A DNA stretch of 64,000 bases from Eunapius fragilis (Eukaryota; Porifera; Demospongiae; Spongillida; Spongillidae). Both the position numbers and the translations under genes were made by a program. The DNA is taken from positions 13,367,232-13,431,231 of the forward strand of contig OY811971.1 in NCBI GenBank assembly GCA_963681505.1. Direction: 5' to 3'. The notes under the pieces are model-generated. The model saw nothing but the letters and a program-made list of their open reading frames with translations. It was not told the DNA's origin and ran no database searches. Shown here piece after piece: positions 1-64,000 of this stretch (positions within the stretch are counted from its first letter, which is position 1; each line of letters opens with the position of its first letter).

Positions 1-666
1 ATCCATGCTCGGCCTCATTGAGGTACATGTATTTCTGCGCCCATTCCAAACATTTGAGCTTGTTTGGCTTGTAAATCAGCTGGCAGTAGGCTGTTCCACA
101 AAACGTCCAGCCTATAGTTGTTCGGCACCTCAAAATGGTCCTAATTGATAAGTAATGGCCACGAGAAATAACAGCGAGTGCAGCTGGAAAGCGCTAGTCT
201 CATCATCCTTCCTCATTTGTTCCTCAATGATTTGTTTTATTCCTTCTGTGATTTTAGATGGCCTACCACTACCAGGACGTCTTCCGATGCTTCCAGTCTC
301 CTTGTAACGTCTAATGAACTTACAGATCCCACTTCTCGAAGTTATCATGCCCTCTTTCATTAAACATTTGTGTACATTGATAGACCCACAACCCTTGAAA
401 TAGAATAGAATCCACAATTGTTTATAGCTCGAGTACACCATCCCATGTACTGTGCTACAATTATACGATGGAAGTACATGTAGCAGAAAATTTTACTTTA
501 GGGCATAGTCTCCATAAAACGTTACGTTCCATAAAAATGCTACGTTCCACAAACGCAATGTTCCCAAAACGCTATGCTAATCCAACGCAACCGGTATGTC
601 AACATTAATCACATGCGACGCTAACGCTATGCAAACGTTACGTGTACTTTCTTGTGACCGCTACTG
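1..666 (-). mobile_element. Tc1/mariner-like element, copy A, cut by the window edge
   Basis: The minus-strand frame from 441 gives the N-terminal helix-turn-helix half of a Tc1-type transposase: it starts MVYSSYKQLW and includes GSGRPSKITEG and MRKDDETSA. It is clearly homologous to the copy at 31085. After about residue 88 the frame shifts once near 178; the other frame then continues the family sequence (CRTTIGWTFCGTAYC) to the edge. The outer end, CAGTAGCGGTC read inward from 666, matches the ends of the 30886-35586 element, and TA at 667-668 is the expected target dinucleotide. About 220 bp lie between the TIR tip and the start codon, filled with ACGTTACG/ACGTTCC-like short repeats. The catalytic half lies outside the window. 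Confidence 0.85.
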
Positions 667-723
667 TATACTACATGGTGTTTTCCATTTAGTTGTAATG
701 TGAGGGAGAGAACCACTTTATTC

Positions 724-1640
724 CTATGGCCTTTTACAGCGGCAATCTCCTTCTTTCCCAGTGTATACAACAAAATCAATGAAGTATCCGTTGTGGGAAT
801 CCCCTAGCACCCAAACCTTAGTGCCACGTTTTATGGGCTTTTGTTGCATATACTGCTTTAGCGAGGATCTCCCTTGAAACTTTATCATTGCTTCGTCGAC
901 TGCAACCTCCCTGTGAGGCTTGTATAATTCCTTGCATTTAGCAGTCACATAATCTAAGACAGATCACACTTTTCCCAGTCGATCATATCAGCTTTGACCT
1001 CGTGGCACTAGTGTGTCGTTATCGAACAATATGCAGGTATTTCTGTATGTCCCTAAATTGGTTTCTGGAAATTCGATTTGCTATTGGACCATAGAGCAGA
1101 TTTGGATTTGTGCTCCAATAGTCATCAAATGATGGTTAACGGTTTATTGCCATCAGAATGTGAAAACCAAAATATGTTCTTATTTCTTCGCATGTCACTT
1201 TTGTCCACTGTTCATATTTATTTTCTTTCATGGTGGCCTTCGCATAGTCGTTAGTCGCCTGAACGATCTGTTGTTGAAGCTCTTCTGTGAAGAATAGTTG
1301 GAAGATGGGAGTTTGGTATGAGTGTTGTTGGGCCACTGAATGATTGAAATGGATGGATGCTGTTTTCTGTCAGTGTGCATGTCCATCTACTTTTTTCCTG
1401 CCTTGATGATGAACCTGTTGGTTCCATGTTTACTGCTTGTTCTCCATGCACCTGTCGTGATGAAGTATACATTCCTCCGTGTGTTCGGCTGGGTATGCAT
1501 GCATTTGCATATACATGTAGATATATTAGAATTGGGTCCTTGTACATTAGCTGCTCACCAGGCGTGTTGGTCGTCCCATCATACATGTGTTTAGATGTGT
1601 TTTGATTTGATGTGAAAGTGGTGTCCATAGGTTCTTGACC
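724..1640 (-). pseudogene. piggyBac transposase remnant (N-terminal to first catalytic region)
   Basis: Minus-strand pieces line up in piggyBac order. The frame at 1336-1136 has TPIFQLFFTEELQQQIVQA then YEQWTKVTCEEIRTYFG. Just below 1136 comes DYWSTNPNLLYGPIANRIS. The frame at 948-724 has the diagnostic block REVAVDEAMIKFQGRSSLKQ followed by KPIKRGTKVWVLGDS and GYFIDFVVYTGK, whose D is the first DDD catalytic residue. At least two frame breaks or stops separate the pieces and the second half of the catalytic domain is absent. The acidic N-terminal tail probably lies around 1340-1640 in mixed frames. I could not place TTAA-flanked ends. An inactive remnant. Confidence 0.8.
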
Positions 1641-1849
1641 TTGAGAGGATGGTTTATTGATATCTTAGCATGAATTCCTTTTCTCACCTTGCATCCAGTC
1701 ATCTTGCTCTATTTCAATTTCTTCTACACCACAGGTAGCAATTTGAAATGGCAACAACTCATCATCTGAATGAATGCTGTCACACCGATGTTGAACCCAT
1801 GCCATATACTAGCTCCTACCGCTGCTTTCAATGTCATTGTCTGGTCTGT

Positions 1850-4800
1850 GTTTCCTTTTGTGTTCAACAATGCACTCTGCATCTACCTGTATGGTAGTAT
1901 AGCGCATGCGCTATAGCTGCTCTTATTATGGACATGCGCAGTGTTTACACCTGAGGGTATTTAATGACGTGCTGTACAATCTTATTGGATTAAACACTTT
2001 GATTGCTACACTGGTGTCAGAAGTGGGATCGGACCAAATGCTACATGGCTGAGCAGGAAGAGCGGAAGGCTGTTTGGTTTAGCGCTAGACCGCCCGCTCG
2101 GTTTGCTAAGGGTGCTGACTTCAATCTCTGGGTCAAAAGATTAGAACTGTACCTCAGGGAAGCGAAGGTTCCAGATAACAAGTGAGGAGAGGAGTTGGTA
2201 GCGCTGTTGGAAGACGACGCCTTTCGGGTAGTGAGTCAGTCGGATTTTGTTAGTGGTGACGGGGTGGAGTATGAGGAGGTGAAGAAATGTCTGCAGGAGC
2301 AGTATGCGCCAAAAGGAGTCGAACTGGAATGGCAGCGCTAGCTGCACTCAGCCCACCAGGAGAGACCCGAGACCCTGTTAGAATTTTCAGGGCGGTTACG
2401 GATGCTGGCAGACAAGGTTTACCCTTCGTGGTCGGCGGAAAGACGACATGAAATGGCGAGTGAGCAATTTATTTAATTAATCTCTCCTGTGCAGATGAGT
2501 CTTTGGAGGCTGCACTTGCTTTGGCTAGCCTGTGGAAATCAGTGAAGCTGGCTCAACAAAGCCTACGCGGAGAGAAACAGGGGTCAGGTGCGAGTCTTGC
2601 CGTGTCAGGTGAACGAGACCTGGTACAAGGTGCATTGCAAGCTAATACGGTGGAAGGGTTGGCGTTACAAGTCCAACAGCTGTCACAGGAGATTAGTAAG
2701 TTGTCAAGTCAGGAAGTCGGTGAGAAAAGGAGCACTCCGAAAAGGGTCCCTGTTTGTTGGAACTGCAAGCAAAAAGGGCACATGCGGCGCAATTGTCCTC
2801 AGCGGAAGGAACGGAGTGTATCTCTGAAGGAGATTGGGAAGTGTCGGTCAGTGAAGTATACATCGGCTGTGGCAGGCACGTTGACACTGCAGGGAATGGT
2901 TGGGGGTCGTCCCACAAGTATGCTAGTGGATACAAGATCATCTGTTACTCTTGTGCATGAAAAAGTGTCGAATGACATTTCTCAAGACAGGAAACTCTTG
3001 ACACCCCAATGTCCTGTGATGGCAGTTAATGGAGACTCGCTAAGTCTATGTGGACAGATTGACCTTGCTCTTACAGTGGGAAAGCATGTGAGAACTCATA
3101 CTGTCTTTGTGCGTGAGATGACGCAGGAGTGTTTATTGGGAACAGACTTTCTAGAACAATACGGGTGTGTTGTTGACCTCGGGAGAAGAACAATGATAAT
3201 GTTAGGCGAAACAATACCCCTAGACACCTTGTACGGGTCGTGTATATGTACATGTCATTGTTTGTACAGGAGACAGCTGTCGTGCCACCCTATCACGAGA
3301 TACCATTGCAGGTTCAGTTGGAAGGTGCGAAAACAGACGGGGACTATGTGGGTCTGTTCCAGCCAAAAGCGGAAATGTCTACTCAACGTGGACTTCTGTT
3401 TGCCTGTCCTGTATCTCCTGTCCATGATGGCAAAGCAGTAGTTCAGCTGGTGAACCCCTCTGCAGTTCCTGTAACACTGCATTGCAAGGAGAAGGTTGGT
3501 CAGGTATCCCCATGGGATGAAAGGGAGGTAGTGAATATGGTTGAGCCTGCATTGGGCACATGGCTTCCAGTTCGATCAACAGAGGCAATTAGTAAAGCAG
3601 TTGGGGAATTAATGGGTGACAGACACATCGGGGTTGTCAAGGGAGGAGTGTGCTAAGTTGAAAGCAATTTTACATCATTTCTCAGATGTAATTTCTGTAG
3701 GTGACGGTGAATTAGGGTGTACCAATGTCTTACATCATACCATCAACTCAGGTGACACTCCCCTGTTCATAAGCCGGCGCGGAGGCTTCCGTTTCATCAA
3801 CGTGACGTGGTACAGAAAATGATCCAGGGAAAGCTCCAACAGGGGATAATAGAGCCGTCTGGAGGAGCTTGGGCCTTGCCTATTGTTCTGGTTAGAAAAA
3901 AGGACGGTTCATACAGGTTTTGTGTAGATTTTCGTCGCCTGAAAAGCACTACAAAAAGACGTGCACCCTCTTCCCAGGATTGATGATGCTCTGGACACTT
4001 GATCCGGCTCCAAGTGGTTTTCAACATTTGATTTGGCAAATGGCTACTGGCAGGTCGAAATGGATCCTGCAGACAAGGAGAAAACTGAGTTCATCACTCC
4101 GTTTGGTCTACATCAGTTCCGAATAATGCTGTTCGGACTAACGAACGCTCCAAGCACATTTCAGCGGTTAATGAGTATGGTCCTGGCAGGACACAGTTGG
4201 GTAACTTGCTTGGTATACCTTGATGATATCATTTTAAGTCGAACGGTGGAAGAGCACTTAATGCGGCTTACAGAGGTGCTACAGAGGCTTAAGGAGGCGG
4301 GGCTGAAGATCAAGCCTAGCAAATGTCATCTACTTTGCAAGAGTATGCGGTATCTGGGCTACATGGTTTCAGAGAAGGGTATTGCTGCGGATGCTGACAA
4401 GATCAAGTGTGTCGAAAACTGGCCTACGCCCACTGACCACGAACGCCTGCGACAGTTCTTGGGGTTTGCTTCCTATTATAGGAAATTCATTCGTAATTTT
4501 GCAGACACCGCTGCTCCTCTTCATGCACTAACAGAAAAATCCAAACCCTGGTACTGGACAGAACTGTGTGATAAGGCATTTGTGGCTCAAAAGGGTAAGT
4601 TAGCTTCGCCCCCTATTTTATCCTTCCCACAGTTCGACAGAACATTTGTGGTTGATGCTGACGCCAGTCAGGAGGGTGTTGGAGCAGTACTATCACACTT
4701 GGACAGTGGAAGGGTGAGGCGCATATGCTATTAGGATTCTTACAAAGGCGGAATGCCAATATTGTGCAACGAGACGTGAGTTGTTGGCATTGGTATGGAT

Positions 4801-6440
4801 GGTTCGTCAGTTTCGAGCTTATCTATGGGGACGAAGGTTTGTTGTTCGCACCGACCACAGCCGCTTTGATGGTTACTAATTTTAAAGACCCCCAGGGCCA
4901 GGTGGCGAGGTGGCTAGAGATTCTCGCTGAATTTGATTTTGATGTTATTCATCGTCCAGGTCTTTGTCATGGCATTGCAGACGCCCTTTCAAGGATTCAG
5001 TGTAAGCAGTGTGGTATGCACAATGGCATTGCCACGCCGTGTTTGTTCCACAATGCATTTGGGGCTGTTAATGGTAATGGTGGTAATTTGTGGTCTGGAT
5101 CAGATGTGCATTCTGAGGCAGGCCTCTCCGTTTTGCCACTGGAGAACCCTAAGGAGATGCAGGGGTCTGATGCTGATCTTCAAAGAGTAATTTCCTGGAT
5201 AGAAAACTCGTCTCCACCAGCTGTTTTGCCAGGTGAGGGCAGTTACACTCTGCAGACATTGTGGGCACAGTATAAACACCTGGTAGTTCGGGATGGGGTT
5301 ATGTTTAGACAGTGGGAAGATGTTCCGAGAAAGGGTTGCAATAAACATCTTCAGTTGGTAGTACCTCGGAGTTCGATAGACTCTGTCCTGCAACAACTTC
5401 ATAGCTCTCCCAGTGGTGGACATCATGGAATGTTCAAGACTTTGGAGAAAGTCCGTTCCCGTTTTTACTGGTCGGGTCAGCGCCATGACATCGAAGACTG
5501 GTGTCGAGCTTGTGAACTGCGTGCGGCACGGAAGTCACCTCCACGGAGCAATCGTGCCCCAATGCAGCAGGTGTTGGCTGGTGGCCCATTCCAGCGTGTG
5601 GCCATGGACATCCTGGGTCCTCTGTCGCTCACGGATCGAGGGAACAAGTACATTCTAGTGTTAGGGGATTACTGTACGAAATGGGTGGAGTCTTATTCAA
5701 TACCTAACATGGAAGCAAAAACTATTGCTAGCATGTTTGTTAGTCATATTGTCAGCAGGTTTGGAGCCCCTGATGTTCTGCACACCGATCAGGGGAGGAA
5801 CTTTGAGTCCGCCCTGTTTAAGGAAGTGTGTTTGCTGTTGGGAGTTCACAAGACAAGGACTACGCCTTATCACCCGCAATCGATGGGTTGGTTGAACGCT
5901 TTAATCGTACTTTGCTTGATCTCCTTAGCATTGCATCGAGGGAGGATGAACGGAATTGGGACCTCTGTATATCAGCAGTGATGCTAGCCTATCGTACAAG
6001 TGTGCAGGAATCCACTGGGTGTACGCCATACTTCCTCCTCTTCGGACGTGAGGCCAGACTGCCGTGGATGTCATGTTTGGGTTGCCTCCAGATGTTCCAC
6101 CTCGGCCGGTACACCAATATAGCAAAGATTTGAGAGCTCGACTGGACACTGCGTATGAGAGGCTGCAAGAACAGTTAGGATGGTGGCAGCGTCGTCAGAA
6201 GATGGTGTATGACCGCAGACAGACGGGAAGGCCGTATGGGATTGGTGAATGGGTTTGGTTGTACTATTTCAGTATCGTATTCATACACTTTTATGCTGAT
6301 GGTGGAGTACATGGCCGCACTGTTCTGGTTGGTGACTCTGGAGAAGAGGCTAATGGTCGAGTGCAGGGCCGTACTGTTGTGGCCAGGGACATCGACTCTG
6401 GAGATGAGGCAGATGGAGAGCACCTACTGATGTGATGGTA
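1850..6440 (+). mobile_element. Ty3/Gypsy LTR retrotransposon fossil
   Basis: The parts lie in Metaviridae order: the probable end of a 5' LTR with a primer-binding-like site just inside it; gag with a CCHC zinc knuckle (CWNCKQKGHMRRNC) near 2755; an aspartic protease region around 2900-3200; reverse transcriptase about 3830-4600 with YLDDIIL near 4218; RNase H about 4640-5000; and integrase about 5380-6200 with its zinc-binding and core regions. The order protease-RT-RNaseH-integrase makes it Ty3/Gypsy rather than Copia. It is broken, with roughly six or more frame breaks, and I found no matching 3' LTR, so it looks old and end-truncated. The 3' limit near 6440 is approximate. Confidence 0.9.
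2012..2030 (+). promoter_or_regulatory. Primer-binding-site-like sequence of the Gypsy fossil
   Basis: TGGTGTCAGAAGTGGGATC sits directly before the gag frame, in the position and with the TGGT start used by many Gypsy elements to pair with a tRNA 3' end. The preceding AT-rich stretch would be the end of the 5' LTR. The tRNA species is not assigned. Confidence 0.5.
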
Positions 6441-6589
6441 GCTAGTGTGCAGCTTCATGCAGTGCTTGTACCTGCAGTATGTTGCAAAGTTCAAAAAAAA
6501 AATCACACTTTCACTTAGCAAATTAAAGTAATTAGAAGGGAGCACAAATACGCATATATACATAATACACACCAACATATTATTATTAT

Positions 6590-7215
6590 TTAATTAAAGT
6601 CAGAAGGGATCACAGTCCTAGCCAGTATGGCCCTTGCTATGGCTCTCACCAGGGTGATATTCAACCTTCCAAACATGTCACTGATCACCCTGGCTTTACG
6701 AAATGAGGAAGAGCCAAAGGCCAAGCGTGTGGCCAGTAGAGCGAAGGTTCCTCTTGCTTCCTCACCCCAATTGCAGTACGTTTCTACTGCTAGAGGCACA
6801 CACCTCCAGCCTAGTTCAGCACATTTAGGGTCATTGGCTGTGTGCTTTCTGTTTTCTGCAGCTTCAGCAGCAGCACCCACCCTCCTACTTGCCTCAGCCA
6901 AAATAGCAGGGGTAAGAGGAGATGTGACCGTGATGTCAAAGGCCGCCGGCTTGCCTTGAGCCCAGTCCCTCACTAGCACATCAGCTGGGCGAGCGCGATC
7001 CAGTCCTGGAGTGAGGCCACTTCCAGCTTCTAACCTTGCTGCAATGTGGGCTTGGTGGCAAAAGCTCAGAAAGACATCACGCAACCTATTGTGACGTATA
7101 ACTACATCGCCACCACGCCGGCAGGTAGCAGCATGATGGCCCAGAGGGTCCAATGCCACATCAGGGCAGAGACCACATGAAGAGCCTCTGGAAGTGTCCA
7201 AGCCCAACAAAATAA
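6590..7215 (-). pseudogene. C-terminal zinc-ribbon plus PD-(D/E)XK-like endonuclease tail of a retroelement
   Basis: An open minus-strand frame of about 205 meaningful residues carries a Cys/His cluster (CGLCPDVALDPLGHHAATC) followed by RHNRLRDVF, then EAGSGL, RPADVLVRDW, KPAAFDITVTSPL and an alanine-rich helix. A zinc ribbon followed by E, PAD and D-x-T residues resembles the restriction-like endonuclease tail fused to some non-LTR retrotransposon reverse transcriptases. No reverse transcriptase is recognisable upstream (above 7215), so this is a 5'-truncated copy, as expected for target-primed insertion. The family is from memory; the nuclease assignment is inference. It lies tail-to-tail with the Gypsy fossil and head-to-head with the DUF6589 gene. 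Confidence 0.5.
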
Positions 7216-7274
7216 AATTATTATGAAAATAAAAATTAATACTAGAGTTCAGGCAATGCATTTTAACCTCTAAC

Positions 7275-7337
7275 GCGTTATAACGCATTGCGCGTTATAC
7301 CGCCCAAATTAATGAGCTTTGTACCGCGTTATAACGC
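7275..7337. repeat. Repeated 12-bp palindrome GCGTTATAACGC
   Basis: The perfect palindrome GCGTTATAACGC occurs at 7275-7286 and again at 7326-7337, with a related GCGTTATA between them. It stands out in an AT-rich setting just upstream of the DUF6589 exons. It could be a protein-binding site or the end of a short element; there is no further evidence for either. Confidence 0.6.
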
Positions 7338-7379
7338 ATAAATTATTCGTCGGGGTGGCAGTGGAACTTCTCTATTGTC

Positions 7380-8560
7380 AATCATCTTCCTCAACTCGTG
7401 CGCATCGAAGGATTCATTCCTGTGATCGAAGACTGGCACACTAAGATGTGCTATATACAGGTACATTGGTTATTGTACACATCACTATGTATGTAGTAAG
7501 TGATAAAGTGCTAATTGCTGCTGGATGTGATGGTGGGGTGAGGTGATGAGGTGTGGTGAGGGAGGAGCATGGCTAGCCTTGTGACTTAAGTGGTAATTGG
7601 TAATATCTCACCAGCTGTAAAGGTCACATAATGTGTTGATGATGTGGTATTTGATAGATAACCTGACAGCTGCCTTTCTCTGTAGGTGGTGTGGAAACGT
7701 TTGTACAACACATGCTCAGGATATGATGGAGGAACTTTGTTCCATCTGAGAAATGTGATCAACAGGAGAAATGTCGTGACAAATGTTAAAAAAGACCTAA
7801 ATTCCTGTGAAGAGTTCATGGAGCTAGTAACAACTGATTCTGCTGCAATTCAGATAACAAAAGTTGATGACCTAGCAGGCTTATCTATGATGATATTGAC
7901 CAGTAACAGCCAGGACCATTTTAATGAGCTAGCTACTGTGGCTAAGAATGTATGCAAAGGTTTTGCAGAGTGTCATATTCTAGTGTTCCATTCATCCATC
8001 CATTCTTCTGATCGAGTTAAAGAGTATACAATGGAAACATTGTCATTAGGGTTGTTTCTATTAGAATTCAAAGATGCGATTAGGGAAGGAGATGGTACAA
8101 GGGTATTACGATGCTGGAAGTACCTTTTAATCATTTTCCGTGTTACTGGGCATACCAACTATTGCCTTGAGGCTTTGAACTTTCTTACACAGAATTACTA
8201 CACCTTGCCACCACGGTATGCAGAGCAGATGTTGGGGGGCGCTTTGTGAATAGTCAAGGTGGTCCAGGGCAGAACATTTCTGCTGACCTGCATATGGAAC
8301 ATTTGAACAGGCTGCTTAAAGATGCAATGACTCATCTAGGTGCCAACAAAACACCTCAGGCTATAGTCAGAGCCAGCAAAGCATTAGGTTGGTTGGAGAC
8401 ATCTTATCTAAATTTGACAACACAAGTGGAGTGTGGGTAAGTGGCAAACATACTCGCAGGTCAGAAAGAGAAGATCTTAATAAGTTAATTGTTAAACTTA
8501 CCGAACTCAAAGTATTTGAAGAACTCATCGTACCTACCCATCCATGAAATGTAACAAACT
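7380..8560 (+). CDS. DUF6589 protein gene, copy 1 (C-terminal half, interrupted)
   Basis: A probable exon about 7380-7460 reads LPQLVRIEGFIPVIEDWHTK and ends at CAG|gtacat. An acceptor (ttctctgtag) opens the next exon at 7686, which runs ~190 codons (KRLYNTCSGYDGGTLFHLRN, then WKYLLIIFRVTGHTNYCLEA). The frame then slips within a G6 run at 8235-8240 and resumes as RFVNSQGGPGQNISADLHME, with HLNRLLKDAMTHLGA, the hallmark of DUF6589. A second slip near 8405 leads to SGKHTRRSEREDLNKLIVKL. DUF6589 proteins are common in fungi and early metazoans and have no settled function; a transposon link is suspected. The true C-terminus (KVFSYECGRTHRTYPSMK) is at 11116-11283, beyond a 2.5-kb insertion. A RecQ-like helicase gene faces it. 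Confidence 0.8.
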
Positions 8561-8615
8561 TTTCACATCCATTAACAAACAGAAATTTCAGCACTGGTGG
8601 ATGAGTAAGAATGTG
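8461..8615 (+). repeat. Left copy of a ~160-bp direct repeat (DUF6589 coding)
   Basis: This segment is nearly identical to 11116-11283, apart from a 14-bp gap and a few substitutions. It encodes the DUF6589 C-terminal stretch beginning EDLNKLIVKLTELKVF. Its right border is followed within 4 bp by the hammerhead-like motif. The pair looks like a very long target duplication, or a local duplication, made when the intervening segment arrived. The right copy lacks the gap and is the better coding version. Confidence 0.9.
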
Positions 8616-8618
8616 GTG

Positions 8619-8656
8619 CAACCTGATGAAGGCCCTCGTGCCGAAATGCATTGTTG
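8619..8656 (+). ncRNA. Candidate type I hammerhead ribozyme
   Basis: The core elements appear in order: stem I strand CAAC (8619-8622), CTGATGA (8623-8629), stem II GGC/GCC (8631-8633 with 8640-8642) around a 6-nt loop, GAA (8643-8645), a minimal stem III AT/AT (8646-8647 with 8650-8651), then U as the cleavage nucleotide (8652) and GTTG (8653-8656) closing stem I. An extra A (8630) between CUGAUGA and stem II departs from the consensus. A very short stem III is typical of Penelope-type hammerheads. The position, 3 bp after the direct repeat, fits the 5' end of the inserted element. Confidence 0.5.
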
Positions 8657-8885
8657 ATCAGAGTTTCTGCATTAAAAGTTGTAAACACCGAGAAGTCAAC
8701 CTAAGTGAAACCCCGAAGACGTTTGTAAGTCGTAACTAATAGCGCGCGCGCGTATTGGTAATTAGTTTTGTGGTTGGGAAGCGCGCGCGCGTTGGTTAAT
8801 CATTGGGGTGGCCAGAGTACAGCGGTTTTACCGCTCGAGGCAGATTTAGCAGCCTTAAGGGGTGGATACAGAAGAGCTGTGAAGT

Positions 8886-9439
8886 ATGGAAACGCGTGGG
8901 TCACGCTTAGCTAAAGGAATTGATAAAATGAGTAATTCCAATAAGAGCGCACTGCCACAGAAAAAGAACTGCATGGCGCTACAGATGGTTAGATGTGAGT
9001 CCCCAAGCATGAGCCCCTCGCAGCTAGAGGCTAACAGAAGAAAGAAGGAATTAGAAATGGCAGAAGAGAGAAAGAAAAAACAGAGCATGAATGATAAGGC
9101 AAACAGGAAGTACATAGAATCGCTAGACTCCACCCCCGTGGAAATGATTTATTTCTAGGTTTAGCCCTTGAGGTAGCTACGCTTGTAGATAAAGAGGATA
9201 GAGCAAAGGTAGAAACTGAGAAGGAAGTAGGAGAGATGGAAAAAAGGAAGGAAGGTGTAGCAGGGGAAATCGAGAAGGGGGAGTGTGTTATTGAAAAGAG
9301 CAAAAGCATGATGGGGATACTAGGGAATAGTGGAAAAGAAGTAGCAGCAGGAATAAGTGAGGAAGCTTCTTTTGCTAAAAAAAAGAAAAAGGGAGGAGAG
9401 AATGTAACAGAGGATGGAGGTTTGAGAGAAAAAGTGTAG
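8886..9439 (+). CDS. Lys/Glu-rich ORF of the inserted element (two frames)
   Basis: The first frame (8886-9158) starts METRGSRLAKGIDKMSNSN and continues through a charged helical stretch (NRRKKELEMAEERKKKQ). After a frame change near 9145 the second frame goes on as LALEVATLVDKEDRAKVETE and ends at 9439. Composition suggests a coiled-coil, nucleic-acid-binding ORF1-type protein. I recognise no catalytic motif. The reading frame stops exactly where the antiparallel zinc-binding exon begins, suggesting a junction between two elements at about 9440-9450. Confidence 0.4.
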
Positions 9440-9449
9440 TTTAGAGAGC

Positions 9450-9682
9450 GCAAACTTAAGGTGACAAGACTTGTGCCATTTTGCTCGGTTTCTGTGAAAT
9501 ATTTCAGCCGTACCATTCCCTTTGAAATCTATCTCAACTGGTAATGCATTCAGAGCTTTAAATTCGTCTACCATTTTTAGGAAGCTTGTGTACACTTCAT
9601 ATCCGTTGCTCTGAAGCGAGTCTTCTGGACATCTGAGATCACCGCCACCTTTTAAACAGATCACGCAAGTCGCCCAATCCAT
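9450..9682 (-). CDS. First exon of an unidentified protein with an N-terminal C2-type zinc-binding motif
   Basis: The minus frame opens with MDWATCVICLKGGGDLRCPE and continues through ALNALPVEIDFKGNGTAEIF to AKWHKSCHLKFALSKL. CxxC and C...WHKSC spacing suggests a zinc site. Proteins starting this way (C-x2-C ... W-H-x2-C-x3-F) recur in multicopy, transposon-associated families of sponges and cnidarians; that is recollection, not a search. The exon ends abruptly at ~9450 against the opposite-strand ORF, so the gene is truncated. The ~500 bp upstream (9690-10240) hold no coding signal. Confidence 0.45.
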
Positions 9683-10243
9683 CGATCCATACGCGTAGGC
9701 TCATTTGTTTTTTTAATTAATTTTCCATGCAATGTATAATTAGAGAAACGATTTCATGGAGCTTGAAAATCTTACATCTTAACACGGCGCCCACTAATTC
9801 ACTGCTTTGCTTAACTCAGTACATTACAATGTAAAAGTATACGAAGCTAGAATAGTAATGAGTGCACTCAATACAAAATTGACGAAGATACGTACACCTT
9901 AGCTCAGTGGAGAAGGTAATTTAAAATCGAAAAATGTTGGCTGTCGGAATGATTTGCTTCATAAAACATGTGGAAGAAAGCGCTAAGACAGTGTGTGATT
10001 TTGAATATTACTTTTAAAAGGATAGTGTGCTAGATGTTTTCAGTTCCGTCAAAGAGGGCGTGGCACATTTCAAGGCGTTATTTCTCGAAGTGCACCATCC
10101 CAATTTTGTGGCACCCCTTCTGATATCGATAGATATGTCCCAAAGAGCATGTACACCGGTTTTGGTGCTTTTATCCACCCTGTAACGATGTTGTTAAAAA
10201 TTGCTGTTAACAGACTCTACTAGATCTGAGGAAACAGTGGAAA

Positions 10244-10795
10244 GTGATATTAAACAACACGGCCATGGAATTGGTAGATGTCTGTAGAAAACACTATGAA
10301 AAGCTAATTAACAGTAGCACAGATAAGATCAACCAGCTGTATGTTAAAGGAGAACAACTGAGGTCGGAAGAAGACAGGGGGAAGTTCCAAACAAAAAGAG
10401 CCACAATTGAAGAAGAAGTAAAAAGAAGAGAGAATGAAATGAGCAAATCCAGAAGGAAGAAGCTGCAGAACACCATCAGAAAGCACAAAGAAGGGAGGGT
10501 GTTTGTAGAGAATTGCCTGGTAGAAAAAGATAGGCACCAAGTAGAAAATGAAACAGAAGTGAGACAAAGGAGTGAGAAGGAAAGAGACTCAGTATCACAA
10601 AGGCCAGAAACCCCCGTAGTAAGGAACATAACAGCAGCCCCCCAGTCTACAAAGACAACAAGCAGTGGAGATAAAGACACCCGAGTAGAAAATTTTGTGA
10701 GGGGAAGACCTGTCAGTAGTACAGGGAGGACAGAAAGCAGCACAATAGAGGCAACACACACCCAATCCGTTCCACCACTAAATACCTCAACCTAA
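10244..10795 (+). CDS. Coiled-coil, basic ORF (family shared with 22947-23116)
   Basis: A 183-codon open frame starts MILNNTAMELVDVCRKHYEK and contains a long charged helix with KRRENEMSKSRRKKLQNTIR followed by KHKEGRVFVENCLVEKD. The C-terminal half is polar and low complexity (SSTGRTESSTIEATHTQS). The KHKEGR block matches IHKEGRLFGESCLREK at about 23060 at roughly half of positions, so this is a repeated element protein, not a host gene. No enzymatic motif is seen. It is probably the nucleic-acid-binding ORF of the retroelement inserted in DUF6589. The frame is whole, but the start codon choice is uncertain (an alternative ATG is at 10265). Confidence 0.55.
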   Translation: MILNNTAMELVDVCRKHYEKLINSSTDKINQLYVKGEQLRSEEDRGKFQTKRATIEEEVKRRENEMSKSRRKKLQNTIRKHKEGRVFVENCLVEKDRHQVENETEVRQRSEKERDSVSQRPETPVVRNITAAPQSTKTTSSGDKDTRVENFVRGRPVSSTGRTESSTIEATHTQSVPPLNTST

Positions 10796-11043
10796 CCCAA
10801 GACCTTTTACCAGAAGAGTGTGGAGAGCCCCATATGGGGAACACTCCATATCACAGAGGTGAGGTAGAACCAACAGATACCCGAACTTCCAACACCCTTG
10901 GGACTGGTGGGCCGCACAAAACTTGTACTGGGTTAAGGGGTGGACTCAACCTCAACAAGACTGTAGGTAACTGTTTCCCTCCGCAACAACCTGCAACCAG
11001 CAATAGCTGGGCATCAAAATGGAGTAGTTGGTCTTTTTAGAAG

Positions 11044-11094
11044 CCCTCTACACCACCGAGGAAGAAATTAGACCCCAAAACATTGGTGTAGAGG
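11044..11094 (+). repeat. 12-bp-arm hairpin at the 3' end of the insertion
   Basis: CCCTCTACACCA at 11044-11055 pairs perfectly with TGGTGTAGAGGG at 11083-11094 around a 27-nt loop. It lies 22 bp before the right direct repeat. Structured 3' ends are used by some target-primed retroelements for reverse-transcriptase recognition, so the position is suggestive. Confidence 0.6.
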
Positions 11095-11115
11095 GCAATC
11101 ACAATTGGATCTACG

Positions 11116-11283
11116 TCAGAAAAAGAAGATCTTAATAAGTTAATTGTTGAACTTACCGAACTCAAAGTATTTTCTTATGAATGTGGAAGAACTCATCGTA
11201 CCTACCCATCCATGAAATGTAACAAACTTTTCACATCCATTAACAAACAGAATTTTCAGCACTGGTGGATGAGCAAGAATGTG
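11116..11283 (+). repeat. Right copy of the direct repeat; DUF6589 C-terminal segment
   Basis: This copy reads EDLNKLIVELTELKVFSYEC then GRTHRTYPSMKCNKLFTSIN and HWWMSKNV in one open frame. It retains a 14-bp stretch missing from the left copy (8461-8615). The CxxxHxxY region looks like the natural DUF6589 C-terminal part, so the gene body resumes here. The stretch 11290-12000 after it has only weak minus-strand ORFs (such as 11583-11933), and I see no recognisable family there. Confidence 0.75.
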
Positions 11284-12009
11284 TCTGCTTTCCTATAGTC
11301 ATGTACACTATCCCGTTAGAACTTTCTATCATCAATTGTAATATGTCAATACAAGGGGTGTTTAGGTCTACAGTAAGTAAACATTGTTTAATGTTGGTGG
11401 GAAATATACCCTCAGGAAGGTTATAGCTCTGCCTGTAGATAAGCTCAAAGGCATGGCTAAGTATACAACCCCTCCCCAGCTATACAGCCTATTCAGCCTT
11501 TCAACCACAACAACCAAAATAGGGTTTCTTAAAGGTTTGGTCCCAGGCATTATTTAAGAGAGGTCTGGGAAGGGTGACTCACTCAGTCATCAGCCACTGC
11601 AGCTACAAAGTCATCCGACCCACCTCTCGCATCTGTACCTGTATGCACGCAATATACATGTATTTGCTTATGTGTATCATGTATACTTTCTATCATTAAC
11701 TTCCACAGGCAGGCAGCACCCTCTGGGCTTCTACCCCAATAGCCACCTAACCATTGCCAGCGTAATGGTTTGGAACGCAGGCTGACCCAGTGATAGCCAG
11801 CGCTTATCATTGGTCCTTGCTGGCTAGGTAGCAAACGTCCAGCTGCGGCTGCTGCCTGCCCCTCAGTGGGCAAAAAACGACATAGAACATGGGACAGAAT
11901 TCGGGTGACCTTAAACCATGCTTTCGTACTCAATGCATGGGGAGCATCCCAGGGAAAGCATTAAATGTGTATTTAAACAGGAAATGATTTACAATTACAA
12001 CTTGTACAC

Positions 12010-13430
12010 TTACAGTTCAATGCACATGTCACAACAGCTGCATCCAATAATATGATCAAATGTACTGTCAAAGTATGCCATCAGCATAGCTCTCCTGCAC
12101 ATAACTGTGTTGGTACAGTAGTCTTTCATGTCTTTACTAGCAGTGTGTTGTGACTTAAAATCAGCTTTTTTTCCAAAACAGTAATGCATTTGCTGGTTGG
12201 CACTTTCGTCCTGCTCTCCCACACTCCTGTACATATGACTCCAAATCAGCTGGTGGTCCCCAATGAATGATTTGGCAGACATCAACACAATCTATCCCCA
12301 TGCCGAATGCAATTGTACATATTACAATTCGAAGAGGGCTGTTGCTGGTACTAAAGGAGGCTACAATGGATTCCTGCACAGACTTGCATGTTACACTTGT
12401 GTACATATCCACTAGGCGAAACTCTGCTAAACTAGGCGCTCCTACTGGTTCTGTAAACTCATTTTTCAGCAATGAAAGAAAAAAATGGTAGAGTTGTGTG
12501 CATTCTTCGTACCTTCGGCAGAAGATGATCATCCGTGGCAGTTTTCTTCTTAAAGTTTTCAGTTTCACAGCTAATGGACTGAAGGCCTCTTCAATACTCC
12601 CTTTTTGCCTAACAGCATACGAAACGTTAGGTTTGTCTGGTGATGCTGACACGACAACAGGGTTAATAAGACCCAGGATAGCTATTACCCTGTCTCTAGT
12701 AGTAGTTGTAGCAGTTGCTATCATACACATGATGCGAACATGTGGAGGAATTAAACTTCGAACCTCTCCAAGGGTTTTAAACTCTTTTCTGAAGTAGTCC
12801 CCCCTAAAGAATTTAGCATGAAATAACCCGGCAGACACATTATATGATGATACTAACCATTTGGTGACACAGTGCACCTCATCTACTACAAAGGCAACCA
12901 GGTTGCTCTTGTAAACATGTGTCCTCAGAATTTCTCTCCAAGTTACGTTCAACATCAGAAGCTCAGGACCAATGAAAACAATTTGCACTTCTCCTCTCAA
13001 TATCTTTTCCTGTTGGAAACGGTCGTACACTTCGCTACTGATATGAGCTGCCGACAAGCCTCTAGAGCTCAGCGCAGCAACCTTAAAGAAGGTTGCCATG
13101 TATTAAACACATGAATGGATGTAAGGTTTTTTTTTACAAATCACTTACTTGATGCTTCATTAAAGCAATCAAAGGCGAAACTACTATCACGATGCTGCCA
13201 ACGCGACGATATAGATAATCGAATGCGTAGGGTAACACAGAGAAACAGAGCAACTTTCCACAGCCAGTAGGCAGACTAATGAAGACATCGTGCCCTTCCA
13301 TGAAGCTTTTAATAGCTTTGTTTTGATTTGGACGAAGTGTAGGATAGCCCAGTTTTTGAGCCGCTTGGATGATAACACTGTCTAGTTCCTCGTCTGACAC
13401 CGCCATGGCTGGCTCTAGTATCATATGCAC
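12010..13430 (-). CDS. RecQ-like DExH helicase gene, copy 1
   Basis: Exon 1 (about 13430-13136) starts in the MAVSDEELDSVIIQAAQKLG region, with LRPNQNKAIKSF and Walker A SLPTGCGKLLCFS, then VSPLIALMKHQ, ending at a GTAAGT donor. Exon 2 (from about 13085) carries GLSAAHISSEVY, the DEVH box (VVDEVHCVTKW), TATATTTTRDRV, FCRRYEECTQLY, motif V (ICTIAFGMGIDCVDV) and motif VI (QECGRAGRKCQPANAL). The frame changes at a T7 run (12166-12172), then continues as CFGKKADFKSQHT and a RecQ-type zinc region (CRRAMLMAYFD ... GCSCCDMC) to the stop at 12010. RecQ helicases unwind DNA 3'-5'; this short multicopy type probably serves an element rather than host repair. It is tail-to-tail with DUF6589 copy 1. Confidence 0.85.
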
Positions 13431-13449
13431 ATTGGAGTGCAATTAACGT

Positions 13450-14290
13450 GACGTAGCCTGACGTCACAGGTGCTCTGCATTCTGATTGTGCGCCTTATAT
13501 CAGGCGCACTAGAACGACTTTTGTGTACGAAAATCCCAGACCCACTTTCCACGTAGCGGTGATGTAATCCATCCGCAGCTATTGGGAATCTGGGTCTGGG
13601 TACGAGACTAAACGCGACCAGCCATCTCATATGTGCCATTCCTGTTGTATGCTCGATCCACATTGATTCTGTTCTTTAGCTTTATGTCACAATATCCCTG
13701 CCAACAAGAGACTTCAAAAGAGTCAAAGTGCACAAATTCACTGACTGCCCCACTTGTTGTATGACTCCTTCTAGAAATGCTCCTGTAATGACACAAGACA
13801 GAGTGTGCATCACAGACCCAAGAGCTTTCTAAGGATTACATATATGGGCAAATCCACTCTCTTTGCAGGTGTTGCTAGACTTCCTCTTGTGTTGATCATC
13901 TATGCACAGTATTGTCTCATCAGGAATGAAGAGCAGCTACCGGCATGCCTAACGAACCTGTGCATGCAAGGAGATAATCTCATGGTCTAATGCCATTGGT
14001 CGCATCCAGGTATCATCTCCACTACTACGGCATCCAGCATCTGTTACTTTCTGCTTTTGTGATAAGGCCTTTAGAATCATCTGGTAGCGAGCATGAGGCA
14101 TGCACGTCTCAGCTGCAGGATAAAGTTTTCGGGCCATTGGGTGGTAGAACATTCCGTGTTCGTAGAGGGGACAAGTAACGTCAGAGCCTCTTTCAAAGAC
14201 CATTCGGTGACAGACATGCATACGCGTGCAATGGCATTGTTTAGGAATAGCGCAACTAACGTCACAGAAGATAATAAAAAATATGATGCA
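13450..14290. other. Intergenic stretch with short inverted repeat and weak ORFs
   Basis: No recognised family. CCCAGACCCA near 13527 is mirrored by TGGGTCTGGG near 13590, giving a small foldback next to the common-looking end GGTCTGGGTACGAGACT. Several 60-90-codon minus-strand ORFs (13608-14265) have no familiar motif and shift among frames, as expected for decayed sequence downstream of the piggyBac remnant. Confidence 0.4.
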
Positions 14291-14295
14291 TCAGT

Positions 14296-15060
14296 TTACA
14301 ATTGGCCGTAATTTAGTTTAGTATGATAGGTTTCAAAGCAATCTTCAAAAAGAAGGGGAGCCTTGCAAACTTTGCACCTGTATTGTGTTTGTGACCTTTT
14401 TTCCCCACTTGCTCTGCAGACCTCACACTGGGGACGACCACCATATGGGGTGTCTGCTGGCACCCTTTCAATGAATGGGCACTCTGTAAGTCTCAGTGGC
14501 AATTGCTGTTGTACAGTGAAATGTTTTGGCTGGTGTTTGGAGTAACCATTCAACAGTGCCTTTGCCACTGCAATGCGGAAATCTATCTGTGTGAGTTTGT
14601 TGCCATGCACTGTATTGTATAGGATTTGAGCATTCACTAAACAGAGATCCAGGAGGTGAAATAAAACACGTCTCCACCACTTGACTTGCCAATGCGAGTA
14701 CCTGTAGTACAATACTAGTTGATCAGATTGATCCACTCCTCCCATGTACTTATTGTACTTATCTACTGCCTTTGGTTTCCAGATTTTTTCAGTGCCCCCA
14801 GTTACAAATCTTAATCTTCTCTGCACTTCTACCATTGAGTCATCATGCAGTGTTGACAGCAAAAAGACATCCCTTTTGTCCTTCCACTTGAGGCGCAAAA
14901 CGCTGTCATCCATTGCCATCTCAGTGTACACTTCAAATTCATCATCCGAATCATCACTAGCCAGACCATCAAGGTACTCAATTAGGTATTCTGGATCTGA
15001 AGATGGCAGCTTGCATGATTTTGTTGCCATGTCTAGCATTGAGTGTGGGTATCGCAGCTG
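14296..15060 (-). pseudogene. piggyBac transposase C-terminal half with zinc ribbon
   Basis: One open frame carries the piggyBac third-catalytic region and C-terminus: LKWKDKRDVFLLSTLHDDSM, then KAVDKYNKYMGGVDQSDQLV, WQVKWWRRVLFHLLDLCLVN, and a terminal ribbon with CEVCRASGEKRSQTQYRC and CKAPLLFEDCF. The last DDD aspartate is in GGVDQSD. The protein begins abruptly near 15050, where it abuts an opposite-strand hAT remnant, so the N-terminal two-thirds are lost. The remaining ~240 codons are uninterrupted, which suggests fairly recent truncation. It is a different copy from the remnants at 724 and 61030. Confidence 0.85.
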
Positions 15061-15129
15061 CTGTGCAAAATTGCACACCCGCCCGCTGGAATGGGTACGT
15101 TACGGCGCAATTTTGCGCTGCTGCCCACG

Positions 15130-15410
15130 AAAGAGTTAATGCCATTGATTCTAAGAAATGGAGCAATCTTCTGGCTGTTGTGGAATTGCTCTTTTGTCTC
15201 CCTATTGCCAATGGTAGGGTTGAGAGGGTTTTTTCCCTTTTGAAGCTTATAAAGGACAATCAACGCACATGATACTCTTGATCATCTTTTGAGGATCAAG
15301 GCAGAAGGCCCACCACTAGCAGAATGGGATGCTAGTCGTTCTGTAGAGCTCTGGTGGACTGAGAAAAGTCGTAGAGTCACACGGCATTTGAGGTCCAACA
15401 ACTCATAACA
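15130..15410 (+). pseudogene. hAT transposase C-terminal dimerisation remnant
   Basis: The frame reads KKWSNLLAVVELLFCLPIAN and GRVERVFSLLKLIKDNQRT, then shifts into LDHLLRIKAEGPPLAEWDAS and a basic tail. The NGRVERVFSLLK block is the hATC signature with its catalytic Glu. At least one frameshift separates the two parts. Only the last ~90 residues remain. Similar KIAA1586/ZNF862-type hAT pieces occur at 25205 and 25770 and in the 43401 element. Confidence 0.75.
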
Positions 15411-15419
15411 GATACTCAG

Positions 15420-16080
15420 CTCCTGAAAATATGCTTATCATGGAAGAGATTATGGCAGCTTGTGCCACTGAAAAACATCCTACTGCCCTGGTGCGAAGTA
15501 AGTCACTAGCAATTATGAGAGGACCTTGTATTTTACTGTTATATACCCAGAGACGATCAGGAAGTACTTTGTAACATAAAAGTGGCACTTCGGACTTGTC
15601 AAACGCCACAATCTTTGTGACGCATAGCAGAAGCAAAGGCTTCAGAGAAAGCATCATGTGCGTCGACAGTGTAACATCATTACTAGATAATTGTTTTTAA
15701 TGCTATTCCACAGATGCTTCACATCGTCCACAACATTGTCAGTGGACCAGAAGGAAATGTATAGCACTATTCTTACAGTGGAATACATGTCCACTAAAGA
15801 AAGCGCTAGTGAATCTGATGAGTACACAAACTTCCGTGGAGAAGCGCAAAAGTGGAAGAGATATTTCAATCACTTGATCGGAAGATGGTGAGGAAAAGAT
15901 CCAGTCGATCTGCAGAAATGCGCTAAAAACGGTACCATGGAGAACCATATACGGTTCACAAGCCTCTGCTGTCATGAGGCAAAAATAGACGTTTAGTCTC
16001 CACTCCTCCAGTCTCCATGCCGTCATCTTATTATTTCATTTTTTATTTTTTGTTTACATGAATCCTGCCCTATATTGTAT
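15420..16080. other. Non-coding stretch after the hAT remnant
   Basis: Short ORFs on both strands (for example 15691-15891 and 15739-16026) show no recognised family. The sequence VDQKEMYSTILTVEYMSTKE at 15740-15800 is open but short. I see no RNA gene or repeat of note. Confidence 0.3.
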
Positions 16081-16089
16081 ATTCTATAT

Positions 16090-16242
16090 TTGCAATGCAT
16101 AAAAATGCGTAAACCCAGACTTTACCACATTTACACCATTGCATAAACATCAGGTTTGCTTCGCAAGTAAAGATATGTAAACCTGAGCTTTACCTCAACT
16201 TTACGTCGCTTGCGTAAACTTGTTTTTTTATGCAGTGCTATT
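16090..16242. mobile_element. Small MITE-like element
   Basis: The left part (TTGCAATGCATAAAAATGCG) is mirrored imperfectly by the right part (GCGTAAACTTGTTTTTTTAT then GCAGTGC) over about 150 bp. The core repeats GTAAAC/GTTTAC words. The size, terminal inverted repeats and lack of coding sequence fit a MITE. Between here and 16970 are AT-rich sequence and a 26-bp duplication (CAACTTCATGGTGTG) at 16827-16877. Confidence 0.45.
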
Positions 16243-16969
16243 CATTGTCATAATTTGTCTAGTACAGGTACGTAGGCAGGGTAGGGTTTAAAAATTTCAT
16301 AGGATATTTTTGGCAGAGTAGGATAATATATGGCAGCAATGATTTATCCTAGAATAGATTTTGGCCAAAAAATATAATCCCATGGATGAAATTTGGCAGC
16401 ATAAATTTATCCTAGGCTCAATTTTTGCCGTGACAGTTCCGTAGGCACATCAAGATAAGATTCTCAAAACCTGAAAGAATACACAGGGTCTACTTTTTAA
16501 AATGATGTACCGAATACTTAAGGCATTATATATTCACAAGGGCAATTTCCGAACCAATATACATGTGCAAATATATGCACAACGTATTTGGAGATTGAGT
16601 TTCTGTCCCTTTGTATTGATATTCTATGTTTATAAAAATATTGAATTTCTCCTGCGCACAGTAGCTGTTGTGTAAATCAAGTTTTTCTATCAGTAGTAGA
16701 TGACCAGCGGGCAATGACACAAGAAGAATTGTTTCCTTGAGTTTAAATTGAGGTATATTTTTCTCCTTAAACACTTCCACAGCCATGGGAACATGGTTAA
16801 TAATAATTGTTGGGATATAGCTCATCACCCAGCCACTCAACTTCATGGTGTGCCAGCTACTCAACTTCATGGTGTGAACACTTTCTCATGTCCTTTAGAT
16901 GTGAATTCAATAAATGTTTGTGATCAACTGACTGTTGCGTAAATGAATCAGTGCCAAGAAACATTACGA

Positions 16970-17860
16970 AACTCAAATCACCCAAGTGAACAATTAGATG
17001 GCCTTGTTCGTATTGTCGTAGATTGGCATTATCCTTTTAAACAAAACCATGTAAATACTAACCACTTGACAAAACGACATGCTTAGTTACTCCCTCCATG
17101 TTTGCTTTTCAGGTTATTTGGTAAAGATTGTACAAACACTCATGTGCATCTAACAAAGGAACTTTGAATCAATTGAGAAATTAAATGAACAGAAGAAATG
17201 TCCGAAACAAACTAGACACAGATGTCAATGCTTGTTAGGATTTTTTCCTCAATTTTGTTCACTCAGACATTATAGCAGCTGCTATTAGCCTCTTTGGAAC
17301 GGAAAGTCATGACAGTAGGCCAGATGAAAACATCTTCCCTCCAGACCACGAAGATCATGATATTGCTGACAAAACCACAATACTGCCTTGCAGCTGCTGA
17401 CTTTGTGGTTCATCAGTTTTGTTGACATTAGCAACAGAACAAGCCATCCACTTGGATCACAAACAGGTATGCTGAGGTGATGGGGATGGAGCTATTTTAC
17501 TTTGATTCCAAGATGCAATAAGAGAGGGAGATGGTGTTATGGAGAGTTTAGATGTTGGAAATACTTGTTATTGTTTCGATCCACACGACACAAAGTAACG
17601 AAATTGAGGCTATGACACTCCTGACACAATACAATCATCTGTATACTCCTAGACTTGCCGAACGATTAATTTGGGGGCAATTTATAAACTAGAGCGAAAC
17701 ATACCAGCAGGCCTGCATATGGAACATTTAAACACAATGTGTAAAATCGGCTGATACACATCTGGGTGCAAACAAACACCTGCTTCCTTATCCAAGATGG
17801 TAAAGCACTTCGAACAATAGTAAGATTGATGGATGCCACTGAAGACAATTTCAGTACTCC
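16970..17860 (+). pseudogene. DUF6589 gene, copy 2 (decayed)
   Basis: An exon ending at 17050 reads SEQLDGLVRIVVDWHYPFKQ up to a gtaaat donor, matching VIEDWHTK of copy 1 and ending at the same place. After a 62-nt intron with acceptor ttttcag, the next exon from 17113 follows copy 1 (LFGKDCTNTHVHLTK, then MNRRNVRNK). Around 17520-17760 the nucleotide sequence parallels the copy 1 block AIREGDG ... LHMEHLN ... HLGANK, with many stops and shifts. It ends about 60 bp before the RecQ-like remnant on the other strand. Gene order and orientation therefore repeat those of 7.4-13.4 kb without the insertion. Confidence 0.75.
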
Positions 17861-17914
17861 TTCAAATTCATCATCATTCAGAAAACAAAGATGTAATAAT
17901 GATGGTTACTGATA

Positions 17915-18520
17915 TGCATAAAGAATTAGTTCGATTTTGTTCGTTGGCGATATAACCAATCCTTTCCCAACTTTGCCGCAATTTATATTAGATAAAACAA
18001 AAGTAGAACAGTCACAAGATGTACAGATGCAATCACGAGCACATACATCACAACACATACATCCCTTCCAATTGTTTCTAAAATCCACTGGGTCAAAGAA
18101 CTGATCTTCGGCAAACTGTATTATTTTTGCAGTACGGAACAATATCAGGATGCAGAACTTATTCTTATTTGAAACATCTTTGTCATTTACCAGTAGTAAT
18201 GCACAAGCATTTTTACCATCTTGTCCCGCACGACCACTTTCCTGGATTTATGCTTCAGTACTTACAGGTGGACCCCAGTGAATGATTTGCTGTATATTCG
18301 AACAAATCAATTCCCATGTCATACCCAACAGTACAAATTAGTATTCTCAAGGGACTGTTGCACAGTGGTTTAGGATGATGACATGGGGTATGGGGATAAT
18401 GTATTCATTTTATTCAATAAGCAGTTTTTAAATTCATTGCAGAACCCCAATTTGTTACAAAAAAAAGAAATTCACATAGTTTAAGAAAGGTGTACCAACT
18501 AGAAGTGTAAGTGATTAGTA
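17915..18520 (-). pseudogene. RecQ-like helicase, copy 2 (C-terminal remnant)
   Basis: Read on the minus strand, 18520-18150 parallels the copy 1 helicase tail: SPLRILICTVGYDMGIDLF matches SPLRIVICTIAFGMGIDC, and a following QESGRAGQDGKNACALL-like stretch gives motif VI. The frame 18142-17915 then gives FRTAKIIQFAEDQFFDP and CCDVCARDCICTSCDC, a RecQ-type zinc region like that at 12010. Multiple stops and shifts make it non-functional. Nothing recognisable remains above 18520. The tail-to-tail pairing with a DUF6589 copy is the key feature. Confidence 0.75.
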
Positions 18521-18956
18521 CTTACTTCATTTTGTGTCCCTAACTCTTATTTTGCTATCTGACATAAAACTTGTGTAGTAGAGTATGTGAGTAGAGAGCT
18601 GTTGGTCTGCTCTTTCCAATCACTCTGTAGTTATAGGTACTTCTATCATACGTGCTGTAATATTAGCATTTTATACGTTAATAAAACGAAAAAATTTCCT
18701 ACGTACTAACTTTAAGCACTTTTCTAGACGATTGTAGGACGTACTGGAGGAACTCAAAAATACACATTGATTCTCTTATGTGTTGCCAAAACACCAACGT
18801 AACCGACTCTAACCGATTTCTTGTTTAGTGCTTCTACTTACGTACAAACGTATGATATGCGGTGACTAATTTACAAATAATTATCTCAATAACTAAATAA
18901 GGTGGGGCTATGTTCTACGCGTATGCATATTGGAGAGTAGGACAGGCAGGTCCCCA

Positions 18957-19006
18957 CAAAAGAACAAAGACGGCGCGGCGCGGCTTGCACCGTCTTTGTT
19001 CTTTTG
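18957..19006. repeat. Perfect 17-bp-arm hairpin
   Basis: CAAAAGAACAAAGACGG at 18957-18973 is exactly complementary to 18990-19006, around a GC-rich 16-nt loop (CGCGGCGCGGCTTGCA). The perfect arms suggest a recent or selected structure. It lies 290 bp upstream of the RAG1-like ORF and just before a minisatellite. The sequence from 18520 to 18956 shows nothing else. Confidence 0.8.
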
Positions 19007-19039
19007 TTGAGGCTTTGCGCTGTCTGCGCTATTTTGCGT

Positions 19040-19260
19040 ATTTGTCTATTGTCGTTGTCTCTTGTGTTTGCGATTGATTGCTTGGATCTCTTGTTTATGC
19101 CAAGTTCCGTTTGATTGCTTGGGTCTCTTGTTTTTGCGAAGTTCCGTTTGATTGCTTGGGTCTCTTGTTTTTGCGAAGTTCCGTTTGATTGCTTGGGTAT
19201 TTGTCTATTGTCGTTAAGAAGTCTCTTGTTTTTGCGAAGTTGTGTTTGATTGCGTGGTAT
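19040..19260. repeat. ~35-bp minisatellite
   Basis: About five imperfect copies of a unit containing GATTGCTTGGGTCTCTTG followed by TTTTTGCGAAGTTCCGTTT. The array ends about 30 bp before the start codon of the RAG1-like ORF, so it occupies the 5' flank or promoter position of that element. The antisense ORF across it is a repeat artefact. Confidence 0.8.
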
Positions 19261-19292
19261 TCCGAAAACTACTTTATACGTCTCCATTGGCA

Positions 19293-20440
19293 TGGCAGAA
19301 AAGAGAAAGATCTGCAATTTGGAAGCGTATGATAATTACGTAAGAAAGTTTAAGAGTGATTGGGAGGCTGCAGGCTTGTTTATCAGTGACAAAAGCATTC
19401 TATGCAAAAAATAATAAGCTGAGAAAATACTGGGCCAATCGTGTGGGTCTGTTGAGGAATAAGTGGAGTAAGCTGAGTCAAGCCAAAAAGCTAGATACAA
19501 CAAAAGAAGCTTTTCTCTCCTACCAGACAGAAATTTTCTATGAGCCTGCTACAATTCAAGAAAATCTAGATACACCTTTATCATCAGCTTCCTCATGTGA
19601 AGAGAGTCCTCCAGCTGTTGTAGGAGGTAGAGAAACAGGCAAAGGACTTACACCAATAAGCCCTTTAGATGATGTCAGCCAACGACATGCAAAAAGGAGA
19701 ACCGATGCATTGCTTTCACAGGCTGAAAAGCAGATGATTACAACCACACAACTGTTAGGATATCTACTGCACAGGTATGAAATAAATATATTTTAAAAAC
19801 CTTTAATTAATTTAGTTTTTAATGATTCACTTTCAGGGAAAATTATACTCATGATAGATGTGTAGCAGAGCTTAGCATGAAGCTGTTCAACTCAGAATCA
19901 ATAGACATGGAACTTAGTTTAGATGAATCACTCCACATGCTTTCAACATATAAGCTTGGCCGATCGGCATATACAAGCTTAAGACACGATTTAAAGCAGA
20001 GGGTCAGCTTCCCAGCTCATCACATGGTCATGCAACATAAGAACAGAATTATGCCCACAATTCGTTCTGCAAGTGATGCCACAGGAGTCACTTTGAACCT
20101 CATTGAATCTGTACAAATCCACTTCCAGCGACTGATAATACACTTACAATTGCAGCCTGGAATGTACACAATGACAGCTAAAGAAGGCCTCGATGGTTCA
20201 GGGAGGCATGCTATTTATGATCAGAAAGGCAATGTGGAGACCCACAACATGATACTATGGATGTGGGTGCCCATACAAGTATCATAAGATGACCAAATTG
20301 AGCAACCAAGCACTAGCACAAGTGAGAGTGGGGTGATGATATGGAGGGAAGGTGCTCCTAATAGCCCTGATGCTGTTCGGCCAATTCTCATCCTCTGGAA
20401 TCTGAAGCAACAGCTACAAACCCACCCATGGGAAATGTGA
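19293..20440 (+). pseudogene. RAG1/Transib-like transposase, N-terminal half of the catalytic core
   Basis: The piece opens MAEKRKICNLEAYDNYVRK, shifts frame near 19400, and continues LRKYWANRVGLLRNKWSKL to 19796. An intron (about 19780-19837) leads to an exon with YKLGRSAYTSLRHDLKQRVS, FPAHHMVMQHKNRIMP and TAKEGLDGSGRHAIYDQKG. After a stop the frame resumes as WREGAPNSPDAVRPILIL. The order matches the RAG1 core: a Y-x-x-xR helical block with P-x-H-x-x, then KES/CDGMGD-type DG motif holding the first catalytic Asp, then W/EE-x-x-PNS-x-x-x-KP. The second Asp and the Glu are missing. I judge this from remembered RAG1 sequence; a related multicopy family exists in Hydra. It is broken by at least one frameshift and one stop. 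Confidence 0.55.
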
Positions 20441-20449
20441 AAAAAAATA

Positions 20450-22030
20450 AAAAAACAATTACCCCCCCTGACCAGGGGACAACTTACTAGAGGTCATGAG
20501 GGACCTAATTGATACCTAAAACCGAGACAGGGGACAGAGGTATTTCGACAACTCCTCCCCGAGGCAGCACCCTACAGAGGGGGCCACAGGGAAGAAGAGG
20601 TATTAGAGGAGGGAGAGGCTCATACAGGGGAAAGGTGGAATTACCCCAACAGATGGGAATATTTCCCTTACTTCTACCTCACAAGTGCCACAATTAATAG
20701 TGGATGCTACTATAATAGAACATCCAGTGTGTTTGGCTTATTAGCAGATTTTGCACAGCCGGTTCAGGGGCAGATCTACCATGGTTCACCCGCATACCCA
20801 TGATCTCCGCCCCCCATCTCGAACCCAGATCCAAGTATTAATAATTTAATGCCACCAATATTTAAGTTTTATTAACTTGGTGATTCAATTGATTTGCGAT
20901 CCACATTTTAGTAGCTTGTTCTTCGGTTCCCAGTTCCGATTGTTGAACGCGTTGTTGTGCATTGTTTCAGTTTCACGTTGCTACCAATTGGCAAAGTCTT
21001 TCGATCCAGTTCCGTTCAGGTGGTTCTCATCGGGACCTACAACTCAAGGAAACGACCTGGGCGCATACCGTTGCAGCCAATGCAAGTTGCTGAGGTTCAC
21101 TTCCCCAAAAAATTCAAAAAAGAGGGTCAAGTGTAAGCAGCAAGGTGCGATAGATGCCTAACCCTGGGTAGAAGGAAAGAAACAACGTGGTTTTGTTACG
21201 AGTGCAAAGTAGGTTACCTACTTGTCACTATAGTGCTGCGGTGCTTTAGTTTTCCCTTTTAAGATTAGCGCTGCAGTCAGTCAATCTGCCTGGTTTATAC
21301 TTGGTCTTCATTTTATTAATGGCAATGAAGCTATTATGGATCCTCGTCCGTCGTAGGACCAAGTCCAATGTATGCATATACACTAAACAATAGAAAGATT
21401 ATTTTAAAGAAGCAGAATGAATTCCGACCCAACAAAGATATGAGACCACGTGAAGACTGTATCTTCTGCTCATTATTTTCTACTGGGTCTCAAGGTAGCA
21501 CATATCTCTCATAAATTATGTTAAGGCTTCATGTCTGCTTTCTGAGCATTTTTTGGGCCATGATGGGAAGGGTAAGGGGAGTCACATCAATGCTGTCATA
21601 GCAGCAGAAAATTCCAGGGAGGTGACGCAAGGCAAGAAGGTAAACATTGTTCATCAAATGTGTTTTTTATCTGAAAAGAGTGCACATGCCAATTATGCAA
21701 ATAGGTGAAATTATGGTAGTAAAACAAAGCAGCATGTTGTACTGAAGACAATTAAAATATGCTATGGATAATGCATTATCAAATAAACAATTTCATACAG
21801 TTAAGTACCTCAAGAATGACGATATCAGAACTTTTAACACAGGACGTTGCAAGTACGTATAACTTCTACCAGTATCTATGATAAAAATTCAATGTTATTC
21901 AGATCTATGTAAGTAGCAAAGCATACCTGGTAGCTGATACAAGTAAAAACATAGAACTGTGCCTTTCATAGATAGCTTTATCAGTCAACAAATCACGTTG
22001 CAAATGAAGCAGTTAAGGATTGAATTGCTA
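20450..22030. other. Mostly non-coding stretch with two weak ORF relics
   Basis: 20509-20697 encodes a Gly/Arg-rich stretch (GRRGIRGGRGSYRGK) of unknown origin. 21040-21220 has CSQCKLLRF ... CKQ, and in another frame TWFCYECKVG, resembling a broken zinc ribbon as at piggyBac C-termini, but too short to assign. The rest is AT-rich with no feature I can support. Confidence 0.3.
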
Positions 22031-22047
22031 AAATTAATGAAGACTCT

Positions 22048-22284
22048 TTGGACTGCATAGATACTCCAAGAGATAAACAAGTGTTGAAAGGTATAGTGTC
22101 TATATGTACCAACATAACATTTACATCACATTTGGAAGGTAAAAAAAGCAGAAGCTCTGTGAGAACAGCATTCAACATGTTACCAGTTAACCTCAAAAAG
22201 TATAATGGAATTAAGAAAACCTTGCAGATTGTAAGAAGTAACTTAACATGCATCCAGCAATATCTTCTTACTAAACATACATAG
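22048..22284 (+). CDS. Unidentified 78-codon ORF
   Basis: The frame begins MDCIDTPRDKQVLKGIVSIC, then has FTSHLEGKKSRSSVRTAFNM and LPVNLKKYNGIKKTLQIV. The regular amphipathic pattern and lack of low complexity suggest a real but partial coding exon, perhaps from a multicopy element. I do not recognise the family. The flanks have no obvious splice partner. Confidence 0.3.
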   Translation: MDCIDTPRDKQVLKGIVSICTNITFTSHLEGKKSRSSVRTAFNMLPVNLKKYNGIKKTLQIVRSNLTCIQQYLLTKHT

Positions 22285-22560
22285 AAAGCTTAAGGAAATT
22301 AAAATAATAGGTAAAGGTCAAGGTCGCCATATGAAAACTGCCTGAACTCTCCATTGTCGTAGAATATGCATTTGGTGACTATGACACACACGTTTGGTGG
22401 TGGTCTTGAAAGTCAACCTCTATTAACTGATGGTACACTGTACAGAACAGCTGACAGTCCCACAACAATGGCAGCATATTAGAAAACATAAGTTGAACAG
22501 TCAAACCTCTATGCACAACAAACCATGGAGGCAAGTACAACACCTGGCAAAGAATAACTC

Positions 22561-23120
22561 TTGAAGAGTATACCTTTGCTCAAGCTGTCAAAAACACTTG
22601 CATTTCATACCAAATCTGCTATTTCTCAATCTTCCCCATTTTCTCAACCACAACTTTACCAATCACTTTCATCTATTCACCAACCACAAGTGTTTCAACA
22701 AACTGTATTACCTCAACAAACTTTACCAATTCAACAAACTGTATTACCTCAACCAACTGTAATTCCCCAACAAACTTCACCAAGCCAACAACCAATGTTT
22801 CAATCTACAATCCCAACACCTATCATGTACCCCATCCTCCTATTTACCAACCAAGTACTTCAACCAACTGTATTATCTCAACAAACTTTACCAAGCTCAG
22901 TTATGAAACAGATAGAGGATAGTAAAAAAAAAACCGATAGAAGATGGTAGAGATGAAGAAATTATATGTGCATGGGAAGAAGGTTGGGTTAGAAGTCGAA
23001 AAAATAAAGAAAGAAATGAAGGAAGTTAGAAGTAAGAAAATTAAGCATGCCATGAAAATACACAAGGAAGGGAGACTGTTTGGAGAGAGTTGCTTGAGGG
23101 AGAAGTGGGAGGTGTAAGGG
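22561..23120 (+). pseudogene. Gln/Pro-rich and coiled-coil ORF, relative of 10244-10795
   Basis: The first frame (22561-22950) is a Q/P/S-rich repeat (QQTVLPQQTLPIQQTVLPQ). A different frame from 22947 reads MKKLYVHGKKVGLEVEKIKK then EVRSKKIKHAMKIHKEGRLF and ends at 23116. The IHKEGRLFGESCLREK block pairs with KHKEGRVFVENCLVEK of the 10.2-kb ORF. Fragments that may continue the element run to about 24450 (NNFNPLERDYKLNWIL near 23500) in shifting frames. It is probably a decayed second copy of the retroelement inserted at 8.6 kb. No reverse transcriptase was found. Confidence 0.45.
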
Positions 23121-24459
23121 ACAGTGGTTGTAGTAGAAAGCTCAAATAAGGTTACCAACTATGCAGCAGAGGGAGGTACCAAATTAGAGAAGGATTAAGA
23201 AATCCAACTGGAAGTAGAACGACTCAGATAGGAAGACAGGATGTAGTGCAAATGGGGAGTAGTGGAGTTGGCAAGGTTGTGGGGCTGAACGAAGCCACAT
23301 CAAGACTGAGGGAACTAGCATTGGGACTAGCAGGGAGGTGGTGCTGGAGCCGGACCGTTGGCCAGGCAAGCTGGAGCCAGAAGTGGGGCGGGTGGCTATA
23401 AAAGCTCTATACGTCAATAAAAGAGATACATGTAATATAGGCGTAGAAGGCGATGAAAATGGTGGGTTCCCACCCGTTTGCTACAATAACTTTAACCCTT
23501 TAGAAAGAGACTACAAGCTAAACTGGATTTTGTAGAAAACCAGGTTAGTGATATGGTTTCTATAGAATCATATCAAGCAGAACAATTCTAAACTTGAGAG
23601 GAAACTCCTCAAGGTTTGGTAGAGGGAGATCTCTCATCCATAGCTGATGGAGGTAACCCCTCAGCAACCTACAGCCCCCCTTCCTTGGCACCAGTTGATG
23701 CCCTGGGCCCTTCTGGGTTAAAAAGCCCACAATACCCTCTGTCTGGACAGAGGCCCAGACCGACCTGGTCAACAAGTCTGTCTCCAAACAGAGGGAGCCA
23801 AAAAGGTTACAACCTTTCAGCAACAAGCGCAATGTGCCCCAAAAGGGTAACCCAATAACCTGGAGAAAAGAGTGTTACAGAAAAATTGTCGATCTCGTAC
23901 CCGACCCGTACACCAAGTGACCAAAATTCCATTTGGTGATGTAAGAATGAGCGCATCAACACCCCCGTATGTGAGACTGGTGCCTTATGACGTAACTAGC
24001 CAAGATGAACCCTGACGTGGGAAAATAAAAGCCTCGCTTAAAAATAAATGTTGCTAAATCTGTATATAAATCGTTTTAAACCTTTAAAAAAACGTTTAAG
24101 GTATAAAAGAGACCGGCAACTACTCGGGGGCTCACAAAAGGGAACAACAGCCTCTCTTGAGAAAAGAGAACCTTCAGTGAGAAGTAAGCGAGATAATAGC
24201 CACACTTCAGCCACTGAAGATCTCGAGTGCCAATAGATCATTGGTGCGCGAAGGGTGAAGAAACTCAAATGTAAGTGTGAGGATATATGGCTAAGGAATT
24301 ACGATGAACCTTGTGGTATTCCCTCTATGCCTGCACCTGTCGAGTATGCTATCTCTCTCACGAATTACTGTACACCTTTCCCTACACGAGAAAATACAGG
24401 CACCAATGGAACATCAGGCGGTGGACGACAAACAACATACCACGCTTGATGCCCTTGGT

Positions 24460-25200
24460 TGCACGATAAGGAAAGGTCGTGGTAAGTCACAATAAAAATG
24501 TCCTCTTGAATGTTAGACCAACATCATATAAATGAGGACTATTGAGACTGGTGTGGACGCAGGGATAAGATATTTTCTCCCTGGCGGCAAGAGACCTACT
24601 TGCGCGCGCATCCCTCCATCTCTCATAAAATATATAACATTTCCTTGTTTGTCTCCCTTATCCTATCAACCTTTTTTCGTCTTAAAAATTACTCCATTCT
24701 ATCTCTTAGTAGTACATTAAGTTCATCAGAATAGCTTCCCTCAATTTCCATATCTTCTTCCACAGGATTAATGTCATTTGTCATGTTATCCTGAGGAGAG
24801 CTGTCATCAGTAGACCTCCGAAGATTTTGTGGTTGTGTGTATCATAGAACATGACTTGTTCCTGTTCTTTTGCCACGCAGCCCATTGTTACAGAGGGGGG
24901 CAAGGACAAAGCAACCTGTGTCATGCATTAGGACTGAATTACTGCTGCGCATAATTTCACCATCAGCGTTTCCAACAGCATAACAAAAACAGGGTGCTCC
25001 GCCCTGTTTCAATTTCCCAGAAAATGTATAAATAATCTCCCATTCCAGAAATATTGACCGTTCAACATTAATCAATTTCATTACGACGATACACTCGTTT
25101 AAATACGAGTCATTGTAGGCGGATGGGGGGGGGGGGGGGGGGGATAGTGTATTTACATAATCTTATAACAATTTATCGATCCATGATGACAACTTAATAT
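24460..25200. other. Non-coding stretch with unidentified minus ORF and a G19 tract
   Basis: 24842-25081 (-) encodes LINVERSIFLEWEIIYTFSG and a Cys-containing tail; the family is unknown. A run of 19 G lies at 25125-25143. Nothing else is supported. Confidence 0.35.
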
Positions 25201-25204
25201 GGCG

Positions 25205-25460
25205 TGCGCTCAGAAGCAGTATTCAATCACATCTTTCGCAAGGACCCAGCTACACAGGAACTGTTGATTTCACTTAGCAATGACACACTAACTGCTGAAG
25301 GGAGCCAGCCCACTAGATCCGCAGTTTCCTCTTTGGCGAGCCAATAAAGGCATTTCAGGACTGCTTGTCGCTTAATTGATATTCGTTCCTTCATCATAGC
25401 ACATACACCACCAGAGCGTTGTGTAGACACAGCCAATGCTTCAGTGTTGACTGCATTGAC
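25205..25460 (-). pseudogene. hAT (ZNF862/KIAA1586-like) transposase fragment
   Basis: The minus frame reads STQRSGGVCAMMKERISIKR then AVLKCLYWLAKEETADLVGW. The YWLAKEE block is characteristic of ZNF862/KIAA1586-like hAT transposases, just after their zinc finger. The fragment is short and isolated, and is antiparallel to the next hAT piece at 25770, so two insertions or an inversion are implied. Confidence 0.5.
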
Positions 25461-25769
25461 ATGGCTTAAGGTTCATTGATGCTCAATGATTTTGTCTTTG
25501 CAGAATTGCTGACATGGAATTGCCACCCATACCGCTTTGTGCTTGACTTCCTGTACTTCTGGCAGATTATACAAAGCTTAGATTGCCATGGTTTGGTTCA
25601 TAGTGTATCCAAGGAAAATCGATCTCCCAGTGTGAGCCGTAAGTACCTTTGTAGCTACTACGTTTGCACAATAAATTCAGTTCACTGTTGGAGCTTGCTA
25701 AGCTGCTTGGTTGTAACTACCTTTCAGAGCTAGAAATTTGCAAACGTGCAAATAATACTTAGCATCGCA

Positions 25770-26165
25770 TCATTGATGAAATTTTGGTGGTACTGTCGGA
25801 TTTTAGTGGAGCAAGATATCCTCTCCGAAGTTGCTGTTAGTCCCAATCCTATGTGATGAATCCTATGTGATGAATCCATTGATGTGTCAAATCTAAAACA
25901 GTTGGCAATACATGTTCATTTTGCTCTAAATGGAAAGCCAATGACCTGCTTTCGATATCCCAGATGGTAAAGCAGAAACTATTGAACAAAAATTGATGGA
26001 TACTTGTCGAAAGTGTTCCATTCCTATGCCTAACATATTCAGCATTGGTAGTGATGGAGCAGCAGTTATGACTGTAAGACAGGTGTTGCAAAATGCATGA
26101 AGGCCCACAATAGTGAAATGTTGTCAATTCACTATGGAGCACATAGTAGCTCTAGCATGTGGGAT
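25770..26165 (+). pseudogene. hAT transposase catalytic-core remnant
   Basis: Shifting frames give DESIDVSNLKQLAIHVHFAL, NGKPMTCF, EQKLMDTCRKCSIPMPNIFS and IGSDGAAVMTVRQVLQNA, then CQFTMEHIVALA. These match the first-Asp block, the GSDGA-VM second-Asp block and the H-x-x-ALA region of ZNF862-type hAT transposases in order. A 15-bp direct duplication (CCTATGTGATGAATC) occurs at 25848-25877. Several frame breaks make it a relic. Confidence 0.65.
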
Positions 26166-26289
26166 GAGTTTTTATTTACTTTTTAGCGCTAGTACAAAAG
26201 TATGTACCCTGTTTTCTCATAGCTAAGAATTCAACTAAAGTACGTGCAGAACTTAACACAAACATGTGACGCTTTGCGCATCAATTGGA

Positions 26290-26690
26290 GTTTCGATTGT
26301 TTGGAATGTTCAGCTGTACAATTTATAGCACGGGTGGCGAGGCGAAATCCCAGAAAACCGATTTTAGAACTTTGCGAGAAGTTTGAAGTTATTAAGGAAG
26401 TGAAGGCAGGTAAACCAATAGATGATATATCGATGCTTGTGTGCAGTTTGGAATAAGAGTCAGGCTTCCCAGCTCTATAAAGATAAGGATGCCTTGCAAG
26501 TATCAGCACGAAGTGGCAGTGTGCCTGTCCACTCAAAGTTCAGAAAGAACAAAGCCAGAACATTAGGAATCAATCCCACTGTGTTTGACTGGTTTTGTTC
26601 TGTGCGATTGTTTAGAGGTGCTGGTAAATCCCTACGGACCCTACCTCTTGCAATGGCTTCATTTGGAAGATGAGGTTATGATTCCAACAA
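26290..26690 (+). pseudogene. pogo/Tigger transposase, N-terminal CENP-B-like DNA-binding part
   Basis: The frame from 26322 has RKPILELCEKFEVIKEVKAG then KPIDDISM, followed in another frame by FGIRVRLPSSI, matching the first CENP-B-type helix-turn-helix. ARTLGINPTVFDWFCSVRLF and GKSLRTLPLAMA at 26560-26660 fit the second. The catalytic part of what may be the same gene begins 2.7 kb downstream at 29365. At least one frameshift is present. Confidence 0.65.
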
Positions 26691-26699
26691 GCGAGGAGG

Positions 26700-29360
26700 A
26701 ATCATAACTACACAATTCATGCATGTGCATAGTCATATATACACTTGAAGTCGCTACCTGTCCCTATATGCCTCTTGTACATTGCATCTGTTGAAATGCC
26801 TTCTAAAAAATATCACATAAATTTTGGCAGGTATGCATATGCATCGCCATGTGGAAAGTGTTGAACTCGATGCATAGTTATTATGCTAAAGTTATGGACA
26901 TGGAACAATTATTTATTCTGAAAGGTTCTGGTTTCACTCTTTGCGTGCATTTTTTGTGGAGGAACCTGTGCCTTGACAGGGTAAGATACTCCCTATAAAT
27001 CTAAATTTTGCGCACATGGCAACATGCTTATTATTTTCAGTTGCCAACATTCTGGATGGTTGAAAAAAGACAGGTCTGCATTAACATAAATGATAGACTA
27101 TGTACAATGGGTATGTTAATTCTGGTGAGGTACACAGAAGGACCTATATGAAATGTACGTCTACATAGTGTAGCTGGGGTACTGGTAAATTCCTAAATGC
27201 TATAAAAAGTGTCAACTGGCCAAATCTGATCATACATACATCACAGACATTTTTGTCCATCTCACCTTATTGTGCCAGAGACCAGAAAGCAATTGATCTG
27301 TGATTGTTCTGTGTGGACATGTGGCTAGGTTGTCATAAGTAATGCATTTGTAATGGGACACACACTTGCATGCATGTAAAGGTGAACAATTTAAAGTTAT
27401 AATGATGCAATTGAAAGTTTACAAATGTTCTTTGATACAGTCACACATGCATGCATAGACATCAGATTATAAAATTGTGCCGGCACTCAATGAACTGGGA
27501 TTGTACTCAGGTTAGTTTTTGTTTAGTTTTAAAATAAACTGTGAAAATAGACATGTTGCACCAACATGGACACGAACAAGTCTGCATGAATGTCACAGGT
27601 AGGCCCCTGTTTGAAGTACTTTGAATTATATTCATTTACCAACAGCACTTGAATTGGTGAGTGTGAAAGGAGAACTCATAATGCATATATTACATCCACA
27701 TGCATGCATGCACGCAGTGGGCATTGCGCGAGGCAGGTGTATACATACGCTAGGGAGATCTGCAAATGCGCGGAACCTGTAGCTGGCATGAGGACAATAT
27801 GGAAATAGTCGATAACAGATTGTTTACTTTGCCAGGCACAACAACGCAGTGCGCTCAAGTGAATTACATTCCAGGTATGGGCGCCTTCAGCGGTGAATTG
27901 CATTAGAGGGCAACGTGGTTGGTTTGTTAAGACCACGGACTGTTTATTTAAAGAGCAATGAATGTGCCTTATTTTACGTATCTTTGAGGTGCGTATCTTT
28001 GAGTCCCTACTGTACAATTGCATCATTTGAAGTCACTTCGCAATCATCAGGGACCTCATCTGCAACAATTATACAAAATATTAGTTTAGCTTTCATCAGG
28101 TTTTGGCATTGTTGTCACCGAGTGCGTATAGTAAAACTTCCAAAAGAATGTTAGAAACAAGTACATTGATCATTTGGTACAAGATGTAAGCATTTTGAAT
28201 TCTTTAGAGCTGACATATATCAGCACTCTCCATACAACAATTTTGAATTGTATGGAAACTAGGACATAGAAATCCTTGGAGCACATTTAAAAACTACAAT
28301 AGTTAAAACAAACCTTGAGTTTGAATGGCTAGGTTACAAAACATTTTAATCAGTCAAGAAACTTCGAGCACTCAGGCCATTGAAACAATGTGTGAAAATT
28401 CATCTTTTGTAGAGCTGAACCCAACAATTTCCAAATTACCATGTTTTGCTCAGACTATACCTGTATCAACAGCTGATGTGGAAAAAGAAAAAGAAACACA
28501 CCTACTGTTCCTCAAGTTGGCGTTCCTACTACACTATTCTTAGATCTGAATGCCCTGGTTGCTAACATAGTTGGATGGACAAATTTACTCAGTGACAGCC
28601 AGATACAATTGTGCCAATTATGTTCCATTCCATCTGGTGTTCCAACCAAGTCAGAATCCATGATAGTCGCAACGCGGATGGTTTTCCGGTACACGTAGAT
28701 TACTGAACTGATTCCAAACCATGTATTTAATATACCTGTTCAGACCATTAAGGCAGCCTGCCTGGGAGATACGGAGACCAAGCGTCTCTTAAACCTCCTT
28801 GCAAATTACGCATTGGGAGCCGGACTTGGAGATGAACATGAGGGACCTAGCTCCCCACTTGAGACGTATCGGTCGTATGGCCGTACAACAGGAGATAATA
28901 TGCCCCCACCTGCAGCTATCCATAAAGTTCCAGATCTGGAACCTGAAAAAAGGACAAATCAGCTGGGAAACGAGTAAAACAGATGGGTAGACCTACCCGA
29001 GATGGGGTTGAAAATATGGAAGTGACCTCATCAACTAGTTCCTTGTACGCTGTAGTGCATACAAATACCAGCCTCTAAAATAAATGGCTACGCTATGTGC
29101 TATGCAGCTTTGGCAACTCGCACCCTATTTAGTGCTTTAACATGTTTGGATGAGGTAAGTACATAAACAACCATTGTGTAATTCCTGAAGTGGGGTATTA
29201 TCCAGGTAAGTGTAAGTAAGGCTGCTTTGACCTCTTAGCGCGTGCCGTTTACATTATAAACTAGTAATGTACAAACAGGTAATTGTTTATGAATCAATCA
29301 ACAAACCAGAACTTGATAACATGCACATAACCAAGCATACCCAACTAACCATATAATATG
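26700..29360. other. 2.7-kb spacer inside the split pogo element
   Basis: This stretch is AT-rich, with many TGCATG words near 27360-27450 and 27690-27715. ORF relics lie at 28325-28543 (TISKLPCFAQTIPVSTAD) and 28740-28975 (open in LGDTETKRLLNLLANYALGA), of unknown family. I see no complete element or TIR pair, so it may be an intron enlarged by insertions or a separate insertion. Confidence 0.4.
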
Positions 29361-29364
29361 TTAT

Positions 29365-30600
29365 CAATTTTAAGGCCTCGGATGGTTGGCTTGCGAATTG
29401 GCGGTGGTGCTTTGATATGGGGAAACGTGATCGCCTTTGCGGTGAAGCTAGTGACATCAATTTGACTACAGCCGAAATAGAAATCCAGAAACATCACGAT
29501 GTCCTTTCTTTCGAAGGTTACAAACCAGATTGTATATTAAAAATGGATGAAACAGGACTTTTCTTTAAAACAATACTCCATCGCACTTAACTTTTGTCAA
29601 ATGAAGGTGATGCACGACAACATGGAAGGGGCTCAAAGCTATTGTCTGCAAAAGCTATCGTTGCTTCAAAAACAGTCCACCTTGCATCCCATATTTCGAT
29701 CAAAAAACACTTCGAACGATCGTCAGTACTATGGTCGGTGGTGGAATACTGTTTATTTTTGCCTCAAATATGGCAATGGACGAAGGAGAAGGTAGCTCTT
29801 TTAATTGACGGTTTCTTGGGTCACGACGACACTTGCTCGGATTCATTAGGCCAAGTTGTCGTGTATAAGTTTCCCCCAAAAACATCTGTTTTTCAACCCC
29901 TCGATCAAGGTGTGATCTGCACTCTGAAAGCCAGTTACAAAGCTAAACTTCTTGCCAGTCTTGTTGACACTGATCCAAACTATGACAGCTTGCAGCATAT
30001 GTCAAGCAAGCTTCCAGCTGGGCAGCAGGTTTGAAGTATGGATGTCTTCCTCACATGTCAGATGTTGCGGGAATATGAAGGATAGCTGGAAAGCTTTCAC
30101 CATCTGTAATAGCTGGATGTTGGAAACATGCCCACTGCCTTTCTACTGCTTATGAAGCGGAAATAGCAGCTGAAAGTCATGATTACCACTAGACCGTGCA
30201 GCAAGATACGATTCAACAAATGTGTAATCAACTGTCATCTTTAAACTTGTCACAACCTTCTGTCATGGGTATGCTTAAGTGTATGGAGCTTACTGAAGTA
30301 GTTCAGGGTACACGTTCTAAGAAAAGGTCTGAAACAGACATATTGAGTGAGTGGCTGAATATTGAAAACAGCGTTGTGTTAGCAGCAGTACAGGATGAAA
30401 GTGATGAGGATGAGTGTAGGTCAAGCTTGATCCATTAGAATCTACCTCAGTTGTGAAGAATGCCATAGCCTTGTTGTTCGAAGTGCATGAAAGTGGTTCT
30501 AAGCTTGGTGATGCACACATTATGAAGCTTGCAAGTGACGGATGTGCACATTTGCAAAAAACTTTAGCATCACCCATCTGCCATTCTCAAGTGCAGTGAA
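29365..30600 (+). pseudogene. pogo/Tigger transposase, DDE catalytic part
   Basis: Following a possible acceptor (ttttaag), the sequence reads ASDGWLANWRWCFDMGKRDR and GEASDINLTTAEIEIQKHHD, then the first Asp in ILKMDETGLFFKTI. KEKVALLIDGFLGHD (second Asp) precedes VVYKFPPKTSVFQPLDQGVI and CTLKASYKAKLL, the typical pogo end of the DDE domain. The acidic tail continues to about 30600 (LNIENSVVLAAVQDESDEDE, then IALLFEVHESGSKLGD). At least three frame changes or stops occur. It is Tigger-like by the QPLDQG-K-Y block. Confidence 0.8.
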
Positions 30601-31084
30601 CAATTGTTACATAATTATTTGCAAACTACGAACATGTTTCCTTGTATACGGGTATAAATGTACCAGACCACAAACAAGTTTTTTTGTATGTGTGATGTGA
30701 TGTATGTGTTCATTTCAAGGCTTCATAACAGATCTCCAATTGTGAAATTGGGGAGGGTCAGAATAGGTTGAGCAAGTACAATGACTGAAACCTGTTATTC
30801 CTTTTCCTGCGACACCAAATATATGTGAACGTAAATGCAGACTCGGTTTTACCACGCAAGTTTCTCTTTTATAGATGTACATGTACAGTAGCGGTCAAAA
30901 AAAAGCATTACGTTTCGTTTTCGTAGAACGACCGTAGCACGATTGAACAGAATCGGTCGAACATCGTTCGAACATCGTTCAAACATCGTTTGTACAGTTT
31001 TGTTGATTATATAAACGATTGATACCGATTTACTAATCGCCACTGTTTTTATATAATCAGTACGTGAGCACACGTGTTTAAAAA

Positions 31085-32340
31085 ATGGTGTATAGTGAGT
31101 ACACGAAGCTGCGAATACTGTTTTACCATTTCAAGGGTTTGAAAGCTCCAACTTTCGCTCGATATCTTCAAGCAGAGAACTTCATTGTTCGCGACAGAAC
31201 GTAGCGATCTTCATAAAGAAGTACCGTCAAACTAAATCAGTATGTCAACAATCGGGATCGGGTAGACCCTCAAAACTCACTGCTGAAGTAAAGGCAATAG
31301 TGGAAGAAGAGATGAGAAAGGATGACGAAACGACTGCACACCAGTTGCACCAATTGCTTTTGTCACGCGGGTACAGAATTAGCCTCCGCACCATTTTACG
31401 CTGCAGGACCTCCCTTGGATGGACGTTTCGTGGAAGCGCGTATTGCCAACTAATCCGTGACGTTAACAAAGTGAAGCGGTTGGCTTGGGCAACAGCGAAT
31501 TTGGGGGAAACCTTTGATGACGTCATATGGACCGATGAGTGTACAGTACAACTCGAGAGCCACCGAAGGTTCGGCTGTAGAAAAATGGGTGAACCACCTA
31601 AACCCAAACCAAGGTATGTCTAATTTTTCGTGTATTTCTGCGAAATAACACTAAAAAAAATCTATACAGACCTAAACATCCCCTCAAAGTTCATGTGTGG
31701 GCTGGCATAAGTCGTCAAGGAAGAACAGGAATTTGTATTTTCGAGGGAATCATGAAGAAGGAACTGTTAGTCAACATTCTAGATACAACCCTTCTCCCTG
31801 CAGTTCAGAGGCTTTATCCTAGTGGGCACAGATTTATGCAGGACAATGACCCGTAACATACCTCAAGATATGCACAGGTGTGGCTTACACACAACGGAAT
31901 AAAATGGTGGAAAACACCTCCAGAGCCTCCTGATTTGAACCCGATCGAAAACTTATGGCATGAGCTCAAAGAGTATATCAGAAGAGAAGTGAAGCCAAAA
32001 GTTAAAAGTGAACTAATTGAAGGCATCAAAGCATTCTGGGCCACTGTAGATGTTGCAAAATGTAACAAGTACATCAACCATCTACGAAAGGTGATACCAA
32101 AGGTAGAACTTGGAGGTGAAAACACCTCCAGAGTCTCCTGATTTGAACCCGATCGAAAACTTATGCATGAGCTGAAAGAGTATATCAGAAGAGAAGTGAA
32201 GCCAAAAGTTAAAAGTGAACTAATTGAAGGCATCAAAGCATTCTGGGCCACTGTAGATGTTGCAAAATGTAACAAGTACATCAACCATCTACGAAAGGTG
32301 ATACCAAAGGTAGAACTTGGAGGTGTTGCTACTGGTTATT
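31085..32340 (+). pseudogene. Tc1-type DD34E transposase, broken
   Basis: It starts MVYSEYTKLRILFYHFKG, shifts near 31200, and continues FIKKYRQTK and GSGRPSKLTAEVKAIVEEEM through the paired-like DNA-binding region. The first catalytic Asp is in VIWTDECTVQL. A 52-nt intron (31619-31670, gtatgtc...tatacag) precedes PKHPLKVHVWAGIS. The second Asp is in FMQDNDP and the Glu in PPDLNPIENLWHELKEY, 34 residues apart, giving DD34E. A TAA at 31855 replaces the usual Lys or Arg codon after DNDP. The C-terminal 207 bp are tandemly duplicated. It is inactive because of the frameshift and the stop. Confidence 0.9.
31912..32325 (+). repeat. Tandem duplication (2 x ~207 bp) of the transposase 3' end
   Basis: The block beginning GAAAACACCTCCAGAG at 31911 recurs at 32118 and runs to GGTAGAACTTGGAGGTG in both. 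The two units differ at only a few sites, so the duplication is young. It repeats the catalytic-Glu region (DLNPIEN) twice. Confidence 0.9.
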
Positions 32341-32461
32341 AAATTATTTATATAAACTGCTTGTACATGTATTATGTTTGAGCAATTTGCTGCTAACCTG
32401 GCATACAATCTTGGATGCTTCCGGGGGGTGGGGGCATGCATGTCATACAGTGTCATCACCA

Positions 32462-33022
32462 CACCCACTATGTCATATGATACCGTCTTCACATCACCAC
32501 ACCCACCATCATACTATACCGTCTTCACATCACCACACCCACCATCATACATGTACTATACTGTCTTCACATCACCACATCCACCATCATACTATACCGT
32601 CTTCACATCACCACACCCACCATCATACTATACACCACACCCACCATCATACTATACCGTCTTCACATCACCATATCCATATCCACCATCATGCTATACC
32701 GTCTTCACATCACCACACCCACCATCATACTATACCGTCTTCACATCACCACACCCACCATCATACATGTACTATACTGTCTTCACATCACCACATCCAC
32801 CATCATACTATACCGTCTTCACATCACCACACCCACCATCATACTATACACCACACCCACCATCATGCTATACCGTCTTCACATCACCATATCCATATCC
32901 ACCATCATGCTATACCGTCTTCACATCACCACACCCACCATCATACTATACCGTCTTCACATCACCACACCCACCATCATACATGTACAATACTGTCTTC
33001 ACATCACCACACCCACTATGTC
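32462..33022. repeat. 36-bp minisatellite with higher-order structure
   Basis: The unit is about CCACCATCATACTATACCGT plus CTTCACATCACCACAC. Variant units (shortened TATACACCACACC, TCATACATGTACTATACTG, CCATATCCATATCC) recur in the same order twice, giving a ~215-bp higher-order repeat. It lies between the 3' ends of the transposase and the BEN gene. All three forward frames stay open (TVFTSPHPPSYY, SSHHHTHHHT, ITTPTIILYR), which is a by-product of the period and not evidence of a gene. Confidence 0.9.
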
Positions 33023-33076
33023 ATAATATAAGTGCCTACTCATTACCACATCCACATTGGTGCCTCTCTCTACAGC

Positions 33077-35359
33077 TTAATTACATGCACGAAGCCTTTT
33101 ACAGGCCTGCCCAATTGAATCACAACAGTTCTTCCAAATAGGCTCGAACTGCAATGGTGTGTTCCAAAACTGTGGCAGCTGCATCAGTAGAATTCTTTTT
33201 AATTCTTCTAGTTCCCTCACTGGCAAGCCTGGGAAACCCCTTTCTACAGCAACGGTACACTTCTTGAAAACATCATTCCCAAAAACTGCCTCTTTTGCTA
33301 ACTTCACAGCGAGGGTTGAAAGTTTCTTTGCATTGCAGAGGTGATGACTTGAACACACCACAGCATTCACACTCCTCAGCATTCCCTTCTGTATCTCACA
33401 GGAATCCAGAGTGATCCTTCCTTTCCTACATTCCTAAGAGGTAGTGGAGCTGGACATCCCACTGGTACGGCAGATAATGGCAGACCTGGATTTTCTCCAT
33501 GGTGAGAGGTGGATGGTACCTGGTGAACATCATGAACAGGAAGGGTAGAACTGGCCTGATTAGTGTAGTCAGGATCTGGTGTCGGAAGTGATGGAACGTG
33601 TGGTGATTGACTGAACTGAGGAATTGCACCAGTAGCAATTGACTGATACTGATAGGGTGTATGTGCTGCCTGTGGTGAAAGACCAAACTCAAGAGGCGCT
33701 GGTGTTAGTTGTCTGCAGTGAATAGCAGATACGGAGTGGATGGTGATATTTGGTTGTGACCACTGCAGACTGCAGGACTGAACGGTTGTTGTTGGTACAA
33801 CGTTGGAGTACTTGTACCCTGCCCTGAAAACCACTGTACTCCTGGAGCTGGATCTTGTCGTACTTGAACCCTCTCTAGGTTGTCCACACGCATGAGCAGG
33901 GTAGACAGTGACTGTTGGATTAAGTCTTGGGTAGCTATCACTGTTTGAAGGAGCTTTTCTACTCCCTCCAAAGCTGATTTCAAGCCCTTAACATCTTCAG
34001 TAAGCTCCATCACCTCCATTTCCAAAAAGAGTGGGTCTAAATGTTAAGAGTTCAAGGTCAATGATGATTCATGGTATTGTTAATGAACATTTACCTGAGT
34101 CACTCAGTTGGTCAGGTTCTGGATCACTCTCAACAACAACACAATCTCTCTGTAATAAAGAATGTACATTTGTATATAGAACTTAAATCTTATGATATAT
34201 CCATAAGTGGTGGCTTGTGTAAATATATCCTACCTGAGAGGAGGTGCCAGGGGCGGAGGCAGGCGCATTATCAGATAACTGTCAAATGATATTTATTTTT
34301 AATAACATAATAGCATCACAATACACATTTTTACCTCAGCAGTAGAATGAAGGCTGAGAACAGGAGAGGATATATTGCCAACAGGAGGTACATGTATGAC
34401 ATTTGAGCACTCTCCAGTGAAAAGAATAACACCTGTTGACAGACAAGGTTTAAATTCATACATTTTTATGAATGAATACATACTCTTGCCCTCAGCAACG
34501 TATCTTTGCATAATAACAAACGCTTCAGCATATGTATACCATGTACATGGACAGGTACCATTTTATTGAGTAGCGGGTAACGACAAATGGAATTGCGCAA
34601 TTTTAATTTTTGGGGGGAGGAGGCTAATGAGCGATTGCCTAATGTACATGTACATGTACGTGGTGTGTTTGTACATCACAGTTTAGTTTTTAATATTCGT
34701 TTCTGAAATCTACACTGTAGCAACGCTTTACCTGAACTATTTTGCCGCATTGTATGACATTTCTTATAGGGCTTAGTATTTGGGCGGCTCAAGAATTTGC
34801 CGATCGGTTTTTGTAAGCTAATAGCCTCTTACCAGGTTCTTTTTCCTTTTTGGTCTTTTTGGGGGGGTTCTTTGTCTTCGGCCCCATTCCTCCTTTTTTA
34901 GCCTTTTCCTTTGCTCCATCCTTGGTTTTGGCAACAGGAGCACGCTTTTTCCCTTTGCCAGCAGATACATCGGCGCGCACAGATGTTTCATAAGGAGTCC
35001 ATGTTTCCGCCTCGAATCTCTCTTGATATTCAGTGATTTCTTCAAGTGAACCTAGAAATGTATCAATACAGTCATGTCTATAAATCTTCAATGAAAATAG
35101 TTCTCTTACCTACGGCCGCAACCTTTCCATTAAACCTTCTTTTACCATCCGCCACAACACAATCTTCTCCGACTTTCAGGTCTCCACTGCCCAGCGCTTC
35201 AACTTTATCACCATCAATCACTGATACTGAGTTTTCCTCTGCCCAATACACCAAAATGAATACCTCTGCAAAAAGTTACCTATCGGATTAATAATTCACG
35301 CTCTATTTGATCTCACTGCAAAGGCTTGCGGATTCCTTCAAAAAACTCCTAAGCGTCAT
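33077..35359 (-). CDS. BEN-domain protein gene, seven or more exons, inside the Tc1 element
   Basis: Start ATG at 35357-35359 (MTLRSFLKESASLC). Exons 35359-35317, 35265-35110, 35051-34833, 34432-34335, 34280-34234, 34149-34095 and 34036 onward all join in frame with GT-AG introns of about 50-400 nt. In order they encode a small N-terminal domain (VFILVYWAEENSVSVIDGDK ... LKVGEDCVVADGKRRFNGKV), a Lys-rich linker, an acidic/Ser stretch and a coiled coil (EDVKGLKSALEGVEKLLQTV). The last part (about 33437-33077) holds a BEN domain: LAVKLAKEAVFGNDVFKKC, FPGLPVRELEELKRILL, FEPIWKNCCDSIGQACKRL. The join between 34036-33707 and the BEN exon is unresolved (a frame change or an extra intron). BEN domains bind DNA or chromatin proteins. 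A role in element silencing, insulation or targeting is inference. Confidence 0.75.
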
Positions 35360-35759
35360 CGTTCACACGTATCGTTGGTCCGTAAAAATGAACGATGCAC
35401 TAAACACGTGGTTTAAAGAATTTGTTATAAATGCGTGCACATCGTTAACAAAAAAGGTGTCAATGATCGGCTTCGTATCGACTTCGTTCTGACTTCGTTC
35501 TGACTTCGTTTTTTAAAACCATACGCTACTGTAAAACGATCGTTCTACGAAAACGAAACGTAATGCTTTTTTTTTTACCGCTACTGTACACAAAGATAGT
35601 TAGGAGTAAATCTATACCCTAGCTGACAGTGAAAAAAAAAACAGTGAGTTGTAAATACTGTCATGAGAAAAACATAGGAACCTCTGGCCTACCTGCACAC
35701 CGATGATCACTGAAAACCTGTTGCCATGCAAGGTAAGTATGACTACATGCAACATGTGG

Positions 35760-35900
35760 TTTGGATATGTGTGTATGTGTATCTGTGTGTGTGTGTGCGT
35801 GCATATGTGCATGCGTGCGTGCATACATACGTGCATGCGTGCGTGTATGCATGTGTGTATCTATGTGTGTATCTGTGTGTGCGTGTGTGGGTGTGGTATG
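35760..35900 (+). repeat. TG/CATG-rich simple repeat
   Basis: Degenerate (TG)n mixed with TGCATGCGTGCG words, just right of the Tc1 element. Overlapping ORFs in all frames are artefacts of composition. The flanking 35590-36320 has no gene. Confidence 0.8.
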
Positions 35901-36019
35901 TAGTGGCCTTTCAGGGTATTGCATGAAAAGTTATGAGGCTATTTCGCTAATATGGGCATGCATGTTGTGTACTTGTGCATGTGTGCTGGCTCTGTATTCA
36001 ACCCTCTAAATATTGCACA

Positions 36020-36240
36020 CCACTACCCACATGTAGCTTGGATAGGATGGAGAGTGTATATATTTAACAAGAGTGGGTTATATCATCATTAACACTCGTA
36101 TCCAGGAATGTACTTGCTTTCGGGTGTGCACAACTGATACAGTATGATCCGTGCAGTGCATGCTGGGAGATTTATGTTTCGGGCAGCAGTATAGTGTAAG
36201 AGTGTATGCTAATGGTCTTCTATCTTGGACCTCAGATATC
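36020..36240 (+). repeat. Dispersed repeat, copy 1 (pair of 40275-40490)
   Basis: The words ATGTAGCTTGGATAGGATGG, GGAGATTTATGTTTCGGGCA and GCTAATGGTCTTCTATC recur in order at 40275-40490 with roughly 75-80 percent match. The hAT element lies between the two. It is non-coding, probably an old SINE- or MITE-like family. Confidence 0.65.
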
Positions 36241-36322
36241 AGTATGCTGATATTGTCTGATTGCCTTAGGCTGTCAGAAGTGTGCTGTGCACATCTATTT
36301 TGTTCTCTCTGATGTGAATACC

Positions 36323-39300
36323 CAGTGGCGTAGCAAGGGGGGGGCAAGGGGGGCGGTCGCCCCGGGCGCCGAGTTGAGAGGGGCGCTAAAATCGTGGGGA
36401 AAAAAATTTTTTTATAGGTCAAACAAAAATTTTAAAAGTAGGTCTAAGGTCAGGCTCAGCATAATTTCTTTGATAATCGTACGGTACCGGTTGTATTCAG
36501 GCTCACTCAAGGAAAAATTATATAGCGATCATAGGACAACTATCGTTTGGATCGGTGTCTCTTGGCCTGAAATAGTTCGAAGAGGCAGGTAAACAGAAAA
36601 TAAGTTAATTAACCCGCTAGTCTTGCTTAAAAAACTTTGTTGTCCATGCCCTTAGACTATGATAATAAAAATGAGTTTTAAAAATAAACCTTCAGGTTCG
36701 TACTACAGAAAGCGCTCGGCTCAGCGTGAAGTTGATCGCCAAAAGGAATGCGGTTCTTTGCTTAAATTCTTAAAAGTTGACCAGCCGGAGCAGCCAAATC
36801 AGTTGGACAATGAATACGAGCAGAGTGAAATGGAGAAAGTAGATAGTTCTCAAGTATTTGACGAAGAAACATCTGATATCGACAAAACTGATGACACGAT
36901 ACAAGTAAAGTCCAAGCATGAAGAAAATATTTTTGAAAAAGAAAATCGTTCTGGAGACTTTGCATATGAGTCTTCTGCAGAAGTGTCAGAACCAGAATCC
37001 GATAAGTTTCCTACGTATATCAAAGACATTGGTCTTTGGCTGCGGCCAATTAAAGACTCCCTGCGATTGCAACTCATTGAGCAGGGTGTCGGTGAACTGC
37101 AAAACAAAGCAGGCCCATTTGTGGAAGATGTTGATGAACGTGGAACTTCCAGATCTCTGACAAGTCAGTGGTTCATAAAAACTTTGGCAAATGGTAAAGA
37201 ACTTCCTAGAGACTGGCTAATTTATTCTCCTGTCAAAGGAGCTGCCTTTTGCTTTTGCTGCATTTTATTTCCTCACACGCAATCAGGTCAAGGAGGTACA
37301 GTTAGTTCATTCGCAAGTCAGCATGGGTTTTCTAAATGGAGAAAGTTGAATCCAAGAATTCTTGATCATGAAAAGAGTCCATATCATAGGCAGTGTTATT
37401 TAAGCTGGAAGGAACTTGAGGCTGGATTGCACGCAGGAGCATTGATTGACCACTCGTTGGAACAAGCAATCCAACAAGAACGAATGAAGTGGCGTGAAAT
37501 TTTAAAGAGAGTGTTAGATGTCATTCTGTTTGTCGCTAAACAGAACATAGCACTTCGGGGCCATAGAGAAGATGACGAGTCGCATAACAGAGGAAACTTC
37601 TATGAACTGATTCTTCTTCTTGGAAAATACGATGCAGTTTTGAGGGAGCATCTCACAACCGTAACTCTAACTGCAAGAAGTACATCGTATTTATCACCAA
37701 CAATCCAGAATGAAGTGATAAATCTTCTTGGCAGAACAGTGCATGAAAAAATCGTTGAAGACATAAAGAAAGCAAAATATTTTACAATAATTGCCGATAG
37801 CACACCAGATGCAGCTCACTTGGATCAAATGTCGATTATCGTTCGGTATGTTGTCCTGCAGCAGAACAATGTTGAAGTAAGAGAATCATTCTTTGGTTTT
37901 TTTGCAATGAAAGGTAAAACTGCTGCAATTTTTACAAATCAATTGCTAGAGTGTTTTGAACAAGATAACATATCCATTCAAGATTGTCGCGGACTGGGGT
38001 TTGACAATGCAGCAACAATGTCAGGCATCCATACAGGTGTTCAGACAAGAATTCAGGAACTAAATCTACTGGCAGTCTTTGTACCATGCTGCAATCATAG
38101 CTTGAACTTAGTAGGGGTTCATGCGGCTGAAGGGAATCCTGAAGTTATAACGTTTTTCGGCACTCTGGACAGACTGTTTGCCTTTTTCTCTCAGTCCACT
38201 GGCCGATGGGATGTCATGAAAAGACATCTTCAAATCTCCTTAAAAAGGCATGCAGATACAAGGTGGAGCAGTAAGGCTGAAGCCGTTAAGCCTGTCTTTA
38301 AGCAGTACAACGAACTTATTGATTGCCTAGACGAACTAAGAAATAATGGCGATACAAGGGATACACGTTCTGATGCAGGTGGATTATTGGATAATGTTAT
38401 GTCCTTCAAATTCTTGGTTTTCCTTAATCTGTGGGGCAAGGTCTTACCAGAAATTGATAGAGTACAAGCAGTTCTCCAGACAAAGCACCTTACCTTAAAG
38501 GAGGCTGCGGTGGCTTTAGAGTCCCTAAGGATAATGCTGGTTGAAGACCGAGATCAGCTTGCAAAAGGAGCGGTTGAACAAGCCGCAGCACATTGTGAAG
38601 AAAATGGAATCACTATTCAAGAGCGCATTAGACGAAGAAAGAAAATGCATGATGAACTTGGAAATGATGATCAGTTGTCAACAAAACAAGAATATGATAG
38701 GAAGGTGAAAGAAGTAATTGATGCTCTTCTTCAAGAAATTACCAATCGATTCAGCAAAGTACATGAATTGGACGAAGATTTTGGATTTGTGTGCGACGTC
38801 AAATCACTTCTTCAACCTTCTGATAATGAGACGAGTTCAATAAAGGCTAAGTGGATGAGCAGGTGCAAGGATTTGAGCAAAAAATATCCAGGACATTTGG
38901 ACGACATTGAATTGCTGGAGGAGCTCTTGGCACTAGGAAGATTGATGCGGTCAAACACCTCCACGAAGCAAGGTGACGTTAGAAATTTTTCAGCTCTTGA
39001 TATATTACGTTACATCTCGTCCATTTCACTGGATGCATTTCCAAACTTAGTTATTGTTCTGCAGTTATTCATCACCATTTCTGTCAGTGTGGCGACAGCT
39101 GAGAGAAGCTTCAGCAAACTGAAACTCCTGATGAATTATCTTCGGACATCAATGGGACAAGACAGACTATCAAATCTTGCAACATTATCAATTGAACACG
39201 AATTAGCCTCCAGACTTGATTACGATGACGTGATAAATACTTTTGCTTCTGCAAAAGCTCGAAAAATTAACCTGTAGATACAGTAATTCTTTGCGCAGTT

Positions 39301-39556
39301 TGATTTAACAATAGTTTGTTAAAACTAGTCAAGCAAAAAAACGCGGATAACTAAATTTTGGTTAATGATTTTAAAGTTTAAAACTTTTCTAAGTTTTCTG
39401 TTGCTTTGGTTCAGTATTAAATTTACAATCCTGCATTTCGTATCATTTGCATGTTATTTCTAATATTTATTTGTGAAATACGTTTGACTTGAGTTTATGG
39501 GTGGGGCGCCAACAAGTAGCTCGCCCCGGGCACCAGGAGACCTTGCTACGCCACTG
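36323..39556 (+). mobile_element. Complete hAT transposon with 8-bp target duplication
   Basis: The ends CAGTGGCGTAGCAAG (left) and its exact complement CTTGCTACGCCACTG (right) bound 3234 bp. The 8-bp sequence TGAATACC is duplicated precisely at 36315-36322 and 39557-39564, the hAT hallmark. Subterminal G/C-rich blocks (CGCCCCGGGCGCC; CGCCCCGGGCACC) are also mirrored. One uninterrupted transposase ORF lies inside. Identical target copies and an open frame imply a recent insertion by a possibly autonomous element. The insertion site is within unremarkable sequence. Confidence 0.95.
36659..39277 (+). CDS. hAT transposase, intact, 872 aa (ZMYM1/TTF-type)
   Basis: A single open frame; ATG at 36659 or, equally, 36671 (MSFKNKPSGSYYRKRSAQRE). 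The acidic N-terminus is followed by a TTF-type zinc finger (about residues 165-250: SQWFIKTLANGK ... FCFCCILFPH ... HRQCYLSW), then the DUF4371-like RNase H fold with the first Asp in IIADSTPDAAHLDQMSII and the second in GLGFDNAATMSG. PCCNHSLNLVGVHAA and a long helical insertion follow, then the hATC domain with the catalytic Glu in VATAERSFSKLKLLMNYLRT, and C-terminus ASAKARKINL. Length and domain order are normal for the family. It cuts and pastes the element via its TIRs and probably acts in the nucleus. Confidence 0.95.
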   Translation: MIIKMSFKNKPSGSYYRKRSAQREVDRQKECGSLLKFLKVDQPEQPNQLDNEYEQSEMEKVDSSQVFDEETSDIDKTDDTIQVKSKHEENIFEKENRSGDFAYESSAEVSEPESDKFPTYIKDIGLWLRPIKDSLRLQLIEQGVGELQNKAGPFVEDVDERGTSRSLTSQWFIKTLANGKELPRDWLIYSPVKGAAFCFCCILFPHTQSGQGGTVSSFASQHGFSKWRKLNPRILDHEKSPYHRQCYLSWKELEAGLHAGALIDHSLEQAIQQERMKWREILKRVLDVILFVAKQNIALRGHREDDESHNRGNFYELILLLGKYDAVLREHLTTVTLTARSTSYLSPTIQNEVINLLGRTVHEKIVEDIKKAKYFTIIADSTPDAAHLDQMSIIVRYVVLQQNNVEVRESFFGFFAMKGKTAAIFTNQLLECFEQDNISIQDCRGLGFDNAATMSGIHTGVQTRIQELNLLAVFVPCCNHSLNLVGVHAAEGNPEVITFFGTLDRLFAFFSQSTGRWDVMKRHLQISLKRHADTRWSSKAEAVKPVFKQYNELIDCLDELRNNGDTRDTRSDAGGLLDNVMSFKFLVFLNLWGKVLPEIDRVQAVLQTKHLTLKEAAVALESLRIMLVEDRDQLAKGAVEQAAAHCEENGITIQERIRRRKKMHDELGNDDQLSTKQEYDRKVKEVIDALLQEITNRFSKVHELDEDFGFVCDVKSLLQPSDNETSSIKAKWMSRCKDLSKKYPGHLDDIELLEELLALGRLMRSNTSTKQGDVRNFSALDILRYISSISLDAFPNLVIVLQLFITISVSVATAERSFSKLKLLMNYLRTSMGQDRLSNLATLSIEHELASRLDYDDVINTFASAKARKINL

Positions 39557-39564
39557 TGAATACC

Positions 39565-40740
39565 TTGTCACATGGTGCTGCAAAGTATCCTCAGTTTGCT
39601 CATTCACCACCATGTTATCACACAGCCTGACAGTATCTAAGCAAGTTAGTGGAGATGGTTGTTTCCTGCATTGACTGGACATTGGTAAGGTGGATTTTCA
39701 AGCCAAGTGTGTAATTAATGCTAATATTGAATTGTATTGCAGGTGTACAGTGTGGTGCAGGGGAGTTAAAAGGATGAACCAAATAACTAACTGGCTGAAT
39801 AGGTAACCATGTTGTATAGTGTAGGCACGTCTATGTTTATAACCAACGCCTGAAGCTAAACTGGCGGGGTTCTCCACATCCTTGTAGAAAGGGTGGAATG
39901 GTACGTTTACAGCCAGACGTTACTCAATAGGTTCTGTATGCATGTATAGCTATGAACAAGTGTGTATGGTTCCTACACATACAAAGAAGCAGCATTACAT
40001 GTAGCTTAGATCCACATGGCAGGCAGCCTAACCTGATCGTACTCCACAGACATTTGTCAGCAACGTCCATCTGCCTCAATGGGCCAGTGACCTGAACGCA
40101 ATTGATCTGTGTTCTGCATGAATGATTGGCAAAGCTGTCCCAAACAAAAATCGGTTTTCTGATGTCCCATTTTTGACATGTAAAGCTGCTGCTACAGTGT
40201 ATGGTGCCATCCACATTTGTCATGCCAAATCACTGTCGTATCCATTGATCTGTTGCAAAAGCATGATGGTGTGAGCATAAAGAACGCCATGACTCCACAA
40301 CCCCTTTCCATGTGTAGCTAGGATTGGATGGAGTCATGGAGAGTGTAAATGTCATCAAAGAAGGTGACAACAAAGCGCTCCTATCCAGCTATGTGCAGTG
40401 TGTACTACGCGTGCAATGCATGGGTGATTTATATTTTGGGCAGCAGTATAAATGTGTATGCCAATGGTCCTCTATCCTAGACTGATGCAGCCTTTCTGTG
40501 ACTGGACAAACCACACCTTATGCACTGCTTGGCCGTGTTATTCGTACATTTACACGGGTGCTACGAAAAATATATATATCTGTTCACATGCCACTCCTTC
40601 AGCTGCACCTCGATTCTAAGCTCACGGCTGACATCACTATATAATCGAATTAAGAAAGAGCGGGGAAACTTCTATCAACCGCAATCGACCTGAGAAAGTC
40701 TATGCAGTGCTTACCCGCTAATGCAATTATAGGGCACATA
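39565..40740. other. Intergenic flank of the hAT insertion with repeat copy 2
   Basis: 40275-40490 matches 36020-36240 (see that entry). The rest holds only short ORFs without recognised motifs. Confidence 0.5.
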
Positions 40741-40754
40741 GATAAACTGTGAAT

Positions 40755-41055
40755 TGCTTTAATAGTTCGTTGTTCCAAGCCGGCACTGTACTATTCATTC
40801 CGTTTCGAAATGAATGTGATCTGGTGAAAGGGGAAAAAGCTGAGGTTGCTTTTAACCATCACATTGGAACCAATGTGAATCTGTCAGAACACCATGAAAA
40901 ACTGCAGGCATTACTGAAAGCACAGACTGCAGTGAAGAAAATCAACGAAGTCAGAGAGGAAGAAGGGGTTGCTGCACCTCCTGCAGAGAAAGATGCTTGT
41001 TTCCATGGTGAAGGTAAAGCAGCAATGGACGATGTGTACCATCTGAATGCTTAGG
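40755..41055 (+). pseudogene. PIF1/Helitron-type helicase-associated fragment
   Basis: The frame reads GTVLFIPFRNECDLVKGEKA, EVAFNHHIGTNVNLSEHHEK, then LQALLKAQTAVKKINEVREE and a short tail to the stop at 41052-41054. The pattern 'FxPFRxExDL ... F ... HxxKLQxxL' resembles the segment after the helicase core in PIF1-like proteins of Helitrons and related elements. No Walker motifs are nearby. A ~300-bp remnant at most; the assignment is by pattern memory. Confidence 0.4.
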
Positions 41056-43400
41056 TGACAACAATAAGTTAATAGATATGCGTGTTTAGGTAGGCGCAAT
41101 TAAAGTACTGTTCAGGGAGCAAACTGGGGTTAATGGCCTGTGGTAAACCACTTAGGTTAGCATTGGGCCTGCGTGGGGCCGCAGCCGTTTTATTGTTTAG
41201 GTTAACCATGGAGCCAGCTTGTGGGTCTATATATGCCTTAGTGCGGTGACCCTGGCTATCGTCTAGGTCACTGCAGGAGGCAACTTTGATGCATCGCGCG
41301 CAATGTCGGATGCTAGACGTCGCCAATACACGCGCCTTAAAGCCGAGGTGCTGCGCCTACGTCTCATGCAAGCCAACCTGGTGGCCTCAGGCACCAAGCA
41401 AACCATGGTCGAGCAACTGCTGACCCACATGTCGTCCCAGCAGGATGCCGCACGGAGTCATTCCCCAACGGACTCCGACCAGTCTGGAAGCGACGAGGGC
41501 TCCTCATCTTCTCAGCACTCAGAGGATAGCCCGGCTGCCACTACTGTTCCTGTCACCTCGGGGCCCTCCACACAGCGTGTGGAGCCGGCCTGCAGGGCAA
41601 ACACACGCCGGAGACGCTCCACAGGCCACGACTCCTTGTCCAGGGACGCTCCCACGGGGACGGTGGCCTTGAAGCTGAGAGTGGATCCTCGTCTGGCGCA
41701 CACCAGCGTGGCTCCCATTCGATCTCATCGCAGGGCACCCACCGCATCCTCCGCACGCAGCAGGGTCAACCCCCTCCCCCCTCCCCCCCCCGCCCCCGGA
41801 GCCCTCGGGGGAGCACAGCCACTTTCCGGTGCGCGATTGTCGCCACCAGGAGACAGCCCCTGGCAGCAGCCGCCGGCACGCTCGTTCTCGCTCCTCTCGG
41901 CGTAGGTCCCGCACCCCTCGCCCGCAGTGGTGTCAACACGGGACGTCTGGCTCTGGTTCCAGTTCGTCGTCGAGCAGCGAAAGCAGCAGTTCCTCCTCGT
42001 CGAGGTCGCGGCACAGGCATCGCCGCCATCACCGCCGTCGTTCCAGTAGCCTTGAGGACTTCTGGGCTCCCCCATTCCCCTCCTGCACGTCCACCCCAGC
42101 CAAATACCTGGTTCGGAGGATTTGAAGAGGTTAATTTGTTAACTTTGATAAATTACTGGGTCCAGCAATGGGAGAGGGCACCGGCACAACCCTGGGTCAG
42201 GAGAAGCGGGAAAAAGAAAAGGGGGCAGGGTGTCGTCGAGGGGTGGATCTCGCTACCTGGCTGGAAGCGTGGAACATTTTTCTGGCAGTCCGGATTCAGA
42301 CAGCGCCTGATTCGGCTCTAGCACTGGTCAAATACCAAGCAATCATGACCATGCTGTTCAGTTCATACCCTGCAGGTGTCTGCCTTAAGTACGACAGTAC
42401 CTTCAGGCAGGCGGTGGCTAGGGACCGCTCCTACCTCACCCCTTGGGACCAGGTGAAAGAGGATATCTTGGTCTGTTGTGCCACTCACAATCCCTTTCAG
42501 GGTCCCAAACAGTTCCCTCCAGGGTCTGGCTCCTCCAACGCTAGACCCACTCCTGCTGGCCCCGCAGGCGCTCAGTCAGCAGGCCGGGCCACCCACACAT
42601 CTTCCGGGCAGGAGATTTGCAAGCGGTTGAACTTCGCCGCGTGCACCCGAAACCCCTGCTCCTTCGCCCACAAGTGCTGGCTTCCAGGCTGTGGCGCGGA
42701 CCACCCCGGGGGCTGGCCTGTCCCAAGGCCACTACTCCGCTGTCTGATAATCATATTCGTACCCCTTTACGACTCTCAGAATTCGAGGAGCTCCCGTTAT
42801 ATCCAGACAAGGCCTGGTCTTCCTGGCTGCTTCAAACTATTAAGTGTGGTGTTACTTTTGGTTTTATTGGCCCTCTCATACCCCTCATTCATCTCGTAAT
42901 TTAGCATCTGCTGCCAAGCACCCAGATGTGATCTGCGCTGAGCTGGAAAAGGAAGTCACAGCTGGCAGGGTGCTGGGTCCGGTTGAGCACATTCCAATGG
43001 AAACGTTACGTTCCTGAGGTTTGGGTGCAATTCCCAAGAAAGGGAGGAAATGGAGGATGATCCTGCACTTGTCTGCCCCCCTGGGTAACAGTGGGAATGA
43101 TGGCATTGACAAGGACCAGTTTCCCATCAAGTACTCTACTGTGGACGAGGCTATCTCCTTGGTGACGAGCTTCGACGCAGGGGCAGTCATGGCGAAGGTA
43201 GACCTCCGAGCAGCTTTCAGAATGGTCCCTGTGTCTCCAGGATCTCCTAGGCATGCAGTGGCAAGGGATATACTATGTGGACACTTGCCTCCCCTTTGGA
43301 TTGAGATCGGCCCCATTCCTGTTCAACCAATTTGTTCAACCAATTTGCAGAGGCCCTCAATAGGATCCTGTGCCAGAACTATCAAGTGACGGCAATCCAC

Positions 43401-44071
43401 CAGGGGTGGAAATAAGGATTGACAATTGGGCAGAGGATTTTCTGAGCATTCCCAAATTTGGTCAGCCACAGCCCCGGGTTGGTCAGCCATTCTTGTAACA
43501 ATTTTCTAAGCACTACTAAACATTGCATGGATATGCTGGTCAGACTTCGAATGATCGTGAATGTTAGTTGTTTTCACACAATCAGCCCCAACTATCCATT
43601 TGTCACTAAAGTTTCTCCTCCCTGTTATTCTATCACTGTGCTTGGTACATATGCAACACTTCAACTTGTTCACTACTTTTGAACCAGCATCCATCTCAGT
43701 CTCGCAATCCAACCACGTTTTTGTTTGATACTCCCTATCATATTGCACTAACCACTTACTATATGTCTCATACTTCACCTTCCTTCTTTTCTCCATGACA
43801 TCAATACCCGCATCCAACAATCCACCCACATCCAACGCACGCTTACGTTTCCAGCTGTACTACGCGGCGGTTAAGTTATTCATTGAGGTTAATGCATGTG
43901 TAAACTGAGGTTAATGAATTACAAACTGAGGTCGCGCTGTGGTTAATAACAACCCAGAAATGCACAAAAAAAATTGTTCAGACAAATTGTCTGCGCAAGG
44001 ACGAAATTGCGCGGACAAAACATGGATTTGCTCGGAAAATGTCCGATGTCCGACCGTTATTTCCACCTCTG
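43401..44071 (-). mobile_element. 671-bp hAT derivative nested in the DIRS reverse transcriptase
   Basis: Ends CAGGGGTGGAAATAA and TTATTTCCACCTCTG are inverted repeats with one mismatch. ATCCAC is duplicated on both sides (43395-43400 and 44072-44077). The minus frame 43835-43506 encodes the N-terminal zinc-finger part of a ZNF862/KIAA1586-like hAT transposase: YETYSKWLVQYDREYQTKTW, LKCCICTKHSDRI, then SDKWIVGADCVKTTNIHDHS and SDQHIHAMF. The catalytic core is absent, so this is an internally deleted, non-autonomous copy that kept its DNA-binding exon. A 6-bp duplication is unusual for hAT (normally 8, sometimes 5-6). Confidence 0.85.
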
Positions 44072-46287
44072 ATCCACTACCTGGATGAATTTCTGATTGT
44101 CAGGACTTCAGGGTCGGATCAGTGTGCATCTTCAGTCCAGCGGACCTTGGCCATCTGCGACAGGCTGGGCATTCCGGTAGCACTGGACAAATTGGAAGGG
44201 CCCTCCACGACCATGACCTTCCTTGGCATTGAATTGGATTTGGTATCTCAGGTCCTCTCTCTCCCCTCGGACAAGGTGTCTAATATCACAACGACCGTCT
44301 GCAACTGGTTGGGGGGTCGTACAGCTACCAAACGTGAGCTCCTCTCCTTGACTGGCAAGCTGTCTTTTGCCACCAAGGTGGTCCCAGCGGGCCGCCTGTT
44401 TCTTAGACGGCTGATTGACCTGTCCACAACAGTGGACAGGCTACATCACCATCTCCGCATCGGTGCAGAGGCCAGAGCTGACTTGGAGTGGTGGGCCTGT
44501 TTCCTCCCACAGTGGAATGGCCGCGCCAAGTTCCTGGAGCCACAGTGGTTTAGTCCAGCCTCCTTGAACCTATACACGGATGCCTCCGATTCACACGGGT
44601 TCGGGGCCTACTTCGACAGGGCCTGGCTCAGGGGGACCTGGTCCCCTCACCAGACACTTCCACATTGCTCTATTTAGTGGCATGAGCTCTTCGCGATACT
44701 GGTCGCTGGTAGTGCTTGGTGTCGGAAACTCTGCAGTAGACATGTCACCTTCCATTGTGACAACAAGGCAGTGGTGCAGGCGTGGTCTGGCCTTTCATTA
44801 TGGGATCCCTCCCTCATGGGGCTACTCCGGGAATTGTTCTGGGTGGCTGCCCACAACAATTTCACAATTAGGCTGGTGCATGTCCCGGGGAAGTGCAACG
44901 CAGTGGCCGATGCACTGTCACGTAATTTGATGACTCGGTTCTTTGCTCTTGCCCCTCAGGCCGACCCCCAGCTCTCAGCCATCCCATCCCACCCCACCTT
45001 ACCCCGCAGTAGTGTCACGGGTCTCTGCCCTGTTTTGGGAGTCGATAGCTCCTTCGACAGCCGCTACATATGGGGCTGGGATTTAGCAGTTTGCGACCTT
45101 CTGCTACCACCACCGTTTGGCCCCCGTTCCGGCAAGCAAGCAGCAGGTGGTGGCCTTTGCATCTCATCCTCAGCTGTCAGCCTCCCCACCATTAGGTTGT
45201 ACCTGGCAGCAGTCACATTCTGGCATCACACTCAAGGCCTCTGCAGCCCAGTTTTTAACAATCCCACATTGAGGCTACCGATTCGTGGTATTCGGCGCTC
45301 TCAGGCGGAGTGTCTTCCCAAGCGCTGTAGGTTGCCGATTTCCCCTCAGATCCTCACTCTGCTCCGGGGGGCAGTGGATGCAGACACCTCCATGAGTGTG
45401 CGGGATCATCGCTTGCTACGGGCGGCAATGTCCCTGGCCTTTTACGGTTTTCTACGGGTAGGGGAGTTCATGGCAACACCACTCCATCGGGTCCCCTTGC
45501 GGAGGCGCGATGTTTGGTTCGTGGGGCATCAGCTTGACCAGTGGGGACGAGGGACCGTAGTGTCGGTGGGATGCAGCGTAGACAGCTCTTGCCTAGTGAG
45601 CAGCATGAAACGGTATCTGAAGTGCTGCCCGGCCCCTAGCTCCAGCCCTCTCTTTATCTGGGATGATGGATCACCTTTGACCGCCAGGAGGTTTCGATCG
45701 CAGCTATGGGTCTACTTTGGCAAGTTGGGTTTGGACCCTTACCAATTCAATACTCATAGTTTTCGCATTGGGGCAGTGACTACAGCAGCCAAGGTGGGGA
45801 TCTCTTCTGGGGTAATCAAGCAGTTGGGCCGCTGGCGAAGTAGGGCCTTCAAGACCTATATAAGATGTGACCCTCAGCACGCTGCAGCGGCAGCAGTGAT
45901 GGCCAAGTGTCAGGACTGACTGCATCACAGTGGACTGGACCAGACTGTTGTTCACTTGCGCAGTGTCATGCAATTTTGTATACATTTGCTACCCCCACCC
46001 ACAATCCGGCTCTTACGTACCTATGCCCTATGTACAGTGGGAGGCGAGTTTGGGGCGTTAACTTTGGGCGGGGCCCTGCGGGCTAGTCCCTTCCTTGCAA
46101 CCCAAGCCGCGTCCTGGCCTTGGTACACAGAGCACCCAGTGGTGGTCAGCATCACACCTGGTCTCTGTTGCCGGTCATCCCAAACCCGGCCGACTGGGAC
46201 CAGCGTCTCAGCTCAGTCACTGGTGTCCACAGTGGCTGGGTGACCAGCGTCACTGCCAGCCACACCCTGCAGCCGGGGTATTGGGAT

Positions 46288-46305
46288 GGGGGGGGGGGGG
46301 GGGGG
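46288..46305 (+). repeat. G18 tract
   Basis: An uninterrupted run of 18 G near the 3' end of the DIRS fossil. It can form a quadruplex and its length is likely to be assembly-sensitive. Confidence 0.9.
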
Positions 46306-46654
46306 CTCAGGCCTAGTGGGAGCCACCCCTATTTCTCGCCAATCCATCAAAGGGTTTGAGCTAGATGGCGATAAGAGCTAAGAGCTGAGCATTCAAGGCA
46401 GGGTGGTTACCATGGAGTAAATTTAAATGTGGTTCATCAATTATTCTTGGAAGCCGTAGATATGGCATGGTCCCACCCTCTCCCACCTCATTATGTGGCG
46501 TGAAGTAGTGTTTGGTTGGTTGCATACAATATCATGAACAGTCATCAGGCAGACGTTCAAGGGGGCATGGCAGGGAGTGGGGTGGGGTGGGGAAGGCTGT
46601 GTCCTGGACCCCACTTAGCTTGGACGACAGCCACTTACACCTGTGTAGCTCAGC

Positions 46655-47160
46655 GTCATATTCGTTGGCAATATAAATTATTTGATAACCAAGGAATAAC
46701 TGGGATGCTTCTTCGAAAAATGTGGGGATGGTTTGCTACCTATGTCGTCTGAAAAAAAAAGCAGGCTTTGCCTTCATTGATTGTAAGAAAAAAGAAGCAC
46801 AAGAAAAAGCTCTCTGGATGTACGGAAAGGAGATCGAAGAAAGGAACATTACTGTGTCCCCGTTAAGGGAAAAAAAGACGGGAAAAAGAAAATGGAAGTC
46901 CTCAAAGTCGAAGTACACAATAATTCATTCGGTTCGTTTCTGATTCAACTCTAATATATATGGTTATGCCGAGAATGTGTTAATAGATGAGATATGCGAG
47001 TTTAGGTGGGCGTAATTAAAGTGCTTCATCAATTTTCATGGTGGCCGTAAATAGGCCCCCCCCCCTCGATGGCCCCCCTCGTTACGCCACTGGCGTGAAG
47101 CAGTGTTCATTCCGTTTCCGTTTCAAATCAAATATCTATGGTTATGCCGAGAAATACGAA
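46655..47160 (+). repeat. Dispersed repeat carrying half of an RRM, copy 1
   Basis: From TTGGCAATATAAATTATTTG onward the sequence parallels 55800-56170. Both contain a frame for the second half of an RNA-recognition motif: KKKAGFAFIDCKKKEAQEKA then LWMYGKEIEERNITVSPL (RNP1 'GFAFID' and the last helix/strand). The 3' part, with TCTATGGTTATGCCGAGAA and TTAGGTGGGCGTAATTAAAG, also recurs near 41060 and 61505. The TCGTTACGCCACTG piece resembles a hAT end. It is probably a non-autonomous element that captured a host RRM exon. Confidence 0.65.
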
Positions 47161-47229
47161 CGTCCCGTGGCGCCGCATTTGAAGTGTCGGGTGCCAAACG
47201 CGGTATATGACCCAGCCGATTAATAGTAT

Positions 47230-48540
47230 ACCTCAATCTACCCAACAACTAAGTGTCTATATAGCAGGCACACCGGTATCATTGTAAAATAAAACTTTAA
47301 AGCCATATCTAGACTTACTTCTTTTAGGTGTCCATGTTTCCAAAGCTTGTTATTCGGTCGTCTTCAGCCGGTGCCTTCAGAAGCATAGTGGGCGATAAAT
47401 AGAACAATATTGTACGCGCATGCGTGCATATGCTCATGCCCAGACCTCGTTCCTGGGGATGAGATTCGAGTACATGTGCACAATACATCTTAATGTAGCT
47501 GCTCAAGGCGTAGTGTGATTGTTGAGCGCCAGGGGACATAATGCACTAGTGTATGGAACGCCGTATGATGCAAAACCTTTCATCAGGGAGTGGGCCATTT
47601 GATTTATATTTCGGCGTCCCTAATGTGTCACATTAGGCGCCCCAAAAAAGAAACTCAACTTGGACACAATAACACCACTACACGAAATTCATACGTTTCA
47701 GTTAGATAGGAAATGTATGCAAACACGGTGTTGACTCGTTTTGGAAATTTCCTTTATATATAATTGTCATGGAAAGATAAGTATCGTGTTTCATTTAGAT
47801 TTCAGCACACTAAAAGCTGCAGTAAATTCAGTTCACTTGTCACTTCTACTTTGCATGATTCATGTACATTGCTTCATTAGGAACAACGACAGTAGTTCCT
47901 ATATAGGAATTGACCCGGGTCGTGAAATCATTTTTAAAAAGGCGACCAGCGTATAACTCGCGTACCAAGAAACAGATAGCTTAGCACTTTGTTCCTATCG
48001 AACCAGAAGGCAGAGACGGTCATTTAAATGTTTTGTTCCAGTAATCAAACTGTTTGCTTCAAAAACGGTCGTATTTTTCGTCGTCCCCAGGCCAATTCTT
48101 CTCTAATTCTCCTCGCGCGAGTACAACTCGGGATAGGAATGGTTTTAAAGAGCGCAAGTTATACCAATCGCTTTAGAATCTCCTGGAAGGACATCTTCTG
48201 GTATCAGATATATGAATAAAGCATAAAACTGATATACGTAATCATTACGTAATATGGAGTGCTATGTTTAACCGTTCCCATGGCGGCATTTACGTATATT
48301 TGGAATTGTGCAAACAAAAGAGGAGAGCTAAACAACGAGAGGAATACCTCCAAGTCGAGACGACGAGTTGGAATTCTCCCGCGTTCCGTACAGACAGTAC
48401 AGTGATCCCAAACAAAAGCGGGCGTCTGCTAGTGACGGTAATTTAAGCGCGGGGGGGGGGGGGGGGGGGGGGGGGGCGGGAGGGGAGGCACTGGCCAGTA
48501 TTTATAATCCATAAAAAATGATAATAAAAAATAGAGGAAA
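47230..48540. other. Repeat-rich non-coding stretch with a G26 tract
   Basis: No gene is recognised. The words TTCGTCGTCCCCAGGCC, ACTCGGGATAGGAATGG and ACCAATCGCTTTAGAATCTC (48080-48185) recur loosely at 49430-49470 and 52335-52400, so one dispersed family is present at least three times. G26 lies at 48451-48476. The ORF at 48264-48446 (KQKRRAKQREEYLQVE) resembles 49850-49935 (KKAKRRAKYLQTRDD). Confidence 0.5.
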
Positions 48541-48550
48541 CAAGTAAAGA

Positions 48551-48815
48551 TAAACATTCTCTGACGAGACAGTTAGTGGGATATAGGAATTGGAGGCAAA
48601 GGTGGTGTAAAAAGGAGGGGAACAAGGTTTTGAGAAAAGGGTAGTGAGACAAAAATCCCATATTTAGCACGTGTAAATGTAACGAACCAAAAGAAGTGCT
48701 AAATATAGGCTTTTTATCTCATTACCCTTTTCTCAAAACCTTGTTCCCCTCCTTTTTACACCACTATTGCCTCCAATTCCTATATCTCACCAACTTTCTC
48801 GTCTAAGAATTCTTT
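48551..48815. mobile_element. Foldback element, ~119-bp arms
   Basis: 48551-48670 is the near-perfect reverse complement of 48696-48815, with a 25-nt loop. GGAATTGGAGGCAAAGGTGG pairs with CCACTATTGCCTCCAATTCC, and GGGGAACAAGGTTTTGAGAA with its complement. The arm identity of about 90 percent and tiny loop fit a foldback MITE. Confidence 0.85.
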
Positions 48816-48819
48816 TTTA

Positions 48820-50050
48820 CTTGTAGATTTTGATGTTGGTGAACTCAATATATTAATCTAAGGTGTGCGTACGACTAGTACAATAACGGTTAAAATTAAT
48901 GTAGAAACCAGAGTAGTAACGTGCATGGCGCGTTACCTAATGACAGCCTTTCCATACAAATATGTGACAAACTGTCTTTTACACATCGGCAAGTCAGAAG
49001 GCTTCGTGCATTCAAGGTATTTGACTCTTAATATTGTTTTCCTTATAGTCAATATCATGTGACTAGCAGATTGATCGATGGGCACTCTGGACGCCAGGGC
49101 AGAGTTTAGTCTATCCAGACATAATATAGTCAGTATCTCTGGTCTATCGTACATAAGCTAAGAGCACAGAGGATATACCCGTAGCACCCAATCTATTCAA
49201 ATGGTCCACATATAGAGAGTTACGTTTCTCATATAGGATTTGACCCCGATTATGAATGTCATTTTATAAACGCGACCCGCTTCTAGCAAGACTCCTGGCG
49301 AGCGGATAGCTTACCTTGTTGTCGTCATCGTACAAGAAGGCAACAACAAGCAGTTTCGTGTTTGTTTGATGTCACAAAACCACGTAGTTGTAGAGAACAA
49401 AACTATTTTCTAAACTCGTACCCAGTCTCACGTATTTCTTCTTGTTCTTGTTCGCATAACTTGGGATAGGAACACTTTTAGGAAATGAAAATCACACTAA
49501 TGGTATAAGAATTCGTTGGCATTCTCGCTTCTGTGGTCAAAACGTCTCTAGGCTACATGACATATATCGGTGGTTGTTAGCAAATCACGTATAATTAAGC
49601 TTACTGCACTGACACGACTCGGATAGGTCATACTTCGCTCTTTATACGAAGTACTAGTAGTATACATGACGTAATCAAATGTGTACGGTCTGGGCACTAC
49701 ACGTAGTGATAATTAACTGTGGCATTGCAAATTGGGCACAACATGTATTTAATAACGTACTATAATCATTCTTGTGCTTCGATCGATATCGCTGTTGCAT
49801 GGTTTGACGCTCTTTTTGAAATTGTTTTTCTCCAAGTGCCTTCACGTCAGGAAACGAAGAAAGCCAAACGACGAGCAAAGTACCTCCAAACTCGAGACGA
49901 CGTATTAGATTCTGCCCGAGCGAGCTGTAGTGTATGAACATTGCTATGTGATGTAATGTACATAGACGCGCATGCGCGGGTGATAGATCATGCATGTGTA
50001 TAGTGATACGATAGCGTGATAGTTGTATGCAAGAACGAATCCAACCACAT
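48820..50050. other. Non-coding stretch upstream of the gag fossil
   Basis: Dispersed repeat traces (49330-49600), an Arg/Lys-rich ORF relic (49850-49935), and the probable LTR end before 50090. No intact gene. Confidence 0.4.
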
Positions 50051-50059
50051 AAGTGAATC

Positions 50060-50700
50060 TATAAGGAGATACACGACAGATATTGGCGACGAGGGTAGGA
50101 TAGCTGTGTCGTTTGAGATTGGGAAGAAGAACGATCAAAAATGACACAGTTAGGTCGCATACAAGAATTTCAGCCCGACAATGAGACTGTTTCAGCATAC
50201 CTCGAGCGAGTGGACCTCTACTTCGTGGCGAACGGAACACCGGCGGATAAGAAGGTGCCAGTTTTGCTGAGTTCCATAGGAGCAAGGACTTATGGGTTAC
50301 TTCGAAGTTTGGTGGCACCCGAGGCACCGCGAAATAAGACTTTGAATGAGCTTGAGAAAGTGCTTAAAAGCCATTATGAACCGGTACCACTCATTATTGC
50401 GGAAAGGTTCCAATTCCATCGAAGAAATCAGGCTGTTGGTGAATCCATCACGTAGTACGTTGCTGAGTTGCGGAGACTGTCGACCCGTTGTAAGTTTGAC
50501 GATTACTTAGAACAAGTGTTGCGTGATAGACTAGTGTGTGGGCTGAGGAACGAAGGCACGAGGAAACGACTCCTCTCTGAAGCGGACCTCACTTTGGCTA
50601 AAGCGTTAGAGTTGGCCCAAGGTTTTGAAGCAGCTGAAAAGAATGCTTAACATTTCAAGGAGATAGAGGTTGCTGTTCACCATGTGGCCAAGGTACAGTT
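50060..50700 (+). mobile_element. Ty3/Gypsy fossil, gag region only
   Basis: A TTGGCGACGAGGG primer-binding-like site near 50084 precedes a gag frame (50141 onward) starting MTQLGRIQEFQPDNETVSAY, with the gypsy capsid pattern VPVLLSSIGARTYGLLRSLV, ELEKVLKSHYEP and LRRLSTRCKF. No protease, RT or integrase follows, so only the 5' end survives; it has at least one break. It belongs to a different lineage from the 2-6.4 kb copy, judging by primer site and gag. Confidence 0.8.
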
Positions 50701-51164
50701 CAGGTTAGATATCTGGAAGAGCTGTTCAGAACTGTATCTGAACCTGCGGCAGCATGTTCAAAATAGACTGGAACTTCATATGGGGAATTCTGGTGTGGTT
50801 TGAAAAATATCTCAGCCATTTTAAGTGGTGGAATGTGAAAAACACATTTTTAAGTAGCGGGAGACCCAAAAAAAAATCACTAGGGTGTTTTTGGTCTGTT
50901 TAAACCTTCAGTTATTATAATTCCACTTTACTCTACCACGCTCACGCGTTTCACTGCGGATATAGTAATGGGTCTCGCTGTGTGGTTCAATCGAACTTCA
51001 GTGATTCCTATACCTATACATAGCAATACACCACTTACCGTTTGTTCAAAACGACGATAGCTTAGAAAGCTGCCATCTTTTTCACACAAATTGGGTTTAT
51101 TAAACAGTTGTTACAAATTAACTCCTTTTATTTTTGTTAACGGGCGGTGCGCGCGCTGCGTTAT

Positions 51165-51985
51165 GGCTCAACCCTACTCATGGCAAGCCTTGGTGGAAAG
51201 AAACCTAAACCTGTGCATGAGAGAGAGTGGGATAAGCTCTTTTAAGGACAGATTCCTTGCTCATTCATTAAAAGTGTGGATGAGACGATACGCTTCCGTA
51301 GTCACAGGAGAAAGTGGTACTTCTATATGACCTACAACCCAGTAGTCATTCGAAAAGCAAGAGTGACAATAGTTGATCCGGATGAGAGTTACGTTCTAGG
51401 TACTAGGCAAAGGTTATTGGCAAGCCCATTGTTCAAACAACAGGGATCTGCACAAGATCTACCATCAGCAGCCCTCCCTCCCCCCCACTACACAACCAGA
51501 TCATACTCCAACACCATCGATGACATCAACACTATGCCGGCTGTTAAAGTAAAACTCACCTACCGAGCCTCTGATACAAGGGGAGGATCAAGATCCAGTG
51601 CAGGGAGACTGTCTCTGTTAGGGACACAGCCTGTGGCCAACCACGATGCAGCTAGGTAAGCAGGATATATGGAGAGAGCTAAACACAGAAGGCTATACAC
51701 ACAAAGCAGGAGAAACCAACATAGACGAGAGAAGAGGGCTGCCCAAACAGTCTCTGACTGGGAGGCATACAATTTAATGTCAAAGAATCAGTTCGAAAGG
51801 CTTCACTTTCATCTTCAGGGGAACCCGAGGCTGAAAGTGGCCAAGTAGATGACGATGATGGAGAAGATCATGACGAATTTGATCTTGGAGACATGTGGTG
51901 ATAGTTTTGTAATATTTTGTAATGTTGTGTTGTAATTTCAATTATAAATTTTTAAAAATGCAAAATCAAATAAATTTTTTTTTCA
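51165..51985 (+). pseudogene. Unidentified protein fragment with acidic C-terminus and polyadenylation signals
   Basis: Pieces in changing frames read MASLGGKKPKPVHEREWDKL (51179), DRFLAHSLKV, ETIRFRSHRRKWYFYMTYNP (51279), VTIVDPDESYVLGTRQRLLA, then from 51600 onward KHRRLYTQSRRNQHRREKRA and finally ESGQVDDDDGEDHDEFDLGD ending MW-stop at 51902. AATAAA words follow at 51968 and 51986. The sequence is non-repetitive and protein-like. I do not recognise it. The absence of introns and several frame changes suggest a processed pseudogene or a retrocopied host gene. Confidence 0.4.
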
Positions 51986-52394
51986 AATAAAGTCTCTTAT
52001 TATCCCCTTTATGTCACTACAAAGCTATGCATGCATGTAAATATAAATATATAAAAAGCATAGGTTGCACAGAAACCCGGTGCCATTACTGAGTCATTTA
52101 TACGTGGTGCCACTCCAGGATTGATTGAGGGTTGATGAAGTCATTAATAAAACTTCACTAGCGTCTGGGAGGACAACGGAGAAACAGATCGTTTTATTGC
52201 AATGGAATGAGAGCACAACGATCTACAGTTCTACGTTGGTTCCGTGTCATAAAACGGTGTGGTTATAGAGAAACAAACTGTTTTTAGTGCCCAGTCCTAT
52301 AAAATAAATCTTGGTCGTCGTCATCATCTTCTTAGGAAGGTATAACTCGAGCTGCGAACGGTTTTGAAGAACGGCAATACTACCAATCGCTTCG

Positions 52395-52590
52395 AAATTT
52401 ACCTTGAGGAGAACCGTGCTGCTCAAAGGCGGCGATATGAAGAGGACCTTGAGGAGAATCGTGCTGCATAAAGGCAAGAGGACTTCAAGGGAAACCGCGC
52501 TGCTAAAAAGGCAGAATTACGAGGACAATTCAGCTGCTATAAAAGCATCTGAAAGGAGTCAGTATTGGAATGACCCCCTCTGTCCGATTG
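52395..52590 (+). repeat. Short tandem coding repeat (ENRAA-type)
   Basis: Four imperfect ~39-bp units around GAGGAGAACCGTGCTGCT encode LEENRAAQRRRYEED-like repeats. Arrays of this sort (x-N-R-x-A-K-R-x-x-Y) occur at the N-termini of some Helitron-type and other element proteins. No larger ORF continues. Confidence 0.5.
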
Positions 52591-52599
52591 ACTAAATGT

Positions 52600-54100
52600 G
52601 CTGCCGAGAGGACGCGGTACCGGAGGGGTCACAGTACTACCACTACCACCCAAAGGTATGTTATGGCATGTTGTATTAACATTAATAAGCTGTGCATACA
52701 ACATTTGTATATAGAGCATAGTCGGGCGGTGTTTGGTCGGACTTGTCACCCTACTACCTGACCAAACGCGGTAGTAGAGCCTGCCCGACTATTTACAGCA
52801 CGGATCTGCACAAACCATTCATACCCCATCCCCATATCAACCACTGACAAACACATGAGTACACGCTTGGCCTGTACAAGTAGCACTGTAGTAGTTTGGC
52901 AGCACCAGTGGCTGTTGGATTGGTGTTTTAATTGTATCAAACCAAAATTGTATGGACTACTACATAATGGAATTTCAGTCTGAATACTACACCTATCAGC
53001 AATGCAACAACATTGTGCACTAATATTGTTCTCCTGGACAAAATCTGCTAGTAGAATCTGCACATAACCGGCATACAAATCATGTCCTCCAAGGACACAA
53101 TACACTAGCAGATTCTGTCCCCCTCCAACAGAAAATATCCCCTACAAACACGTACACACACAAATACACTCATGCACACACATACACACATGCATGCACA
53201 CATATGCGCACCACACATACAGGTACACTCACATCCATACATGTACATGTACACTCTCACATGCATACACAGGTTCATTGACTGAACGGATGGGGAAAAG
53301 GAGGACCCAACACATACAAGTGCATCTAATAGGAGCAAGCATACCCGAGTGGTATGAAGTCTGAATGCAAGCAAGCCATATGAAGGGACACACTGCATAC
53401 TGCTTACCCCAAGAACTGTGATATTGTTTGTGTGGGAGTGTGTGCGCAGTTATTTTGTGTGACTTGTAGTGAGGGACTACTACATAGTCAATGTACACAT
53501 CATACAGACATTTGTGTGTACAAGATTTCCAATGTGTTGAAGGCGTAAATTTTGGGTCTGAGTATTGTCAACAGCACCACTGTGGCCATATAATACTGGC
53601 ATAGTGTATGTTATGCCATCAGTGGTGTAAACTGATTGGTCATCGCTTTGCTGCTCACAGGCAACGGTCTCCATAATACCGGATTTTAAACTGGCATGGG
53701 TGGAAACTACTAGGATAACGTACCATTCTAAATCATCTTCATGTATACCATGCACAGAGGTGGATCTCAACCCCCCCTTTTGGAAAATTCTGTATCCACC
53801 CCTGCAGTTGCAGTAAACACAAACACTGCGCCGGTCGAGTTTAAGTAGGATGACGTGTAGCAATTATATCTCAGTCACAAATACATGAGCGACAGCACGT
53901 GTGGCCTGTGTCCGAGAAAGAAAAAAAACGAATCACCCTCGTAGAAATGAATGAACATACAAGCTCAACTAGAATAAGTCATTGCAAAAGGGTTTGAGCT
54001 TACACACGTTATCTTAGCCTTTGGATCACGTAGGCTCGATCAATTCAAGGTTTTTATGTCGCCACGCGCCACCGTAAACTCCCAACTCGTTTACGCATCT
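52600..54100. other. Non-coding stretch with CA-rich repeat
   Basis: GTCGGGCGGTGTTTGGTCGG at 52722-52741 is mirrored by CCTGACCAAACGC and CCTGCCCGAC at 52757-52789, a small hairpin. A (CA)-rich tract with ACATGC words spans 53140-53270. The remaining ORFs are compositional. Confidence 0.5.
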
Positions 54101-54110
54101 GATGGACACA

Positions 54111-54469
54111 GGGAAAAGTTTCAAAATCCCAGTCTTGTTTTTTTTTTTTTTTAAATAAAAGCCATCCTGGAATTGAGCGTCTAGCATGGGAATATCGCAA
54201 AAACCATCCTGGGATTAGGCGTCCAGGGTGGGTAGATAGCTTAAAAACCATGCTAGGTTTGTCGAACAAAAACCATGTTGAGCTCATTTTTATTCATTGC
54301 TTCAATATGGTTTTTTGTTCGACAAACCCAGAATGGTTTTTAAGCTATACCCACCCTGGACGCCAAATGCCAGGATGGTTTTTGCGACATTCCCATGCTA
54401 GATGCTCAATTCCAGGATGGCGTTTTGTTAAAAAGAAACCAAGGCTGGGATTTTGAAACTTTTTCCTTT
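54111..54469. mobile_element. Foldback element, ~170-bp arms
   Basis: 54111-54282 is the imperfect reverse complement of 54299-54469, with a ~16-nt loop. The matching blocks include AGTTTCAAAATCCCAG, CATCCTGGAATTGAGC, CAGGGTGGGTA and GTTTGTCGAACAAAAA. Within each arm a CATCCTGG-type motif recurs 2-3 times. It is non-coding and MITE-like. Confidence 0.85.
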
Positions 54470-54479
54470 GGGAGACGCA

Positions 54480-55780
54480 GACCGGTGTAACCAAGTGATG
54501 CTCACGTGACAAGCGACTTGCAAATGTCAGGTCCACCTCCGGATGGCCTGGGCTATCGATTCGAGGGAGGGTGGGGCTTGATGGACAGTGTCTCGTAGTC
54601 ACGGGGTTAAAATAGCAATGACGGCACAATGGCGGAGCAATCGGAAGATAAATGAACGACAACTTTCAAACGCTGCAGTTTTGTAATTGCTCATCACATC
54701 TCAAACAAAAAGGCGGAAAAAATAGCGGGTGCAGTGTTGTAAATGTGCTGCAAATTTGAACGCGAAAAGGCATTCTTTCATCGAGATCCATTGAAACCTA
54801 ACTGTTCTGGTTGTTTAGACCCCCCAGGGAGTAAATAAAAAACTTTGACAACAAAATGCAGTAGTAAAATGGTCCGGTAATATATGTAGTAAGTTTTGAA
54901 GGACAGAGCTTTAAAGGTCGCAACGGTACTGCAAAATGAATTGAAGAAATGTTAAAAATCACATAAGCCCAGTTTCTCTTGCACTGCCCCAAATATAACC
55001 AGCTAGCTTCGAAATTCAATAAAACGAAGTCCTTTAATTCCCTTGTTTTCACTGCTTCTTTGTTCAGAGAATGACTAGATATACTAGTAGGCTCTGCTAT
55101 CACTACGAGTCTACGTGGAGTACTCTTAGTTGGGCTTTGCCCGACCTTCGATTTGCGTAGCAAAGGTCGGGCTACGCCCAACACTCTGTACAAAGTAATA
55201 GGGGTGATATCGCGGAGACGCAGACACTCCAACGTATATCTTGAGTGCTCTTTCGCCCCTTAGTTTTGTAGTGTAGGGTCAACTCGGCGTTCAGCGCTCT
55301 CCATGTACAAATTAACTCAATGCAGGCTTATGCAGCGTACACGTACACACAGACATGTATATGATACATATACATCGTCTGGCATGCAAATATGCATAAA
55401 CTTTCATATAAAAGTTCCAACGATGAACAGGCCTCTATATCTATTGTCTCCTCTAGCAAACATGCTGTATATAGAGGTAGAATGCAAATGAATCATATAC
55501 GTTTATACCGGTATATATACACATGTACAATATCTAGCAATTGCAACCAATTCCCCTCTCACACATTACGCATACACCACACAATTGGTCCAAACCTGCT
55601 GTAACCAAACTTGTTCAACATAATCATGTCCCTTCTGCCACACAGCTACTTGGAGAAAAGCCGATGAAAAAGGGCAGACATCCCTACAGACAATCAATGA
55701 GAAGCCAGGCCCCTCCTCTGAGCTCCAGGAGGAGGCCATACGGCTGAGCTGGCTCAGCTTTTGGGCTCCATATCCATGAC
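54480..55780. other. Non-coding stretch with hairpin and unidentified minus ORF
   Basis: A minus frame 55232-54798 (144 codons) includes KEAVKTRELKDFVLLNFEAS and SSIHFAVPLRPLKLCPSKL; I do not recognise it, and its 5' part overlaps the hairpin at 55129-55181 (GTTGGGCTTTGCCCGACCTT pairing with AAGGTCGGGCTACGCCCAAC). The rest is AT-rich with TACATG words. Confidence 0.4.
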
Positions 55781-55789
55781 AAAGCCAGG

Positions 55790-56170
55790 TTATCAAGTAT
55801 TCATTGGCAATGTAATTTATTCGATAAACAAGGATGAACTGGAATGCTTCGATGAATGTGGGATGGTTTGCTAGCAACCCTACCTATGTCGTCCGGAAAA
55901 AAACCGAGGCTTTGCCTTCATTAATTGTAAGACAAAAGAAGCGCAAGGAAAGCCTCTCTGGATGAACGGAAAGGAGCTCAAAGACCATAACATTACCGTG
56001 TCCCCGTTCATGGATCGAGGGGAAAAAGACGGGATGGAAGTCCCCATAAAGTATCCAAGTCGAAGTAATTCATTCGGTCTGTTTCCGTTTCAACTCTAAT
56101 ATCTATGGTTATGCCGTGAATGTGTTAAAAGATGAACTCTTACACATGCACGTTTAGGTGGGCCAGAGGT
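55790..56170 (+). repeat. Dispersed repeat carrying half of an RRM, copy 2
   Basis: Parallel to 46655-47030 over its length, beginning CATTGGCAATGTAATTTATT. The RRM half reads GFAFINCKTKEAQGKPLWM and NGKELKDHNITVSPF in changing frames. It ends with GTTTAGGTGGGCC at about 56165, abutting the left flank of the ISL2EU element. Confidence 0.65.
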
Positions 56171-56372
56171 AATATAAAGAGGGATTGGAAACTCATAAAT
56201 TAACACCTATTTAACACCGGCAATCCTAGCTAGGGTATAGATAGTTTCCACAGAAAGGTGTGAAGGAATGTAATCACGTAACGTCGCGTTAGACCACACC
56301 CACTGGTGGGAAAGATTATATGGTGGGGTACGCACGTGGACACCAAATCTTGGATTCGCGTCAATAGGCGTC

Positions 56373-58020
56373 ATGGTAAATCACTGCGTTGTCGTTGGTT
56401 GCAACAATTACGTAGGAAAGAAACCTGGGCTTCGTTTTTTCCGCTTCCCAAGCCATCGGATCGTCGAAAAAAGGGCTCGATGGATAGCGGCAGTTCGACG
56501 AGAGAAATGGACTCCCGGAAATGGAGCAAGGATATGCAATGAACATTTTGTATTAGGTACGTTTAGAATGATTATAATACACCTGATTACCTAGCATTGT
56601 TATAAGTCTATCTCGTATACATGAAGGTGAGCCGCATCGTGACCCTGATCATGTCGATTTCGTTCCGAGTGTGTTTCCCACGGCACATAAGCGTACAGCG
56701 GAAAGAGTTTTCGTTCAGCAGCAATATGAAAGACTGCAGGAAAGAAAGAAAAAGAGGACGAAGAGGTTATCTGAATTTCAGAAGACATTGGATGTTGTAA
56801 AGGACGTTGAACGGAATGATGAGGAGACACACGGGAATGATGCTGGTGAACTGAATGATGAGGAGACACATGGGAATGATGCTGGTGAACTGAATGATGA
56901 GGAGACACATGGGAATGATGCTGGTGAACTGAATGATGAGGAGACACATGGGAATGATGCTGGTGAACATAAACCAGTAGGAGAACTAAACGTTGTACAT
57001 GAGGTTGATATTACCAGTGCTCACAATGATGAAGAGCAAAATGCACCCATCATTACAGAGGAAGTTGTGGATGCTGCTGCCACACTCGTTCAGCTATCAG
57101 GGTATGAACAGTTTGTGAAGGAGCAAGAAACCCAAACTGAAACCTTTGTGGAGGAACTGATGACCAAGGTACATGATTTAATTGAAAAGAATAAATCGCT
57201 TAACCATCAGCTGCAAGAGTGTGCATTTTCATTTAAAATAATCGAAGCAAATGATAATTTGACAGCATTTTATACAGGTTTACCATCTTGGGTGGTATTC
57301 CTTCATGTATACATGTACACCATTCCTTATATTTCCCAAGGATGCTCCCTTTCTTCTATGGATGAACTATTTCTTACCCTGGTCAAGCTAAGGCTTAATT
57401 TGATGCATAATGATCTTGCCTGTCGTTTTCAAATTTCCAAAAGTACTATTTCTCGTATTTTCCATAGGTGGTTAGATGTGCTGCATGACAAAGTACTTGT
57501 ATGGCCATCACAGGATACTATTAGGGAAAATATGCCACTGATATTTAAACAACTCTACCCCAGATGCAGATGCATAATTGATTGCTCTGAAATTTTTATT
57601 GAAACCCCATCATGTTTTCGTGTCCGAGCACAGACATATTCAAACTATAAAAAACACAATACAGTTAAATTTTTAATTGCCATTACTCCTTGTGGTACAA
57701 TTTCATTTCGGTCGAATTGTTGGGGTGGTCGTGTTTCTGACAAGGATCTAACACAGAAGTCAGGAATTTTGGATTTATTAGAACCAGGGGACACAGTTCT
57801 AGCTGATCGGGGCTTTAGTATTGATGAAGATGTCATTTTGCATGGAGCTAAATTGGAAATACCTGCCTTTACACGGGGAAAGTAGCAGCTATCCCAAGAA
57901 GAAGTTGAATGGTCCAAGCAGCTATCCCAAGTTCGCATTCATGTTGAAAGATGCATAGGATTGTTGAAGAACAAGTATACTATTGAAAGGAACTTTACCA
58001 ATATGCCTAGTAAAAAATGA
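56373..58020 (+). CDS. ISL2EU transposase: THAP domain plus DDE_4 core
   Basis: Exon 1 (56373-56556) is a THAP C2CH zinc finger: MVNHCVVVGCNNYVGKKPGL, RFFRFPSH, WTPGNGARICNEHF. An 80-nt intron joins in phase to exon 2 (56637): GEPHRDPDHVDFVPSVFP, a basic coil, four 13-aa repeats (NDEETHGNDAGEL), a second coil (VEELMTKVHDLIEKNKSL), an HTH (DLACRFQISKSTISRIFHRW) and the DDE core. The catalytic Asp residues are in IIDCSEIFIETP and VLADRGFSIDED; the Glu is in IHVERCIGLLKNKY. TAG at 57883-57885 interrupts the frame just before that Glu; beyond it the frame is open to TGA at 58018-58020. THAP presumably binds the TIRs. Confidence 0.9.
56814..56970 (+). repeat. 39-bp x4 in-frame tandem repeat in the transposase
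   Basis: Four nearly identical copies of AATGATGAGGAGACACA plus GGGAATGATGCTGGTGAACTG encode NDEETHGNDAGEL. The near identity indicates recent slippage; it inserts an acidic linker between the two coils. Confidence 0.95.
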
Positions 58021-58222
58021 TGGTGATATTCATGGATCTACCATTGACAAGATTTTGATAGTTTGTAGTGCATTAACCAATTTACAAGCAAGTATTGTAC
58101 CTGAATAATGTCAGTTATTCTATTCCTATATTGTTTTGTGCAACATTGCTTAATATATTATTGTACCTGTATGAACTGCACTATTTATATTACTGCATTC
58201 GGCTTGTATCGCTTGAGAGGAT

Positions 58223-60070
58223 TTAATTGGCACAATCTGCACAGTACCATTCACCTTGCAGAATGCAATCTAGACCAACACAACCAACATGAAACCACTC
58301 ATAAGGACAATCGTCGTTGTCACATGCAATCATAAGTCCCTCTTCCACATTGCGGCAAATGCAGTACAGCTTTTCAACTTGCTCAGATGATTGCTGTGTA
58401 GAGCCGCAGCTGGTATCATCAACTGTGCTTGTAGTGTTTGGACACAAGATCTGAGGGAGTACCACCTTCACGTAGAAAAGGTCTAGCTTGGGCTGTATTT
58501 CACCCCGCATCATCGGATCTCTTGTGATCCTTTCATGATGCATGCCACAATTAGTCCAACATACAAAATCACAATATGGTCTGTCACAAATAGCCAGCTG
58601 ACCCTGTATTTGGTAAAAATATGCATGTGTTGTTGAAAGCTTTATACCTCCTTCACCGCTGTGTTCTAAATAGAAGTTGGCTGTGTCAACTGCAGCTGCA
58701 GGATCACTGTCTCGTATGCTGTATGGACAATTAATCTCTAACACACCCTTACCACAGCAGGTGCATGATACAAGTCCATCTGGTGAAGCTCCCAAATGTG
58801 GGTAGAGAGGATTCACAAATAGGCCAGCTTGTTCTATCTTAAAGTTCACATGAGTCTTCTTCATTTCCTGCCTGTACTCTTCACGGGCACAAGGTTCTTT
58901 CTCCAACCCCCAATCCAGAGCAGGAATCCCCCCCTCCTATGAGAATTCTGTTCTTTGAGAATTCCTTCAACAAGTGACTGTGGTGGAGACAAAATACTTG
59001 TATGGCATACAACACTGAATTTGGATGCTGTAATCCGACCCATTCGATGCGAAAACCATAATTCAGATTGCGTCTGCAGCTTTGTACACTTCTCTAAGTA
59101 GTCTGCTTCATCTTGTGTTATCTTTAGACCCTCTCTGAAAATGCGATCACACTCTACCTCTAGCTCTTCCTTGCTGATTGTGCTATGTCTTGGTTGACGC
59201 AAGTTCATGATTACGTCTGGTAGCTTCTTGACAGCTGGTGTTAAATATGGAGGAGCAGAAACAAGTGGTTGTAGCTGAGTTAAAATAGCAGACATTGGCA
59301 TTATCGCCTTCAACCCATTGAAGAACATTTTCTGGTCTTGCGAGAATGGCTGCTGCTGTTTCAAATTGGTGGCAAATATTGGGCTGGTGTCATTGGCAGG
59401 CTGAGGCTCAGCATGAAGCTTTGGCCTTTTGAATTGGATGTCAGCAATACGAGCAGGCTGGTGCTATAGGATAAATAAGCATTGGCATAGGCTTGTATTA
59501 CAATAGATATGCACTTATACCTTAGTACTAAACACTTCATTCCATTTACAACAGCTAGATGTAACAGCCGTGTATCCATTACGTGTAGCAGCTTCTACTT
59601 TGAATAGGATGGCAGCAACATGGGAACACCATTCACCTAAGCTGATATAAAAGAAATATCATACACATAATAAATTTGATTTCATAATGATCATGTAGTA
59701 GGCTCACCCAGCCATGCAGGTACAGTGGGCTGCCACTATTTCTCCAGATTTCTTGGTCGCTACCCAAGCGCTGTGAGCTTTTTTCAGGATTTTTCATGCT
59801 TGGGTTCACGAGAGCCTTCAATATCACACACTCACTTGCGTTTCTTAGATCCCAAATCTCAACAATGCGAACAAACCCACTCGTGAAATAATTGTACGCA
59901 TCCAATTGCTTCCACTGCAACATTTGCTGGCGTGTGTAGACTCCAGGGCGATCAACAAAGTAGCAAAAGATATGGCCATATTCAATAGGTAGCCAATGAG
60001 ACATATCGTTCACAAAGTTGGTCGAGTTAGCAGCAGTGTAGGGTCCTCCGCCAAAGATAAGTCTAGAAGA
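58223..60070 (-). CDS. ISL2EU second protein: SWIM zinc finger, YqaJ exonuclease, PHD finger
   Basis: Minus-strand exons: about 60068-59707 (LIFGGGPYTAANSTNFVNDM ... CFVDRPGVYTRQ-like, ending in the first half of a SWIM finger AHCTCMAG); 59638-59520 (GEWCSHVAAILFKVEAATRN, second half of SWIM, then gtataag donor); 59464-58223. The last exon has RIADIQFKRPKLHAEPQPA, YqaJ start (TQSELWFSHRMGRITASKFS), YqaJ active-site part (HLGASPDGLVSCTCCGKGVL, EINCPYS) and a PHD finger (YCICRNVEEGLMIACDND ... EWFHVGC ... GEWYCADC). Frame changes sit on T6 (59779-59784) and C7 (58928-58934). YqaJ is a lambda-exonuclease-like nuclease, probably processing ends during transposition. The first exon is unsettled. 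Confidence 0.85.
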
Positions 60071-60289
60071 CAAAGCTTATCCATGCATCTATGCTGGCCG
60101 ATAGCATTCAAAGAACTAAAGTAATCCATTTCACACATAACTACAAAACACGTGCTCTTCCCTGATGCCCACCGTTGATTCTTTCCCACCAGTGGGTGTG
60201 GTCTAACGCGATGTTACGTGATTACATTCCTTCACACCCTTTCTGTGGAAACTATCTATACAAGTTCAGGCATACATCTAAGTATTCAA

Positions 60290-60960
60290 ATTTTTTCTCA
60301 GTGCCTTGGTCTTCTGCAGGTTCTTCTTTTGTGCTGATTTGAACTGTTCCATCCATGCTGTGGCTTGTGACAAACCGCGGATGCACACCCACATGTAAAC
60401 AACCATGCCCAAGAGGTAAGAACAGTACTCTTCTCTTCCCAGCCAGCACCATTTATTATCATGCTGCATAATGTAAGGGGGTTGATGGAAGCTATAACCC
60501 ATGGTAAAGAGAGAGTTATCTTCAACAAACAAGCACCAAGATGCTGAGAAGTTAACAACGTGCTACAAGTGAAAGCAAAAAGGTGATAGGAAACTATTGC
60601 ATTCAACAATTCTGAAGAGTTGCAATCAGTAGTCCTGGAAGTGCTGGGACATGCGGTCTGGGACACCACTGAAAGTCCTGAAGACGCATGAATCACCAGC
60701 CCTTGCCGCGGAAGAGACACCACAAGACTAACAGCACCACCATTGCTGTATTCTGCAGCATATTTACGATGGAGACCAAGGCGAAATTTCCTTCCCATAG
60801 TGCAACTTTTGAAGAGCATGTAAAGCTTTAGTAGTCTAAATATGCCTATTTTCTTCGCTCTTTCGTATTTCCTACCTTTTAAGTGCTTGATGTCTCCGCA
60901 ATTCACGCAAAAGGTACAGCCAACGGGGACCCTCAAAATGCGATAACTGTTCTTCCACTC
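60290..60960 (-). other. Unidentified minus-strand ORF region
   Basis: A 212-codon open frame (60936-60298) starts MRVPVGCTFCVNCGDIKHLK, with ERAKKIGIFRLLKLYMLFK. A CxxC pair is visible near the start. Frames overlap (another ORF at 60532-60278), and the family is not recognised. It lies between ISL2EU and the piggyBac fragment, and could be an exon of a decayed element. Confidence 0.3.
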
Positions 60961-61029
60961 AAGCGGTGACGCTCAAACTATCACTACGCAACGCAACATA
61001 GAATAGAGTATGAAACTCCTACAGGGGTG

Positions 61030-61480
61030 ACATGGTTGTCTTTCAGAAAGGTGCATTAGTTGCTACAGCGTGGATGGATAACAAAATGGTTACAGTTATG
61101 TCAACTAACTGTGAGGATGGAAAGCTAAGTTCCAAACTAGGAAATAAAAAAATGGATGACAAGAATTTCCCTGCCCTGAAGCCATTTTGTGATACTCAAC
61201 ACATATGCACGGTGTTGATCACAGTGATCAAATTTGCCAGTACTATTCAGTACAAACGAAGTCCAGAAAATGCTTTTGCTACATATTCTGGTTTCTATTT
61301 GAACTTACAGTAGCAAATGCCTTCATAATATATCGCCAAAACTTCAAACCAGATGAGTGCGTACGCACCTTTCTACTCACCCTTGCTGAAGAACTCATTG
61401 GAACATATTGTAGTAGAAAGAGAGCAGGAAGACCCCCAAGAGATCATCAAGCCATGAGTACAAGGGAGCCACCACATTTC
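61030..61480 (+). pseudogene. piggyBac transposase fragment (third Asp region)
   Basis: The first frame gives GALVATAWMDNKMVTVMSTN. After a change near 61200 the frame gives HGVDHSDQICQYYSVQTKSR and FELTVANAFIIYRQNFKP, then TFLLTLAEELIGTYCSRKRA and GRPP. These match the piggyBac 'W.D...V...ST ... GVD.SDQ...YY ... NAFI.Y' block and the downstream 'L..eLIG.Y..RKR.GRP' tail. This is a third piggyBac lineage, separate from 724 and 14296. One or two frame breaks; both termini are missing. Confidence 0.75.
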
Positions 61481-61504
61481 CCTAAGAAAATACATTATCT
61501 CTGG

Positions 61505-61640
61505 CCATGGGTGGGCGTAATTAAAAGAGCTTCATCAATTTTCTTGGTGGCCAAAAATAGGGCCCTCCCTCGTTACGCCACTGGCGTGAAGCTGTGTGTT
61601 CGGTCCGTTTCCATTTCAAGTCTAACCGATTACCGGCCAA
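61505..61640 (+). repeat. Dispersed repeat, 3' part, copy 3
   Basis: GGGTGGGCGTAATTAAAAG, TTCATCAATTTTCTTGGTGG, CCCTCGTTACGCCACTGGCG and TCCGTTTCCATTTCAAGTC follow the same order as in 47015-47140. No RRM part is present. Confidence 0.75.
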
Positions 61641-61659
61641 TTTAATTATCCGTCAATTT

Positions 61660-62200
61660 TATAGGGTCACGGTCGTAGAAAATTTTCATAGCTTCTCATA
61701 ATTGCGTAGCAATTAGGTGTCGTATTTAAGATGCGAACAAAAGCGGAACACAGTAAAATGTGTACGGGCAATTTCTATCTACCGTTAGTAGAGTGTTTTA
61801 TGCATGTTGTAAAACCTATGGTTTCCTGCGATCGCTATTTTGTTCGTGGAGGCGCTCTTGCACAAAATATGTTGGGCGGTTAAAACCTGTTCTTATTCGA
61901 CAGAGACTCGCTTTCATTCGAAATACCAAGTAAGAGTTCCATTCTATTGCATTTTCTTTAATCTGTGTTTGTAGTGCGCTAGATTTCAAAAGTATGATGG
62001 ACAGCAGCTAACTAAAGTTTGAAGTGAGTTCTAATTATTGCGCGCAATCTATGTACCATTTGAATACGCATCTTTCTACACAAACAGTGCCAACCTAGCT
62101 GGATTTTGACCCAATTACGTTTGACGGCCAATGTAAAGCTTTACTGTATTTCAAGGTAAGTTTTCTACACATTGGTGGAGTGGTTGAGTGTTTCATGAGT
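61660..62200. other. Non-coding stretch
   Basis: No ORF or repeat of note; AT-rich sequence between the dispersed repeat and the tandem duplication. Confidence 0.4.
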
Positions 62201-62204
62201 TTAA

Positions 62205-62440
62205 ACTAGTTGCCTATGTGTTGGGTGGTTGTTTGAAGTGAATGTACCTAAAGAGTCATGAATTCTAGGTGGATGTACTGTAGATGTGAAGGGTTGTTTT
62301 GGAGGTGAATGGAAGGGTATAGTTGCCTATGTGTTGGGTGGTTGTTGTTTGAAGTGAATGTACCTAAAGAGTCATGAATTCTAGGTGGATGTACTGTAGA
62401 TGTGAAGGGTTGTGTTGGAGGTAATGGAAGGGTATATTAG
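62205..62440. repeat. ~117-bp tandem duplication
   Basis: The block from GTTGCCTATGTGTTGGGTGG to GGAAGGGTATA occurs twice in direct succession (about 62208-62323 and 62324-62437), with only a few differences. It is non-coding and recent. Confidence 0.9.
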
Positions 62441-62504
62441 TGGTGGACCATTGATGAAGGTGGATATAGGTACGGTGGCCCGGTAGGTCGCGGGTACGAG
62501 CAGC

Positions 62505-62706
62505 GGTTTGAGAGCAAAAATGAGTACGAGCAACGGTCTGAGAGCAAAATTGTGTACGGTCCGAGAGCAAAATTGCGTACGGTCTGAGAGCAAAATTGCG
62601 TACTGTCTGAGAGCAAAATTGCGTACGGTCTGAGAGCAAAATTGCGTATGGTCCGAGAGCAAAAACGCGCAGGAGCTGAGAGCAAAAATGCGTACGAGCT
62701 GAGAGC
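62505..62706. repeat. ~21-bp minisatellite
   Basis: About nine units of GTCTGAGAGCAAAATTGCGTAC with variants (GAGCTGAGAGCAAAAATGCG, GTCCGAGAGC). The minus-strand ORFs (NFALRPYAILLSD repeats) are artefacts of the array. Confidence 0.9.
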
Positions 62707-62883
62707 AGTTGTTTACATTGGATTTAGGCATTACGCCATTTGTTTTTTTTTCTTTAAAAAAATGGCTTCCAGATGCATAGCTAGCGTCACCCGTTTGTAA
62801 CTTTTCCAAGGGCTGTTAACATCCTGAGGCAGCGCAAGGCAGCTATTCTCGATCCCTGATTGCGCACCGGTGTGTAACTGTTC

Positions 62884-62950
<67 letters not shown>

Positions 62951-62962
62951 GTGTGTGTGTGT
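62884..62962. repeat. (TG)n microsatellite 1
   Basis: About 79 bp of near-pure TG with a central GCGCGCGC interruption, giving potential Z-DNA. Confidence 0.95.
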
Positions 62963-63029
62963 GCAATTCCTTTACATCGTGATGTGTATCTCTTTATTTG
63001 TCATACACTGGCACTAAGTCGGCTGACTG

Positions 63030-63033
<4 letters not shown>

Positions 63034-63097
<64 letters not shown>
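63034..63097. repeat. (TG)n microsatellite 2
   Basis: About 64 bp of uninterrupted TG, 70 bp from the first tract. ORFs across both encode VCVCVC repeats and are not genes. Confidence 0.95.
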
Positions 63098-63250
63098 TTT
63101 GTCTGCATCATGCATGTCTATGTTCTGGGCGTTAAAGAAGGGAAATTTACTTTTAAATCATGCATACTTTCATTTATTGTTTTGACCACTATTAATTGGG
63201 CCAAGGATCTTGTAACACTCAAGATTGAGATACTAGTAATCGGCTTCAAC

Positions 63251-64000
63251 TGCCCAGAACTCTCTAAGTTGCTGACATGTTGCCCCTCTCTCCCTCATTG
63301 CGTTGTTGCAGCTTTGATTGCCTCCCTGTCATTCTCAGGCTTGGGCAGTGCTGTTAACAGTAGGCGACGGCAGTGTTCAACACCAAGGTCTCCCTCTCCA
63401 ATGCCATCTCTGCTCTGGACCCTCCCATTTCCCAGAGGGCCAAATGATAATGATATAAGCTTAACATTTCCACATCTTGTTGGAGTCTTCCTCCCCAGCC
63501 AATAGAGCTTACTTTCTGTCAGTAGCAGTTAGCTCCTCATGCTTCCTATTGGCTACCGGTGGTCGCTTCCCCTGGTTTGGGTTTGTACCTGGATTCCAAT
63601 GAGTACCAGATGGCCATTGGTGGTGGCTTGAGTTGGATATCTATGTGCCAATACTGCTCTCAACCCTTTTGGTCACCAGAAGGGGAAGGGACCACCGGTA
63701 GCCAAGAGGAAGCATGAGGAGCTAACTGCTACTGACAGAAGGTAAGTTCTGTTGGAGACTCCAACAAGATGTGGAAATGTTGAGCTTATATCATTATCAT
63801 TCCTGACAAGACCCTCTGGGGAATGGGAGAGTCCAGAGCAGACATGGCATTGGAGAGGGAGACCTTGGTGTTGAACACTGCCGTCGCCTACTGTTAACAG
63901 CACTGCCCAAGCCTGAGAATGACAGGGAGGCAATCAAAGCTGCAACAACGCAATGAGAGAGAGAGGGACAACATGTCAGCAACTTAGAGAGTTCTGGGCA
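63251..64000. mobile_element. Large inverted repeat, ~320-bp arms, reaching the window edge
   Basis: 63251-63572 is the near-perfect reverse complement of 63682-64000, with a ~109-bp spacer. The last bases GTTCTGGGCA pair with TGCCCAGAAC at 63251. The arms are about 90 percent identical (shared CAGTGTTCAACACCAAGGTC, CCTCCCTGTCATTCTCAGGC). There is no conserved ORF. It could be a foldback or MITE, or two inverted copies of a longer repeat; the right arm may extend past the window. Confidence 0.9.

Follow-up and report, generated by a model that had tools for sequence, protein, structure and literature searches.

Does the spliced BEN gene that lies between two Tc1/mariner-type ends in the window (the whole stretch of 64,000 nucleotides analysed here) belong to the transposon, or do the ends merely bracket a host gene? 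Tc1/mariner elements are usually 1.3-2 kb long and are usually regarded as one-gene transposons. In the window, a pair of inverted ends, at 30886 and at 35586, spans 4701 bp with TA next to both, in agreement with the preliminary description, which had placed terminal inverted repeats with TA flanks around 4.7 kb. The left repeat (30886..30935, plus strand) starts CAGTAGCGGTCAAA, the right one lies at 35536..35586 on the minus strand, and the target-site TAs (30884..30885 and 35587..35588) were read directly. A 29-base core of the end, allowing up to 3 mismatches, occurs at 75 places in the genome against 0 for the reversed control, which is more than chance. For the left flank of this copy we found no second match in the genome. 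The right flank gave at least 96 matches, mostly inside one TG-rich stretch, and the two best after itself align with some three quarters of its length at 81-82% identity (40 of 965 candidates scored).

The ends begin with CAGT, as in Tc1/mariner elements, and TA is present at both sides of the window copy and of L064, L068, L072, L074, L075, L076, L077 and L078; L065 has TA at one side only. The transposase of the window copy lies on the plus strand in two exons. Exon 1 (31085..31613, limits set by eye from the sequence) covers the HTH part and the first catalytic D and is frameshifted, and exon 2 (31670..32342), the DDE_3 part, is damaged by a stop at 31854-31856 and by a 207-bp duplication within 31910-32325, so that the lesions behind the earlier remark that the transposase is broken are now located. 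In L065 the counterpart of exon 1 is a single open frame and exon 2 matches PF13358 above the Pfam cut-off (E 5.2e-16), with 34 residues between the second D and the E when counted by eye on its translation, that is, the DD34E spacing.

The BEN gene runs on the minus strand, converging with the transposase, and its first ATG, at 35359, is 227 bp from the right tip; both gene starts of this copy lie 200-227 bp from a tip. It comprises seven exons joined by GT-AG introns: exon 1 (35317..35359), beginning MTLRSFLK, with comparable starts next to the tip in L074 and L075 and a weak counterpart in L076; exon 2 (35110..35265); a lysine-rich exon 3 (34833..35051); exons 4 (34335..34432), 5 (34234..34278) and 6 (34095..34149); and exon 7 (33077..34036), which carries the BEN domain at 33077-33433. 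Exon 2 encodes a VYWxEExSVSV domain that is matched in L074 (E 4.5e-8), L075 (1.1e-6) and L076 (2.2e-4), so the sequence shared among these families exceeds the BEN domain. Exons 1-6 read through in frame and exon 7 is split by two frameshifts relative to L065; the gene as first described is thus upheld in its position, strand, exon number and introns, but its open frame extends only to exon 6, and the claim that the cargo's exons are clean fails for this copy. Strict splice anchors recovered all seven exons in the window copy and four of seven in both L065 and L064 (exons 2, 4 and 7 missed), so only in the window copy is the full exon chain verified. A minisatellite with a 36-bp unit (32454..33016) separates the ends of the two converging genes. 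Unrelated tandem arrays occupy the equivalent position in L074, L075 and L076.

The assignment of the domain comes through its relatives. At Pfam's own cut-off, neither the window nor the L065 copy matched PF10523, but a 56% identical domain elsewhere in the same genome scored above the Pfam BEN cut-off, and within alignment A1 there are 6 sequences, out of 28, that hit PF10523 at E 0.01. When the A1 profile was compared with PDB, its best matches, all weak, were BEN chains of BEND3 (E 0.015, 0.023 and 0.037), and a single BEN protein used in place of the profile gave one match at chance level. The predicted structure is mostly helical and confidently modelled (pLDDT 92). By the sequence similarities the element's domain is homologous to accepted BEN domains, and the BEN domain reported earlier is confirmed by way of the related domains and the weak BEND3 profile matches.

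The same arrangement recurs across the genome, which is that of an animal, judging from Wnt matches that exceed the Pfam cut-off. Three further families read end to end (L074, L075 and L076) have inverted ends of 48-62 bp, beside TA, that enclose both genes, and the four families share one plan: end, subterminal stretch, transposase, tandem array, a convergent multi-exon BEN gene starting beside the opposite tip, and end. Of the 71 places in the genome with a BEN match, 44 have a related transposase less than 5 kb away, which in 42 cases is convergent (among the transposase matches listed), whereas uniform random placement gave a mean of 0.98 and a maximum of 6 in 500 trials. These 71 are what remains of 82 places without the 11 weakest (E above 0.001), some being two pieces of one copy, and the transposase counts are lower bounds since 150 of 333 candidates were scored and the 150 listed of 166 matches used. 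No convergent BEN gene was found nearby at 12 of the 37 transposase places outside the BEN-less pairs of the window family (62 strongest transposase places, compared with the BEN list plus the weak row C10, E 0.003, and a C1 place). Two further end pairs of about 5.7-6.7 kb, L077 and L078, have a transposase start and tandem repeats with no BEN match found; they look non-autonomous. By sequence, then, the BEN gene is a recurrent second gene across a lineage of Tc1/mariner families, and its recurrence with related transposases makes the window element a damaged member of an unusual two-gene lineage and not an accident. The earlier reading was right in that Tc1-type ends enclose a spliced BEN gene, a layout repeated at other sites; the label of cargo is too narrow for the second gene of a whole lineage. 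As a separate observation, BEN protein P0016 and transposase P0090 both have 6228 bases as their longest contig, a single coincidence out of many lengths that is only suggestive of a pair in another species.

For nine families we compared BEN with transposase distances (F3, L039, which has no single-frame transposase exon, was omitted) and obtained a Mantel r of 0.94, with 2 of 20000 permutations as high; without the most distant family it was 0.91 (3 of 20000). Among the eight closer families, with the pair L063-L076 excluded, BEN pN was 0.24-0.49 against pS of 0.68-1.0. Selection on the cargo had been read from the window copy, which is uninformative here since both its genes are broken; constraint is seen only between families, on both genes, with synonymous sites saturated for BEN. 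Among young copies of one family, dN/dS was uninformative, with few changes and ratios from 0.25 to 1.8. The agreeing distances, together with BEN constraint at saturated synonymous sites, suggest old co-inheritance of the two genes under selection. The trees of these two short proteins are weak, each having a single starred fork, and in part disagree: the BEN tree groups F4, F5 and F7 (95/99), and the transposase tree joins F4 and F7 to F1 and F2 (82/85).

Both tips of the window copy are rich in CpG, with an observed/expected ratio of 2.11 on the left (30936..31135, including an 11-bp array at 30952-30990) and 2.18 on the right (35336..35535, with an 11-bp array at 35471-35510). Across five families (six element copies), the ratio in the 200 bp that follow the inverted repeat inwards was 1.18-2.55 against interior medians of 0.21-0.44; the lowest value, that of the left tip of L076, is only mildly raised and was reached by 84 of 1175 background windows. 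Short CpG-bearing repeats occur in the tips of four of the five families, and L077 and L078 have tip repeats though no BEN gene was found in them. One such motif, AACG-N(0-3)-CGTT, which was picked after looking at the sequences, is found in the tips (300 bp each) versus the interior 6/0 times in L074, 5/0 in L075, 4/0 in L077 and 1/0 in the window copy; it was not found in L076, occurs 0 times in loci L038-L063, which cover 86,367 bp, and has five more sites in the window outside the element. When every palindromic half-site was tested, AACG stood out in L074 and L075 alone. The best tip half-site was reached by 3 and 18 of 200 interior window pairs in these two, by 44 in the window copy and 32 in L065 (both TTTT), by 199 in L076, and by 2 in L077 and 1 in L078 (both ACGT). 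For the best tip k-mer (k of 6, 7 and 8), the shuffles reaching it, out of 300, numbered 4, 5 and 9 in the window copy, 0, 0 and 0 in L065, 12, 7 and 0 in L074, 18, 27 and 65 in L075, and 141, 140 and 15 in L076, and interior windows (5-52, tandem arrays included) often scored equally high. The results of these motif-free tests are mixed, and the CpG-rich tips may be ordinary promoters.

By its sequence, the element in the window is a decayed member of a two-gene DD34E lineage. We favour, with a probability of roughly 0.6, the reading that its BEN protein is a putative binder of the element's own tips. A host-type BEN gene would have been captured once by a Tc1/mariner ancestor, and its product would bind the short CpG-bearing repeats in both tips. 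A role as DNA or chromatin binder, which we infer, would fit the CpG-rich tips. As the tips contain both gene starts and the transposon ends, the protein could be an accessory or anti-silencing factor, keeping the tips active or helping the transposase to recognise and pair the ends, and short derivatives that retain both tips might be mobilised in trans. BANP and BEND3 are described (PMC11472053) as preferring unmethylated CpG motifs, and the BEN protein could be an element-encoded CpG-island factor. A more specific version, in which it keeps the tips unmethylated and active against silencing by host methylation while the tandem array limits antisense read-through, we regard as less probable than not.

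Chance bracketing of a single-copy host BEN gene might be suspected from the window family itself, where 27 of 34 end pairs are shorter than 1 kb. We reject it as practically negligible since a genome search with these repeats, of the kind first proposed, gave two other full-length end pairs carrying the BEN gene at other sites, and three other families have the same plan. The outcome named beforehand as refuting the transposon reading, with all other copies short and lacking BEN, is seen only halfway: most pairs are short, but these two carry the BEN gene. The flanks of the three full copies (about 400-500 bp per side) have no mutual match, which disfavours segmental duplication. Host BEN pieces could also have been captured independently by several Tc1 elements and hitch-hiked as neutral passengers, much as captured coding pieces are reported for the C. 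elegans DNA transposon Turmoil-1 (PMC2572040); each of the three full copies of the window family has some break in BEN, and the partly conflicting trees would suit this too. We consider it very improbable given the near-constant convergent layout, the agreeing distances, a pN that stays low where pS is saturated, and the L074 family, in which all 5 of 5 copies keep an open BEN frame (395-421 aa) in the last exon.

The BEN protein could instead restrain its own element or recruit chromatin repressors, binding the tips, silencing the element and capping copy number. The tip anatomy fits this equally, and PMC11472053 links NACC1 and NACC2 to corepressors and describes BEND3 as repressing, but the same source describes BANP, a CpG-island BEN protein, as an activator. 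A pure repressor would presumably be harder to retain by element-level selection across many families, and we regard this alternative as rather unlikely. More doubtful still is a trans effect of the protein on its host, for example on silencing or on promoters there, of the sort that virus-borne BEN proteins may have, with the tips being just CpG-rich promoters; promoters alone could explain the tip signal, but the short tip repeats in four of the five families would be left unexplained.

This diverse Tc1/mariner lineage has apparently kept its second gene for long, and the protein family of that gene contains CpG readers. The lineage is a natural, testable system in which to ask if anti-silencing or end-binding factors are encoded by DNA transposons themselves, and offers a possible route for the spread of BEN genes in animals. 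With DD34E Tc1/mariner elements it shares the TA target, short ends starting CAGT, an HTH plus DDE_3 transposase, the DD34E spacing and short internally deleted derivatives. It differs in length, 4.6-7.9 kb in the copies read, and adds a multi-exon BEN gene, a tandem array between the genes, and CpG-rich tips that bear repeats in four of the five families. CACTA (Spm TnpA), MuDR and PIF/Harbinger elements also combine a transposase with a second protein, and the second protein of Spm binds repeated subterminal motifs; these belong to other transposase superfamilies, have other second proteins and are comparable in working only, binding being inferred here. BANP and BEND3 share the BEN domain, and their CpG-motif binding suggests the model, but they are human host genes off transposons and the similarity is weak (E 0.015). 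Our literature search returned no report of a BEN gene in a Tc1/mariner element. By analogy, precedents for extra genes are the ciliate TBE and Tec elements, Tc1/mariner elements with genes beyond the DD34E transposase, as given in PMC7325037: TBE adds a gene for a zinc-finger protein as well as a small ORF, and Tec has three ORFs including a site-specific recombinase, where the elements here have BEN. TBE and Tec are restricted to ciliates, whereas the BEN-bearing elements are in an animal genome.

Between two TA-adjoining inverted ends at 30886-35586 (4701 bp), the window copy carries a Tc1-type transposase in two exons on the plus strand and a seven-exon gene with a BEN domain at its end on the minus strand, the arrangement proposed in the preliminary description; one gene start is 200 bp and the other 227 bp away from a tip. 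The transposase is indeed broken (it has a frameshift, a stop codon and a duplication of 207 bp), but the cargo exons, taken earlier to be clean, are not, since the last BEN exon has two frameshifts. At the window's left edge (1-399, minus strand) lies a piece of a second transposase that belongs to the same clade as the one in the window element. The genome (219 Mb, 24 contigs, the window being on contig C1) has seven Wnt matches at three places, which marks the host as an animal; a Wnt set this small would suit a sponge. Searching the genome with the 29-base end core, allowing up to 3 mismatches, gave 75 places, and 0 for the reversed control, from which 34 end pairs were formed. The prospect that all other copies would be short and lack BEN was borne out in length by 27 of the 34 pairs (<1 kb), but not by two further pairs that flank a BEN gene, L064 and L065. 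Together with the window copy these are the three end pairs of 4.6-5.2 kb that hold both genes, and they represent separate insertions, because their flanks do not match one another. The short forms examined mostly match about 570 bp at the left end of the window element and 240 bp at its right end, and so are internal deletions of it. In L065 the transposase is open in two exons and the last BEN exon is open for 324 aa, while BEN exon 3 exceeds its window-copy counterpart by 11 nt, which changes the frame. In L064 both transposase exon 2 and BEN exon 7 are matched in two frames; an ~800-bp element with ends CAGTAGTGGTCAAA sits between its BEN exons 3 and 5 (L064 1540-2337). A fourth, diverged BEN copy (L073) is 82% identical in exon 7, and a search there for a transposase match obtained none.

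The same plan was read end to end in three other families, L074 (7.3 kb, 48-bp ends), L075 (5.25 kb, 58-bp ends) and L076 (7.9 kb, 62-bp ends), each with both genes and with TA adjoining ends that start with CAGTAGYGGTCAAA in L074 and L075 and with CAGTATCGGTCAA in L076. All three have a match to the domain encoded by the second BEN-gene exon (E 4.5e-8, 1.1e-6 and 2.2e-4, respectively), and a first exon with an LRxxLK-like start was seen by eye next to the tip in L074 and L075, with only a weak match at that position in L076 (E 1.8), so that the shared part exceeds the BEN domain. A tandem array separates the convergent gene ends in 4/4 families read end to end, but the repeat unit differs, measuring 36 bp in the window copy (32454-33016), 38 bp in L074 (2046-4639), 28 bp in L075 (1861-2380) and about 61 bp, from the offsets of repeated matches, in L076 (about 1995-3518). 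Our guess is that the array stops convergent read-through. We infer a single capture of BEN, for which the BEN domain at L002 (contig C11) may be a host source; it weakly matches the N-terminal domain of the element gene (E 0.002), and a transposase match is absent in the 3.2 kb examined.

Genome-wide, the BEN protein piece had matches at 82 places, with at least 166 for exon 1 of the transposase. A transposase place was listed within 5 kb for 44 of 71 BEN places (E <0.001), in convergent orientation in 42 of the 44; uniform random placement, which leaves transposon clustering aside, gave a mean of 0.98 such places and a maximum of 6 in 500 trials. Conversely, 25 of the 62 strongest transposase places lie inside paired window-family ends with the BEN gene absent (mostly short forms), and at 25 of the remaining 37 a convergent BEN follows no more than 8.5 kb downstream, with none in that range at the other 12. 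Judged from sequence, this is a well-replicated two-gene Tc1/mariner lineage. At L003 (C1:13449352), ~18 kb past the window's right end, a BEN domain that scores above the Pfam cut-off is oriented towards a distant Tc1-like transposase (37% identity), and the pairing may therefore be older than the families studied here.

BEN-domain and transposase-exon-2 distances agree over nine families (r 0.94; 2/20000 permutations as high), also with the most distant family removed (r 0.91; 3/20000). With the pair L063-L076 set aside, comparisons within the eight closer families give nearly saturated synonymous differences (pS 0.68-1.0), whereas BEN proteins are 35-66% identical with pN 0.24-0.49, and transposase pN is below BEN pN. 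The matched last-exon frame is without a stop in 33 of 37 BEN rows, a favourable sample of the 30 best-scoring BEN places plus some re-fetched copies, and it is open for 395-421 aa in 5/5 copies of the L074 family. Layout, distance agreement and constraint are established at the level of sequence. Maximum-likelihood trees of the two short proteins have one starred fork apiece and conflict in part, the BEN tree grouping families F4-F5-F7 (95/99) and the transposase tree grouping F1-F2 (100/99), with F4 and F7 joined to them (82/85), so the case for co-inheritance rests on layout and distances and not on tree topology. Exchange may contribute to this conflict: locus L063 (1443-3345) is 96% identical to L076 in the transposase half and 78% in the BEN end, where it is 96% identical to locus L057, and the change in identity adjoins the tandem array, so that BEN halves can be exchanged between families.

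The 200 bp past the inverted repeat have CpG o/e values of 1.18-2.55 across six element copies of five families, with interior medians of 0.21-0.44 and a window background median of 0.56 (1175 overlapping windows); interior windows reach the lower tip of their own copy in 9/71 cases in L065, 5/137 in L076 and 1/111 in L077. The window-copy tips bear 11-bp arrays. As short tip repeats, the window family has ACATCGTT, L074 and L075 have AACGGCGTT-like ones, and L077 and L078 have CGTAGCGTT. In L076 enrichment at the left tip is mild, and no AACG-CGTT-type repeat was found in its tips. L077 and L078, with ends CAGTAGCGGTCAAA, enclose a transposase start and long tandem repeats; no BEN was found in them, though their tips are repeat-bearing, and they are apparently large non-autonomous relatives. 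More end pairs of about 6-6.7 kb exist besides these two. The BEN proteins BANP and BEND3 favour unmethylated CpG motifs (PMC11472053), and this preference, with the CpG-rich, repeat-bearing tips, suggests a function for the element-encoded BEN protein, which would read the tips of its own element.

Among the papers listed from the PMC full-text literature, titles and abstract openings contained no report of BEN in a Tc1/mariner element. The ciliate elements TBE and Tec carry extra genes too, but ones other than BEN (PMC7325037).
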